Source of the DNA: Polynucleobacter sp.
GTDB taxonomy: Bacteria > Pseudomonadota > Gammaproteobacteria > Burkholderiales > Burkholderiaceae
Assembly (NCBI GenBank): GCA_030696845.1
Contig: JAUYRJ010000057.1
Span: 1-64,000, forward strand
Reading direction: 5' to 3'
DNA length: 64,000 bases
The position numbers and the translations under genes are program-made. A model generated the notes under the pieces. That model saw nothing but the letters and a program-made list of their open reading frames with translations. It was not told the origin of the DNA and ran no database searches. This document shows positions 1 to 64,000 of this stretch, piece after piece. Numbering within the stretch: the first letter of the stretch is position 1; every line of letters starts with the position of its first letter.

Positions 1-216
1 GGCTGCGATTACCCCCCGTTTTAGGGCGGCAGGGCTCAGTTGCGCCATTTTGTTATAGGCGCCGCGCAATTTGAAGGAAAAAACCGGCTGGTTATCCTCC
101 CTTTTGAGCAAAACCTGGTTACCTAGGCGCTGGGTTAATACGGGCGCTAGCTCTAATTCGGTCTCACGCGCGACATCATAGACACGTGCTGTTAATATTT
201 TCTTTAAATAGTTCAT
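1..216 (-). CDS. ilvA: Threonine ammonia-lyase (N-terminal part, runs off window start)
   Basis: Reverse-strand translation from ATG at 216: MNYLKKILTARVYDVARETELELAPVLTQRLGNQVLLKREDNQPVFSFKLRGAYNKMAQLSPAALKRGVIAA, typical of the threonine dehydratase N-terminus (KREDxQPVFSFKLRGA with the PLP lysine). Confidence 0.9.
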   Translation of the reverse strand, partial: MNYLKKILTARVYDVARETELELAPVLTQRLGNQVLLKREDNQPVFSFKLRGAYNKMAQLSPAALKRGVIAA

Positions 217-355
217 TGCCATTCGATGAGCGTACCACGGATGAGCTCTAAGCCCTTAGTTTTGCAAGGTTTTATGGATCCTGTCAGCCGATTTAGGGAA
301 TTCCTGTCAGTATCGGATTACTCCATTAAAATGCCTATTTAACGATTCCCACTAC

Positions 356-3300
356 ATGAACGCCCCCTTAGGATTAAACCAATTCATCAGTGCTGAGGCT
401 GGGGAACCCCGTTTACGCGAGATTCCATACAACTACACCTCATTTTCTGATCGCGAGATCGTGATTCGCCTCTTGGGCGAAGAATCATGGCGCGTGTTGG
501 ATTCCTTGCGCGGAGTGCGTCGCACAGGGCGTTCAGCTCGCATGCTATTTGAGGTCTTGGGCGATATTTGGGTGGTCCAACGCAACCCCTACCTCCAGGA
601 CGATTTACTGGATAACGCAAAGCGTCGCAAGATGCTGATCGACGCTCTTTGGCATCGTCTGGGCGAGGTGGAAAAACGCATGACCACCGATTCCGCTGAC
701 CAGGTGGAAATTCTGATTAAGGCTGCTAGGGCAGCGGTAGAGCGTTTTGAAACCGACTTTACGCAGGTTGAGCAGCTGCGTAAGCGCGCTCGTAAAGTAT
801 TAGGTCGCCACACCGCGGCAGACAACGTGGCGTTTGATGGTTTGTCCCGCGTATCTCATGTAACGGATGCAACCGATTGGCGCGTTGAATATCCTTTTGT
901 GGTTCTCAAGCCGGATGCGGAATCGGAAATTCCTGGCTTGGTTAAGGCCTGTATCGAATTGGGTTTGACCATCATCCCGCGTGGGGGTGGCACTGGCTAT
1001 ACAGGTGGAGCGATTCCGCTTGTTGCCATGTCGGCAGTAATTAATACAGAAAAGCTAGAGCAAATTGATCCCGTAATCAAAGCGCCTTTACCCGGCCTCA
1101 CTGAGTTAGTCCCCACTATTTTTACGGGCGCGGGCGTAGTAACGCGCCGGGTTGCCGAGGCTGCAGAGCGTGTGGGTTTAGTGTTTGCGGTAGACCCCAC
1201 TTCAGCCGATGCCAGTTGCATTGGTGGTAACGTGGCAATGAACGCGGGCGGTAAAAAAGCCGTGCTATGGGGCACTGCCTTAGACAATTTAGCCAGCTGG
1301 CGCATGGTCGACCCAGAAGGGAATTGGCTTGATGTGATTCGCGTGAATCACAACCTAGGCAAGATTCATGAAGTAGACTCTGCGCGATTCGATTTAGTCT
1401 GGTCCGATGGCTTACATCAGCCCGGAGAAAAAGTATTGCGACGTCAAACCTTGGAGATTGAAGGCCGTCGCTTTCGCAAGGCGGGACTAGGTAAAGACGT
1501 AACCGATAAATTTTTATCGGGCTTGCCTGGCGTACAAAAAGAAGGTTGCGATGGTTTGATTACCAGCGCCACATGGATCTTGCATCGTATGCCGCAGTAC
1601 ATGCGTACGGTGTGTTTGGAGTTTTTTGGTCAAGCGCGGGAAGCTATCCCTAGTATTGTTGAAATTAAAGCCTACCTGGATGGTTTAAGTCGTGAGGGCG
1701 GCCCGATCTTGGCCGGCCTTGAGCATTTGGATGATCGCTACTTAAAAGCCGTGGGTTACTCCACCAAATCCAAACGCAATACCTTGCCTAAGATGGTGTT
1801 AATTGGCGATATTGCTGGCGACGATGAGGCCGCAGTCGCTGTCGCCACTAGCGAAGTGGTACGGATGGCAAACTTGCGTGTAGGTGAGGGTTTTGTGGCG
1901 GTGAGCCCTGAGGCGCGTAAGAAATTTTGGTTAGACCGGGCGCGTACCGCAGCGATCGCGCGCCATACGAATGCCTTCAAGATCAACGAAGACGTCGTCA
2001 TCCCGCTGGAGCGGATGGGTGAATACACCGATGGTATCGAGCGGATCAATATCGAACTCTCCTTAAAAAATAAATTGCAACTGATGGATGCCCTGGAAGC
2101 ATTTTTACGGCGGGGGAATTTGCCATTGGGCAAGGCGGATGAGGACGATGATATTTCGCCGGCAGAAATTTTGGGTGACCGTGTTGATGAAGCGCTAAAG
2201 TTAATTCAGCAGGTTCGCACCCGCTGGGCTGGTTGGTTGCGCGATCTGGACCGGCATTTTCCAGAACTGCAAAATTACACATTGCGCGCTTCATGGAAGG
2301 CGGATGTTCGTGCCGAGCTGCGGATTATCTTTGGCGGCATTGCGTTTGAGCAAATTTTGGCAGAACTGGAAAAAATCCACCAAACTATCTTACGTAAGCG
2401 CGTCTTCGTTGCTTTGCATATGCATGCGGGTGACGGCAATGTCCATACCAATATTCCGGTGAACTCCGACGACTACGGCATGTTGCAAGACGCGCATCGC
2501 TCGGTAGATCAGATCATGGCTTTAGCGCGATCACTCGATGGCGTTATCTCGGGTGAGCACGGTATTGGTATTACAAAACTGGAATACCTCAGCGATGAGG
2601 AGCTAAAAGACTTTAGGGCATATAAACACCAGGTTGACCCGGAAGGCAGATTCAACAAAGGCAAGCTCATGCCAAACGCTGATTTGAGCATGGCCTATAC
2701 CCCCAGTTTTGGCTTGATGGGGCATGAGTCTTTAATCATGCAACAAAGCGATATTGGCGCAATTGCGGATAGCGTAAAAGACTGTTTGCGTTGCGGTAAA
2801 TGCAAACCCGTCTGCGCTACCCATGTGCCTCGCGCTAATTTGATGTATAGCCCGCGCGATAAGATTTTAGGAACCTCTTTATTAATTGAAGCATTTTTAT
2901 ATGAAGAGCAAACCCGCCGTGGCATTTCGATTCGGCATTGGGAAATGTTTGATGATGTCGCAGCACATTGCACGGTATGCCATAAGTGCGCCACGCCATG
3001 TCCAGTCAAGATTGACTTCGGTGACGTAACGATGAATATGCGCAATCTGCTGCGCAAGATGGGTCAGCAGCGTTTTAATATCGGTACTGCGGCATCCATG
3101 TTCTTTTTGAATGCAAGCAATCCCGATACGATTCGTTTAACCCGTAAGGTCGTCATTGAGTGGGGCTATCAAGCGCAGCGTCTTGGCAATAATTTGCTTC
3201 GTAAATTTGCTAAGAAACAAACGGCGAAGCCGCCTGCAACAGTAGGTAGGCCGCCTATTAAAGAGCAGGCTATATTCTTTATTAATAAGAAGATGCCAGG

Positions 3301-4192
3301 CAATTTGCCAAAGAAAACGGCGCGGGCCTTATTGGATATTGAAGATGCCAATTACGTACCCATTATTCGAGATCCAAAATCGACTACGGCGGATACCGAA
3401 GCAGTCTTTTACTTTCCCGGATGCGGCTCAGAACGTTTGTTTTCTCAGGTGGGTCTTGCAACGCAAGCCATGCTGTGGAATGTGGGCGTGCAAACCGTAT
3501 TGCCACCAGGGTATTTATGCTGCGGTTATCCGCAGCGAGGTAATGGGGATTTTGATAAAGCAGAAAAGATGATTACAGACAATCGCGTCTTATTTCATCG
3601 CGTTGCTAATACCTTAAATTATTTGGATATCAAAACCGTCGTCGTTTCCTGCGGTACGTGCTACGACCAACTGGCGGGTTACCAGTTTGAGCAGATATTT
3701 CCGGGCTGCCGCATCATTGACATCCATGAGTACTTGCTTGAGAAGGGTGTTAAGTTGGAAGGCGTGAAAGGCGTTCGTTATATGTATCACGACCCGTGCC
3801 ATTCGCCCATGAAATTGCAAGACCCACTAAAGACGGTGAATGAGCTGATTCAAACGGAAGACAAACAAGCGATTCTCAAAAATGAACGTTGCTGTGGTGA
3901 GTCTGGTACCTTAGCCGTGACGCGGCCGGATATTTCAACGCAAATTCGGTTTCGTAAGCAAATTGAGATGGAAAAGGGGGCCGAGATCCTTAAAACGGAT
4001 TTCACGGGCGATGTGAAGGTCTTGACCAGTTGCCCATCCTGTTTGCAGGGTTTGTCGCGCTTTGATGCTGATAGCGGAACGACTGCCGATTACATCGTGG
4101 TTGAAATGGCTCAGCGCATCTTGGGTGACAATTGGATGCAAGAGTATGTAGCGCGTGCAAATCAAGGTGGTATTGAGAGGGTATTGGTTTAA
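356..4192 (+). CDS. FAD/FMN-containing dehydrogenase with C-terminal 4Fe-4S and CCG domains (DUF3683-type, D-lactate/glycolate dehydrogenase-like)
   Basis: 1278 aa; FAD_binding_4 motif ([15 protein letters not shown]), ferredoxin motifs [11 protein letters not shown] and [17 protein letters not shown] motifs ([17 protein letters not shown]). Confidence 0.85.
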
Positions 4193-4581
4193 TGATTCCA
4201 ACAAATGTCGTAATGCATCAACAGTCCAAGGTATTGGAGCTAAGCTATGAAAATGGCGCATCCTATCGATTGCCATTCGAGTTTCTGCGCGTGCTCTCGC
4301 CATCGGCGGAGGTGCGTGGCCATGGGCCTGGGCAAGAAACCCTGCAGACAGGTAAGCGTGATGTAGGGATTCAAGAGCTTGAGCCGGTAGGGCATTACGC
4401 TATCCGCCCAAGCTTTTCGGACGGGCATGATTCGGGTTTGTTTTCATGGGAGTACCTGTACTTTTTATGTGAAAACCAAGATGCCCTGTGGAACGACTAC
4501 TTAGATAAACTCAAACAGGCAGGCGCTAGTCGTGACACGCCCATGGTTACCGCTCAACCCGGCCACTCCTGCGGCCATTGA
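4192..4581 (+). CDS. DUF971 domain protein
   Basis: 129 aa; [31 protein letters not shown] resembles the DUF971/GBBH-like N-terminal domain; located upstream of ubiE. Confidence 0.8.
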
Positions 4582-4603
4582 TTTACTTAGCGATTCGAGC
4601 AAT

Positions 4604-5347
4604 ATGAATAAGACCCATTTTGGTTATCAAACGGTTGACGAAGCAGAAAAGGCCGGCAAAGTAGCCGATGTCTTTCACTCGGTAGCCAATAAATACGATG
4701 TCATGAATGACCTAATGTCATTTGGCTTGCATCGGATATGGAAAAAACTCACTATTGCTAAGGCGCAGGTTCGCCCGGGCCAAAAAATTCTGGATATTGC
4801 TGGAGGTACTGGTGATCTCGCGGCCGCATTTGCTAAGGCTGCAGAGTGGGGGCGCCATCCCGAGGCGGAAGTTTGGCTTAGCGACATTAATGCCTCTATG
4901 CTGGGGGTGGGGCGTGATCGCTTGATGGACCGGGGTATAGCCTTGCCCTGCGTGCAGTTTGATGCTGAATCGATACCGTTTGCTGCAAACTACTTTGATG
5001 TGGTTACCGTAGCCTTCGGACTGCGCAATATGACCCATAAAGAGCGGGCGCTTGCTGAGATGTTACGGGTCATTAAACCCGGCGGCCGCGTATTGGTGTT
5101 GGAGTTCTCAAAGCCAGACGCTTTTCTGCAGCCCATTTATGATGTGTATTCATTTCGGGTTTTGCCATGGCTGGGGGAGAAAATCGCCCAAGATGCCGAA
5201 AGTTATCGGTATTTAGCGGAATCCATCCGGATGCATCCGGATGCGCCAAGCTTGGAAAAGATGATGTTAGAGGTCGGTTTTGACGAGGTGGATACCCATA
5301 GATTAACTGGGGGTATCGTTGCCCTGCATATTGGTATTAAATACTAG
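4604..5347 (+). CDS. ubiE: Bifunctional demethylmenaquinone/2-methoxy-6-polyprenyl-1,4-benzoquinol methyltransferase
   Basis: [44 protein letters not shown] is the UbiE N-terminus; SAM motif [12 protein letters not shown]; start set to internal ATG 4604. Confidence 0.95.
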
Positions 5348-5388
5348 GTATTACTTTTGTAGTTTGGCATTAGTGGAGACATAAAAAA

Positions 5389-6300
5389 ATGAATAAAAAT
5401 GTAATTAAGGCAGTAGTTCTAACGGTGGCATTGACATTCTCATCGATTGGATACGTTGATGCCAAGCGGATGGGTGGTGGAAAGAGTTTTGGTCGCACCG
5501 CGCCAGTGCAAAAACAGGCTCAGCCAGCCCCGGTGCAAAAACCGGCTCAGCAAGCTCAGTCCGCTGCACCTGCGGCCAGCCCTGCAGCGGCTGCTCCGAA
5601 GCGTTCTGGCTTTGGCGGCATGCTTGGTGGTTTGGCGGCCGGCTTAGGCATCGCTTATTTGTTATCCCATTTTGGCTTAGGTGAGGCTGCTGCCTCCCTG
5701 TTTACAGGTCTTTTAATGGCCTTGGCCGCCGGCTTGATTTTGATGTTTATTCTCAAGCGTTTTATGCCTTCCCTGTCCGGTGCTGGGCGCGCTAACCCTT
5801 CAGCTGCAGGTAACGGCATGCAACGTACCCACCTGGATCAGAGCGCACGTCAAGAGCCGGCCTATACTCCTGCCGCAACTGCCTTTGGCGGCGTTGCAGC
5901 ATCCGCACCAGTGGCTGAGAAGGCTCTGCCCCCCGGCTTTGATGAATACGCGTTTTTAGATAATGCAAAGCATTATTTTGTGAAGTTGCAAAAAGCATGG
6001 GACGACGGTGATTTGGATTCCTTACGGGAATTTGCTACCCCAGAAATGTTTAACACCCTGACTCAAGACCTCAATGCGCGAGCGGATAGTGCAAACCAGA
6101 CGGATGTGGTTACCTTGAACGCTGAACTCTTAGGTGTTGAAACGGGGCAAGACAGCTATTTGGCTAGCATCGAATTTACTGGCATGATTCGTGAACAAGT
6201 AGGCGCTCCCGCTACGCCATTTACTGAAATCTGGAATTTAAGCAAGCCAACCCACGGTTCTGGTGGTTGGGTTCTAGCCGGGATTCAGCAGTTGGTTTAA
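5389..6300 (+). CDS. Tim44-like domain protein with signal peptide and Q/P/A-rich linker
   Basis: N-terminal signal, KRMGGGKSFGR motif, hydrophobic segments, C-terminal Tim44-like region (NAKHYFVKLQKAWDDGDLDSLREFATPEMF). Confidence 0.85.
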   Translation: MNKNVIKAVVLTVALTFSSIGYVDAKRMGGGKSFGRTAPVQKQAQPAPVQKPAQQAQSAAPAASPAAAAPKRSGFGGMLGGLAAGLGIAYLLSHFGLGEAAASLFTGLLMALAAGLILMFILKRFMPSLSGAGRANPSAAGNGMQRTHLDQSARQEPAYTPAATAFGGVAASAPVAEKALPPGFDEYAFLDNAKHYFVKLQKAWDDGDLDSLREFATPEMFNTLTQDLNARADSANQTDVVTLNAELLGVETGQDSYLASIEFTGMIREQVGAPATPFTEIWNLSKPTHGSGGWVLAGIQQLV

Positions 6301-6319
6301 GCTTAGGCTTTCCCCACGG

Positions 6320-6346
6320 AAAAACCCGCACTTGTGCGGGTTTTTT
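6320..6346 (+). terminator. Rho-independent terminator
   Basis: AAAAACCCGCA CTTG TGCGGGTTTTTT hairpin plus T-tract directly downstream of the Tim44-like gene. Confidence 0.85.
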
Positions 6347-6352
6347 ACACCC

Positions 6353-6991
6353 ATGAACGCCGTAACCGCAAGACCGATCAGTAGCGCCGTAATCAGCCAT
6401 GGCATCAACCACGTGCTGGCTAGTGAGCCATGGGCTTTAGCCGAATTAGCAAAACATGCCGGTAAAGTCATTTCACTGGAAATGCCACTCGGTCAATTTG
6501 CATTTGGCATTACTGATGCCGGCCACTTAGAGGCGCATCAGGGCGTCAAAGAGTCTGATTCTGGAATTGAGCATCGAGTGGCTTTGACATTAACGATTTC
6601 TGCAAAGGCACTGTCTACTTTGCTTACCAGTAGCGGACCCCTGCGAGAAAACGCATTCAAATCCGTCACGATTGCGGGTGATGCGGATTTAGCGCAGCTT
6701 CTCGGTCGATTGGCCGGCCAGCTCCGCTGGGAGTATGAAGAAGATTTGTCTAAATTGATCGGTGATGCTCCAGCCCACTTCGCGGTAGCCCAAGGAAAAA
6801 AATTAGCCCATGCTGGAAAGGCGGCCGCTCAGGATTTGGTTGAAAATGCAGTCGAGTACCTCAGCGAAGAAAAGAAGATTTTATTGAATCAGCGCGATTT
6901 TTTAATCCACAAAAATCAATTGTTGGAATTACGCGATGCCGTGGAGCGTTTAGATAAGCGCATTGCTCTGTTACAGCAGAGGGGTACATAA
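6353..6991 (+). CDS. ubiJ: Ubiquinone biosynthesis accessory factor (SCP2-domain protein)
   Basis: SCP2-like protein immediately upstream of ubiB and downstream of ubi[22 protein letters not shown]. Confidence 0.8.
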
Positions 6992-6993
6992 GC

Positions 6994-8571
6994 ATGGCTC
7001 GTTTCGCACGTCTTTGCTTCATCTTTTTCACCGCATGGCGTTTTGGCTTGCTGTCTTTGCTGCGCGATAACGTCAAGCCTGGCATCAGGCGCATGCTCTT
7101 ATCCATTATCTGTTTTGCTTCTCCGAATTCTTTGCCGCGTGGAGTGCGTATTCGATTAACGCTGGAGGCTTTGGGTCCCATTTTTGTGAAGTTTGGTCAA
7201 GTACTCTCAACACGCCGCGATTTATTGCCAGACGATATTTCAGATGAGCTCGCGAAATTGCAAGATCAAGTGCCGCCCTTTTCCAATGAAGAGTCCCGCG
7301 CATTAATCGAGGCGGCGATGGGCCGAACGATCGAGGAAGTGTTTATCGAGTTCGATCCAACCCCAGTTGCAAGCGCATCTGTGGCGCAGGTCCATTTTGG
7401 CGCCTTACGCGCTACACCACAAAGGCCCGAGTGGGCAGGCCGTTTAGTAGCGGTTAAGGTATTGCGCCCTGGCATCTTGCCGGTGATTGAAGATGATTTG
7501 GCTTTGATGCACGACTTAGCCAAAATTGTCGAGAGGGTATCCGCCGATGGCAGACGCCTAAAGCCACGTGAAGTCGTAGCTGAATTCGATATTTATTTAC
7601 ACGATGAGCTCGATTTAATGCGCGAAGCAGCGAATGCAAGTCAGTTACGTCGTTATTTTATCGACTCCGATAAGTTGATGATTCCAGAAATGTATTGGGA
7701 TCTTTGTCATACCAACGTAATCGTTATGGAGCGCATGAATGGGATTTCCATCGGTCGCACCGATGAACTGCGCGCCGCCGGAGTGGACTTCAAAAAACTG
7801 GCAGCAGACGGTGTGGAAATTTTCTTTACTCAAGTCTTTCAGTATGGCTTTTTCCATGCCGACATGCATCCTGGAAACATCTTAATCAGCTTAGAGCCGG
7901 AGCGATTTGGTCGATTTATTTCCTTGGATTTTGGAATCGTTGGAGCGCTGAGCGAGTCCGATAAAAATTACTTGGCGCAAAACTTCTTGGCGTTTTTTAA
8001 TCGCAATTACCGGCGCGTCGCAGAGCTGCATATTGAATCTGGCTGGGTGCCGGCCAATACCCGGGTTGAGGAATTAGAGGGTGCGGTTCGCTCTGTCTGT
8101 GAGCCGTATTTTGATCGGCCCCTAAAGGAAATCTCCTTGGGCATTGTGTTGATGCGACTTTTTCAGACATCGCGGCGTTTCAAGGTGGAAATTCAACCGC
8201 AACTGACCTTACTCCAAAAAACACTCCTGAATGTAGAGGGGCTGGCACGGCAGCTGGATCCGGACTTGGATTTATGGAAAACCGCCAAGCCGATTTTAGA
8301 AAAGTGGGTCAGTCAGCAGCTGGGGTGGCGAGGTTTAGTCGAGGGGCTCAAGACAGAGGCCCCCAATTGGGCCAAAATTTTGCCAACCTTACCCCGCTTG
8401 ATAGCCGAAAACTTGGCTCAGAACAATAAAACGGAGCAAAGTGCTGAGTTGGAGCTGCTCAAAACCCTTTTGCGGGAAGAGCGCCAAACACGCCGCCTGA
8501 TAACAGGTGCTCTGCTCTTCGTGGGCGGCTTTTTAGCCGGCGCCTTGCTGATTTCCCTCGGTATTTACTGA
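6994..8571 (+). CDS. ubiB: Ubiquinone biosynthesis regulatory kinase-like protein
   Basis: ABC1/UbiB motifs ([28 protein letters not shown]); C-terminal TM helix. Confidence 0.95.
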
Positions 8572-8626
8572 GGACGGCTACCTAAGGGCTCGCTAACCGT
8601 TAAAATGGGCGGTTAGGCTAACAATT

Positions 8627-9277
8627 ATGAAAAAATACTTTATCGCAGGCATCCTGGTTTGGGCTCCAGTAGCAATCACTGTTTGGGTGATTTCTTGGGG
8701 CCTTGGCTTGCTGGACAGCATCTTTGGTTCAGTGATGCAGGCCATCATCACGGTGTTTCCGGTGCAATTTGCGCCGGATTTGCAGCATTTCCGCGAAATC
8801 CCCGCAATTGGCGTTTTGATTGTGGTTGGGGTCATTATCGTTACTGGTGTGATGGCGATTAGCTTTGCCGGTCAATGGTGGGTCCGTGTCTGGGATAAGC
8901 AAGTAAATCGCATCCCTGTGGTGCGTTCCATTTATTCCAGTGTCAAACAGGTCTCGTCGACCTTATTTTCGGGAAGCGGACAGGCTTTTCGGAAGGCCTT
9001 ACTCATACGCTACCCTCACCAGAACTCGTGGGCGATTGCCTTTCAGACCGGAACGCCAGCGGCAGAAATTAGTTCCAAGGTGGGCGAGGACTACGTCAAC
9101 GTGTTTTTGCCTACAACACCTAATCCTACTTCGGGCTTTTTCATGATCGTGCCACGATCTAGCGTGATTGAACTGGACATGAGTGTGGAAGAAGCGCTAA
9201 AGCATATTGTTTCAATGGGCTCAGTACCGCCGAATGCGAGAGTCCCATCACCTTCATTACCCAAAAATACAGATTGA
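8627..9277 (+). CDS. DUF502 family membrane protein
   Basis: [24 protein letters not shown]...; two TM helices, upstream of aspS as in related genomes. Confidence 0.85.
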
Positions 9278-9288
9278 TAGGAAATTTT

Positions 9289-11091
9289 ATGTCGATGCGA
9301 AGCCATGCCTGCGGTCAGGTAACCGAATCCCTTATTGGAAAAGAAGTCACCCTTGCAGGTTGGGTCAATCGTCGCCGCGACCATGGTGGCGTTATTTTTA
9401 TCGACCTACGGGATCGCGAAGGTTTTGTGCAAGTTGTTTGCGATCCAGATCGCGCAGCGATGTTTGCTTTGGCGGAACAGGTTCGTAATGAATTTTGTAT
9501 TCAGATTAAAGGTCTGGTTCGCGCGCGTCCTGCGGGTACTGAAAATGCGGATTTAGTCAGCGGTAAGGTCGAAATTTTGTGCCATGAATTGGTCATTCTG
9601 AATGCATCGATTACGCCACCATTCCAGCTTGACGATGAAAATTTATCGGAAACAACGCGTCTAACGCATCGCGTTTTGGATTTACGTCGCCCACAAATGC
9701 AAAAGAATTTGCGTCTGCGTTACAACGTAGCCATGGAAACGCGTCGCTATCTCGATGCAGCCGGCTTTATCGATATTGAAACGCCTATGTTGACTAAAAG
9801 CACGCCTGAGGGCGCGCGCGATTATTTGGTGCCATCGCGAGTGCATGACGGCCAGTTTTTCGCCTTACCTCAGTCACCCCAACTATTTAAGCAACTCTTA
9901 ATGGTGGCTGGTTTTGAGCGGTATTACCAAATAACCAAATGCTTCCGCGATGAAGATCTGCGCGCTGATCGTCAGCCTGAATTCACACAAATAGATTGTG
10001 AAACCTCATTTTTAAATGAGCTTGAGATTCGTGATTTATTTGAGAACATGGCCCGCCATATTTTTAAGACAGTAATGAATGTGGAGCTGCCCAATCCATT
10101 CCCGGTAATGCCGTATTCCGAAGGGATGGCGCGTTTTGGTTCGGACAAACCCGATCTGCGAGTCAACTTGGAATTCACGGAGCTGACGGATTTGATGAAG
10201 GATGTCGATTTCAAGGTCTTTTCTGGTCCGGCAAATCAAGCAGATGGCCGCGTTGTCGCGTTGCGCATTCCAGGCGGAGCTGAGATTAGTCGTAGCGAGA
10301 TTGATGACTATACCCAGTTTGTTGCCATTTATGGCGCTAAGGGTCTAGCGTGGATTAAGGTCAACTCCCGTAACGAAGGTCGCAATGGTCTGCAGTCTCC
10401 CATTGTGAAAAACTTGCATGACGCAGCCATCGATGGCATTTTGACGCGGACCAACGCGCAAGATGGCGATATCATTTTCTTTGGCGCCGATAAAGTAAAA
10501 GTCGTCAATGACGCGATGGGTAATTTACGCTTGCGCATCGGCCTATCGACTTGGGGTAAGGCGCATGGCCTATTCACCGATGCTTGGAAACCGTTGTGGG
10601 TTGTTGATTTCCCGATGTTTGATTATGACGAAGGCGAAGCGCGCTGGGTTGCGTGTCATCATCCCTTTACTAGCCCCAAAGATGAGCATCTGCAGTACCT
10701 CGAAACCGATCCAGGCAAGTGCTTAGCAAAAGCCTACGATATGGTTCTGAACGGTAGCGAGATTGGTGGCGGTTCGGTTCGTATTCACCAAGAGGCGGTT
10801 CAAAGCCAAGTATTCCGCGCCTTAAAAATTGGACCAGAAGAGGCAGAGGCCAAGTTCGGCTTTTTATTAGACGCTTTGCAGTATGGTGCGCCCCCGCATG
10901 GAGGAATCGCTTTTGGTCTAGACCGCATCGTAACCATGATGACTGGATCGGAATCGATACGCGATGTGATTGCCTTCCCTAAAACGCAACGCGCACAATG
11001 CTTATTGACTCAGGCTCCTAGCCCAGTAGATGAGCGTCAATTACGCGAGTTGCACATCCGATTGCGTCAAGCCAATCCCGCAGCACAGTAG
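9289..11091 (+). CDS. aspS: Aspartate--tRNA ligase
   Basis: [45 protein letters not shown]; class II aaRS motifs ([10 protein letters not shown]). Confidence 0.97.
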
Positions 11092-11106
11092 GATAGACGA
11101 CCTCCC

Positions 11107-11559
11107 TTGAAAATTCCGATTTCTGTATTGGTGGTAATACACAATGCTGATGGGGAGGTCTTGCTAATTGAGCGGGCGGATCGTTCTGGCTTTTGGCAGT
11201 CGGTTACCGGCAGTCTGGATTTTGTCGACGAACCCACTCGAGAGGCGGCGATTCGGGAGGTCTCGGAGGAGACCGGAATCGACGTGAACACCCTGCCTGC
11301 CGATGCGCTGCAGGACATGCAGCATCAGGTTGATTATGTGATATTCCCCGGTTGGCGGCACCGCTACCCACCGGGCGTAACTATCAATCGTGAGCACTGG
11401 TTCTCACTGCTGGTGCCTAAGAATACCCCTGTTCGTTTGGCGCCGCGGGAGCATGTTGCGTACGCTTGGTTGCCGGCGGGCGAAGCGGCAAAACGTTGCT
11501 TTTCAGAAAGTAACCGCGAAGCTATCTTGCGCTTATATGGATTAAACCTCAGCGTATGA
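11107..11559 (+). CDS. nudB: Dihydroneopterin triphosphate diphosphatase (Nudix)
   Basis: Nudix box GSLDFVDEPTREAAIREVSEETGI; TTG start; follows aspS. Confidence 0.85.
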   Translation: MKIPISVLVVIHNADGEVLLIERADRSGFWQSVTGSLDFVDEPTREAAIREVSEETGIDVNTLPADALQDMQHQVDYVIFPGWRHRYPPGVTINREHWFSLLVPKNTPVRLAPREHVAYAWLPAGEAAKRCFSESNREAILRLYGLNLSV

Positions 11560-11584
11560 ATGCGTTAATCACTAAGATAAGGCA

Positions 11585-13423
11585 ATGAGACCGACATCCC
11601 ACCATCACGGAGCGCATGCCGCTCCCGGCGCTGATAAGCCAGCAGGCCTTGTACGAGGCGATTGGAGAGTCGTACGTGATTTATTGCCTTATTTACTCGA
11701 ACATAAGGTTCGGGTGTTATTGGCGCTATCGTGTTTAATTGCGGCTAAGTTTGCCAATTTGGGCATTCCAATTCTATTAAAGGATTTAATAGATACACTC
11801 AATACGAAGGTTGACGCAACACAAGCCTTAGTTTTGGTTCCAGTCGGTTTGATTTTGGCGTACGGTGCTTTGCGGGTTTCCGCCTCCTTGTTTAATGAAT
11901 TGCGCGAAGCGCTCTTTGCGCGCGTCACGCAAAATGCGGTTCGTAAGGTGGCGCTCCAAGTATTTAACCACCTGCATTCTCTGGCTCTGAGCTTTCACTT
12001 GGCACGTCAAACCGGCGGGGTAAGTCGCGACATTGAGCGGGGAACACGCGGCATTCAGTCCCTGATCTCCTATTCGCTTTATAGTATTTTGCCAACGCTG
12101 ATTGAGTTCTGTTTGGTGCTGGGTTACTTAGCCTACGCATACGATATTTGGTTTGCCGTTATTACCTTTGTTGCCCTCGTTTTATATATTATTTTCACGG
12201 TAGTCGTTACAGAGTGGCGCACGCATTTTAGAAGAACCATGAATGACATGGATTCACGAGCGAACCAAAAGGCGATTGATTCTTTGCTGAATTTTGAAAC
12301 AGTAAAGTACTTTGGCAACGAAGAGTTTGAATCGCGCCGATACGATGAAAATTTAGTCCGCTATCAAGCTGCTGCGATTCAGTCTCAAAAATCCTTGGCC
12401 GTTCTCAATTTAGGTCAGCAGATCATTATTGCGATCGGTTTGGTATTGATTTTGTGGCGAGCTACGATTGGTGTAAGTAATGGCACTATGACTTTGGGTG
12501 ATTTAGTGCTAGTAAACACCCTCATGATTCAGCTCTATATTCCTTTAAATTTCTTAGGGGTGATTTACCGCGAAATTAAACAGGCGATTACCGATATGGA
12601 TCGGATGTTTACCTTATTAGGCACTGATCGTGAAGTGGCCGATAAGCCAAATGCGCCACCGCTTCATATCAGTCATTATGAAACTGGCCCCGAAGTGCGT
12701 TTTGAGCATGTCTCTTTTCATTATGAAAAAAAACGCGCAATTTTGCGCGATATTACGTTCACGATTCCTGCTGGAACCATTACAGCTGTTGTTGGGCAGA
12801 GCGGGGCTGGAAAAAGTACCTTGGCGCGTTTGTTGTTTCGTTTTTATGATATTCAGGCGGGCCGAATTGAGATGGATGGGCAGAATATTGACGCTGTCCA
12901 GCAAAGCAGTTTGCGTAGGGCTATTGGTATTGTTCCGCAAGATACCGTGCTATTTAATGACACGATTGGATATAACATTGCCTATGGCAAGCCGGGCGCA
13001 TCCATGGAAGAAGTCCAGGAAGCAGCTCGTGCTGCACAAATTGATGGGTTTATTCAGCGCTTGCCAGATGGCTATAACACTCAGGTGGGCGAGCGTGGCT
13101 TGAAATTATCGGGCGGCGAGAAGCAGCGGGTAGCAATTGCGCGGACACTGCTCAAAAAACCGGCTATGTTGATTTTTGATGAAGCCACTTCCGCCTTGGA
13201 CTCTAAAACGGAGCGGGCAATACAGGAAGAATTATTTAATTTGGCGCGCAATCGGACTACCTTGATTATTGCGCACCGACTCTCTACTATTACGCATGCG
13301 GATCAGATTTTAGTAATGGAAAACGGGCAAATCATCGAGCGTGGCACCCATTCGGAATTGTTAGAGGCGCATGGTAGGTACACTGAAATGTGGCAAATGC
13401 AGGAACGGGCCACGCTGGATTAG
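11585..13423 (+). CDS. ATM1/HMT1-type ABC transporter (fused TMD-NBD)
   Basis: Walker A GQSGAGKST, signature LSGGEKQR, ATM1-like motif (NFETVKYFGNEEFESRRYDENL). Confidence 0.9.
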   Translation: MRPTSHHHGAHAAPGADKPAGLVRGDWRVVRDLLPYLLEHKVRVLLALSCLIAAKFANLGIPILLKDLIDTLNTKVDATQALVLVPVGLILAYGALRVSASLFNELREALFARVTQNAVRKVALQVFNHLHSLALSFHLARQTGGVSRDIERGTRGIQSLISYSLYSILPTLIEFCLVLGYLAYAYDIWFAVITFVALVLYIIFTVVVTEWRTHFRRTMNDMDSRANQKAIDSLLNFETVKYFGNEEFESRRYDENLVRYQAAAIQSQKSLAVLNLGQQIIIAIGLVLILWRATIGVSNGTMTLGDLVLVNTLMIQLYIPLNFLGVIYREIKQAITDMDRMFTLLGTDREVADKPNAPPLHISHYETGPEVRFEHVSFHYEKKRAILRDITFTIPAGTITAVVGQSGAGKSTLARLLFRFYDIQAGRIEMDGQNIDAVQQSSLRRAIGIVPQDTVLFNDTIGYNIAYGKPGASMEEVQEAARAAQIDGFIQRLPDGYNTQVGERGLKLSGGEKQRVAIARTLLKKPAMLIFDEATSALDSKTERAIQEELFNLARNRTTLIIAHRLSTITHADQILVMENGQIIERGTHSELLEAHGRYTEMWQMQERATLD

Positions 13424-13432
13424 ATTTTCGAA

Positions 13433-14788
13433 ATGAGCTCAATAATGATCGATTCAAATGAGATACTGCAAAAAGCGTTTCAAGCCGCTTTAGTGGTAGC
13501 AGACCCAAAACACATTGTTCCGGAATACCTCGCCCGGATTTTTCCTAAAGGTTCTGAGCCTAAAGGCCGCTGTTTGGTGGTGGGTGCAGGAAAGGCCAGT
13601 GCTGCAATGGCAAGCGCTTTAGAGTCCTATGCAACAAAGCATTGGCCTGATGCGAAATTAGAGGGCATTGTGCTGACGCGCTACGGCCATGCTTCGCCCA
13701 CAAACCATATCGCGATTGTCGAGGCGGGGCACCCTGTGCCAGACCAAGCTGGTATGAATGGCGCAATCGAGATGATGCGTCTTGTCAATCAAATGAATCC
13801 CGGTGACATTTTGATTGCATTGGTATCGGGCGGCGGATCCAGTTTGCTGACCCTGCCGCAAGCCGGTATTTCGATTGACGATATGCGCCAAACAACCGAG
13901 GCCTTATTGCGTAGCGGCGCCCCAATTGAAGAAATGAATATTGTGCGTAAGCACCTGTCGGCGATTTTAGGCGGCAACCTTGCTCGGGCTGCGCTCGCGA
14001 GGGGGGCGCAAGTTGAGGCGCTATTGATTTCCGATGTGACGGGCGACTTGCCGGCTGATATTGCCAGTGGTCCTTGTGCGGCAGATTACTCAACTTACGA
14101 GAACGCGCGCGATATTTTGACCAAATACCGTTTGGGCTCAGATCAGATTCCCGCCAGTGTGTTGCATCATTTGGAGAAGGGTCTGCAAGGGGCCATTCCT
14201 GAAACACTCAAGGATGCTGATTTAGTAAACCAGCCGGTTCGCAATCATGTGATTGCGACAGCCCACCGAAGTTTAGAGTCGGCTGCCAAATGCGTCCGTG
14301 ATTTTGGTTACACCCCAATCATTTTGGGGGACACTATTACAGGCGAAGCAAAAGATGTTGCATTAGTGCATGCCGGCTTAGCACGAGAGGCTATAACGCA
14401 TCACCAATGGGGCGCATTGCCGATCGCACTGATTTCCGGTGGCGAATGCACGGTCACCTTACCGGCCGGGGTGAAGGGTCGCGGCGGTCGTTGCAGCGAG
14501 TTCTTACTTTCTCTTTTTGCGGCAACCAACGATTTACCGCAGATTGCGGCTTTGGCTGCCGACACCGATGGGATTGATGGCAGTGAAAAAAATGCAGGTG
14601 CTTGGTTTACATCTAAAACGCGTCAGCAAGCGCGAGAGCAAGATATGCGAGCTGGTCTTTACCTAGCGGCGCATGATTGTTATGGATTTTTTTCCGAGCT
14701 AGGCGCATTGGTTGAAACGGGCCCCACGCTGACTAATGTCAATGATTTTCGGATTATCTTGTTGCCTGCCGATTCTGGAGCGAAATGA
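13433..14788 (+). CDS. Glycerate 2-kinase (MOFRL/DUF4147 family)
   Basis: VVGAGKASAAMA, LVSGGGSSLLTLP, VKGRGGRCSEFLLSL motifs of GckA/TtuD. Confidence 0.9.
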   Translation: MSSIMIDSNEILQKAFQAALVVADPKHIVPEYLARIFPKGSEPKGRCLVVGAGKASAAMASALESYATKHWPDAKLEGIVLTRYGHASPTNHIAIVEAGHPVPDQAGMNGAIEMMRLVNQMNPGDILIALVSGGGSSLLTLPQAGISIDDMRQTTEALLRSGAPIEEMNIVRKHLSAILGGNLARAALARGAQVEALLISDVTGDLPADIASGPCAADYSTYENARDILTKYRLGSDQIPASVLHHLEKGLQGAIPETLKDADLVNQPVRNHVIATAHRSLESAAKCVRDFGYTPIILGDTITGEAKDVALVHAGLAREAITHHQWGALPIALISGGECTVTLPAGVKGRGGRCSEFLLSLFAATNDLPQIAALAADTDGIDGSEKNAGAWFTSKTRQQAREQDMRAGLYLAAHDCYGFFSELGALVETGPTLTNVNDFRIILLPADSGAK

Positions 14789-15846
14789 TGACAGCGGTAA
14801 CTAGCCTTACATTAACTCAGCCCGACGATTGGCATTTGCATATTCGCGATGGCGATGTTTTAAGGGATGTGTTACCGCATACCGCCAAGCAATTTGCGCG
14901 TGCGATCATCATGCCGAATCTGCGTCCACCGGTTACGACTGTTGCCTTAGCGAGCGCCTACCGAAGTCGAATCGAGGCGCAACTGCAAGCTAGTAGCATC
15001 TCGGACTTTACCCCGCTCATGACCTTGTATCTGACCGACAATACTCCCGCTGACGAGGTGCGTAAAGCGCGAGCTGCTGGGATTGCCGGTTTTAAGCTCT
15101 ACCCTGCTGGAGCTACCACCAATAGTGATGCAGGTGTGACTGATTTAAAGTACTGCTATGCCACTTTGGAGGTGATGCAAAAGGAAGGCGTTCCGCTATT
15201 AATGCATGGTGAGGTAACGCACGCAGACATTGATGTATTCGATCGAGAGGCAGTGTTTATCGATACGATTTTAGAGCCACTGCGCCGCGATTTTCCTGAG
15301 CTCAAAATCGTGTTCGAGCATATTACAACGCGTCAGGCTGCGCACTATGTTCGTGATGCTGATACGAAGAATAAAAATACCTTAGCCGCCACGATCACGC
15401 CGCAGCATTTGCTATTAAATCGCAATGCGATTTTTGCTGGCGGTATTCGGCCGCATCACTATTGTTTGCCCGTGCTCAAACGGGAGGAGCATCGCCTTGC
15501 GCTTGTCGAGGCTGCCACCAGCGGAAACCCCCGATTCTTTTTGGGGACGGATAGCGCGCCCCATGCAAAAGGATTAAAAGAAAATGGGTGTGGTTGCGCG
15601 GGTTGCTATACCGCCTTTAATGCATTGGGTTTATATGCGGAAGTATTTGAGGCGGCAAATCAACTACACCGCCTAGAGGCATTTGCGAGTTTTTATGGCC
15701 CTGATTTTTATGGAATGCCGCGCAATACGAAGACCATTACCTTGCATAAAGTGCCGGAAAAAGTGCCGCATGAATTACCGCTTGCAGAGACTGTGGTGGT
15801 GCCGCTACGCGCTGGTGAAACGATTGCGTGGTCTTTGGCGGAGTAA
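14785..15846 (+). CDS. pyrC: Dihydroorotase
   Basis: LTQPDDWHLHIRDGDVLRDVLPHTA; TPQHLLLNRN; GTDSAPH. Confidence 0.95.
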   Translation: MMTAVTSLTLTQPDDWHLHIRDGDVLRDVLPHTAKQFARAIIMPNLRPPVTTVALASAYRSRIEAQLQASSISDFTPLMTLYLTDNTPADEVRKARAAGIAGFKLYPAGATTNSDAGVTDLKYCYATLEVMQKEGVPLLMHGEVTHADIDVFDREAVFIDTILEPLRRDFPELKIVFEHITTRQAAHYVRDADTKNKNTLAATITPQHLLLNRNAIFAGGIRPHHYCLPVLKREEHRLALVEAATSGNPRFFLGTDSAPHAKGLKENGCGCAGCYTAFNALGLYAEVFEAANQLHRLEAFASFYGPDFYGMPRNTKTITLHKVPEKVPHELPLAETVVVPLRAGETIAWSLAE

Positions 15847-15886
15847 TTTATCAGCAGATGCCGTCAGTCTCGGTTAGACTGTCCGC

Positions 15887-16193
15887 GCAGAGTCAATTAG
15901 GCAATCGCCGCTTTCGTAAGAAGGGGGAGGAAAGTCCGGACTCCATAGGGCAGGGTGTTGGCTAACAGCCATCCACGGCGACGTGCGGAATAGGGCCACA
16001 GAGACGAGCGTATTCAGTTACGGTGAAACGCGGTAACCTCCACCCGGAGCAATCCCAAGTAAGCAGACGATGAGGCGGCCCGCTGAGTCTGCGGGTAGGG
16101 AGCTTGAGCCGCCAGGTAACTGTCGGCCTAGAGGAATGATTGCCCCCAAACGCGAGTTTGGGCGACAGAATCCGGCTTATCGATTGACTCTGC
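15887..16193 (+). ncRNA. rnpB: RNase P RNA component (class A, compact)
   Basis: Conserved cores GAGGAAAGTCCGGACTCCATAGGGCAGGGTG, CCACCCGGAGCAA, GGCCTAGAGGAATGA, ACAGAATCCGGCTTA; terminal P1 pairing gcagagtcaat/attgactctgc. Confidence 0.95.
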
Positions 16194-16212
16194 ACTTCAC
16201 TCTTAGCATGGC

Positions 16213-16635
16213 TTAGTCGGCAACAATATCAATTGTGTAGGTGATTTCAGCGGTTTTGGCGAGCATAGTAGTGGCGGAGCAGTATTTTTCGTGGGACAGT
16301 TTGACAGCGCGCTCTACTTTGCCACGATCTAAATCGGTCCCCTTTACCGTGAAATGCAGATTGATCTTGGTAAAGACTTTGGGCTCCACTTCAGCGCGCT
16401 CTGCAGTTAAGACAACATCACAGGCGCTAACCACTTGGCGTGCCCGCTGTAGGATCAGAACAACATCAAATGCCGAGCATCCGCCGGTGCCGGCCAGAAT
16501 GAGTTCCATGGGCCTTGGGGCAGAATTTTTGCCGCCCGCATCGGGTGGTCCGTCCATCTTTAGTTGGTGGCCGCTACCGGTTTGGGCGGTAAAGGCCATT
16601 GTTCCAGCGCCTTGCCATGAGATCTTGCATTCCAT
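16213..16635 (-). CDS. OsmC family protein (first copy)
   Basis: MECKISWQGAGTMAFTAQTGSGHQLKMDGPPDAGGKNSAPRPMELILAGTGGCSAFDVVLIL. Confidence 0.9.
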   Translation of the reverse strand: MECKISWQGAGTMAFTAQTGSGHQLKMDGPPDAGGKNSAPRPMELILAGTGGCSAFDVVLILQRARQVVSACDVVLTAERAEVEPKVFTKINLHFTVKGTDLDRGKVERAVKLSHEKYCSATTMLAKTAEITYTIDIVAD

Positions 16636-16769
16636 AGTAGTGAATCCTTACTTCATAAATAAACAATATTATCAACAACTTGCAAAATCATAATTTGCAA
16701 ATACCGGGAGAAAACAGTGGGAAAAATAATTTCTTGCATTGCAACATACTTACGAATAAAATAACCATA

Positions 16770-16798
16770 TTGACAGTCGGCTATGTAACAGTAATGAT
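16770..16798 (+). promoter_or_regulatory. Sigma70-like promoter for putative sRNA
   Basis: TTGACA (16770-16775), 17-nt spacer, AATGAT (16793-16798). Confidence 0.5.
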
Positions 16799-16803
16799 TG
16801 ACT

Positions 16804-16873
16804 TGTCTGCGAATGTCTCCTCCACCCAAACTTAGGTGGATTCCAACCCAGGACTTGGTCCTGGGTTTTTTTT
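16804..16873 (+). ncRNA. Putative small RNA with CUCCUCC motif, internal hairpin and intrinsic terminator
   Basis: tgtctgcgaatgtctcctccaccc; hairpin tccacc/ggtgga (16821-16840); perfect 10-bp terminator stem aacccaggac/gtcctgggtt (16845-16867) followed by 8 T; no ORF. Confidence 0.6.
16845..16873 (+). terminator. Rho-independent terminator (10-bp perfect stem, 8-T tail)
   Basis: AACCCAGGAC TTG GTCCTGGGTTTTTTTT. Confidence 0.85.
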
Positions 16874-17033
16874 GGGTTACAATTCAAGGCTTTACTGAAT
16901 TACCGATCTAGTCAGCGGTAGTTGTTGTGTCAGTTTAATTGATCAATCTGCGAGCCTGCAAGCATAAGCAGGGCCAAAGGGCGAATGATTAAGTTGAAGG
17001 TAATTTTTTTGACTATAACCATTTGAGAAAATC

Positions 17034-17462
17034 ATGAAAACCTTTTCCGCAAAATCCCATGAGGTGAAGCGTGAGTGGTACGTGATTGACGCTACGGACA
17101 AAGTCCTCGGTCGTGTCGCCAGTGAAGTGGCACACCGTTTACGCGGCAAGCACAAACCTGAATTCACCCCCCACGTTGATACAGGCGACTTTATTGTCGT
17201 TATTAACTCTTCTAAGCTGCGTGTCACCGGCACCAAAGGCTTGAACAAAATTTATTACCGTCACAGCGGATACCCTGGCGGTATCAGCTCGACCAACTTC
17301 GATAAGATGCAAGACCGTTTTCCTGGTCGCGCACTCGAGAAGGCTGTGAAAGGTATGTTGCCAAAAGGCCCACTCGGCTATGCCATGATCAAGAAATTAA
17401 AAGTCTATGGCGACGCTAATCATCCGCATACGGCTCAACAGCCTAAAGCGTTAGAGATTTAA
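17034..17462 (+). CDS. rplM: 50S ribosomal protein L13
   Basis: [56 protein letters not shown]. Confidence 0.98.
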
Positions 17463-17471
17463 GGAAACCAA

Positions 17472-17873
17472 ATGGCTATTAATTACGGAAATTGGAACTA
17501 CGGTACAGGTCGTCGCAAGAGCTCTGTTGCCCGTGTATTTATTAAATCTGGCAAGGGTGAAATCACTGTCAACGGTAAGCCGATTGATGCGTATTTCGCA
17601 CGCGAAACATCGCGCATGATTGCGCGCCAACCTTTGGCACTCACCAGCCATCTCACTACCTTTGATATCAAGGTAAACGTGCATGGCGGCGGCGAGACTG
17701 GTCAAGCAGGTGCGGTTCGTCACGGTGTGACACGCGCGTTGATCGACTATGACAATACCCTGAAGCCAACCTTATCCAAGGCGGGTCTCGTGACGCGTGA
17801 TGCACGCGAAGTAGAGCGTAAAAAAGTGGGTCTGCACGGCGCGCGTCGTCGCAAGCAGTTCAGCAAGCGTTAA
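17472..17873 (+). CDS. rpsI: 30S ribosomal protein S9
   Basis: [31 protein letters not shown]...[10 protein letters not shown]. Confidence 0.98.
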
Positions 17874-17898
17874 TTTTTTACCTCAGTCGTTTTGTTGC

Positions 17899-17927
17899 AA
17901 AAAAAGGTCGCGCAAGCGGCCTTTTTT
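17899..17927 (+). terminator. Rho-independent terminator after rpsI
   Basis: AAAAAAAGGTCGC GCAA GCGGCCTTTTTT. Confidence 0.85.
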
Positions 17928-17994
17928 GTTTTTACAATACCAGCATCACAGACAGATTATTTAGGCTTCAAAAAGCAGCATTAGGGAGAATGGC

Positions 17995-19053
17995 ATGATT
18001 AAAGTCGGCATTGTCGGCGGAACAGGTTATACCGGCGTGGAATTACTGCGCCTGTTGGCGCAGCACCCAGAAGTGCAAATCCAGGCGATCACCTCGCGTA
18101 CCGAAGCGGGTATGCCGGTAGCGGAGATGTTTCCCTCTTTGCGTGGCCGCGTTAACTTAGCATTCTCTACGCCCGATACTGCAAAATTGGATCAGTGCGA
18201 TGCGGTGTTTTTCGCCACGCCGCATGGAGTAGCAATGTCGCAAGCGGAATCCTTACTGGCTGCCGGTGTGAAAATATTGGATTTGGCCGCTGACTTTCGT
18301 TTAAAAGATACCACCGAGTTTGAGCAGTGGTACGGCATGCCGCACGCGTGCCCCGCTATTCTGGCCGAGGCAGTTTATGGTCTTCCTGAAATCAATCGTG
18401 CGGCCATCCAAAAGGCGCGGGTTGTGGGTTTGGCAGGGTGCTATCCCACATCGGTGCAGTTGGGTTTTGCGCCCCTCTTGTCACCAAAGTCGACTGGTGG
18501 CAAACGCTGGGTGGATGGATCCCACCTGATCTCCGATTCCAAATCGGGCACATCGGGCGCGGGTCGGAAAGCCGAGGTGGGCACTTTAATGGCGGAGGCG
18601 GGGGATAATTTCAAGGCCTATGCTGTTAAGGGTCATCGCCACACCCCGGAAATTACCCAAGGCCTAAAGGCCATTGCGGGATCCGATGAGATTGGCTTGA
18701 CCTTTGTGCCACACCTCACACCCATGATCCGGGGCATTCATTCCACCTTATATGCCCGCATCACCAAAGAGGGTATGGGGGTAGACTTTCAGGCGGTATA
18801 TGAGCAGTTTTATAAAGATGAGCCCTTTGTGGATGTGATGCCGCCAGGTAGTCATCCTGAAACCAGGTCAGTGCGGGGCAGCAATGGACTCCGCATAGCG
18901 ATCCATCGGCCTGGCAATGGCGATACGCTTGTAATTTTGGTAGTGGAGGATAATTTGGTTAAAGGCGCTTCTGGCCAAGGGGTGCAGTGCATGAATTTGA
19001 TGTTTGGCCTGCCTGAAACCCTGGGTTTAACCCAAATTGCCCTTTCGCCGTAA
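17995..19053 (+). CDS. argC: N-acetyl-gamma-glutamyl-phosphate reductase
   Basis: [52 protein letters not shown]. Confidence 0.96.
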
Positions 19054-19131
19054 GCGGTCTAAATGACCTTACAGCACACCGGACATTTAAAGCCTAAAAT
19101 AGATTATCGTTTTTTGAACTAGGAGTCAGAT

Positions 19132-19506
19132 ATGACACAAGTTGCTAACACCCAGACACAAGATCTTGCAGAGCCACCCATTCCATTGGTGTTTACAGAC
19201 AGTGCTGCTGCGAAAGTGGCCGACCTCATTGCTGAGGAAGGCAATCCTGAACTCAAGCTGCGTGTATTTGTTCAAGGCGGCGGATGTTCTGGCTTTCAAT
19301 ACGGTTTTACCTTTGATGATGCGGTCAATGAAGATGACACTACGTTCGATAAAAACGGCGTGACCTTATTGGTAGACTCCATGAGCTTTCAATACCTCGT
19401 TGGCGCTGAGATTGATTACAAAGAAGACATTAATGGTTCGCAGTTTGTAATTAAAAACCCGAACGCTACTACCACCTGCGGTTGCGGATCGTCTTTCTCG
19501 GCGTAA
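19132..19506 (+). CDS. erpA: Iron-sulfur cluster insertion protein (A-type carrier)
   Basis: [20 protein letters not shown] ... [11 protein letters not shown]: the three conserved Cys of A-type carriers. Confidence 0.95.
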
Positions 19507-19526
19507 CTTTTAGTACGACATTGCAT

Positions 19527-20657
19527 TTAAGCGGGGTAGCAGGCACCTAGAATCCGAGGTCCTTTTGCTCCCGTCACGGCCGGCAGATTTGCTGGCCGTT
19601 TTGTTTTGTGCGCCCATGCAAGCCAAGCAAAGGCTAAGCCTTCCACCAGCTGTGGATCAATGCCCATCGCATCGCTAGTGACGATTGCTAAGCCATTCTT
19701 AAAGAGAGAATCGGCCTTTTCCTTAAATGCATTAAGGAGCGTGGTGTTGCGCGCACCGCCACCACACAAAATCAAGGTGTGCGTCTCGGGTGCGTATTGA
19801 TGTAATGCATTTAATGCGCAATCGCAAGTTAGGCGCAAGATCGTAGCCTGCACATCTTCCGCCTTAAACGGATCAGAGCCAATCTGCTCTTTAAGCCACC
19901 CCAGATGAAAGTCGTCACGACCGGTACTTTTGGGCGGCGTTTTGGAAAAAAATGGATCGGCTAGCATGCGATCCAGGAGGACTTGAATCACATTGCCTTG
20001 AGATGCCCATGCGCCATCGCGATCAAACGCAAGTCCGCGTTGCTCTACAATCCACGCATCCATTAATAGATTTCCTGGACCGCAATCAAATCCGCTCACG
20101 ATACCGTTTTGGGGCAAGAGGGTGAGATTCGCTATGCCGCCGAGGTTGAGAACGGCAACGGTTTTATCGTTAGCAAATTGCTGCGCATGAAAGGCCGGTA
20201 CCAATGGAGCGCCATGACCACCGGCGGCCATATCGCGACTACGAAAATCAGCAATCACATCAATGCCTGTGAGCTCTGCCAGCAAGGCGGGATTAAGGGT
20301 TTGGTGGGTGTAAGCGAGTTCCCGCTCTAAACCTGCTTGATGGCGAATAGTTTGCCCATGCGCACCGATTGCGCTGATATCCGCGGGGGTGTAGTTTGCT
20401 TCGGTAAGGAGCTGATGAACCGCTTGCGCGTAAGCAATAGCAAGGGCATTAGCGGCATGATTTTCCCGCTGGATCTCATTGTCACCCGGACTTTGGAGCG
20501 CTAAGAGCCTATCGCGAAGCTCTGGTGAGAAGGGTTTGCTAACAGCGTGCAGTAAAGTAGTCTCGCCTTTGTCGCCAAGGGTGGCGAGCACGGCATCAAT
20601 CCCATCCAGGCTAGTGCCCGACATAAGGCCAATGTAGAGGGAGGGGGGTGTATTCAT
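19527..20657 (-). CDS. anmK: Anhydro-N-acetylmuramic acid kinase
   Basis: YIGLMSGTSLDGIDAVL; GAHGQTIRHQ; FDCGPGNLLMD. Confidence 0.95.
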   Translation of the reverse strand: MNTPPSLYIGLMSGTSLDGIDAVLATLGDKGETTLLHAVSKPFSPELRDRLLALQSPGDNEIQRENHAANALAIAYAQAVHQLLTEANYTPADISAIGAHGQTIRHQAGLERELAYTHQTLNPALLAELTGIDVIADFRSRDMAAGGHGAPLVPAFHAQQFANDKTVAVLNLGGIANLTLLPQNGIVSGFDCGPGNLLMDAWIVEQRGLAFDRDGAWASQGNVIQVLLDRMLADPFFSKTPPKSTGRDDFHLGWLKEQIGSDPFKAEDVQATILRLTCDCALNALHQYAPETHTLILCGGGARNTTLLNAFKEKADSLFKNGLAIVTSDAMGIDPQLVEGLAFAWLAWAHKTKRPANLPAVTGAKGPRILGACYPA

Positions 20658-20746
20658 GCAGTCTTGGGGCTGTATTCTGAGGAATGCGACAATGGCATTT
20701 TAGTAATGAAAACCTTAATTTAACCGAATCAGCACACAGAATCACC

Positions 20747-21979
20747 ATGGCGGCTAATCCAGAACACAAATACCCACTTACCCCTGACGTTTTTGCGGCT
20801 TTGGAAGTGACCAAACGGGGGTGTGACGAGCTCTTGGTCGAATCCGATTGGATTCAAAAGTTGGCGCGCAGTCAGGCTACGAAGACACCGCTCCGAATTA
20901 AATTGGGTTTAGATCCTACGGCACCCGATATTCATCTGGGGCATACCGTAGTACTGAATAAGCTACGGCAATTGCAGGATTTAGGCCATACCGTAATTTT
21001 CTTGATTGGGGATTTTACGAGCATGATTGGCGACCCCTCCGGCCGAAATGCGACTCGCCCCCCGTTGACGGCGGAAGCGATTGCGGAAAATGCCCAAACC
21101 TATTACAAGCAAGCTAGTCTGGTGTTGGATCCCAGCAAAACTGAAGTGCGCTACAACAGTGAATGGTGCGATCCGCTGGGTGCACGCGGCATGATTCAAC
21201 TCGCAGCCCGCTATACCGTCGCACGCATGCTCGAGCGCGATGACTTTACGAAGCGCTACCGTTCAGGAGTGCCGATTTCCGTACATGAGTTTTTATACCC
21301 GCTGATGCAGGGTTATGACTCCGTTGCCCTCAAAAGCGATTTAGAGTTGGGCGGCACTGACCAGAAATTTAATTTACTTGTTGGCCGTGAATTGCAACGG
21401 GAATACGGTCAAGAGCCGCAGTGCATCTTAACCATGCCTTTGCTTGTGGGGCTGGACGGCGTTGAGAAGATGAGTAAGTCCAAAGCCAATTACGTTGGTA
21501 TTAGTGAGCAGCCAAGCGAGATGTTTGGCAAGCTCATGAGTATCTCGGATGAATTGATGTGGGACTATTTCACATTATTGTCTTTTAGACCACTTTCAGA
21601 AATTGATCTCATGAAAAAAGAAGTAGCGGCAGGGCGCAATCCACGCGATTGCAAAGTGCTATTGGGTCAAGAGATAGTGGCGCGCTTTCATTCTCAAGCG
21701 GCTGCAGAGAAAGCCTTAGAGGACTTTAATCACCGCGCCAAGGGAGGCATTCCAGATGATGTTCCCGAGGTGACATTGAGTGGCGCGCCTTTGGGCATTA
21801 CCGCATTGATCAAAATGGCTGGCTTAGCCCCATCCAATGCGGAAGCCAATCGCAATATTGAGCAGGGCGGCGTACGAATTGACGGTACTGTGGTGAGTGA
21901 TAAAGCCTTGCAGGTAGCGGCAGGATCATTTGTGTTGCAAGTCGGCAAACGCCGCTTTGTGAAGGTAAGGCTAAGCTAA
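20747..21979 (+). CDS. tyrS: Tyrosine--tRNA ligase
   Basis: [41 protein letters not shown]4 domain C-terminus. Confidence 0.96.
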
Positions 21980-21985
21980 TTTAGA

Positions 21986-23056
21986 CTAGGCGAGTAAGTC
22001 AAGATTCGCGCTTGGCGGCGCGATTCCAAAGTGCGCGTAAGCTAAGCGAGTTGCGATCCGACCCCGTGAGGTGCGCTGCAAGTACCCCTGCTGAATTAAG
22101 TAGGGTTCTAGAACATCTTCAATGGTGTCACGCTCTTCGCCAATAGCCGCTGCGAGATTATCAATACCAACGGGACCGCCATCAAACTTATGCAAAATGG
22201 CTTCGAGCAGTTTGCGGTCCATCACATCGAATCCACTGGGATCCACATCGAGCATGGCTAATGCCGCATCGGCCATCGCCTTAGTAATAACGCCGGTGCC
22301 TTTGACTTCAGCAAAATCACGAACGCGCCGCAGTAAGCGATTGGCAATCCGCGGGGTGCCGCGGGCGCGCTTGGCGATTTCACTGGCACCGCTCGGATCA
22401 ATTTTTGCTTTTAGTAAATTTGCCGAGCGCTCGACAATCAATGTGAGTTCATCGGTCGTATAAAACTCTAGGCGCGCCACAATCCCAAAGCGATCGCGTA
22501 GGGGGTTGGTCAGCATGCCTGCGCGTGTAGTGGCGCCAATTAAAGTGAAGGGCTTGAGATCCAGTTTGACGCTGCGTGCTGCAGGCCCTTCACCGATCAT
22601 AATATCGAGTGCATAGTCTTCCAAGGCGGGGTACAGAATCTCCTCCACAACCGGCGATAGGCGATGAATTTCATCGATAAATAAAACATCATTCGCTTCT
22701 AGATTCGTGAGTAATGCCGCTAGATCACCCGGGCGGTCCAGTACGGGCCCGCTAGTTTGGCGTAAGTTCACCCCCAGTTCGCGGGCAATAATATGGGCTA
22801 AGGTCGTTTTACCAAGACCAGGTGGCCCAAAGAGGAGTACATGATCTAAGGCTTCGTTGCGCGCGCGGGTGGCGCTAATAAAAATCTCTAGCTGGGACCG
22901 GGCTTTGGTTTGTCCGACATATTCATCCAGCTGGCGTGGGCGTAAGGCGCGCTCGAATACCGCCTCTGAATTGCCTGCTGAACCGCTGACCAAGCGATCG
23001 CTTTCCGCTGGGAGGTCTTCGGGAAGTGCGCTGAGATCGTCAGTATGAATAGCCAT
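21986..23056 (-). CDS. ruvB: Holliday junction branch migration helicase RuvB
   Basis: [42 protein letters not shown]. Confidence 0.97.
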
Positions 23057-23083
23057 GTCGACAGTGTATTCGTTTCGTAATAA

Positions 23084-23665
23084 TTAAACTTTGGATAAAT
23101 ACTGCAAGCCCTGACGAATGCCTTCGGATACCGATGCATCAGGGGCAATTTGCTTGAGCGCCAGTAGCGCTTCTTTTTCAGAGTAGCCCAAAGCCAGCAA
23201 TGCTTGTAGGACTTCGCTGCTGGATTCTGTGTTGGCACTAGCGCCAATATCAGCACCTAAATCCGGCCCTAATTTGCCTTTGAGTTCCAATAAAAGACGC
23301 TCAGCGGTTTTTTTGCCAATGCCTGGAACCTGGGTAAAGCGAACCGGTTCTTGTAAGGCAATAGCCTGGACCAGTTCGTTGACGCTCATGCCGGATAAAA
23401 CAGCAAGAGCCGTGCGTGATCCCACCCCGCTAATTTTAATCAGCGCCCGAAATGCTTCCCGCTCCGATTCGGTTGCAAAACCAAACAACTGCTGTGCATC
23501 TTCGCGTACCTGGAAGTGCGTGAGTAGGGTGATGGTGTTGTTTACCGCTGGAAGCTGGTAGAGGGTGCTCATGGGCACGTCAACCTCATACCCAACCCCA
23601 TGGCAATCGACCACTAAGCGCGGCGGGTGGATGGCGATTAAAGTACCTTGAATGCGTCCAATCAT
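23084..23665 (-). CDS. ruvA: Holliday junction branch migration protein RuvA
   Basis: [34 protein letters not shown]; start at internal ATG 23665. Confidence 0.96.
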
Positions 23666-23675
23666 GATGGTGATC

Positions 23676-24185
23676 TTAACCTTTACTGTTCGGGTGGGGT
23701 TTGAGTGCGGCAGGCAGCCGGTAATGGTGGGCTGCGCATATGGCGACACCAAGGGCATCCGATGCATCGGTGCCCGGAGCGCGACTTAGGCGCAAGAGGC
23801 GCTTGACCATTTCCTGCACTTGAGGTTTTGTAGCCCGACCTGTTCCTACTATCGATTGTTTTACCCGCAATGCGCTGTACTCGGCGACACTCAGCTTTGC
23901 AGATACCAGCGCCGCGATGACCGAACCTCTAGCTTGACCGAGCATCAGGGTAGAGCGCGGGTTGACATTTAAAAACACCTCTTCAATAGCAGCCAATTCA
24001 GGCTGGTAAGTGTCGAGTACTTCCTTAACGCCGCTATACAGTGTGCCTAGACGCTCTGGCAAACCCCGCTTGGGATCACCGCTCTCGATTATTCCAGAAG
24101 CAACATAGGTCATGGTCTGGCCATTGACATCAATGATGCCAAAGCCTGTTGTTCGAAGTCCAGGATCGATTCCTATCCAGCGCAT
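23676..24185 (-). CDS. ruvC: Crossover junction endodeoxyribonuclease RuvC
   Basis: [38 protein letters not shown]. Confidence 0.96.
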
Positions 24186-24209
24186 GGGAGTGGTGTAGTC
24201 CGGCGTCTT

Positions 24210-25790
24210 TTAGTGACGGAAGTGACGAGTGCCGGTAAAGATCATGGCAATGCCATGCTCATTAGCCGCAGCAATAATTTCCTCATCGCGCATACTGCCG
24301 CCCGGCTGAATCGCGCATGTTGCGCCTGCCGAAACCACCACATCTAAGCCATCTCGAAATGGAAAAAATGCATCACTGGCGACTGCAGAGGATTTCAGGC
24401 TGAGCCCAGCATTTTCTGCTTTGATGCTTGCCATCCGGGCCGAGTCAACGCGACTCATTTGGCCGGCGCCAATACCTAAGGTCATGCCATTGGCGCAATA
24501 CACAATCGCATTGGACTTCACAAATTTAGCCACGCGCCAGGCGAACATCATATCGGCTAATTCGGTAGCGCTTGGCTGACGTTGGGATACAACACGTAAT
24601 TCGGATTGAGTGACGTTTTTAAAATCAGGGGACTGAACCAGTAAGCCGCCACCAACGCGTTTCATATCAAAGGAATTGAACATGGTTCCAAGTGGGATTT
24701 CCAGTAGGCGTACATTTTGTTTGTTTGTAAACAAGGCTTTCGCTTCCGCCGTAAAGTGCGGGGCAATCAATACCTCGACAAATTGCTTTGCGATTGCCTC
24801 GGCTGCCGCAGCATCGCATGGCACATTAAGCGCAATAATGCCGCCAAAGGCGGAGCTGGGATCGGTCTTAAAGGCTTTTTGATAGGCCTCTAGCGCGCTT
24901 TTGCCGGTAGCTACGCCACACGGATTAGCGTGCTTGATGATGACGCAGGCTGCGGGAGCGTTTGGGTCTGAAGAAAAGCTTTTCACGCATTCCCACGCCG
25001 CATCCGAATCCGCAATGTTGTTGTACGACAATTCCTTACCTTGAATTTGATGGTAATTAGCAAGGGCGCCAGCAACCGGAATGGTGTCGCGATAGAAGGC
25101 CGCAGATTGATGGGGGTTCTCGCCATAACGCATCTCCTGCACTTTGTTAAAAGCCAAATGGAGTGTTTCAGGATAGAGAGAGCGCTGGGCATGGGCCAAG
25201 TCGCTGCCTAGGGATGACAGGTAATTGGCGATCGCGCCATCGTATTGGGCAGTATGCGCAAATACTTTTTTTGCAAGGCGTAAATTGGTTTCATACGAAA
25301 CCGCGTTTTGATGGGCCTTCATCTCAGTTAAGATCGGCTCATAGTCTTCAGGCGAAATTAAGACAGTGACATCCTGATGGTTTTTCGCGGCTGCCCGCAG
25401 CATGGCGGGTCCGCCAATATCAATGTTTTCAATTGCTTCATCAAAAGAGCAATTTTCTTTTGCTACAGTTTGGTTAAAGGGGTAGAGATTAATCACCAGC
25501 ATATCGATGGTTTGTATGCCATGCGCGGCAATTGCATCCATGTGGTCTTTCGAATCCCGCCGTGCAAGCAAACCACCATGCACCATGGGGTGCAGTGTTT
25601 TGACGCGACCATCTAGCATTTCTGGGAACTCGGTTAGAGCAGACACCTCAATGACCGGCAGCTGATTTTCCGCCAGGAGTTTTGCGGTGCCCCCAGTTGA
25701 AATCAGTTTCACCCCCATTGCGTGTAGTGCTTGTGCGAACGGCACAATGCCATTTTTATCGGATACGGATAGAAGTGCGGTACGGATCAT
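24210..25790 (-). CDS. purH: Bifunctional AICAR transformylase/IMP cyclohydrolase
   Basis: [42 protein letters not shown]. Confidence 0.97.
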
Positions 25791-25835
25791 AAGAGTATCA
25801 AGTGAATAGAAAAAATACGGAAATGGAGATCGGCA

Positions 25836-26072
25836 TTAAATGAGCTTATGCTCAACCAACTTCTTGTGAAGGGTGTTGCGATTAATACCAAGGTATTGCG
25901 CTGCTAGCGATTGATTCTGATGGGTGTGGCGCATCACGAGCTCAAGCATCGGTTTTTCCACTACGCTCAGTACCATGGCATAAATATCCGATGGTGGATT
26001 ACCGTTTAGGTCGTTTAAGTAACGTTGCAATTGTGCTTCAATGCATTCGCTAATGGGGTGTTTATTGGGCAT
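25836..26072 (-). CDS. fis: Fis family nucleoid-associated regulator
   Basis: MLELVMRHTHQNQSLAAQYLGINRNTLHKKLVEHKL HTH; lies between dusB and purH. Confidence 0.93.
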   Translation of the reverse strand: MPNKHPISECIEAQLQRYLNDLNGNPPSDIYAMVLSVVEKPMLELVMRHTHQNQSLAAQYLGINRNTLHKKLVEHKLI

Positions 26073-26084
26073 GATTCAGGGTGG

Positions 26085-27101
26085 TTAAGCGGCTTCTAAA
26101 AACAATAGGCGATCCGAATGGGATTTCATTTCATCAAAAAAATCATTCACCATTTGCAATTGGGTTTTGCAATCATCGGCGGTATTCATGCGTTGACGAA
26201 ACGCATGCGAGCCACGCAAGCCTTTGCAGTACCAGCCAATGTGTTTGCGCGCAGTTCTTAGACCGACGTATTCACCATAAAACGCGTAGTGATCCAGCAA
26301 ATGCTCGTTCATGATGGCCTGAATTTCAATAATCTCAGGCGTAGGTAATGTATTACCCGTTTGTAAGTAGTGATCAATTTCCCGAAAAATCCAAGGACGT
26401 CCTTGCGCCGCCCTACCAATCATGATGGCATCAGCACCGGTTGTAGTTAAAACCAATGCTGCTTTTTCTGGGGTGTGAATATCGCCATTGGCGACTACCG
26501 GAATCTGGACTGCGGATTTCACTGCAGTAATCGTTTCATATTCCGCCTCTCCGTGATAGAGGTCGGCGCGAGTGCGACCATGAACCGTTAGCATACTAAT
26601 GCCAGACTGTTCGGCAAGCCTTGCAATCGCTAACGCGTTTTTATGTTCGCGATCCCATCCCGTCCGAATTTTCAATGTCACCGGAACGGCGTCAGGCCCG
26701 GTGCCAACTGCGTGTACAACCGCTTCCAGAATCTGCTGCACTAAAGGCTCGTCACGCAATAAAGCGGAACCCGCTGCCACGTTGCATACCTTTTTGGCCG
26801 GGCATCCCATATTGATATCAATAATTTGGGCGCCATGATCAACGTTGAGTTTAGCCGCCGCCGCCATCATGCCTGGATCGGCACCGGCAATTTGCACGGC
26901 AATCGGTTTGAATTCACCCTGATGATTAGCGCGGCGTTGCGTTTTTTCACTATTCCATAACAGGGCATTGGATGCAATCATTTCGGATACCGCATAACCA
27001 GCACCTAATTTTTTGCACAGTTGGCGAAAAGGGCGATCAGTCACCCCGGCCATAGGGGCCACGAAGAGTCGATTGGCTAACTGGTGCGGACCGATTTTCA
27101 T
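26085..27101 (-). CDS. dusB: tRNA-dihydrouridine synthase B
   Basis: MKIGPHQLANRLFVAPMAGVTDRPFRQLCKKLGAG; DINMGCPAKKVC; start at internal ATG likely. Confidence 0.94.
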   Translation of the reverse strand: MKIGPHQLANRLFVAPMAGVTDRPFRQLCKKLGAGYAVSEMIASNALLWNSEKTQRRANHQGEFKPIAVQIAGADPGMMAAAAKLNVDHGAQIIDINMGCPAKKVCNVAAGSALLRDEPLVQQILEAVVHAVGTGPDAVPVTLKIRTGWDREHKNALAIARLAEQSGISMLTVHGRTRADLYHGEAEYETITAVKSAVQIPVVANGDIHTPEKAALVLTTTGADAIMIGRAAQGRPWIFREIDHYLQTGNTLPTPEIIEIQAIMNEHLLDHYAFYGEYVGLRTARKHIGWYCKGLRGSHAFRQRMNTADDCKTQLQMVNDFFDEMKSHSDRLLFLEAA

Positions 27102-27215
27102 AAATGCCGTGGCGTTAATGGAATAGTGAACGAGGGGAGATGCAGACGCAGGGCACTCCATTGTAGCGTAGGCAAGACGTAATCTGCCTAAATTTTAAGC
27201 AGATTCGGGGTTGGG

Positions 27216-28388
27216 CTAGCGCCGTCCAAACATCATTTGACGGGCAAGGCGGGTTTTAAGGGGTGGCAACCATTGCAGCAAGGAAAGGGCCGCGCCGCGA
27301 GCCGCAACAACCGGGGCTAAGGGCGATGTAAAAACCCGAGCTAAAAAGTCAGTTATGCCTATTGTGGTTTTGCGATCGGCTTGCCTGCTTAATGCGTAGT
27401 GATGCAAAGCTTGTTCAATCGCATTACGCGACTTACTGGAGTGGGGGTGTTTTGAAAACAGATCGCTGAGTTGCTCCGCGAGCAAGTACGCATCTCGTAA
27501 ACCCAAGTTCAACCCTTGTCCGGCAACGGGATGCAGCGCCTGCGCCGCATTACCGATCCAAACTTCATTGGACTGTACTATTTCTTTGCGGTAATTTAGA
27601 CCTAAGGGGTAAAGACGACGGTCGCGAATCGATTTAAATTGCCCCAAGCGTGAACCAAACATCGCTTGCAGTTCCCTCAAAAAATCCGCATCCGAGATGC
27701 CGTTTAATCGCTCTGCGTTTTCGGGCGAGCTGCACCACACCATGTTCAATGTATTTTTGCCATAGTGACTAGGCAATAAGGCAAGGGGGCCTTCGGAGGT
27801 AAAGCGCTCCCACGCATGGTGGGCAAGCGCATTATCCACTTCAACCAAGCCCACTAAGGCCGATTGACGATAATCGCGCCCTGACTCTACCCAGTCTTGT
27901 TGGGTAAAAAGGCCGCCTTCAGCATGCACCATGCAGCGTGCATTCGATGGCGTTGATAGATCGGATGGACTGGTGTGCAACCAACTGAAGTGGGGCGCTT
28001 TGGGTTGTAGCGCGCGTAAAGCCTGCCGCAATGCGAGGTGAATATCGCGGTAGCGCACAATATGACCTAAGGCGGCTTGACCTAATTCTTCCCGGGTCAT
28101 CAGCGCGCGACCAAATTGACCCACTTGCGAAACGTGCACTGAATGGATTGCGCAGGAATCGCTAGGCCAGGCATTGATGGTATCAAGCAGCAATTTACTA
28201 CCATGGGATAAGGCAATCCCACGGGTATCGCTCGCAATCAATTCCGAATCGTTTAGCGGGTTTCGATCGATTAATTGCAGCGATAGTTCAGGAAACTTCT
28301 GCAGGCACCATGCTGCGCAGGCGAGACCAACCGGACCTCCGCCAATGATTTGCACATCGATTGAACTCGTTGCAGAAGCTGTCATCAT
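27216..28388 (-). CDS. ubiH: FAD-dependent ubiquinone hydroxylase (UbiH-like)
   Basis: IIGGGPVGLACA; GNAAQALHPVAGQGLNLGLRDAYLLA. Confidence 0.85.
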   Translation of the reverse strand: MMTASATSSIDVQIIGGGPVGLACAAWCLQKFPELSLQLIDRNPLNDSELIASDTRGIALSHGSKLLLDTINAWPSDSCAIHSVHVSQVGQFGRALMTREELGQAALGHIVRYRDIHLALRQALRALQPKAPHFSWLHTSPSDLSTPSNARCMVHAEGGLFTQQDWVESGRDYRQSALVGLVEVDNALAHHAWERFTSEGPLALLPSHYGKNTLNMVWCSSPENAERLNGISDADFLRELQAMFGSRLGQFKSIRDRRLYPLGLNYRKEIVQSNEVWIGNAAQALHPVAGQGLNLGLRDAYLLAEQLSDLFSKHPHSSKSRNAIEQALHHYALSRQADRKTTIGITDFLARVFTSPLAPVVAARGAALSLLQWLPPLKTRLARQMMFGRR

Positions 28389-29758
28389 CCGGCGCGCATG
28401 ACCGCTTCAATTTCATCGGCGTTTACAGGAACACCCCGCGAAATCAGTTCGCAACCGGAGTCCGTTACCACCGCATCATCCTCAATCCGAATGCCGATAT
28501 TCCAAAACGCTTCTGAAACGTCGTCTGCTGGCCGAATGTATAAACCCGGTTCAATAGTGAGTACCATATTTGCTTGCAGGGTGCGCCATGGTTTTTCATT
28601 AGCATCGCTGGAGCCCGGTTCGCGATACGAGCCCACATCATGCACATCCATCCCCAGCCAGTGGCTAGTACGATGCATATAAAAACGCCGGTATGCGCCG
28701 GTTTCGATGGCGTTATCCACGGAGCCAAGTTGGTGGAGTGAAAGTAACTTTTCGTCGAGCAAGCCTTGCGTTAACACCTGCACCGCTGCATCGTGGGGCT
28801 GCATAAACGTATTGCCAGGCTTAGTGGCGGCAACGGCCGCTTCTTGGGCTGCCAAGGTAATGTCGTAGAGTGCCCGCTGCGGCCCCGAGAATTTTCCATT
28901 GATCGGAAAAGTGCGCGTGATATCGGAGGCATATCCATCAAGTTCACAACCCGCATCAATCAGACACAGGTCTCCTGATTTTAGTTCGGCAGCGCTGGCA
29001 CGGTAATGCAAGATGCAGGCATTTGCTCCGGCTGCAACAATGCTGTTGTACGCCACGCTTTGAGCGCCACTATGACGGAACGCATGGAGCAACTCCGCCT
29101 CAATGTGATATTCGCGTTGACCAGGGCGACAGGTTCGCATCGCACGCAAATGCGCCTTTGCAGAAATTGCCGCAGCACGCCGCATCGTTTCAATTTCACT
29201 GGGCTCTTTAAAAAGACGCATCTCATGCACCAAGGCCTCAATGTCACGAAACTCCGTAGGCGCATTGACTCCTGCGCGTGCTTGACCGCGAACTCGATCA
29301 ATCCAATGCCGAAGACGGCGATCGGTTTCCGCGCTACTCGCTAGTCGAACATACAAAGCGGTTTGATCAGAGAGCAGTTTGGGTAACTCGTGATCTAATT
29401 CAGTATTGGGATAGGCATGTTCAACCCCGAGATATTCGGGGGCCGCCTCTGGCCCTAAGCGCATACCATCCCAAATTTCCCGCTCAGGATCTTTTGGCCT
29501 ACAAAACAGATGCGCTATGGCACTGTGCCGATCCACTTGCAAAACCAGCGTCGCGCCAGGCTCCTCAAAACCAGTTAGATAAAAGAAATCGCTGTCATGC
29601 CGGTAAGGAAAATCACTATCACGATTACGGAATTGTTCTTGCGCCGTAGTGAGAATAACAATGCCGCCTCCCGATTGGGCGCGGATACGCTTGGCTAATT
29701 CTGATCGGCGCTCACGGTAAATCGCAGCCGGAAAAATAAGGGATTCAGATGGACTCAT
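28385..29758 (-). CDS. pepP: Xaa-Pro aminopeptidase
   Basis: FPYRHDSDFFYLTGFEEPGATLVL; DAGCELDGYASDITRTFPINGKF; HWLGMDVHDVG. Confidence 0.94.
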   Translation of the reverse strand: MSPSESLIFPAAIYRERRSELAKRIRAQSGGGIVILTTAQEQFRNRDSDFPYRHDSDFFYLTGFEEPGATLVLQVDRHSAIAHLFCRPKDPEREIWDGMRLGPEAAPEYLGVEHAYPNTELDHELPKLLSDQTALYVRLASSAETDRRLRHWIDRVRGQARAGVNAPTEFRDIEALVHEMRLFKEPSEIETMRRAAAISAKAHLRAMRTCRPGQREYHIEAELLHAFRHSGAQSVAYNSIVAAGANACILHYRASAAELKSGDLCLIDAGCELDGYASDITRTFPINGKFSGPQRALYDITLAAQEAAVAATKPGNTFMQPHDAAVQVLTQGLLDEKLLSLHQLGSVDNAIETGAYRRFYMHRTSHWLGMDVHDVGSYREPGSSDANEKPWRTLQANMVLTIEPGLYIRPADDVSEAFWNIGIRIEDDAVVTDSGCELISRGVPVNADEIEAVMRAG

Positions 29759-30488
29759 AAGATTGATTTAGCTCGTATAAACGCTGTGGCGTACCTACAT
29801 CGTGCCACGGACCGGTATATTTTTCACCGGAGACCTGATTTTTTGCCATGGCTGCACGCAACAAAGGGGCTAATTTAGCGGATTGTCCCGCGCGCAGTCC
29901 CGCAAATAGGTCGCGGTGGTAAATCCCTATGCCAGAGAAGGTGAGGGGGTACTCTGATGGGCTAGTTGGGTCAGATGGCGCATCCCTTACTACATCGCCT
30001 TCGAGGTAAAAGTCGCCCTGGGGGTGTTGGGGTGGATTTGGCACCAGAATTAAGTGCGCTAGAGGTCTGGCTCCACCATCAAGACGTGCCTGAAATTGGT
30101 TTAGTAAGGTGGTGAGAGGAAAACCGGGGGTGAATACATCGCCATTTATAACTAAAAAATACGGCTCTGGATTAATGAGGGGCAAAGCGCGACCAATGCC
30201 TCCTGCTGTTTCTAGGGCGCTCTCTTCGGGCGAATACTGAATTTGGGCACCCCAGCTCACGCCATCACCGAATGCGGCTTCAATTTGCTCACCCAGCCAT
30301 GCATGGTTAATCACAATGCGCGCAATGCCTGCAGCAACCAAAGCTTCAATATGCCACTGCAAGAGGGATTTATTTTGAATGGTTAATAATGGTTTTGGTG
30401 TTGAGTCGGTGAGTGGGCGCATGCGTTCTCCTCGGCCGGCTGCGAGTAAAAAACACGGCATGGAAATTGAAAAGGCGGGGCAATCCAT
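29745..30488 (-). CDS. murU: N-acetylmuramate-1-phosphate uridylyltransferase-like nucleotidyltransferase
   Basis: LLAAGRGERMRPLTDSTPKPLL; directly downstream of amgK. Confidence 0.85.
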   Translation of the reverse strand: MDCPAFSISMPCFLLAAGRGERMRPLTDSTPKPLLTIQNKSLLQWHIEALVAAGIARIVINHAWLGEQIEAAFGDGVSWGAQIQYSPEESALETAGGIGRALPLINPEPYFLVINGDVFTPGFPLTTLLNQFQARLDGGARPLAHLILVPNPPQHPQGDFYLEGDVVRDAPSDPTSPSEYPLTFSGIGIYHRDLFAGLRAGQSAKLAPLLRAAMAKNQVSGEKYTGPWHDVGTPQRLYELNQSYESI

Positions 30489-30496
30489 GGCGCTCT

Positions 30497-31504
30497 TTAT
30501 TTGATGGAGCTGATTGGATTGGCGCGCTCCAAAATACGAGCCAATGGCTTTAGTTCTATGTACCGGTTGGCGGTAGCTAAAGCGTACTTCAACACCAAGG
30601 GAATATCCTCAAGGTAGGCGTCTTTGCCATCGCGATGATAAAGGCGCGCAAAAATCCCCAACACTTTAATATGACGCTGTAATCCCATCCACTCAAAGTC
30701 GCGATAGAAATCGCCAAAGTCGGCACGTACCGGCAATCCATTTTGACGACCCATATCCCAGTAACGCGCGACCCAATCGATGACACGTTCTTCGGGCCAC
30801 TCTATGTAGGCATCGCGCCAAAGAGAAGCAGCATCGTATGTAATCGGTCCGTACACCGCATCCTGAAAATCCAATACACCTGGATTGTGCATTTCTGTAA
30901 ACATGAGATTACGGGAATGAAAATCGCGATGGACATAAACCCGTGGCTGTGCGAGATTATTATCGATGATTAGTTTGAATGCAGTACTCAAATATTTTTC
31001 TTCATCTGCGGTCAACTCGAATTGCAGGTGTTTTTTGAGGTACCACTCGGGCAGTAGATCCAATTCGCGTTGTAACAGTGCCTCTGAGTAGTCTGGTAAG
31101 ACCCCCGCCTTGCTGGCGGATTGCATTTTTACTAAGGTGTCGATGGCGTCGGCATACAGTGCATCCGCACTGGATTCCTGCAGCACCGAAAGATAGGTTT
31201 TTGAACCTAAATCATTTAGCAGCAAAAACCCTTCTTTTATATTTTTCTCCAATATGCGCGGCACATGAAGTCCGGCTTTTAGCAGTAAATCCGCCACCTC
31301 AATAAAGGGCCCAAGGGGTTCAAATTGAGGTGGTGCATCCATCACAATTAGGGTAGGAAATAGGGGGTTTTGGCTATGAAGCCGAAAATAGCGCCGAAAG
31401 CTCGCATCAGAGGATGCGGGGGCAAGCGAAGGCAGGTCTAGCTTCCAGCTGGCAGGCAGCCCTTCTAGCCACTGACGGAGGGTATTTAGGCGGGTATTTG
31501 GCAT
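30497..31504 (-). CDS. amgK: Aminoglycoside phosphotransferase-family anomeric MurNAc/GlcNAc kinase
   Basis: VYVHRDFHSRNLMF; LDFQDAVYGPITYDAASLWRDAY; paired with murU. Confidence 0.85.
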   Translation of the reverse strand: MPNTRLNTLRQWLEGLPASWKLDLPSLAPASSDASFRRYFRLHSQNPLFPTLIVMDAPPQFEPLGPFIEVADLLLKAGLHVPRILEKNIKEGFLLLNDLGSKTYLSVLQESSADALYADAIDTLVKMQSASKAGVLPDYSEALLQRELDLLPEWYLKKHLQFELTADEEKYLSTAFKLIIDNNLAQPRVYVHRDFHSRNLMFTEMHNPGVLDFQDAVYGPITYDAASLWRDAYIEWPEERVIDWVARYWDMGRQNGLPVRADFGDFYRDFEWMGLQRHIKVLGIFARLYHRDGKDAYLEDIPLVLKYALATANRYIELKPLARILERANPISSIK

Positions 31505-31536
31505 ATCGATTCGTATAATAAGTCGGGTCTGGAACT

Positions 31537-34014
31537 ATGAGTCATTATCGCCGTCGCGCCGGCCTTTGCGCCCCCTTCTTTTTTACCCCATCTTTGCGCG
31601 CGATGATGGGGTGCGCTTTGCTGTTTTTTTCGCCTTTTTTAATTGCGCAGGCGCCTGTTTCAGGCTTGTCCTCGTTGCAGAGTAATTCATCAAACTTTGT
31701 CCTGTTACCTGACCGTGGCAATGTCAGTGTTTTAAAGTTAGACGATCAATTGCGCGAGGGTAAACCCATTGCCGATGATCAGGCTTTAACTTTTACTTTC
31801 AGCGAATCGATCGAGGGGGTGGTAGATCGTGAAATGAAACTGAAAGGCCGCGCGCAAATTCGTCGCAATGGCGCAGTCTTGAAAGCCGATGAAATTATTT
31901 ACCACCCCGATACCGATATTGCCGATTTAATTGGTAATGCGGAAATGAGTAAGGGCAACTCGACGTTTAAGGGGCCGAAGGCGAGTTTTAAAGTCGATGC
32001 GCGTCAAGGTGAAATGCAAGAGCCATCCTATGAACTTCGCGACAACCGATCAAGCGGCACTGCAAAAAAGTTGACGATTGAGTCAGCTGATATTTTTGTC
32101 TTTGATAAGGGTACATACAGCACCTGCTCACCCGATAACCTCGATTGGTACTTTACGGCCAATCGAATGGAAGTGGATAATGAACAAAAAGAAATGACAG
32201 GCACGCATGGCGTGATGCGTTTTTTTGATGTGCCGATTGCGTATGTGCCGTACTTCAGTGTGCCAACGTCCAATCAACGCCGCTCGGGATTACTTGCTCC
32301 GGTTGCTGGCTACAACTCGAATAACGGTATTGATATTACTCAGCCCTACTATGTCAATATCGCGCCAAATCGCGATTTGCTTTTATTGCCCCGCTTCATG
32401 AGTCATCGCGGAACGCAATTGGCCACATCCTACCGATATATAGATCCAAAATACTCGGGCACCATCAATGGGGAGTACTTGCCTTATGACAAAATACTCG
32501 GTCGTGATCGTTGGCGGTACGACTGGCAGCAGCGCCAAAGTATTGCGCCCAATTGGAACGCCTATGCGAACGTGTCGCGTGTATCCGATAACACCTATCC
32601 AATTGACTTTTCCAGAAGTTTGGCTGGCGGTATTACCAATCAATTTAGGCAGGAGTTAGGAACCACATCCTTGATTAAGGGCTGGAATGTCTCGGCGCGG
32701 GCGATGACATTTCAAACTTTACAGCCAGATCCCACGGTGACTGTGCAAGCACCTTACAACATCTTGCCGCAAGTCATCGCTTCGTATAACAGCCAGAACG
32801 CCTTACTTTCGCCAGATCGCAGGCAGCAATTTGTAACTCTGCCTACCGGCCCTCAGGTCAGTTTTTCCAGTGACTTTACGCGCTTTGCTTACAACATTAA
32901 TGGGAATTTAGCAGCGACTGCACCGGGGGTATTCAGTCAAGCTGACCGAACCGTAGTAAAGGCGGCAGTGGCCATGCCCAAAATAACGCCAGGCTACTAT
33001 ATCAAGCCAAAGCTCAGTATCCAGTCTAATAATTACAACGCAACCGCTTTTACCCCAGGATTCCAGCCTGCGCAAGGCTTTACGATTCCAACCTTCAGCT
33101 TGGATTCTGGCTTGGCGTTTGAGCGCGAGGCAGCCGAATTAAAGGGCTTCTTTGGTCGGGACATGCTGTTGACGATGGAGCCACGCGCTTTTTATGTTTA
33201 CACACCATTTCAAAGCCAGGCGGATACGCCTTTATTCGATACGGCTGATGCCGGTTTTGGTATTACCCAAATTTTTAGTGAAAATACCTTTGTGGGTAAT
33301 GATCGTATTGCTGATAACAACAAACTGACCATGGGTGTCACTAGCCGCATGATTGAGGCGGCAACGGGAACCGAGAGGGCGAATGTGACCTTGGCCCAGC
33401 GGCAGGACTTTGCCGGTCAAAGAGTAGGCCTAACCAGCACGATTCAAAACCCGACTACCTACTCCGACACCTTGGGAACGGGTTCGGTGCGTCTCATGGG
33501 TAACTTTAACGTGGATGTATTTGGGCAATACAACACCCAGCTTAATCGTTTTGTACAAACGACGGTAGGCGGTAGTTGGCGACCCACTATGGGGCGTAGC
33601 CTCAACTTTGGCTATCGAAATGTATGGAGTCCGCCAGTAGCCGCCTCACCAGAAAATAACTTGGCAGGAACGCTTGGCACAACAACAACGGATCAGTACA
33701 ACGTTTCTGGACAGTGGCCACTTACGCGGAAGATTTCCGGCCTAGGTCGTTGGGGATACGATGCCCTGACAACCAAGACCTTGAACTTAATGGCTGCTAT
33801 GGAATATAAAGAAGATTGCTGGACGGCGCGTGCTGCATATTCACAAATTCGCAATACTTCTCAAATCACTACTACCCAGGTCCTTTTTCAAATAGAATTT
33901 AGGGGATTTGGTGCTGCTGGAAGCAATCCAGTTGATATCATGAGGTTGAATGTGCCTGGGTATATGCCAACCACCAAGACCATTCCTCCTTCCATTTACG
34001 AGAACTACCAATGA
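31537..34014 (+). CDS. lptD: LPS-assembly protein LptD
   Basis: OstA/LptD: GTYSTCSPDNLDWYFTANRMEVDNE; beta-barrel C-terminus; upstream of surA. Confidence 0.94.
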   Translation: MSHYRRRAGLCAPFFFTPSLRAMMGCALLFFSPFLIAQAPVSGLSSLQSNSSNFVLLPDRGNVSVLKLDDQLREGKPIADDQALTFTFSESIEGVVDREMKLKGRAQIRRNGAVLKADEIIYHPDTDIADLIGNAEMSKGNSTFKGPKASFKVDARQGEMQEPSYELRDNRSSGTAKKLTIESADIFVFDKGTYSTCSPDNLDWYFTANRMEVDNEQKEMTGTHGVMRFFDVPIAYVPYFSVPTSNQRRSGLLAPVAGYNSNNGIDITQPYYVNIAPNRDLLLLPRFMSHRGTQLATSYRYIDPKYSGTINGEYLPYDKILGRDRWRYDWQQRQSIAPNWNAYANVSRVSDNTYPIDFSRSLAGGITNQFRQELGTTSLIKGWNVSARAMTFQTLQPDPTVTVQAPYNILPQVIASYNSQNALLSPDRRQQFVTLPTGPQVSFSSDFTRFAYNINGNLAATAPGVFSQADRTVVKAAVAMPKITPGYYIKPKLSIQSNNYNATAFTPGFQPAQGFTIPTFSLDSGLAFEREAAELKGFFGRDMLLTMEPRAFYVYTPFQSQADTPLFDTADAGFGITQIFSENTFVGNDRIADNNKLTMGVTSRMIEAATGTERANVTLAQRQDFAGQRVGLTSTIQNPTTYSDTLGTGSVRLMGNFNVDVFGQYNTQLNRFVQTTVGGSWRPTMGRSLNFGYRNVWSPPVAASPENNLAGTLGTTTTDQYNVSGQWPLTRKISGLGRWGYDALTTKTLNLMAAMEYKEDCWTARAAYSQIRNTSQITTTQVLFQIEFRGFGAAGSNPVDIMRLNVPGYMPTTKTIPPSIYENYQ

Positions 34015-35450
34015 CGTTTTGTTTGAACCGCCTGCTTAAATCCATTCAATGCTGTGCAGTTTTTGTAGCACTTGGTTTGGGGTCTCTTGCCATAGCGCAA
34101 GATGCGAGTAAAACGAGCGCCCCCCAAGAAAGCAAAATTCGTGATATCGACGGCGTTGCTGCAGTGGTTAACACGGGTTATGTGACACGGAAAGAAATCG
34201 AAGATCGCATTGCCACCATCAAAAAGCAAGGTGCGGCTAGCGGCGCAAAGATGCCCGAGGGAGACGCGCTGCGCAAACAGGTATTGGATCGCTTGATTTT
34301 GGAAAAGATTCAATTGCAAGATGCGGAGCAAAGCGGCATCGCCGTTAGCAATGCCGAGCTCGATAAAATCATTGCGGATATTGCCGCGCGCAATAAACTC
34401 AGCTTGGCCGACTTTAAGGCAACCGTGATTAAATCCGGCACTACCTTCGAGCGCTATAAAGATATGCTGCGCGACGATATTATCGTGACTCGATTTCGTG
34501 AGCGTGAAGTGGATTCGCAAATCAAGATTTCCGATGCGGAGATCGATAACTATATTAGCGAACGTACTCGCAGCATGAATGCGCCCGCCCCTAGTCAGGC
34601 TGCAGGTGGACCGGAAGAAATCGATGTGGCGCAAATCTTTGTTCCCGTTGAGGCTAGCGCTGGCGCTGGGGCTCAGGCTGAGGCCCGCAGAAAGGCAGAG
34701 TCTCTATTGCGTGAGGCGCAAGGTGATGTAGACTTTTTGCAGCTTGGCGCGATGGCGGCTAAAGAGAATCCCAAAATCAAGTTTCAGGATCTGGGTTATC
34801 GCACTCCCGATCGATTGCCGCAGCTCTTTTTTGAGGCGGTACGTAATGTCGGCCCCGGTCAAGTAGCTGGCGCTGTCGTTAAAAGTCCAGCCGGCTTTCA
34901 CGTATTAAAAGTGCTGGATAGGCGCTCTATGGCGGCGGCCCCAAGTCAAGCGGCACCAGAGCCAGTTGGCGATACCACCCCCAAAAATATTACGATTACG
35001 GAAACCATGGCGCGCCATATTTTATTGCGCCATCGGGCAGGCGTGACCGATGCGGATGCCGAGCGGAGATTAACGGGCTATCGCGATCAGATACGGGCTA
35101 AGACGTCTGATTTTGGCGACCTGGCAAAGAAACATTCCGAGGACGGGTCGGCTGCCAACGGCGGTGTATTGGGCTGGATGGCGCCTGGCCAGTTGGTACC
35201 AGAGTTTGAATTGGCTATGAATCGCTTGCAAATTGGCGAAGTGAGTAATCCAGTCAAAACCGAATTTGGTTGGCATTTGATTCAAGTGCTTGAGCGCCGT
35301 GATGCGCAGTTGACGGTAGAAAAGCAGCGTGAGTTTGCTAGAGCCGCTATTCGTGAGCGTAAATTTGAGCAAGCCTACCAAGACTGGATTCGTCAATTGC
35401 GGGACACAGCAACGGTAAAAATATTGAATCTAGACGATGCCCCTCGTTGA
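34011..35450 (+). CDS. surA: Peptidylprolyl isomerase / OMP chaperone SurA
   Basis: SurA_N region DGVAAVVNTGYVTRKEIEDRI; two parvulin domains (HILLRHRAGVTDADAERRL). Confidence 0.95.
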   Translation: MTFCLNRLLKSIQCCAVFVALGLGSLAIAQDASKTSAPQESKIRDIDGVAAVVNTGYVTRKEIEDRIATIKKQGAASGAKMPEGDALRKQVLDRLILEKIQLQDAEQSGIAVSNAELDKIIADIAARNKLSLADFKATVIKSGTTFERYKDMLRDDIIVTRFREREVDSQIKISDAEIDNYISERTRSMNAPAPSQAAGGPEEIDVAQIFVPVEASAGAGAQAEARRKAESLLREAQGDVDFLQLGAMAAKENPKIKFQDLGYRTPDRLPQLFFEAVRNVGPGQVAGAVVKSPAGFHVLKVLDRRSMAAAPSQAAPEPVGDTTPKNITITETMARHILLRHRAGVTDADAERRLTGYRDQIRAKTSDFGDLAKKHSEDGSAANGGVLGWMAPGQLVPEFELAMNRLQIGEVSNPVKTEFGWHLIQVLERRDAQLTVEKQREFARAAIRERKFEQAYQDWIRQLRDTATVKILNLDDAPR

Positions 35451-36414
35451 TTTAGTAATCACGACAGGTGAGCCTGCAGGCATTGGTCCGGCAGTCTCGA
35501 TAGAGGCGGCGCAGGCATTTTTACGGGAGCAAGGCGATGTTCGCATTACTCTTCTAGGTGATCCAGTTCTTTTTGCCGGCATGGCGCCCTCAGAGCGTTT
35601 GCTGCTAGAACCCATTCAATTAAGCGCTAATGCCGTGCCAGGCGAGCTGAACGCAGCGAATGCGCAGTATGTACTCTCATTATTAGATGCTGCGGTGGAT
35701 GGGTGCCGCACCGGGCGTTTTCACGCCATGGTGACTGCGCCAGTACACAAAGGCATTATTAACCAGTCCGGAATCCCCTTTACGGGGCATACAGAGTATC
35801 TCGCTGCGCGTTGCCATGTGGAGCGTGTAGTGATGATGCTTTGTGCCAATCTTCCCGCTGGCTTATTTGGATTAGACCAGCCGCTTCCATTGCGCGTAGC
35901 CTTAGCCACGATTCATTTGCCACTGGCTGAAGTGCCAAGGCAAATCTCGATTGCATCGGTGCTGGAAACCATCCAGATTGTGGATCGGGATTTAAAGGAT
36001 CGTTTTGGTATTCGCTGTCCACGCATTCAGGTGGCTGGGCTCAATCCGCATGCTGGAGAAGGAGGCTATCTGGGAACAGAAGAAATTACCCTTATTAGTC
36101 CCGCTATTATGCAAGCCAAGCAACTGGGTATTGCGGTAGAAGGGCCTTTTCCGGGCGATACGATGTTTGATTTGCGCCCTCGAAATAGGGTGGATGCATA
36201 TATTGCGATGTACCACGATCAAGGTTTGGCGCCGTTTAAGCTAGTAAGCTTCGGGGGTGGTGTTAATGTTACTTTAGGCTTGCCGATTATTCGGACATCG
36301 GTCGATCACGGAACTGCCCTCGATATCGCCGCTCAGGGTAGTGCGGATTCGGGAAGCATGCTAGAGGCTTTGCGCCTTGCTTTTCAGCTCGCACAAAATC
36401 AGGCAAACGCATAA
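35437..36414 (+). CDS. pdxA: 4-hydroxythreonine-4-phosphate dehydrogenase
   Basis: ITTGEPAGIGPAVSIEAA; TAPVHKGIINQSGIPFTGHTEYLA; YHDQGLAPFKL. Confidence 0.96.
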   Translation: MPLVDLVITTGEPAGIGPAVSIEAAQAFLREQGDVRITLLGDPVLFAGMAPSERLLLEPIQLSANAVPGELNAANAQYVLSLLDAAVDGCRTGRFHAMVTAPVHKGIINQSGIPFTGHTEYLAARCHVERVVMMLCANLPAGLFGLDQPLPLRVALATIHLPLAEVPRQISIASVLETIQIVDRDLKDRFGIRCPRIQVAGLNPHAGEGGYLGTEEITLISPAIMQAKQLGIAVEGPFPGDTMFDLRPRNRVDAYIAMYHDQGLAPFKLVSFGGGVNVTLGLPIIRTSVDHGTALDIAAQGSADSGSMLEALRLAFQLAQNQANA

Positions 36415-36415
36415 G

Positions 36416-37204
36416 ATGCATCAGGCACGCAAACGCTTTGGCCAAAACTTTTTGAAAGACGAGGGCATTATTCACGCCATCGTGAGTTTGATTGGGCCCG
36501 GGAGTGAGGATGCGATTATCGAAATTGGACCAGGTCTTGGTGCATTAACGAGGCCCTTACTGTCGAATTTAGATCGCCTGGACTTACTCGAGATTGATCG
36601 AGATCTGGTGGCCTACTGGCGCAAGCAAGCGCTACCTGGTATTGATGTCACCGAGGGCGATGCATTACTATTTGATTTTCTTGCATGGGCAAAGGCGAAG
36701 CGGGCAGGTGGCGCTAAGCAAGTGAAAATCGTGGGCAATTTGCCCTACAACATTTCTTCTCCTTTGCTTTTCCATTTGGTTGCGGCAGCCGCAGAGGTCA
36801 GTGAGCAAGTATTTATGCTTCAAGCTGAGGTGGTAGAACGCATGGTCGCGCAAGCAGGTTCGTCGGAGTACAGCCGCTTGTCAGTGATGCTGCAGGCACG
36901 GTACCACCTTGAACACGTATTGGATGTGCCGCCGGAGTCGTTTGATCCGCAACCCAAAGTCAATTCGGCTGTAGTACGTATGATCCCCAGGAGCGACTTC
37001 AATGTGTCCTTAGCCGAGTGGCGCGCTTTGGAAAAAATTGTGGCAGCCGCGTTTGCCCAGCGACGAAAAATGTTGCGTACTAATTTACAAGACTATATCG
37101 AGCGATTGGATATAAGTGATGAAGAGCTGACGCAGCGCGCTCAAAATATTGCGGTAGAGCGGTATCTAGAGTGGGCTGCAATTCTGGCGAAATCAAGCCA
37201 ATAA
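36416..37204 (+). CDS. rsmA: 16S rRNA (adenine1518/1519-N6)-dimethyltransferase
   Basis: RKRFGQNFLKDEGIIHAIV; IEIGPGLGALTRPLL; NLPYNISSPLL. Confidence 0.96.
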   Translation: MHQARKRFGQNFLKDEGIIHAIVSLIGPGSEDAIIEIGPGLGALTRPLLSNLDRLDLLEIDRDLVAYWRKQALPGIDVTEGDALLFDFLAWAKAKRAGGAKQVKIVGNLPYNISSPLLFHLVAAAAEVSEQVFMLQAEVVERMVAQAGSSEYSRLSVMLQARYHLEHVLDVPPESFDPQPKVNSAVVRMIPRSDFNVSLAEWRALEKIVAAAFAQRRKMLRTNLQDYIERLDISDEELTQRAQNIAVERYLEWAAILAKSSQ

Positions 37205-37213
37205 GGTGTTTGG

Positions 37214-37945
37214 CTAGTAGGCGCTCGGATCAATGACGCGCATTTCGGTTTCAATCCAAGATTCCACTGCGCTATTGAGTTGACCACCCGTTTTACCTTC
37301 AGAGGCAATTACCGGTCCGATCGAGATAGTGACAAGTCCCGGATACTTTAAAAAGCTGTTACGCGGCCAAACGCGGCCCGCATTGTGGGCTACCGGAATT
37401 ACAGCGGCCCCCGTTGCCGTAGCGAGCCTAGCGCCACCTTTGAGGTAGGGTTTATGCGACCCCACTGCGGTGCGAGTCCCTTCCGGGAAAAGCATGATCC
37501 ATTTGCCTTCTTTAAGGCGTTGGCGCCCCTGGCTGGCAACGGACAAGGCGGCGGTCTCACGGCTGGCACGATTAATGTGAATCATTTTCAGTAAACCCAA
37601 AACCCAGCCAAAAAATGGAATCCAGAGTAATTCTCGTTTAAAGACAAAGCAGAGTTGCTTAGGAAAGAGGGCGATAAAGGCAATGGTTTCCCAGGCGGAC
37701 TGGTGTTTACTCAGAATAATGATGGGCTGATCAAGCGCGCCCATCATATGTTCCATGCCGCGGATTTCATAGCGAATACCGCACAGCGTTTTTAAAACCC
37801 AAATGACGGTTTTGTTCCAACCACTGACAAATCGATAGCGGGCATCGCTTCGCATAAACGGAAAGACCAACAAACAAATGACAGCCCAAATGGGTGTGAA
37901 GACCAACAAAAAGAGCGCAAAGAGTGTGGATGTCAGGTAAATCAT
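37214..37945 (-). CDS. 1-acyl-sn-glycerol-3-phosphate acyltransferase
   Basis: SKHQSAWET (HX4D-like PlsC block), LFPEGTRTAVG. Confidence 0.88.
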   Translation of the reverse strand: MIYLTSTLFALFLLVFTPIWAVICLLVFPFMRSDARYRFVSGWNKTVIWVLKTLCGIRYEIRGMEHMMGALDQPIIILSKHQSAWETIAFIALFPKQLCFVFKRELLWIPFFGWVLGLLKMIHINRASRETAALSVASQGRQRLKEGKWIMLFPEGTRTAVGSHKPYLKGGARLATATGAAVIPVAHNAGRVWPRNSFLKYPGLVTISIGPVIASEGKTGGQLNSAVESWIETEMRVIDPSAY

Positions 37946-38520
37946 GTGACCGATTCGGTATCGAGTAAGCACTTCGTGAATGCAAGCAAGTTGGTATGGA
38001 CAACGGTGCCGGTAGGCAAGCCTCCCTGATCGAGCGTCTGTTGTCCTTTGCCGGTTAATACTAAATGGGGAGTAGCGCCCAATACCGTAGCCGCCTCTAG
38101 ATCCCGCAGGGAATCGCCAACAATGGGCACGCCTAGCAGCGGCATAGTCGAATCATTTTTTCGATAACGTGAGGCGATGTCACGCATGAGTCCTGGCAGG
38201 GGTTTGCGGCAATCACAACGGTCGGCATCCACATGCGGACAAAAGAAAATACTATCAACCCGCCCACCCAGTGGGCTTAGTAAATCAGCCATCTTTTGGT
38301 GCATTGCATGCAGATCATTAATGGTGAAGAGACCGCGCGCCAAACCCGATTGATTGGTGGCCACCGCAATTTGGTAACCAGCCTGGCTCAGCAATGCGAT
38401 TGCCTCTAGACTACCTGGTATCGGAATCCATTCAGCCGCTGATTTAACGTACGCATCACTATCTTCGTTGATCACGCCATCGCGATCCAGAATGATTAAT
38501 TTTGAGGCGCTCGAGCTCAT
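37942..38520 (-). CDS. gmhB: D-glycero-beta-D-manno-heptose 1,7-bisphosphate 7-phosphatase
   Basis: LIILDRDGVINEDSDAYVKSAAEWIPIPGSLEAI; FFCPHVDADRCDCRKPLPGL. Confidence 0.93.
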   Translation of the reverse strand: MSSSASKLIILDRDGVINEDSDAYVKSAAEWIPIPGSLEAIALLSQAGYQIAVATNQSGLARGLFTINDLHAMHQKMADLLSPLGGRVDSIFFCPHVDADRCDCRKPLPGLMRDIASRYRKNDSTMPLLGVPIVGDSLRDLEAATVLGATPHLVLTGKGQQTLDQGGLPTGTVVHTNLLAFTKCLLDTESVT

Positions 38521-40667
38521 GCCAACTTGCCGAGGTCGGCAACGAGATTCATTTTCTGGTGGAGTCGTTGCAATAATGCCAAACGGTTATCGCGCAAAGC
38601 GGGGTCGGGATCCATTACCATCACATCGGCAAAAAACTGATCAATGGGTTGACTGAGTGTCACCAGTCCTTGGAGTAAAGCAACAAACTGGCGCTGTTCA
38701 AACGCAGTGTTGAGAGCTGGCGATGCGTTCTCTAAAGCGAGATGCAGAGCGAGTTCAGCGGGCAGTTTGAGCAAGGGGGCTGAACACTGATCTGGAATAG
38801 GGGTTGTGGTTTTTTTCAGAATATTACTAATGCGCTTATTGGCGGCGGCCAATTGTGCCGACTCTGGTAGTGCGTTAAATTGCCGTAGCGCAGTCAGTCT
38901 ATCCATCACATCATTTAGTTGGGCGGGGTTCTGGCTCAATACGGCATCGATTTCAGCGCTGGTAAATGGTTTTCCAGAGACAGCCTGATCACGCAGATAA
39001 GCGCGCAGGCGATCGATCACGAAACTGTAAATCGCATCCGCATCGGCCTTATCTTGAACACCGGCTTGGTGAAATTGGCTGCGTGCAATTTCAATTAATT
39101 CGGGTAGGCTGCAGGGCAAGTTTTTTTCTAGCAGCAGTCTGCAAATGCCAAGCGCATGACGTCGCAAAGCATAGGGGTCTTTATCGCCAGTCGGAGCCAG
39201 GCCAACACCCCAAATGCCAACCAGAGTTTCCAGTTTGTCGGCGATCGCAAGAATAGTGCCTGTGCTGCTCGCAGGCAAGGCATCGCCAGCAAAACGCGGC
39301 TGATAATGCTCGCTGCAGGCCAAAGCAACTTCAGCCTCTTCACCGTCGTGCTTGGCATAGTATGTACCCATGATTCCCTGTAGCTCTGGGAATTCACCAA
39401 CCATGTCGGTGAGTAAATCGGTTTTCGCCAATTCAGCGGCACGCGCAACGCGCGCCGTGTTGGTGGGGATGCCTTTCTGTTGCAAATCGTTGGCAATCGC
39501 AGTCGCAATTGCGCCCACCCGTTTGGTGCGCTCCAGCTGGGTGCCTAGTTGATTGTGATAAACCACTTTGCCAAGTTCAGCCACTCGCATGGACAAGGGC
39601 TTCTTTTGATCTTGCTGAAAGAAAAAACGCGCATCGGAAAGCCTGGGGCGAACCACGCGTTCGTTGCCTGACACAATCGAATCGGGCGTTGTGGTTTCAA
39701 TATTGGAGACAATTAAAAACCGGTTTCGCAACTTGCCAGCAGCATCGGTTAGCGCAAAATATTTTTGATTGGTCTGCATCGTCAGAATTAAGCACTCTTG
39801 CGGCACCTCTAAAAATTCTGCATCAAAATGGCACTCATAGACTGTGGGCCATTCAACCAAGGCAGTCACTTCATCCAACAAACTGCTGGGCATTAATACG
39901 GTATCGCTACCAGCGGCTTTTAATAAGGCAGCCTCAATCAGGGCGCGGCGCTCGCTAAAGCTAGCAACGATCTTTCCTTTTTGATGTAAATCGCTTGCAT
40001 AGTGATCGGCATGGTTAATTGAGAATGTGCCCGGCGCCAGAAACCGGTGTCCCTCCGTTTGGCTGCCAGAATCAATGCCAAGAGCATGAAGGCGAAGCGG
40101 GGTGCTGCCATGCAAAGCGATGATGCGGTGGGCGGGGCGTGCAAACTCGACATCCTCGAGCGTGCCATCGGCTTGCTGCACTTGGTAGCGCATCATTTTG
40201 GCGATTGGTAATTTGTGTAAGGCTTGTAGCACCGCGGTCTGCACCGTTTTTTCGAGTTCGGCACCTTGCGCCTGGATGTTTAGGTAAAGCGCCTCGTTTT
40301 TATCTTCCCCGGCGCGCTCTAGGTTGGCAATATCCATATCGGGATAACCTAGCGCAGTCAACTTTTTAAATAAAGGCGGTGTGGGTTTGCCGTTTGCATC
40401 AAATGCAACGCTCACAGGCAATACCTTTTCACGAATGGGATAGTCGGCTGCTTTAGTTCGAACTTCGCTTACTTGCACTGCTAAACGGCGCGGCGTTGCA
40501 TAACCTATGACGGCAGATGATTCCGCAGTCAGGCCGGCTGACTTGAGGGAGGTAAACATCGACTCTGCGAAAGCATCGCCCAATTTGCGCAGAGATTTAG
40601 GCGGCAATTCTTCAGTAAAGATCTCAACTAAAAGCGTTGCGGTGGAAGCGGGAGAAATGGTGCTCAC
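38517..40667 (-). CDS. glyS: Glycine--tRNA ligase beta subunit
   Basis: LLVEIFTEELPPKSLRKLGDAFAE; LSDARFFFQQD. Confidence 0.96.
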   Translation of the reverse strand: MSTISPASTATLLVEIFTEELPPKSLRKLGDAFAESMFTSLKSAGLTAESSAVIGYATPRRLAVQVSEVRTKAADYPIREKVLPVSVAFDANGKPTPPLFKKLTALGYPDMDIANLERAGEDKNEALYLNIQAQGAELEKTVQTAVLQALHKLPIAKMMRYQVQQADGTLEDVEFARPAHRIIALHGSTPLRLHALGIDSGSQTEGHRFLAPGTFSINHADHYASDLHQKGKIVASFSERRALIEAALLKAAGSDTVLMPSSLLDEVTALVEWPTVYECHFDAEFLEVPQECLILTMQTNQKYFALTDAAGKLRNRFLIVSNIETTTPDSIVSGNERVVRPRLSDARFFFQQDQKKPLSMRVAELGKVVYHNQLGTQLERTKRVGAIATAIANDLQQKGIPTNTARVARAAELAKTDLLTDMVGEFPELQGIMGTYYAKHDGEEAEVALACSEHYQPRFAGDALPASSTGTILAIADKLETLVGIWGVGLAPTGDKDPYALRRHALGICRLLLEKNLPCSLPELIEIARSQFHQAGVQDKADADAIYSFVIDRLRAYLRDQAVSGKPFTSAEIDAVLSQNPAQLNDVMDRLTALRQFNALPESAQLAAANKRISNILKKTTTPIPDQCSAPLLKLPAELALHLALENASPALNTAFEQRQFVALLQGLVTLSQPIDQFFADVMVMDPDPALRDNRLALLQRLHQKMNLVADLGKLA

Positions 40668-40676
40668 AATAAAGCC

Positions 40677-41561
40677 TTAGGCGGTAAGGTTACGTTGGCA
40701 CATCGGAAATCCCAATTGCTCGCGGGATTCAAAATACGCCTGTGCTACAGATCGAGAGAGATTACGAATGCGGCCAATGTAGGCGGCACGTTCCGTAACG
40801 GAAATGGCGCCACGCGCATCGAGCAGATTAAAAGTATGGGCTGCTTTTAAAACCATCTCATATGCCGGAAGTGCGAGGGGCACCTCCATAAGGCGTTTGG
40901 CTTCGCTCTCGTAGTTGCTGAAATTGCTAAAGAGCATGTCGGTATTGGAGTGCTCAAAGTTGTATCGCGATTGCTCCACTTCATTCTGGTGGTACACGTC
41001 ACCATACGTCACGCCATCAGTCCAAACCAAGTCATAAACGTTGGAGCAATTTTGCAAATACATGGCTAGTCGCTCGATACCGTAGGTAATTTCGCCTAAG
41101 ACCGGTTTGCAATCGATTCCACCCACTTGTTGAAAGTAAGTGAATTGGGTGACCTCCATGCCGTTGAGCCATACTTCCCAGCCGAGACCCCAAGCGCCTA
41201 GGGTTGGGTTTTCCCAATCGTCCTCGACAAAGCGAATATCATTTTGGTTTAAATCTAAACCCAAAGCCTTGAGCGAGCCCAAATACAGATCCAAAATATT
41301 GTCTGGCGCAGGCTTCAAAACCACCTGATATTGGTAGTAGTGCTGAAGGCGGTTTGGGTTTTCACCGTAGCGACCATCTTTGGGTCTACGCGAGGGCTGA
41401 ACATACGCGGCTTTCCAGGGCTCTGGACCAATTGCCCTTAAAAAAGTGGCGGTATGCGAGGTTCCTGCGCCGACCTCAAGGTCGATGGGCTGCAACAGCG
41501 CGCAACCCTGTTGATCCCAGTAGTCTTGGAGTGTGAGAATAATTTGCTGAAAAGTAAGCAT
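40677..41561 (-). CDS. glyQ: Glycine--tRNA ligase alpha subunit
   Basis: [48 protein letters not shown]. Confidence 0.97.
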
Positions 41562-41620
41562 AGTGGGCCTGAGCCAGTCGATCTAAGAGACCGATTTTAC
41601 CTGCCAAACTGGGGTAAATC

Positions 41621-43156
41621 CTAAAAACGCCGCCGCCCCATGAAGGCCAGCGCAAGGATGAGGGAGCAAAGACTCAAAATAGGCCAATTCCCCCAAAGGA
41701 CAAATGGCGTTTTGCCGCTGTACGCCTGAACTGATGTGCTGAGGGTGGCCTGCGTGAATTGCGCCAGCGAGTCGGAAACCCGGCCGTCGGGCCCAATCAC
41801 GGCAGTAATGCCGGTATTGGTTGCGCGAATGCTGGGCAAGCCGGTTTCGATAGAGCGCATTTGCGAGAGGCGGAGCTGTTGACTGGGGGCTTGTGATTTT
41901 CCGAACCACGCCAAGTTGGTCATATTAATTAATACATTGACTGGCGCACTGCTGTTGCGAATTCTGCCCGCCAGTTCATTGCCAAAAATATCTTCATAGC
42001 AAATCGTGATAGCAGCGCCTAGGTTGTCGTCTTTAGGCCGCTCAATCAGAAAGGGCGCCTGCAATAGACTGCCCCTTGCAAAATCACTCATCGGGACTTT
42101 AAAGGCATCGACAAACCACTGAAAGCCGGGGGGGATAAATTCTCCAAAGGGGACCAAATGAGCCTTGTCATAGTGGTAGAGCTCCCCACCATTCGCAGAA
42201 ATACCGAGAGCGCGATTGGAGAAGCGTAGAGTGCCATTTGCCTCGGGAACTACGCCGATCAAACCAATCAATATATTGCTGCTACTGTCTTGCGCAAATG
42301 CCGCGAGGCTGGGGATGGTTTGGCTTGGCAGATCTTTTTGTGGCCATGGAAACGCTGTTTCTGGAATCACAATCAGATCCGCTGCGTGCGCCTGAATCGC
42401 TTCGCTATAAAAATCAATTTGACGCGCAATTGCACTGGGATTCCATTTCAGGCTTTGTTCAAAATTACCCTGAATCAGTCTTACGGAAATCGGCGTCCCA
42501 GCGGCCTCTGTAAAGCGGAGTTGATTTAAACCGAGCATGAGTATGAGAATGATCCCCACTGGGATGAGGGCGCGCGTGAGTGAGCGGCGCCACTGCGCAA
42601 TTTGCATGGACGCCCAGATCACCAAGAAACTGGAACCAAGACCGCCCAATAAAGGCGCTACTGCCGCAAATGGACCATTGACTTGCGACTCCGCAAAGCC
42701 AAGCCACGGAAAGCCGGTAAACAATTGTCCTCGCAGGTATTCCATTAATACCCAGGCGGCGGCAACGATCAGGCTGTCAAGGAAAATAGAACGGTTACCT
42801 AACCTAGAGGCCAGCGCGCTTGCAAGTGCAAAAAACACAGCCATGTAAGCCGATAGGAGGAAGACAGCAGTAGCGGATAAAGCAGGGTGCATGCCCCCAA
42901 TATCATGCAGGCTAATATAAATCCACCATAGGCCGATGACAAAATAACCCAGGCCCAGGGCAAAGCCACCGGCAAGGTGTTGGCGCATAGAATCTGACTG
43001 CAATAGGCCCAGTCGCCACCAGACCACGCTGAGTGCGGGGATTTGCAGCCAGCCTCCCCAAGGTAGCTCACCTAAGACGGAGAGCGGAATACCTAAAGCA
43101 ATGAAACTAAACCACTCGGGCAGGCGCAACAATCTCCGCGCAGGCTGATTAATCAA
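41621..43156 (-). CDS. lnt: Apolipoprotein N-acyltransferase
   Basis: Polytopic N-terminus plus nitrilase domain (VIPETAFPW, KAHLVPFGEFIP, CYEDIFG). Confidence 0.94.
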   Translation of the reverse strand: MINQPARRLLRLPEWFSFIALGIPLSVLGELPWGGWLQIPALSVVWWRLGLLQSDSMRQHLAGGFALGLGYFVIGLWWIYISLHDIGGMHPALSATAVFLLSAYMAVFFALASALASRLGNRSIFLDSLIVAAAWVLMEYLRGQLFTGFPWLGFAESQVNGPFAAVAPLLGGLGSSFLVIWASMQIAQWRRSLTRALIPVGIILILMLGLNQLRFTEAAGTPISVRLIQGNFEQSLKWNPSAIARQIDFYSEAIQAHAADLIVIPETAFPWPQKDLPSQTIPSLAAFAQDSSSNILIGLIGVVPEANGTLRFSNRALGISANGGELYHYDKAHLVPFGEFIPPGFQWFVDAFKVPMSDFARGSLLQAPFLIERPKDDNLGAAITICYEDIFGNELAGRIRNSSAPVNVLINMTNLAWFGKSQAPSQQLRLSQMRSIETGLPSIRATNTGITAVIGPDGRVSDSLAQFTQATLSTSVQAYSGKTPFVLWGNWPILSLCSLILALAFMGRRRF

Positions 43157-43164
43157 GTGCCGCC

Positions 43165-44013
43165 TTAATCCGGTTCGATTGCTTCAGATGGCAAGCGCCG
43201 TGCGAGCAGTACATGAATCTGCCGTGGATCGGCACGCTGGATTTCAAACTCAATGTCATCAATCCGAATACACTCGCCCAGCTTGGGAACGCGGCCCAAA
43301 TGGTGGGTAATCAAGCCTGCGATGGTTTCCACATCATCGTCATCGAAATCCGTCTCCAATGCCTCATTGAGTTGCGTGAGCTCAGTAATGCCTTTAAGGC
43401 GAATGTCGCCATTGGCCAACACAATGATGTTATCGGCTTCTTCATCAATATCGTGCTCGTCTTCAATATCGCCCACAATTTGTTCAAGCACATCTTCAAT
43501 CGTAATAATGCCTGCAACACTGCTGTACTCGTCCACCACAATTGCCAGGTGATTGCGGTTATCACGAAAGTCGCGGAGTAAGACACTCAAGCGTTTCGAT
43601 TCAGGAATAAATACCGCGGGCCTTAACCAGTCGCGCAGTTGGAAATCTTTTTCACTGGCATGCCGTAACAGGTCTTTAGCCAACAATATCCCGATGACGT
43701 TATCTTTCGTGCCTTCATAAACGGGGTAACGCGAATGCGCAGCAGAAATCACGGTTTGAATAATTTCGGGAACGGTGGAACTGACATCGATCCAGTCAAT
43801 TTGGGCGCGCGGTAGTAGGATGTCCCGCGCACAAAGCTCGCCTACCTGAAAAACCCCCTCAATCATCGAGAGCGCATCGGCATCGATAAATCCTTCAGAT
43901 TGGGCGGCCCTGAGTGTTTCGATTAACTCCTGACGGCGCTCGCTAGCGCTAGAGGGTTGCGGTGTTAAAAATTCGGCAAGGCGGTCAAGCAATGATTTAT
44001 GGGGGTCAGGCAT
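43165..44013 (-). CDS. corC: HlyC/CorC family CBS-domain transporter protein
   Basis: IEGVFQVGELCARDILLPRAQIDWID; CBS pair; CorC_HlyC domain. Confidence 0.92.
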   Translation of the reverse strand: MPDPHKSLLDRLAEFLTPQPSSASERRQELIETLRAAQSEGFIDADALSMIEGVFQVGELCARDILLPRAQIDWIDVSSTVPEIIQTVISAAHSRYPVYEGTKDNVIGILLAKDLLRHASEKDFQLRDWLRPAVFIPESKRLSVLLRDFRDNRNHLAIVVDEYSSVAGIITIEDVLEQIVGDIEDEHDIDEEADNIIVLANGDIRLKGITELTQLNEALETDFDDDDVETIAGLITHHLGRVPKLGECIRIDDIEFEIQRADPRQIHVLLARRLPSEAIEPD

Positions 44014-44063
44014 AGAAAGAGGATATCTCAGAAAAATGACAACACAAAATAATCAAGCGTAGA

Positions 44064-44528
44064 TTAGATGTAAGGGTTTGAAAAGCCTAGGTTTTTTAGG
44101 ATTGCAGTTTCGTGCCCTTCCATTGCTTTTGCCTGGCGATCACGTTCATGATCGTAGCCTAGCGCGTGTAAACAGCCATGCACAATGAGGTGAGCAAGGT
44201 GGGCTTGCACAGTTTTATGTTGTTCGCGCGCCTCTTTAGCGATAACAGGCAAGCAAAGCACAATATCGGCCACCAGTTCGTGTTTACTCAGCTGATACGG
44301 GAAGGTCAATACATTGGTTGCATAGTCCTTGCCCCTGAATTGCGCATTGAGCGCCTGCCCTTCGGCACGATTCACAAAACGCAAGGTAATTTCTCCTGAG
44401 CGCCCAATCGCTGCATTAATCCATTGCCTGATGAGCGTCTTAGGCGCAATTGTATGAAGCTTCGCAGCGATTGCCTCACTCGCATACTGAATATCGACCG
44501 TACAAATCGATGGAGTTGGTTTTGCCAT
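44064..44528 (-). CDS. ybeY: Endoribonuclease YbeY
   Basis: HLIVHGCLHALGYDHERDRQAKAME zinc motif; NVLTFPYQ. Confidence 0.95.
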   Translation of the reverse strand: MAKPTPSICTVDIQYASEAIAAKLHTIAPKTLIRQWINAAIGRSGEITLRFVNRAEGQALNAQFRGKDYATNVLTFPYQLSKHELVADIVLCLPVIAKEAREQHKTVQAHLAHLIVHGCLHALGYDHERDRQAKAMEGHETAILKNLGFSNPYI

Positions 44529-44535
44529 AGCTAAA

Positions 44536-45882
44536 TTAATGCACTAGCGCATCAACGCGTTCACCACGCAGGGTGTGCGCTAATACCTCGGTAATCCGAA
44601 TGTCCATCATGGAGCCAATCAGGGAATCCATTGCTTCACTTGGCGCTGGAATGTGAATCACTCGGTTATTTTCAGTGCGACCTTGCAAATTCACACCGTC
44701 TTTAGCAATGCCTTCAATCAATACCCGCTCTTGGGAGCCGAGCATGGCCTTGCTAATGCCTTCCGCTTGGGAATCAATGAGGGCAAGTAAAGTTTGCAGG
44801 CGCTTGAGTTTGACTGCGTGCGGCGTGTCGTCTGCCAAGTTTGCCGCAGGCGTGCCAGGGCGGGGGCTGAAAATAAAGCAGTAACTGTTATCAAATTGCA
44901 GTTCTTTAACCATCGCAAGTAGTTTTTCAAAGTCCGCTTCAGTTTCTCCCGGAAAGCCCACAATGAAATCACTGGAGAGGCATAGATCTGGGCGTACCGC
45001 ACGCATACGGCGAATGATGCTTTTGAATTCGAGGGCGGTATAGCCGCGCTTCATTGCGGAAAGTACCGAATCAGAGGCATGCTGTACTGGCAGGTGCAGG
45101 TGACTGACTAGCTTGGGCACTTTAGCGTAGACATCAATCAAACGCTGTGTGAATTCTTTAGGATGGCTGGTTGTAAAACGAATGCGCTCGACCCCGGGAA
45201 TATCGGCAACGTACTCAATCAGCAAAGCAAAATCAGCGATTTCATTTGTGCCACCCATCTTGCCTAAATAGGCGTTCACATTTTGACCCAGTAAGACAAT
45301 CTCTTTGACGCCTTGCGCAGCAAGGCCAGCTACCTCAGTTAGCACATCATCAAAGGGGCGCGATACTTCTTCGCCGCGGGTGTAGGGGACGACGCAGTAA
45401 CTGCAGTATTTAGAGCAGCCTTCCATAATAGATACAAAAGCCGACCCCCGCGTTTGCCGAGAGACTGGCAGGTGATCAAACTTTTCAATCTCCGGAAATG
45501 AAATGTCCACCTGTGAAATGCCAGTCGACAGTCGCTTTGCTAGTAAATCGGGCAAGCGATGCAGTGTTTGAGGGCCAAAGACCACATCCACATAGGGTGC
45601 GCGGCTAATGATTTGCTGCCCCTCTTGGCTAGCTACGCAGCCACCAACGCCGATTAGCAATTCAGGTTTGAGTTTCTTGAGCTCTCGCAAACGACCGAGG
45701 TCGGAGAACACCTTGTCCTCTGCTTTTTCCCGAATCGAGCAGGTGTTGAGCAAAATCACGTCGGCTTCGGCGGGGTCGTTAGTGGCGGTCATGCCATCGT
45801 TGGCATGTAAGACATCGGCCATTTTTTCCGAGTCGTACTCGTTCATTTGACAGCCGAAGGTTTTGATATAGAGTTTTTTCAT
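44536..45882 (-). CDS. miaB: tRNA-2-methylthio-N6-dimethylallyladenosine synthase
   Basis: [25 protein letters not shown]; radical [24 protein letters not shown] domain. Confidence 0.97.
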
Positions 45883-45959
45883 ATGCCGTTTCAGGTTTAT
45901 AACTGGGGGCGACTAGGGATTTTACGGGAAATCCAGTGCAAAGAACGTAATATAGAAAC

Positions 45960-46277
45960 ATGAACTCACACATCCCGAGCGTTCTTTTGTTCAGCATGGC
46001 ATTTGTAGGCAGTCAAACAACGCTTGCAGCCCCCATTTACATCACAAACTATGCATCAGAAGCCAGTGCGAAGGTATTTGTCACGAAATACAAATCGGAA
46101 GCCAATTGCATTGTGTATGAGACTGCGTATCGCAGCGATATGGAGCCAGGTGTATGGTTTTTTACAAAATACAAGAGTGATGCGAGGGCATCCATCTATT
46201 ACACGCAGTACAAATCGGATGCCGATCTGATTGTGTATTTTACCAAGTACAAAAACGAGGCGCGTTGCCGCTACTAA
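45960..46277 (+). CDS. Small secreted repeat protein (DUF6150-like)
   Basis: 105 aa, signal peptide, repeated TKYKSEA/TKYKSDA/TQYKSDA/TKYKNEA units. Confidence 0.7.
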   Translation: MNSHIPSVLLFSMAFVGSQTTLAAPIYITNYASEASAKVFVTKYKSEANCIVYETAYRSDMEPGVWFFTKYKSDARASIYYTQYKSDADLIVYFTKYKNEARCRY

Positions 46278-46286
46278 AGAATTCAG

Positions 46287-46318
46287 AAAAAAGCCACTGC
46301 CGGAGGGCAATGGCTTTT
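46287..46318 (+). terminator. Rho-independent terminator
   Basis: AAAAGCCACTGCC GGAG GGCAATGGCTTTT; one C/A mismatch in the stem. Confidence 0.7.
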
Positions 46319-46323
46319 GAATT

Positions 46324-46400
46324 TGGTGGCGAATCAGGGATTTGAACCCCGGACCTGCGGATTATGATTCCGTCGCTCTAACCAGCTGAGCTAATTCGCC
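46324..46400 (-). tRNA. tRNA-Met (anticodon CAT, elongator-like), CCA encoded
   Basis: Reverse strand GGCGAATTAGCTCAGCTGGTTAGAGCGACGGAATCATAATCCGCAGGTCCGGGGTTCAAATCCCTGATTCGCCACCA; cloverleaf pairs, loop ATCATAA. Confidence 0.95.
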
Positions 46401-46518
46401 GAAGGATCTATTTTAGCTTAATTGGCCAAAATGCTCAATTTCCCCTAAATTTGTCTAATTGAAGCCCGTTTGACAGAGTCAATGAGCAAGATTTATCAGG
46501 GAATACAGCCTTGCCACA

Positions 46519-47904
46519 TCAAAAGCTACCAAATAGAGAGGCCAGGATAATGATGCAAACCAGTGTGATCAATGGAAAAACCAAGGTCACCATTGCGATA
46601 TAGCGATACGCACTGCGGTGCGTTAGATTGCAAATGCCCAGTAGCGTAATTACAGCGCCATTGTGGGGTAATGTATCCATGCAGCCCGATGCCATCACTG
46701 CAATGCGGTGCAAGAGCTCCGGGCTAATGCCTAGTGCTGTTGCTTTAGCGAGGTAATCCGCTCCTAGCGTTTGTAAGGCAATCGACAGGCCGCCGGATGC
46801 GGAGCCAGTAATACCCGCTAATACATTCACAGCGACTGCTTCACTAATCAGTGGATTGCCGGGTGCAATGCTCAGCACAAACTCTCGAATCATTAAGAAG
46901 CCGGATAGGCTAGCAATAACGGAGCCGTAACCTACTTCAGAAGCGGTATTTAAGATGGGCAGCATGGACCCCACAGAGCCCTGATTGACCGCTTCATTGG
47001 CTGTGGTGCAGTTCCTAGAGCGCAGAACTTGAATGGTGTAGATATACACAATACCAATAGAAAGGGCGATGATGATTGCCCAAATGCCCGTAAGGGATGC
47101 CAACGAGCTGATACCAAAACGATCGGTATTAATGAAGTCGGGTTGCCATTGGGGCAAAACCCACTTTGCCATAAGAAGGTTGGTCAATCCCATTAGCGCA
47201 ATGGGAATCAGGGCGCTAGCAAAAGGAATGGATGCGGAGTGAATATGCTCACTGGGAGGTTGCGGTGATGCAATCTGTACCGCCGGCAAAAAACGACGTT
47301 GCCGATTAAGCCACAGTACACCAAGAGTCAGCATCATGCCGCTCGCAATCAGACCTAGTCCAGGGGCGGCAAAGGAATCTGTACCAAAGAAAGGGCTGGG
47401 AATGGAATTTTGCACCGAGGGTGTACCTGGTAGCGCAGTCATGGTGAAGGTAAATGCGCCGAGGGCAATAGCCCCTGGCAACAGGTTCAATGAAATCGCA
47501 GAGCGCTCAAATAGGGACTTGCCAATGGGATACATCATGAAGGCAACCACAAACAAGGAGACGCCACCGTAGGTCAAAATGGCGCAAGCTAAAACAACTG
47601 CGAATAATGCGCGCTCAGCCCCCAGTTTGGCAGTGATGCCATTTGCAATAGCGAGAGCATAGCCTGATGACTCCATCAATTTCCCAAAAATAGAGCCCAG
47701 CAAGAAGAGCGGAAAATATTGAATCAAATAGCCGCCCATCGCTTTCATAAACACTTGCGTATAGATGGGAAGGATTTCAGTGAGATTGCCACTGAGCACC
47801 ACTGCGAGTAGCGCCATCGTGGGGGCCAAAATTAATACGCTCATACCGCGATAGGCAAGGTACATGAGTAAGCCAAGGGAAACCAAAATCGAAATTAATT
47901 CCAT
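46519..47904 (-). CDS. GntP family permease
   Basis: LFLLGSIFGKLMESSGYALAIA; LTYGGVSLFVVAF; GAFTFTMTALPGTPSVQNSIPSPFFGT. Confidence 0.85.
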   Translation of the reverse strand: MELISILVSLGLLMYLAYRGMSVLILAPTMALLAVVLSGNLTEILPIYTQVFMKAMGGYLIQYFPLFLLGSIFGKLMESSGYALAIANGITAKLGAERALFAVVLACAILTYGGVSLFVVAFMMYPIGKSLFERSAISLNLLPGAIALGAFTFTMTALPGTPSVQNSIPSPFFGTDSFAAPGLGLIASGMMLTLGVLWLNRQRRFLPAVQIASPQPPSEHIHSASIPFASALIPIALMGLTNLLMAKWVLPQWQPDFINTDRFGISSLASLTGIWAIIIALSIGIVYIYTIQVLRSRNCTTANEAVNQGSVGSMLPILNTASEVGYGSVIASLSGFLMIREFVLSIAPGNPLISEAVAVNVLAGITGSASGGLSIALQTLGADYLAKATALGISPELLHRIAVMASGCMDTLPHNGAVITLLGICNLTHRSAYRYIAMVTLVFPLITLVCIIILASLFGSF

Positions 47905-48111
47905 ATGACGCAGTTCCTATCGCAAATAATATGAAAAAGTATTTAAAAAAATTAGGCTAAATCATCAGTGCATTGCAAAGAAGTATAGTTAGTAAGCTAG
48001 CCCACTTTTCCTATATGGAATAACACTTTTAGCACTTTTTAGGCCATGCAAACCATAGCTTGATCTCAAAAAGCTATAATGGCATTTCATTCATCTCCTA
48101 AGGAGAAGATC

Positions 48112-49650
48112 ATGATCGCACTTGCGCAGCGTCTGTGGAGAAAGTTAAAGCACTTTTTTCGAACGCAATCTCAGCTGGCATTTAAAACCGTCGTTGAGCC
48201 CCATTCAAAAAGTAGTAAGAGCGGTAAGAGTAGTAAGGGCGGCTCGGTAGCGGATACTTTGGTCAGCGTCATTATTCCCGCATTGAATGAAGAAAAAGCC
48301 ATTGCATCGGTAGTGCAATATGCACTGCGCGATCCCTTGACGGGTGAAGTGATTGTGGTCGATGATTGCTCAACCGATCAAACGGCGGCCATTGCACGCA
48401 GCGCAGGCGCCAAAGTGATTACAAGTTCCATGCTGGGTAAGGGCGCATCGATGCTCGATGGTGTTGCCGCGGCAAGCCATGAGTGGATTGTGTTTCTGGA
48501 TGGCGACTTATCAGGACTGCAAGACCATATTATTTCGGACATGGTAGCCCCACTCGCCCAAGATAAGGCGGACTTTGTAAAGGCGCGCTTTGGTCGTGGC
48601 GGTGGCCGGGTGACCGAGTTGACCGCTAAGCCCATGCTCAAAGTATTTTTTCCAGAGCTGGCTCACATTGCGCAACCTCTAGGCGGCATTATTGCTGCGA
48701 AGGCGTCATTGCTGAAGCACTTGAGTTTTGAGTCGGGGTATGGAGTGGATATAGGTTTACTCATTGACGCATTTAGAAAGGGCGCGCGAATTGCTGAGGT
48801 CGATATTGGATCTTTGGAGCACGATAGCCAGTCCTTATTGGATTTGACGAGTATGGCCAATGAGGTGGCGCGTGTCATACACCATTATTCGCGTGAAGCG
48901 GGGCGTTTGCATGTGGAGCAAATCACTGAAATGTATGAGGCCCAGCGTCAGGCAACCGCATCATTTGACTACATTATCAATCGTCGCAAAAACCGCAATA
49001 AACTAGTGCTGCTGGACATGGATGGCACCATTACACCTAATCGATTCGTGGTGGAATTAGCCAAACATACGCATACGGAAGAAACACTAGCTGCTTTATT
49101 GGATAATCCGTTAAACGACGCGGGAACACGGAGTAAGCGCATAGCAGAGATCTTTCAATTTACTCACCGTAAACAGTTTGAGAAAGTCGCCATGTCGATG
49201 GAGATCAGACCGGCTGTGATTGAGTTTGTAAATCAAATGCGGCGCGATGGCTTTATGGTGGGGATTGTGTCTGATAGTTATTTCATTGCCGCTGAAATTA
49301 TGCGAAAACGCATTTTTGCAGACTTTGCCATCGCACACACCTTGCATTTTCAAAATGACATCTGCACTGGTGAACTCAAAATCAATTCAGATTTTTTACC
49401 AAACGGTAAATTAGTGGAAGACTTAATTTGTAAAAGTAATGTGTTGCAGCAATTTTTATCCACCAAAATTAAGCCGCCCTTCAAAGAGGTATGGGCCATT
49501 GGCGATAACGTAAATGACCTGCATATGCTGAACCTAGCGGATAAGGCCTTTGTGATTGAACCCAAAACGCCCGTTTTTCAAAATCACAAACACATCACTG
49601 AAATTCAGTCGTTTGCAGAGTTATTAACTGCAGATGCGGCTGTACATTAA
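48112..49650 (+). CDS. Fusion protein: GpgS-like (GT81-type) glycosyltransferase plus SerB-like HAD phosphatase; predicted bifunctional glucosyl-3-phosphoglycerate synthase/phosphatase
   Basis: VSVIIPALNEEKAIASVV, GKGASMLDGVAAASHEWIVFLDGDL, GGGRVTELTAKPMLKVFFPELAHIAQPLGG, SGYGVDIGLLIDAF; then HAD motifs LLDMDGTITPN, IVSDSYF, AIGDNVNDLHML; SD aaggag before ATG 48112. Confidence 0.8.
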   Translation: MIALAQRLWRKLKHFFRTQSQLAFKTVVEPHSKSSKSGKSSKGGSVADTLVSVIIPALNEEKAIASVVQYALRDPLTGEVIVVDDCSTDQTAAIARSAGAKVITSSMLGKGASMLDGVAAASHEWIVFLDGDLSGLQDHIISDMVAPLAQDKADFVKARFGRGGGRVTELTAKPMLKVFFPELAHIAQPLGGIIAAKASLLKHLSFESGYGVDIGLLIDAFRKGARIAEVDIGSLEHDSQSLLDLTSMANEVARVIHHYSREAGRLHVEQITEMYEAQRQATASFDYIINRRKNRNKLVLLDMDGTITPNRFVVELAKHTHTEETLAALLDNPLNDAGTRSKRIAEIFQFTHRKQFEKVAMSMEIRPAVIEFVNQMRRDGFMVGIVSDSYFIAAEIMRKRIFADFAIAHTLHFQNDICTGELKINSDFLPNGKLVEDLICKSNVLQQFLSTKIKPPFKEVWAIGDNVNDLHMLNLADKAFVIEPKTPVFQNHKHITEIQSFAELLTADAAVH

Positions 49651-50306
49651 TTGGATCCGTAGCGCGCCTGCAGTTTTTTAAAGACTTCTTTACCAAAGAT
49701 CCAGAGCGCCGGTAGCCCGGGAATGATGATCATGGCCAAAGCAACCAAGGAGAAATTGCTTTTGACCCAAGGATGTTCGCCAATCCAAAAGCCCAGCGCG
49801 GTCAGGCTACAAACCCACAAGAGCCCCCCCGCCACGTTATAAAAGGCAAAGATAGGGTAACGCATGTGGGCGACGCCTGCCACAAAGGGCGCAAAGGTGC
49901 GGATAAAGGGCATGAAGCGACCCAAGACAATGGTGATCGGACCGTATTTTTCGTAGAATGCATGCGCCCGATCAAAGGCGTTGCGATTAAACCACCGCGA
50001 GTTTTCCCAGGAGAAGACTTTATTGCCGACAAAACGACCAATCGAATAGTTCAGCGCATCGCCAGCAATAGCGGCCGTACTGAGTAGCGCCATAAGAACG
50101 TATAAATCCATGCCGCCGACGGCGGCCAGCGCCCCCGCCACAAACAGTAAGGAATCGCCAGGCAAAAACGGCATGACCACAAAGCCGGTTTCGATAAAAA
50201 TGATGGCAAAGAGCAGGACATAAATCCAAACACCCCACTCGTTGGCAACTAAGGCGAGGTTTTTATCCAGATGCAGAAATAAATCGATAAGGTAAGCAAA
50301 ATCCAA
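49647..50306 (-). CDS. DedA family membrane protein
   Basis: FIETGFVVMPFLPGDSLLFVAGALAA; GRFMPFIRTFAPFVAGVAHMRY. Confidence 0.93.
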   Translation of the reverse strand: MDFAYLIDLFLHLDKNLALVANEWGVWIYVLLFAIIFIETGFVVMPFLPGDSLLFVAGALAAVGGMDLYVLMALLSTAAIAGDALNYSIGRFVGNKVFSWENSRWFNRNAFDRAHAFYEKYGPITIVLGRFMPFIRTFAPFVAGVAHMRYPIFAFYNVAGGLLWVCSLTALGFWIGEHPWVKSNFSLVALAMIIIPGLPALWIFGKEVFKKLQARYGSN

Positions 50307-50337
50307 GGGGTGATCCGATCGATGAGGGCTACGCAGT

Positions 50338-51021
50338 TTAGGTGGGCAAAACTGCCAGCAAGTCGTTTAAGTTCCTGCCAGTATAGGTGGGTTTAGGACC
50401 GATTTCTTCAAACGGCAGTGCTTGGCGGTTAACCCAATATGTATCTAGACCAAACCAAGCGGCGCCGATAATATCCCACGCATTACTGGAAATAAATAGT
50501 GTTTCAGATGGGCGCACCGCAAAATGTGCGGGGAGTAGTGCGTACGTCGCCGGACTAATTTTGAATTGACGCACCTCATCCACCGAAATCACCCGATCCA
50601 AAAGGCAATCCAACTGATTGGTCGCGAGTGCGCTGGATAGCATTGCTACATTTCCATTGGAGAGGACGGCAGTGGCAATGCCCTTCTGCTTGATCTGATT
50701 GATTACGGCCGCGCACTCCGGAAACGCACTGAGTTTGGCGTATTGCCCCATCAACTGTTGCTCGTGATTGGGCTGAAGATCTAGACCCATGCGCTTGCAT
50801 GAGTAACGCAGTGCTGCGATGGTGAGGTCCCAAAATGAATGGTAGTTTCGTGATCCACCTGGATCGCTCATGGTGACAAGACGCGTGTACTCAATTTGAC
50901 GGTCACGCCACAACAGGCAAAGCGCTTGACCTTGCCCTGGAAACAATTCATCTGCCAAAACCCCCATGGAATAGACATCTAGCAGAGTGCCATAGGCATC
51001 AAAAGCGATCAGTTTATACAC
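50338..51021 (-). CDS. Haloacid dehalogenase type II (HAD superfamily)
   Basis: YKLIAFDAYGTLLDVYSM; LSNGN; FISSNAWDIIGAAWFGLDTYWVNR; GTG start at 51021. Confidence 0.88.
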   Translation of the reverse strand: MYKLIAFDAYGTLLDVYSMGVLADELFPGQGQALCLLWRDRQIEYTRLVTMSDPGGSRNYHSFWDLTIAALRYSCKRMGLDLQPNHEQQLMGQYAKLSAFPECAAVINQIKQKGIATAVLSNGNVAMLSSALATNQLDCLLDRVISVDEVRQFKISPATYALLPAHFAVRPSETLFISSNAWDIIGAAWFGLDTYWVNRQALPFEEIGPKPTYTGRNLNDLLAVLPT

Positions 51022-51029
51022 GGTAGAGG

Positions 51030-52289
51030 CTAAATAAAGCGGAAGGCAATGATGGCGATGATGGTTGGCGGTAGTGCACACAAGAATAAATACAAGGGGC
51101 TGATCGCTCCTTCATCAAAGCTGGGTTTCAGAATAGAGAAGCCGGCTGGATTGGGTGCGTTCGCAATGACCGTTAAACCACCACCAGTGAGGGCGCCCGC
51201 AACTAAGGAGTATTTAAACTCATCAGAAAGACCATCCACCAGTGATCCTAAATAGGTGAGCGCTGCATTATCGGTAATCGCAGTGAGAACCGTTGCGCCG
51301 TAATACACGGATGTTGAATCAAGACCCACTAGGAGGGATTGCAGCCACCATTTTTGTTGGCCGCCCAATACCACGAGACCAGCCAGGAAGAATGCCACTA
51401 GTAAGCTCTCTCGAATGATTAACTTATTTTGGTAGCGCGCATAGGCGGCGGTGTAACCGACAAAAAATAAGAATAAGCCCATGAATAAAACCGAGTGGTG
51501 TACAGAAATCACTACACCCACTAAAAATGCCAAGTGAATCGCAATAACACCTAATGGAATGGCATCAATCTTCTTTTCGTTTGGTTGAATGTCAAATGAA
51601 TTGAGTTCTTTAAAAAAGACAAACGCAAGTAAGGTGGAGTTTGTAGCGACAGCTAATGCGGAGCGCCAGCCAAAATTCTCCAGCATAAAAAAGAGATCCC
51701 ACTTCCAGGTACTTGCGACCATCAAAATGGGAGGAGCAGCGTAGGGGGTTAAGGCGCCACCAATCGAGATGTTGACAAACAAAACGGCGAGGGCCGCATA
51801 CATCAGTTTGGGTGAAATCTTCTTGGAGAAATAGTAATCACGTAGCAGTAAAGCGGCCACCGTCATGGCGGCTGGCTCTGTAATGAATGAGCCCAGTAAA
51901 GGAACTAAGGTTAGGGTGACCCATAAAAACCCCACCGATTTTTTGACTGGTAGCAAAGCAGTCACCCGCAACACCAAGAAAAGACAAAATTCCAATACCG
52001 GCTTACTCGCAGCGATGATCATGATCACGAACACGAAGAGCGGTTCGGTAAAGTTCAGTTTTTCTAGGTATGCAATAGTTGCCTCTTGTCCGGTGTAGAC
52101 AAAAAAGAATGACACCAGAACCATGGCCCAAAAGCCAAATACCACCTCAACCTCGCCAAGCAAATGCCAAATGCCGGAATGGTTTGGGTATTTGTGGGCT
52201 AGGTGCTCAAAAAACTTCGTTGAGAATGTATGAATTACCGCTAAGGCAAAGATGGCGCTACTGACAATATTGATAGTGGTTGGGGTCAT
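51030..52289 (-). CDS. Putative Na+/H+ antiporter
   Basis: Polytopic; LGSFITEPAAMTVAALLLRDYYF; TAITDNAALTYLGSLVDGLSDEFKYSLVAGALTGGGLTVIANAPNPAG. Confidence 0.85.
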   Translation of the reverse strand: MTPTTINIVSSAIFALAVIHTFSTKFFEHLAHKYPNHSGIWHLLGEVEVVFGFWAMVLVSFFFVYTGQEATIAYLEKLNFTEPLFVFVIMIIAASKPVLEFCLFLVLRVTALLPVKKSVGFLWVTLTLVPLLGSFITEPAAMTVAALLLRDYYFSKKISPKLMYAALAVLFVNISIGGALTPYAAPPILMVASTWKWDLFFMLENFGWRSALAVATNSTLLAFVFFKELNSFDIQPNEKKIDAIPLGVIAIHLAFLVGVVISVHHSVLFMGLFLFFVGYTAAYARYQNKLIIRESLLVAFFLAGLVVLGGQQKWWLQSLLVGLDSTSVYYGATVLTAITDNAALTYLGSLVDGLSDEFKYSLVAGALTGGGLTVIANAPNPAGFSILKPSFDEGAISPLYLFLCALPPTIIAIIAFRFI

Positions 52290-52412
52290 GGCGATAATTA
52301 TTTAAACAATTCAGAATGAGTTCTATTGTATTGATAAGTCGATTAAATAGACATATGATAAGTACTAGGTGATAGCACCAAAAATATGTCCTAACTGAAT
52401 GGGGATCACTTC

Positions 52413-54317
52413 ATGTCTGAGTCAAGCGCCACCACTTTCCCCGCCTCGCATAGTCTGGTGCAAAATTTACGACAACAGATCATGCAAAGTCTGCCCTTCT
52501 CGCGGATGGCGGAACAGGATGTTGATTTTTTTATTATGGCATCGCGCGAAGCCTATTTCGCTCCGAAAGAAGTGATTTTGTCTCCCGCGGATGGCGCTCC
52601 TGCATTTTTATACCTGGTGCGGCAGGGTCGTGTGTCGGGACGGCGTGATATTCCAGGGATTGCAGAAACTGCTTTTGAATTAGATGCGGGCAGTTTATTT
52701 TCGATTGGATCGGCATTTGCGAATCGACCCGTTTCAACGACCTATAGCGCGATAGATGATTGCTTTTGTTTGTTGTTTCCAGTCGAGTCGATGCGTCAGT
52801 TGGCTTCGCAGTCAAAACCCTTTAGTGAGTTCCTAAATAATCGAGTTTGGGGTTTGCTTGAAGAATCCCGGGCGGCGCTGCGTAATTCGTTTGCGTCTCA
52901 GGCCTTAGCCGAGCAATCCCTGGAAAGCCGATTAGGCGACTTAAGGCTTAAAAAACCGTTAACGATCGCTCCCAATGCCTCCTTGCGTGAAGCCCTAACT
53001 CTCATTCACGAAAAAAAGGTGGGCTCTATCTTGGTGGTGGAGAATGAACGAAGCATTTTGGGTATTTTGACGCGTTACGACGTACTCTCTCGCGTTACCC
53101 TCAAAAACCTAGATCTCAATACACCCATCTCCGCTGTGATGTCGCCCGGGGTCAAAACCTTAAACGTCGACGACAGTGCTGAAATGGCGGGTTTACTCAT
53201 GTCGCGCTTCAATATTCGCCACGTACCGGTATTGGAACGGGGTGAGCTGGTGGGTATTATTTCCGAGCGCGATTTATTTTCCTTGCAACGACTTTCACTC
53301 AGCAATATCAGCACAGCTATCCGCGCAACGGATGAGCTGACCCACCTCAAGAAGTGCGCCGATGATATACGCACATTTGCTCGCAACTTATTAGGTCAGG
53401 GAGTGCAGGCCCGGCAATTAACTACCCTCATTAGTCATTTAAACGATGTGTTAACCGAGCGACTGATTGAAATATGCGCTGCGAAACACCAGTTAAATAC
53501 GACCCAGTTTGCTTGGATTGCTCTGGGATCCGAGGGGCGTGGCGAGCAGACCATTGCCACTGATCAAGACAATGCGCTGGTCTATTCGGATACAGAGCCA
53601 GAAAGTCGGCGTGCGGTTTATCTGCGTTTTGCGCGAGAGGTGAATGAAGCCTTGGATGCCTGTGGGTATCCACTGTGTAAAGGCAACATCATGGCCAGCA
53701 ATCCTGAGCTCTGCCTCTCGCAAAAGGAATGGCTTGGCCGCTTTGCCCGTTGGATCGAGCAGGGCAATCCCCAGGATTTGCTCAATGCCAGTATTTTTTT
53801 CGATCTACGTGCGCTGGCTGGTAATGCGGATCTCTTAAAGCCCCTTAAGGAGTATGTGCGCGTTCGAGCCGCTGCGATACCGCGCTTTATTAAACTATTG
53901 GCTGATAACTCGCTCAATACCCGTGTACCGTTGAACTGGTTTGGTGCGATTGAGCCAACCGAGATCAATGGCCAAAAAACCATTGATCTCAAGTTGCAAG
54001 GCACCGCTGTGGTGGTGGATGTGGCGCGTATTTATTCTTTGGCGCATGGCATTGAAGTAATTAATACCCGCGAGCGCTTGGCAGCAGTTGGACGCGCCTT
54101 GAATGTTCCTGAATCCGAGAGCGCTGCCTGGATTACGGCATTTGAGTTTTTGCAGACTCAGCGCTTAGCAGTGCAAATAGGCGAGACCGCCATTAATGGC
54201 AATCCCAATGTGATTGATATCGATAGACTCAATTCAGTGGATCGCAGCATTTTGAAAGAGTCACTATTAAAGGTGCGATCACTACAGCAGCATCTTCAGC
54301 TCGACTATGCTGGCTAA
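52413..54317 (+). CDS. cNMP-binding/CBS/DUF294 nucleotidyltransferase-like signalling protein
   Basis: N-terminal cyclic-nucleotide-binding-like fold, two CBS repeats, DUF294 motif ALGSEGRGEQTIATDQDNALVY, DUF294 C-terminal domain. Confidence 0.9.
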   Translation: MSESSATTFPASHSLVQNLRQQIMQSLPFSRMAEQDVDFFIMASREAYFAPKEVILSPADGAPAFLYLVRQGRVSGRRDIPGIAETAFELDAGSLFSIGSAFANRPVSTTYSAIDDCFCLLFPVESMRQLASQSKPFSEFLNNRVWGLLEESRAALRNSFASQALAEQSLESRLGDLRLKKPLTIAPNASLREALTLIHEKKVGSILVVENERSILGILTRYDVLSRVTLKNLDLNTPISAVMSPGVKTLNVDDSAEMAGLLMSRFNIRHVPVLERGELVGIISERDLFSLQRLSLSNISTAIRATDELTHLKKCADDIRTFARNLLGQGVQARQLTTLISHLNDVLTERLIEICAAKHQLNTTQFAWIALGSEGRGEQTIATDQDNALVYSDTEPESRRAVYLRFAREVNEALDACGYPLCKGNIMASNPELCLSQKEWLGRFARWIEQGNPQDLLNASIFFDLRALAGNADLLKPLKEYVRVRAAAIPRFIKLLADNSLNTRVPLNWFGAIEPTEINGQKTIDLKLQGTAVVVDVARIYSLAHGIEVINTRERLAAVGRALNVPESESAAWITAFEFLQTQRLAVQIGETAINGNPNVIDIDRLNSVDRSILKESLLKVRSLQQHLQLDYAG

Positions 54318-54972
54318 TTTAAAAGACTCTCCCTTGTTTGATGGCATACGCAGTTTATTTAAGGCTGGCAAACCAGAGCCGTGTCGCTGGATTGTGCTGG
54401 ATGTGGAGACCAGCGGCTTAAATCCCCACTCGGATCGGCTGCTGGCCATTGCCGCAGTAGCGCTAGAGGTCAGTCCCGACTTCAGTCGGGTATCAATCGT
54501 GATTGGCGATAGCTATGAGGCAGTGCTAAAGCAAGACTTGCCCACAAGCAAAGATAATATTTTGATACACCACATTGGCGCAAAAGCCCAGTCGGAGGGT
54601 AGGCCCCCAGCTGAGGTGTTGGAGGAGTTTCGGGGGTGGGTAGGCAATTGCCCCTTACTGGGCTTTCATGCGGCCTTTGATGAGGCGATGATTAATCGTG
54701 CGTATTCCCTGTTTAATCTTCGCCCCTTGCAAAATGAATGGCTCGATATCGAACCCCTTGCAAAAATTACTGGGGTAAACCCTAGGCTACGTGCTTTAGA
54801 CGACTGGCTAGGGCATTTTGGGATCGAATGTGCAGTCAGGCACCAGGCGGCGGCCGATACTTTTGCCACTGCCGAGCTCTTAATGCGCCTCTGGCCATAC
54901 TTAAAAAAAGAGGCGAACTCATGGGCTAGTCTGCGGGGTATTGCCCGTCAGGCTAACTGGATTCCACGCTAA
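54307..54972 (+). CDS. 3'-5' exonuclease (DnaQ/DEDDh family)
   Basis: IVLDVETSGLNPHSDRLLAIAAV (ExoI), LLGFHAAFDEAMINRAY (ExoII), RHQAAADTFATAELL (ExoIII); overlaps preceding gene by 11 nt. Confidence 0.9.
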   Translation: MLANLKDSPLFDGIRSLFKAGKPEPCRWIVLDVETSGLNPHSDRLLAIAAVALEVSPDFSRVSIVIGDSYEAVLKQDLPTSKDNILIHHIGAKAQSEGRPPAEVLEEFRGWVGNCPLLGFHAAFDEAMINRAYSLFNLRPLQNEWLDIEPLAKITGVNPRLRALDDWLGHFGIECAVRHQAAADTFATAELLMRLWPYLKKEANSWASLRGIARQANWIPR

Positions 54973-54988
54973 AGAGTTAATAGCCCTA

Positions 54989-55011
54989 AGCCCTGTTTTT
55001 TCAGGGTTTTA
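54989..55011 (+). terminator. Putative Rho-independent terminator
   Basis: CCCTG TTTTTT CAGGGTTTTAT after the exonuclease gene. Confidence 0.6.
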
Positions 55012-55095
55012 TAGGGGAAAGCACCGATTTGGAGACCCAGTCGATAGCACCATAATCTGCCTACTTAGTAGTTATGTAATTTTCGGGGATTATTA

Positions 55096-55392
55096 GTGCT
55101 TTTATTTTTAAACATTGCTCAACTGGTGCTGTACATTGGCGCCCTTGGCCTTGCGGGACAGGGTTTGTTATATGTGCTGACGGGGCAAGGTCGCCATAGC
55201 AATTTGTTTTATCAGTTGATCGAAATGGTAAATAAACCCTGGACACTGATGGCGCGATTTATTTCGCCCAAGCAAATTCTGGATCGGCAAATTCCGTTTG
55301 TCGCTTTTTGTATTGTTGGGGTTCTTTACATTGCTGTGACTCTAGCCAAGATTGAGCATTGCATCACGATTGGAATAGAAGCATGTCAGTAA
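55096..55392 (+). CDS. Small membrane protein of unknown function
   Basis: 98 aa with hydrophobic N- and C-terminal segments; stop overlaps start of downstream TPR gene. Confidence 0.65.
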   Translation: MLLFLNIAQLVLYIGALGLAGQGLLYVLTGQGRHSNLFYQLIEMVNKPWTLMARFISPKQILDRQIPFVAFCIVGVLYIAVTLAKIEHCITIGIEACQ

Positions 55393-55958
55393 AAAAACAT
55401 CCCCTTGCTTGGTACATTCTGAAATGGCGGGCATCCGCATTGATTGTTTTTGGATTGAAAAATCAAGCGATGGAGGTGTTCGAGGAAATGCTTCAGCAGT
55501 TTCCACACGATACGTACGCCATATCCAGTCTTGCGTACATGAAAACCCAGCTTGGCGACAAAGAAGGTGCGATTGCTGATTACAAACGATTAGTACTTGG
55601 GCCGGATGTGACCGCCGCAACCTGGTACAACTTAGGCTTCTTGCAAGAAGAAGTCGGACAAATACAGGATGCCGAGCACAGCTTTCGGCAGGCCATTAAA
55701 CTCAATGAAAAATTAGACCAAGCCTGGTATGGACTTGGCTTAGTGTTGATTCAGTTGCAGCGCTTTGATGAGGCCATTAAGGCCCTCAAGAAAAATACTC
55801 AATTGCAGCCCATGAGTCCCTATGCCTGGTACCAACTGGCGCGGGTTTATGTCGAGCGCAATCAGCCCGATGAGGCGACCAAAATCATTCTTCACCTAAA
55901 AGAGTTTGAACCTAAATTTGCTAAGCAGCTTGAGCGGGAAACTGGTCTGGCTGTTTAG
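55383..55958 (+). CDS. Tetratricopeptide repeat protein
   Basis: TPR units TWYNLGFLQEEVGQIQDAEHSFRQAIKLNEKLDQAWYGLGLVLIQLQRFDEAIKALKKNTQLQP. Confidence 0.85.
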   Translation: MSVKKHPLAWYILKWRASALIVFGLKNQAMEVFEEMLQQFPHDTYAISSLAYMKTQLGDKEGAIADYKRLVLGPDVTAATWYNLGFLQEEVGQIQDAEHSFRQAIKLNEKLDQAWYGLGLVLIQLQRFDEAIKALKKNTQLQPMSPYAWYQLARVYVERNQPDEATKIILHLKEFEPKFAKQLERETGLAV

Positions 55959-56017
55959 TGGTTTTGAGTAGTAGGTAATGTTGTAGAAGTATTTTATTAA
56001 CTTAAGGAGAAACTGTT

Positions 56018-56281
56018 ATGCAATTAACAGAATCGCATAAGCAATATTGGCAGAAAAACCTGCGCATAACAGCAGTGCTGTTGGCTATCTGGTTTGTCGT
56101 GACCTATGTTGTGGGCTTTAACGCGCGTGCGCTGAACTTTGAATTTTTCGGTTGGCCATTTAGTTTTTGGGTTGGTGCACAGGGCGCTTTGGTAGTTTAC
56201 GTTCTGATCATTGCCTACTATGCGCATTACATGAACAACTTAGATAATGAGTATGGTTGCGCTGAAGTGGAGGAAGACTAA
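56018..56281 (+). CDS. DUF4212 domain membrane protein (symporter small subunit)
   Basis: HKQYWQKNLRITAVLLAIWFVVTYVVGFNARALN...FWVGAQGALVVYVLIIAYYAHYMN; next to SSS symporter. Confidence 0.92.
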   Translation: MQLTESHKQYWQKNLRITAVLLAIWFVVTYVVGFNARALNFEFFGWPFSFWVGAQGALVVYVLIIAYYAHYMNNLDNEYGCAEVEED

Positions 56282-56283
56282 TC

Positions 56284-58425
56284 ATGGCTGGAATGACACC
56301 AGGTGGTGACAGCAGTATCTTCGGCGGCGGCGCAAGTAATGCCGCTTTTAAAAAATCACTTAACAAGATTTATGCGTGGTACACCGGAGGTTTCATCACC
56401 TTCGTTTTGATCTTGGGTATCGCTGAGCAAATGGGCCTCAGCCGTGCCATGATTGGTTACCTGTTCTTAGGCGCAACGGTTTTACTCTACGCTGGTATTG
56501 GCGTAATGAGCCGAACCAACGACGCTGCCGAATACTATGTGGCTGGTCGACGGGTTCCCGCGGTCTATAACGGTATGGCGACAGGTTCAGACTGGATGTC
56601 GGCGGCATCGTTTATCGGTATGGCGGGTACCTTGTACTTAACAGGTTACGGCGGTTTAGCCTTCATTATGGGCTGGACAGGCGGTTACTGTTTAGTGGCT
56701 CTGTTCTTGGCTCCGTATCTACGTAAATTCGGTCAGTTCACGATCCCAGACTTCTTGGGCGCGCGATATGACGGCAATCTTCCCCGCTTTATCGGAATTT
56801 TTGCGGCGATTTTGTGTTCCTTTACTTATGTGGTTGCGCAGATTTACGGTGTTGGTTTGATTACTACCCGTTTGGCTGGTGTGCCATTTGAGATTGGTAT
56901 TTTCTTGGGCTTGGGCGGTATTTTGGTGTGCTCGTTCTTGGGTGGTATGCGCGCGGTGACTTGGACTCAAGTTGCCCAGTACATCATCTTGATCATTGCT
57001 TACATGATTCCCGTAGTTTGGTTATCGGTAAAGCAAACCAACATCCCCATTCCACAGTTCGTGTACGGATACCAGTTGGAAAAAGTAACGGCCAAAGAAG
57101 CGGAATTAATTAAAGATCCAAAAGAGTTGGAAGTGCGCGCAATTTTCAAAGCACGTGCAGACGCTTTTGCGGAAAAATTAAAAGATATTCCTGCAGCATT
57201 GGCTGCTGACAAAGCAGCTGCAGAGAAAAAAGTAGCTGATTTGAAAGCGGCTAACGCACCTGCGGAAGAGGTGGCTGCTGCTGAAAAAGCATTGGCTGCA
57301 GTTCCTAAGGATGAAGCTGCTGCTAAAAAAGCTTGGACAGCGGGTAAGACTGGCGCAGAAAATCGCGCTAAGCCTCTTGCTGGCATGCCACGCCACGCGC
57401 AGCAATTCGCTGGCGATCCTGCTGGTGACGAAAAGGCTCGCGCCGCTTTCGACACCTCGCGTCGCAATTTCTTAGCCTTGATCTTCTGTTTGATGGTGGG
57501 TACAGCGGCATTGCCACACATTCTGATGCGCTTTTACACGACTCCGTCGGTAAAACAAGCTCGTGAATCGGTGACATGGTCCTTGTTCTTCATCTTCTTG
57601 CTGTACTTCACTGCGCCTGCTTTGGCAGTTTTGGTGAAATACGAGGTCTTTACGATTTTGGTTGGAACGCCATTTGATCAACTGCCGGGCTGGATTGCGC
57701 AGTGGACCAAAGTAGATCCATCTTTGTTATCGGTTGTTGACGTTAATAAAGACGGTATCTTCCAGTTGGCTGAAATGACCATTGGTGGTGACATTGTGGT
57801 TCTGGCAACCCCAGAAATCGCTGGTTTGCCATACGTGATCTCAGGCATGGTTGCGGCCGGTGGTTTGGCTGCCGCTCTGTCAACAGCGGACGGATTATTG
57901 CTGACTATTGCTAACGCGTTGTCGCATGACCTCTATTACAAAATGATTGACCCAAATGCTCCTGCTAGCAGACGTGTTTTGATTTCCAAAATACTGTTGT
58001 TGGCTGTAGCTCTGGCTGCTGCATACGTAGCTTCCCAGAAACCGGCCGACATCTTGTTCTTGGTAGGCGCTGCGTTCTCATTTGCTGCTGCTGCGTTCTT
58101 CCCAGCACTTACCCTCGGTATTTTCTGGAAGCGTGCAACGAAGGCCGGTGCTTGCATCGGTATGGTCGGCGGTCTTGGCATTACCTTCTATTACATGGTA
58201 ATGACACAGCCATGGCTGCGCGGTGTATTCGGAGTCACTTCACCAGTACAACTTTGGTATGAAATTCAGCCAATTTCAGCTGGTATCTTCGGCGTACCGC
58301 TTGGCTTTGCCTTGATTATTCTCGTGAGCTTGGTCACTACAGCTCCACGTAAAGATATTCAAGAGTTGATCGATCACGTACGTTATCCAACGCTGCGTGG
58401 TGATATCAATACGCAAGCTAACTAA
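56284..58425 (+). CDS. Sodium:solute symporter (cation/acetate symporter-like, VC_2705-type)
   Basis: SSS family motifs (YYVAGRRVPAVYNGMATGSDWMSAASFIGMAG, GGMRAVTWTQVAQ); paired with DUF4212. Confidence 0.9.
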   Translation: MAGMTPGGDSSIFGGGASNAAFKKSLNKIYAWYTGGFITFVLILGIAEQMGLSRAMIGYLFLGATVLLYAGIGVMSRTNDAAEYYVAGRRVPAVYNGMATGSDWMSAASFIGMAGTLYLTGYGGLAFIMGWTGGYCLVALFLAPYLRKFGQFTIPDFLGARYDGNLPRFIGIFAAILCSFTYVVAQIYGVGLITTRLAGVPFEIGIFLGLGGILVCSFLGGMRAVTWTQVAQYIILIIAYMIPVVWLSVKQTNIPIPQFVYGYQLEKVTAKEAELIKDPKELEVRAIFKARADAFAEKLKDIPAALAADKAAAEKKVADLKAANAPAEEVAAAEKALAAVPKDEAAAKKAWTAGKTGAENRAKPLAGMPRHAQQFAGDPAGDEKARAAFDTSRRNFLALIFCLMVGTAALPHILMRFYTTPSVKQARESVTWSLFFIFLLYFTAPALAVLVKYEVFTILVGTPFDQLPGWIAQWTKVDPSLLSVVDVNKDGIFQLAEMTIGGDIVVLATPEIAGLPYVISGMVAAGGLAAALSTADGLLLTIANALSHDLYYKMIDPNAPASRRVLISKILLLAVALAAAYVASQKPADILFLVGAAFSFAAAAFFPALTLGIFWKRATKAGACIGMVGGLGITFYYMVMTQPWLRGVFGVTSPVQLWYEIQPISAGIFGVPLGFALIILVSLVTTAPRKDIQELIDHVRYPTLRGDINTQAN
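57739..57774 (+). other. EF-hand-like 12-residue loop DVNKDGIFQLAE within symporter
   Basis: D-x-N-x-D-G-I-x-x-x-x-E spacing matches a canonical calcium loop. Confidence 0.6.
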
Positions 58426-58466
58426 GTAGCAAAATCGACTCCCGGGTTTGCGCCTGGGGTCTGAAG

Positions 58467-58492
58467 AACCCGCTCTTCGGAGCGGGTTTTTT
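58467..58492 (+). terminator. Rho-independent terminator after symporter
   Basis: AACCCGCTC TTCG GAGCGGGTTTTTT. Confidence 0.9.
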
Positions 58493-58515
58493 ATGGCTAA
58501 AAAATCACCAAATGT

Positions 58516-58544
58516 AAAAAAGCGCCCATATCAGGCGCTCTTTT
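58516..58544 (-). terminator. Rho-independent terminator serving the small reverse-strand gene
   Basis: Reverse strand AGAGCGCC TGATATG GGCGCTTTTTT. Confidence 0.75.
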
Positions 58545-58579
58545 AGGAATATCTTAGTAGGGATAAATTAACAATTTCT

Positions 58580-58747
58580 TTATGCCGCCGCCCTCATGGG
58601 GAGAGGATGGGATTGCAGGTGCTTACCAAACCAAACCGAGAATGCCGTACACTCGGCTTGCTTGATAAAGAGGCCCATGATGAGTTCTTGGGTGTCGTCG
58701 TCAAGCAAACGGAATGATTGAATTGCGTCGTTCTTGCTCATATTCAT
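58580..58747 (-). CDS. 55-aa small protein of unknown function (not in supplied ORF track)
   Basis: Reverse strand MNMSKNDAIQSFRLLDDDTQELIMGLFIKQAECTAFSVWFGKHLQSHPLPMRAAA*; SD-like GAAAGGATG upstream; dedicated terminator downstream. Confidence 0.65.
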   Translation of the reverse strand: MNMSKNDAIQSFRLLDDDTQELIMGLFIKQAECTAFSVWFGKHLQSHPLPMRAAA

Positions 58748-58933
58748 CCTTTCAAAGTCAGAATGAATTTATCAGAGGCTTTACATTTAGACTGTTAAAG
58801 AAAGTTAAACATTGCTCTTCTTTTATTGAGTGGTGACTACATGGGCATTTAAGGTGATTTGCACGGTTTTGCGTTGCAGCATGCTGCTGAAAAATGATGA
58901 AGTGAGATACGGCGAAATGGAGATTGAAACAGC

Positions 58934-59563
58934 ATGGAAGACTTGAGTTTTTGGATTGGAATCATCGCCACCATCGCCTTTGCAGTGACGGGGGTGTTGG
59001 CGATTTCAGATCGTGGCGTCGATTTGTTTGGGGTTTTAGTGCTCGGCTTAATTACAGCCATTGGTGGCGGTACCCTGCGGGATTTAATTCTAGAGGTGCC
59101 GGTATTTTGGGCGAGTATGCCCATCTACGTGTGGGTTGCTTTAGTGGCCAGCGTGATTGCTTTCTACCTGGAGTCTTTTTTTACACAGCCGCAAATCTAT
59201 CGATCGATGCTCTATCTTGATGGATTTGGCGCCGCCTTATTCGGAATACAGGGGGCGGACAAAGCTTGGGGTATGGATTTTGGTATTCCGATAGCGCCGG
59301 TGATTTTGGGTGTGATCACTGCCATTGGCGGGGGATTGATACGTGACATGATTGCAGGCAGGCGTAATTTACTCATGTCGCATGAGCTCTATGCCATTCC
59401 GGTCTCTTTGGGCTGTATGTTGTATGTCTTCATTTTAGAGTTTGCGCCACGCTTTGCTGCGGAAGGCTCAATCGCTTGCATGCTGTTGATTGTTGGTTTT
59501 CGTGCAGCAGCCATTTATTGGAATTTACGCGTACCCAGTATGTTCATTACCAAGAAACGTTAA
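58934..59563 (+). CDS. Trimeric intracellular cation channel family protein (UPF0126/YicG-like)
   Basis: FAVTGVLAISDRGVDLFGVLVLGLITAIGGGTLRDLIL; duplicated GGGLIRDMI motif. Confidence 0.92.
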   Translation: MEDLSFWIGIIATIAFAVTGVLAISDRGVDLFGVLVLGLITAIGGGTLRDLILEVPVFWASMPIYVWVALVASVIAFYLESFFTQPQIYRSMLYLDGFGAALFGIQGADKAWGMDFGIPIAPVILGVITAIGGGLIRDMIAGRRNLLMSHELYAIPVSLGCMLYVFILEFAPRFAAEGSIACMLLIVGFRAAAIYWNLRVPSMFITKKR

Positions 59564-59565
59564 AT

Positions 59566-60234
59566 ATGAAACCCCGTCTCTACAGTTTTTGGCGTAGCTC
59601 TGCCGCCTTCCGTGTCCGCATTGCGCTCAATCTCAAGCAAGTCGATTACGACATCATTCCGACACACCTTACTAAAAAGGGCGGGGATCAGTTGCAGCCA
59701 GAATATGAGAGTAAAAATCCAAATCGCTTAATTCCGCTCTATGAGTGCGGTGATGTGCGCATTCATCAATCGCTTGCCATCATGGAATACCTCGATGAGC
59801 TTCACCCAGAGCCGCCACTCTTGCCAAGCGATCTCGTTGATCGCGCATGGGTACGGGCATTGGCTTTGGACATTGCCGCGGATATTCACCCGATTAACAA
59901 CTTACGCATCTCGCGCTATTTGGTGCGTCAATTGGGAGTATCTGAAGAAGCCCGTAGCGCATGGTATCGCCATTGGGTCGCTACTGGCCTTGCGAGTATC
60001 GAGGCGCAGCTCGGTAGTGATTCGCGCGTGGGTCGCTTCTGTTATGGCGATCAAGTCACCATCGCCGATGCGTGTTTAGTACCGCAACTCTTTAATGCGC
60101 TAGATGCCAAGATGGACATGAGCGTTTACCCAACCCTGATGGGAATTTTGGCGGAGTGCATGGCGCTCCCTGCATTTATTCATGCCTCATGGGAGCAGCA
60201 GCCGGATGCAGAAGGAAAAAATCCGACTTTTTAA
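59566..60234 (+). CDS. maiA: Maleylacetoacetate isomerase (zeta-class GST)
   Basis: LYSFWRSSAAFRVRIALNLKQVDYDIIPTHL; SLAIMEYLDELHP. Confidence 0.9.
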   Translation: MKPRLYSFWRSSAAFRVRIALNLKQVDYDIIPTHLTKKGGDQLQPEYESKNPNRLIPLYECGDVRIHQSLAIMEYLDELHPEPPLLPSDLVDRAWVRALALDIAADIHPINNLRISRYLVRQLGVSEEARSAWYRHWVATGLASIEAQLGSDSRVGRFCYGDQVTIADACLVPQLFNALDAKMDMSVYPTLMGILAECMALPAFIHASWEQQPDAEGKNPTF

Positions 60235-61172
60235 GGGGCAATCGTTTGGTTAATCCACCAAATGATGAGCGAGAGCGTGAGCAAAGACCCCAAGGTTGTT
60301 TGAAGCACGACACGCGAGATGGCTGAGCCATCGGCTTGATAGTATTGCGCCAACATGAATGGTCCAGTGCCGGTGGGTAGGGCGCTGAGTAATACGGCAG
60401 CTTGTACCCAAAAAATAGGCAGACCTAAAATAGGCCCCGCTACGAGCCAGGTGATTCCGGGCTGAACAATCAGTTTGATCGCGGTGAGGCTCCATACCCC
60501 AGTTGCTTTGGTTTCACTTTTCTGCATCAGGAACAGGCCAATCGATACCAAGGCGCAGGGGCTCGCTGCGGCCGCTAAAAAGGATAGAAATTGCTGAGCG
60601 GGTTGAACCATCTGCAATCCAGATGCAGACCACAGAGCGCCGGCGATGGGGGCAACTAATAGCGGGTTTTTTCCCAATGAGCGCAGCACAATGAAAATGA
60701 TCTCATGCCACGGTTTATGCGACTGTTTACCAAACTCAATGAAAATAATAGCAAGCCCGAAGAGGCCGCAAACTACTACTAAGGTGGCAATTACCGCTGG
60801 GGCTAAGCCTTCATCCCCCAGGGCCAACAGGCATAGCGGAATGCCCATATAGCCGGTGTTCGAGTACGAGCCGCTTAGGCCGGAGAAGCTAGCTGCTACC
60901 CAATCACCAGTGCGGTAACGGCGATAGAGCAGCAAGGGCACATAAACAGCCAAACAGCCTGCGCTAAAAGCGATGATGAAGCCGGGTTGCCAGAGCGTTT
61001 GCCATGCACTATTAGCGGTGAAGTTAAACAGTTGTGCGGGCAATGCAAGCCACACTACAAAGCGATTAATTTCAGCGGAAGCGTTGGGACCTAGTTTGCC
61101 GGTTTTACCAGCAATAAACCCTGCCAGAATCAGCGCAAAAACCGGAACAACAACACTGAGAACGGGGAGCAA
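60231..61172 (-). CDS. AEC family transporter
   Basis: Ten-TM auxin-efflux-like carrier; GFIAGKTGKLGPNASAEINRFVVWLALPAQLFNF. Confidence 0.9.
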   Translation of the reverse strand: MLPVLSVVVPVFALILAGFIAGKTGKLGPNASAEINRFVVWLALPAQLFNFTANSAWQTLWQPGFIIAFSAGCLAVYVPLLLYRRYRTGDWVAASFSGLSGSYSNTGYMGIPLCLLALGDEGLAPAVIATLVVVCGLFGLAIIFIEFGKQSHKPWHEIIFIVLRSLGKNPLLVAPIAGALWSASGLQMVQPAQQFLSFLAAAASPCALVSIGLFLMQKSETKATGVWSLTAIKLIVQPGITWLVAGPILGLPIFWVQAAVLLSALPTGTGPFMLAQYYQADGSAISRVVLQTTLGSLLTLSLIIWWINQTIAP

Positions 61173-61178
61173 GATGAT

Positions 61179-61703
61179 TTAGCCGATCTTCTTTAGGCCA
61201 GTTCGAAAGCGATTGGCATTATCGACATAATGATCCGCAATGCGCTCGAGATTTTGGATGTGTTCGGGGCTAAGGGCTTTTATCGCCTTAGCGGGGGAGC
61301 CTAATATCATCGATCCATCCGGAAATTCTTTTCCTTCGGTCACCAAAGCGCCTGCGCCAACCAAGCAGTGCTTACCAATTTTGGCGCCATTGAGCACGAT
61401 CGCTCCAATACCAATCAAGCTGCCATCGCCAATCGTGCAGCCATGCAGCATGACCTGGTGGCCGATGGAAACCCGCCTACCAATGATTAGCGGAAAGCCG
61501 GGATCGGAATGCAGAACCGATGCGTCTTGCACATTGCTTTCGTCGCCGATGATCACTTGATCGTTGTCGCCGCGAATCACCGTTTTGGACCAGACGCTGG
61601 CATTTTTGCCAAGACTGACATTGCCAACGACTTCAGCGCTTTCGGCTACAAAAGCGCCATCTGCGAGTTTGGGCGCAATCCCATCGAGTTCATAAATAGC
61701 CAT
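61179..61703 (-). CDS. Gamma carbonic anhydrase family protein
   Basis: Left-handed beta-helix hexapeptides; VIRGDNDQVIIGDESNVQDASVLHSDPGFPLIIGRRVSIGHQVMLHGCTIG. Confidence 0.93.
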   Translation of the reverse strand: MAIYELDGIAPKLADGAFVAESAEVVGNVSLGKNASVWSKTVIRGDNDQVIIGDESNVQDASVLHSDPGFPLIIGRRVSIGHQVMLHGCTIGDGSLIGIGAIVLNGAKIGKHCLVGAGALVTEGKEFPDGSMILGSPAKAIKALSPEHIQNLERIADHYVDNANRFRTGLKKIG

Positions 61704-61862
61704 ACCCCATTATAGATAGGCTAAAAATGAATACCTATTGGGTTAATCACTAAATGCGGTGATGTAAAAAAGTCAGAAAGTCAGGCGATTGAGCACCGAA
61801 TTAGTGCAAATTTATATCCATATTCGATTATGATTACTCTATGTAAATTAGATGGAGATCCC

Positions 61863-62225
61863 ATGAAGACGCTTTTAGCTACCCTATTTTCTTTGCTGGC
61901 TTTTTCCGGTCTAGCGCAGGCTCAAGAAAAAATTCCTGTTCTAAGTACTCAAGAATTGGTTAATGTTTGCAAAACCCCGGCCAGCCCAGAATCCCGCAGT
62001 TTTTGTATTGGTTACACCACCGCCATTTACGACACTTATATGGCTACACGGCATCCTAAAACTGCAAAGTCCACCATTTGCGTAAAGCAGCCAGCACCAA
62101 CACGAGATGAGGTGATTTCAGCTTATGTTCAGTGGTCTCAAGATAACGCCGCGGCATCCAGTGCGCCAGCAGCAGGCACTTTCTTGCGCTTCCTGACTAG
62201 CCGCTTCCCATGCGCTCGTAAATAA
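61863..62225 (+). CDS. Rap1a/Tai-like secreted protein
   Basis: Signal peptide; LSTQELVNVCKTPASPESRSFCIGYTTAIYDTY with paired Cys typical of the Rap1a/Tai fold; start at ATG 61863. Confidence 0.65.
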   Translation: MKTLLATLFSLLAFSGLAQAQEKIPVLSTQELVNVCKTPASPESRSFCIGYTTAIYDTYMATRHPKTAKSTICVKQPAPTRDEVISAYVQWSQDNAAASSAPAAGTFLRFLTSRFPCARK

Positions 62226-62255
62226 CAAACTCGATGAAAGATTAAAGGAGTTGAA

Positions 62256-62540
62256 ATGATGAAAAAAGCAATTGCTATTACAACCGCCGCCCTCGTAATT
62301 ACCGGTTGTTCGAATATGAGTACCACTGAGCAGCGCACCTTATCGGGTGCGTCGATTGGCGCAGCAGCAGGCGCAATTGGCACGGCTATTTTCCACGGCA
62401 ACCCCATTTGGGGCGCGGTTGGTGGCGCAGCGGTTGGTGCTGCTTCCGGCTATGTCTACGATTCGTATGAAAAAGAAAAGCAGTCTGAATACAACCAGGG
62501 TTACAAAGCCGGAAAATCCTCTAAATCCACATCACAGTAA
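62256..62540 (+). CDS. Glycine-zipper lipoprotein (YMGG-like)
   Basis: Lipobox LVITGCS; GASIGAAAGAIGTAIFHGNPIWGAVGGAAVGAASGYVYD. Confidence 0.8.
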   Translation: MMKKAIAITTAALVITGCSNMSTTEQRTLSGASIGAAAGAIGTAIFHGNPIWGAVGGAAVGAASGYVYDSYEKEKQSEYNQGYKAGKSSKSTSQ

Positions 62541-62579
62541 GACTCAAAACCCCTGAATGCGGAGAAATACCTGCTTGTA

Positions 62580-62975
62580 CTAATCTACAAGCAGGGTTTC
62601 AACCGCAATCGTTCCAATAAGCGCTTTATGAACAGGGCACTTATCCGCAATATCCATTAAGCGCTCTTTTTGCTCGGCATCTAGGCTGCTGCCCACTAAG
62701 CGAATTTGTCGGGTAAAGCGCTCCACATCCTCTACACGGTTAATGTCAACCGTCACAATCGCGTTCTCCAGCCCCCAGCTTTTGCGGCTGGCATACATTT
62801 TGAGCGTCATGCCGGTACAGGCAGCCAGAGCTGCTGCCAGGTATTCATGCGGCGATGGGCTGTTATCACTGCCGCCTTTGGAGGCATCCACATCGGAGAG
62901 CAAATGGTGTGAACCAACGGTAATCCGTTGCTCATATGCGCCGCTACCAAATCGGGTTTCTACTTTTCTCATCAT
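62580..62975 (-). CDS. OsmC family protein (second copy)
   Basis: GSDNSPSPHEYLAAALAACTGMTLKMYASRKSWGL. Confidence 0.9.
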   Translation of the reverse strand: MMRKVETRFGSGAYEQRITVGSHHLLSDVDASKGGSDNSPSPHEYLAAALAACTGMTLKMYASRKSWGLENAIVTVDINRVEDVERFTRQIRLVGSSLDAEQKERLMDIADKCPVHKALIGTIAVETLLVD

Positions 62976-62979
62976 TGTC

Positions 62980-64000
62980 CTAGGCTAATAGCATTTTGTT
63001 CATGCGTTTTACAAAACTGGCAGGGTCACTTAGGTGGCCGCCCTCAGCGAGCAGAGCTTGGTCAAACAATAAATTTGCCCACTCATCAAACTCGGAGTCA
63101 TCGTACTTGAGTTTTAAAACCAATGGGTGATTCGGGTTAATTTCGAGAATCGGTTTGGTGCTCGGGGCCTCTTGACCGGCAGCCTTGAGCATGCGTAATA
63201 AATTACCCGACAATTCGTGTTCATCGGCAACAAGGCATGCAGGTGAATCGGTCAGGCGGAAGGTAACGCGAACTTCTTTTGCTTTATCCGCTAAAGCAGC
63301 CTGCATTTTTTCAAGTAAATCTTTAAAGTCATTTTGAGTCGACTCTTGCTCTTTCTTTTCTGCTTCGTCAGCCAGTTCACCCAAATCCAGTCCACCTTTA
63401 GCAACCGAGGTGAGTTGCTTACCTTCAAACTCGGTCAAGAAGGACAGCATCCACTCATCTACGCGATCTGAAAGCAGTAAGACCTCGACACCCTTTTTGC
63501 GGAAAATTTCGAGGTGAGGGCTATTTTTAGCGGCATTAAACGATTCACCAGTGACATAGTAAATCTTGTCCTGACCATCCTTCATCCGCCCGAGGTAATC
63601 GGCTAAGGATACGGTTTGATCGGCGCTATCGCTATGCGTGCTCGCAAATCGCAAGAGTTTCGCAAGGCGCGCTTGATTGCCTTGATCTTCACCGATACCC
63701 TCTTTTAATACTTGACCAAATTGGCCCCAGAAGGTGCGGTACTTTTCTTTCTTGGCATCATCTTCGCTATTGGCCAACTCCTCAAGCATGCTAAGAATGC
63801 GCTTGGTCGAGCTTTCCCGAATCACTTTCACATCGCGTGACTCTTGCAGGATTTCGCGGGATACATTGAGTGGCAAATCAACTGAGTCAATCACGCCAGT
63901 AACAAACCGCAAATAGGTTGGCATCAGTTGCTCGGCATCGTCCATGATGAAAACCCGCTTGACATAGAGCTGAATGCCGCCGCGCTTATTGCGATCCCAT
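62980..64000 (-). CDS. htpG: Molecular chaperone HtpG (C-terminal part, runs off window end)
   Basis: [35 protein letters not shown]; frame remains open to window edge. Confidence 0.95.

Follow-up and report, generated by a model that had tools for sequence, protein, structure and literature searches.

A single gene in the 64,000-nucleotide stretch of Polynucleobacter sp. DNA analyzed here (the window) encodes a GT-A glycosyltransferase domain and a HAD-IB phosphatase domain in one protein of 512 amino acids (48112-49650, + strand). The finding is real and goes beyond ordinary annotation. We propose that the fusion is probably a bifunctional synthase/phosphatase, which would add a hexose to 3-phosphoglycerate (3-PG) and then dephosphorylate the intermediate, yielding the compatible solute glucosylglycerate; that the product is a glycosylglycerate of some kind is appreciably more probable. 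In the known pathway, glucosylglycerate synthesis takes two separate proteins, GpgS and GpgP, the mycobacterial GpgP being Rv2419c. According to the proposed mechanism, the GT-A half would be a retaining transferase that links the hexose to the 2-hydroxyl of 3-phospho-D-glycerate; this hexose is most likely glucose, supplied as UDP- or ADP-glucose. Removal of the 3-phosphate by the HAD-IB half would follow, via an aspartyl-phosphate on D302, and cells facing osmotic or ion stress would use the resulting glucosylglycerate as an anionic compatible solute.

The reading frame ends with the stop at 49650 and can begin at ATG 48079 or at ATG 48112. The second ATG is closely preceded by a perfect AAGGAG ribosome site, which makes 48112 the better start. 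The features of the locus are as follows.

46519..47904, - strand: GntP-like permease, below the Pfam cut-off; divergent neighbor, given as context (Pfam, neighborhood).
48099..48104, + strand: AAGGAG ribosome-binding site of the fusion gene, read by eye, give or take a base or two.
48112..49650, + strand: fused glycosyltransferase/HAD-IB phosphatase gene, 512 aa, start 48112 taken over 48079.
48112..48249, + strand: N-terminal helix (residues 2-25) and low-confidence linker (residues 24-46), from AF2 pLDDT and alignment.
48250..48954, + strand: GpgS-like GT-A domain, residues ~47-281, from profile, fold, and alignment; E60, D84/D85, K110, D130-G-D132, G165-R-V-T-E169, QPLGG188-192, Y210, D213, H237, M248.
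48979..49593, + strand: HAD-IB, phosphoserine-phosphatase-like domain, residues about 295-490, from profile and alignment; nucleophile D302, acid/base D304, S387, K441, D465/D469.
51030..52289, - strand: PF07399 putative Na+/H+ antiporter, two genes downstream of the fusion, given as context.

The AlphaFold2 model of the protein, built on 30 homologues, has a mean pLDDT of 83, falling below 50 in linker residues 24-46; the alignment shows the helix and linker region (48112..48249) to be divergent among homologues. The source genome is 1.95 Mb and 99% complete. The nearest named relatives of the gene are from Polynucleobacter (81% identity), and it is 82% identical to a copy in a metagenome-assembled genome (MAG) named only Burkholderiaceae. 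The one-polypeptide architecture claimed in the original prediction was borne out, as 47 loci in GTDB genomes match across both halves and all 30 aligned homologues carry both domains; the fusion is therefore not a sequencing artefact.

By profile, PDB sequence, fold, and residues, the N-terminal half is most similar to GpgS, as had been predicted, and every glycosyltransferase motif then quoted is present. In the NCBIfam profile search, the GpgS model NF010496 matched residues 47-281 with 197 bits. Because this score lies below the curated cut-off of 262 bits, we did not file the domain as a member of NF010496, and we place it as a GpgS-like sister group outside that equivalog. Mycobacterial GpgS was the best match in the PDB sequence search (E ~8e-31; profile E 1e-37), followed by Rubrobacter MpgS. 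With the AF2 model as the Foldseek query, ranks 1-41 were all taken by mycobacterial GpgS or Rubrobacter MpgS (32-38% identity), with phosphoserine phosphatases ranking after them. Sequence identity reached 41% over 234 columns with an unannotated actinobacterial GpgS-type protein and ~40% with a protein annotated as GpgS.

The same half also gave a generic GT2 Pfam match, and AglJ was the next-best other glycosyltransferase model (76 bits), which would suit a membrane or cell-wall GT2 enzyme, such as a polyprenyl- or dolichyl-phosphate sugar synthase, joined to an unrelated phosphatase. We regard this explanation as extremely unlikely, given that the models for PpgS and for polyprenyl- and dolichyl-phosphate transferases scored at most 46 bits against 197 for GpgS, that the GpgS-type GGRVTEL and QPLGG motifs are present, and that GpgS and MpgS came first in the fold search. 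Clustering with dolichyl/polyprenyl GT2 enzymes, named at the outset as one observation that would speak against a GpgS-like assignment, did not occur in the profile and fold searches. Trees of the GT domains with GT2 outgroups had outgroup branches of 5-10 changes/site, which attracted each other, and these trees were set aside.

Residue conservation was assessed in 62 sequences, comprising the 47 loci and 15 further regions from genome surveys, minus one HAD-only locus (L103), plus the window; some of these regions overlap, L037 and L091 having the same GT domain sequence, as do L039 and L090. Residue correspondences to GpgS and to phosphoserine phosphatase (PSP) were taken from sequence alignments. 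In M. tuberculosis GpgS, Glu54 contacts the ribose, a conserved network of ion pairs joins Lys114, Asp134, and Glu232, the metal is bound by Asp136, probably with His258, and the 3-PG carboxylate is held by Val186/Thr187 (PMC2581804). The donor and metal residues Glu54, Lys114, Asp134-x-Asp136, and His258 have equivalents in E60, K110, D130-x-D132, and H237, and the carboxylate site Val186-Thr187, which follows Arg185, corresponds to R166-V167-T168. E60, K110, D130, R166, V167, T168, QPLGG, and D213 are kept in all 62 fused sequences, D132 in 61, and H237 in 57.

Several positions around the acceptor differ from GpgS. Ser81 is replaced by Asp, the β6-α6 loop, a proposed contact of the 3-PG phosphate, has lost length, and in the β8-α9 loop R256/N260/R261 have become L235/S239/Q240. 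The phosphate site, in which the proposed loop is thus shortened and Asn260/Arg261 are changed, is disordered in the reference structure. Loss of 3-PG-binding residues had been set as a check on the original prediction; the carboxylate side is invariant, and the phosphate-side loops are changed. Because the grip residues are kept, the acceptor is expected to have a carboxylate next to the hydroxyl; the differences in the phosphate-side loops, Glu232, and Ser81 mean that the exact acceptor and sugar are not readable from the sequence.

The sugar could be mannose, with the same two-step chemistry on 3-PG using GDP-mannose and giving mannosylglycerate. Rubrobacter MpgS almost equals GpgS in fold and score, the fused enzyme MgsD yields mannosylglycerate, and GpgS Glu232 is an Asp (D213) in 62/62 sequences, as in R. 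marinus mannosylglycerate synthase (MgS). We nevertheless consider mannose unlikely: the top matches are all glucosyl enzymes, no GDP-mannose genes were seen adjoining the fusion, and Tyr210 matches Tyr229 of GpgS in 58/62 sequences, this residue being Trp in MgS. Transfer of glucose remains our preferred reading.

The C-terminal half contains the DMDGT, SDS, and GDNVND motifs noted originally, and it exceeded the cut-off of the HAD-IB model TIGR01488 (49.6 bits; cut-off 45). Its score against the SerB model TIGR00338 was 62.6 bits, far under the cut-off of 144. Alignment to M. jannaschii PSP showed that D302, D304, S387, K441, D465, and D469 are kept, and the HAD half of the window protein looks functional from these residues. 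The proposed intermediate, 2-O-glucosyl-3-phosphoglycerate, is phosphoserine with an O-glycosyl group in place of the C2 amine. In PSP this amine is bound by Glu20 (PMC6321591), a position occupied by Arg311 in the window protein and by Arg in 56/62 sequences. Such a swap is expected if C2 bears an O-glucosyl group instead of NH3+, and Arg311 would fit a substrate glycosylated at C2; R340 is perhaps the equivalent of PSP Arg56. The earlier designation of this half as SerB-like is thus supported; it is not SerB itself, on both the profile score and the Glu20 position. We likewise rejected a housekeeping SerB role, since the source genome carries a separate true SerB (206 bits) and has no TIGR01486 match, hence no MPGP-type phosphatase by this model. 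The suggestion that a SerB-like, non-MPGP partner represents a distinct solution is a fair one.

Catalytic residues of the HAD domain are broken in 9 of the 62 homologues, all with an intact GT domain. Five have lost the nucleophile (L025, L040, L092, L100, and L104) and four are broken at other catalytic positions (L010, L023, L030, and L099); the C-terminus of L023 may be frame-broken or mis-assembled. Dephosphorylation by the HAD domain would therefore not always be needed, and the phosphatase step appears to be done elsewhere or skipped in some lineages. We count these broken domains, together with the altered phosphate-side loops and the sub-cut-off GpgS score, against the proposed two-step reading. 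The broken domains would also agree with a glycosyltransferase whose phosphorylated glycoside is the end product or a precursor, the HAD domain being mainly structural or regulatory and other phosphatases acting on the product, as would the faster evolution of the HAD domain (mean identity 52%, versus 70% for the GT domain). This explanation is very unlikely in our view, because the catalytic residues checked are kept in the window protein and in 53/62 sequences, which would hardly be expected without function. An active phosphatase half, as in the proposed two-step synthase, is the interpretation we retain for the window protein.

Two genomes carry two copies of the fusion. L008 and L040 lie on the same contig of one MAG (JAHBZT010000001.1); the HAD nucleophile is intact in L008 and changed from Asp to Ser in L040, which suggests specialization or decay following duplication. 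The second such genome is MAG-160, with L015 and L038.

The 47 loci found by sequence search of GTDB genomes belong to Polynucleobacter, Limnohabitans, Rubrivivax and relatives, Zwartia, and Methylomonas, so that carriers occur sporadically in Burkholderiales, neighboring lineages, and Methylomonas. The family survey found the fusion in 4/250 genomes, plus the L103 remnant, and the order survey in 13/349 genomes and 5/148 genera. Besides the window, the phylum sample (n = 399) gave no GpgS match above ~82 bits, and none of the family, order, and phylum surveys contained a split or unfused relative of this GT type. Given these low counts and the lack of an unfused relative in the surveys, the fusion is an established, rare, and patchy family of a single architecture. 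In a plasmid search, all GpgS matches were unfused actinobacterial proteins and the remaining matches were generic GT2 proteins. The L103 remnant (G021 C7, about 6160-7047) is HAD-only, its GT half missing. Almost identical fusions occur in MAGs named Rubrivivax (L017) and Silanimonas (L018), the latter probably mis-binned.

Neighboring genes were called with a simple GC-frame ORF caller, clustered, and checked against Pfam on representatives; the counts are raw, from crude gene calls, and include related genomes that do not count as independent. With these provisos, a MarR regulator was found near the fusion at 23 loci, an SSS symporter at 16, a ClC channel at 14, a Gfo/Idh/MocA dehydrogenase at 13, a PF07399 Na+/H+ antiporter at 8 (in several families, the window among them), a Na/Pi transporter at 6, NhaD at 3, and MscS at 2. 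Several neighbors share the strand of the fusion and either overlap it or are separated from it by 0-17 nt, and their arrangements vary among lineages, which together argues for functional coupling. Because many copies lie within or next to an operon containing MarR, ClC, Na+/H+ antiporter, MscS, or SSS genes, the neighborhoods support a role in ion or osmotic stress, and the tie to osmotic stress guessed originally now has genomic backing. The window copy has PF07399 nearby and no MarR or ClC neighbor, which counts against the proposed reading; its GntP-like permease is kept at two other Polynucleobacter loci and lies a few genes off in Zwartia. Concerning the EctR/CosR idea, no close homologue of the linked MarR regulator was found near ectC in eight genomes.

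At nine loci (L007, L012, L015, L020, L022, L033, L043, L045, and L047), the SSS symporter follows the fusion by 0-60 nt and is itself followed by the dehydrogenase, forming a conserved three-gene operon. The dehydrogenase, usually behind the symporter at its 13 loci, is distantly like inositol 2-dehydrogenase. This raises the idea of a different phosphorylated acceptor, either a hydroxy acid or a polyol, for instance an inositol phosphate or another sugar-acid phosphate, with the HAD domain dephosphorylating the glycoside, and the phosphate-side loops unlike those of GpgS would be in keeping with it. We judge it improbable, however, as G-R-V-T, which grips the carboxylate, and QPLGG do not vary and the SSS/Gfo-Idh layout occurs in a single group of loci, ion-channel or antiporter neighbors, or none recognized, being found at the rest. 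3-PG is thus still the acceptor that we favor.

MgsD and GgpPS already set a precedent for the principle of a one-protein synthase/phosphatase. MgsD of Dehalococcoides (NF011072/PRK14502) likewise combines the two activities and leads to a glycosylglycerate, but it makes mannosyl-3-phosphoglycerate and its phosphatase is of the MPGP type, unlike the HAD-IB domain here. NF011072 was not among the best 25 of the 42 NCBIfam matches of the window protein, and the lack of a TIGR01486 match in the genome speaks against membership in that type. GgpPS of Marinobacter and Stenotrophomonas, which makes glucosylglycerol, is also a fused compatible-solute synthase and phosphatase, but with the phosphatase N-terminal; its synthase belongs to GT20 and uses glycerol-3-phosphate as the acceptor. 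Actinobacterial GpgS (GT81, NF010496; M. tuberculosis Rv1208, M. hassiacum) shares with the fusion the GT-A fold (36-41% identity), the donor and metal residues, and the Val/Thr of the 3-PG carboxylate site, whereas it is a standalone enzyme with a separate phosphatase GpgP (Rv2419c), has longer β6-α6 and nucleotide-side loops, and bears the Arg256/Asn260/Arg261 that the fusion has lost. The GpgS of Methanococcoides and gammaproteobacteria (NF040724, about 412 aa) has the same proposed reaction but is a distant glycosyltransferase (76 bits to NF010496) encoded by a separate gene, and its partner is a HAD-IIB MPGP phosphatase rather than a HAD-IB protein. As a positive control, the gammaproteobacterial NF040724 gene was found adjoining a TIGR01486 (MPGP) phosphatase gene and an alpha-amylase-family (GH13-like) gene. 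SerB and M. jannaschii PSP resemble the C-terminal half in HAD-IB fold and catalytic motifs and differ in the amine-binding Glu20, which is Arg311 in the fusion. A search of mostly open-access papers found none on a GpgS-phosphatase fusion, and the pairing of GpgS with HAD-IB appears undescribed in the papers searched.

If the proposed reaction is correct, the fusion would allow a single enzyme to make glucosylglycerate, and its HAD-IB domain would be a third phosphatase type for this pathway, after the MPGP-type HAD-IIB enzymes and mycobacterial Rv2419c. In a survey of phototroph genomes, freshwater Betaproteobacteria, a Polynucleobacter and Rubrivivax included, were reported to lack both betaine and ectoine synthesis (PMC7824335), and we found no ectoine synthase in the source genome. 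The fusion is a specific candidate osmolyte enzyme for Polynucleobacter, Limnohabitans, Rubrivivax-type bacteria, and Methylomonas. It could account for the way in which salt is tolerated by bacteria that lack the usual osmoprotectant pathways. More tentatively, it is plausible, though somewhat less likely than not, that freshwater Burkholderiales without betaine or ectoine synthesis use a single-protein glucosylglycerate synthase/phosphatase as their osmolyte system, often MarR-linked and coupled to ClC, MscS, or Na+ transport, the HAD-IB domain having arisen from a phosphoserine phosphatase scaffold by the Glu to Arg change.

Two further genes of the window deserve mention. The gene at 13433-14788 (+ strand) encodes DUF4147/MOFRL domains of the glycerate 2-kinase type; a link between this kinase and the fusion had been suggested, and we rejected it as a pathway partner because it lies 33 kb away. 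At 45960-46277 (+ strand), the window encodes a secreted-looking protein of 105 aa (DUF6150) with repeated TKYKSDA-like motifs, and a DUF6150 repeat protein is also found upstream in the Polynucleobacter-type loci L003 and L013.
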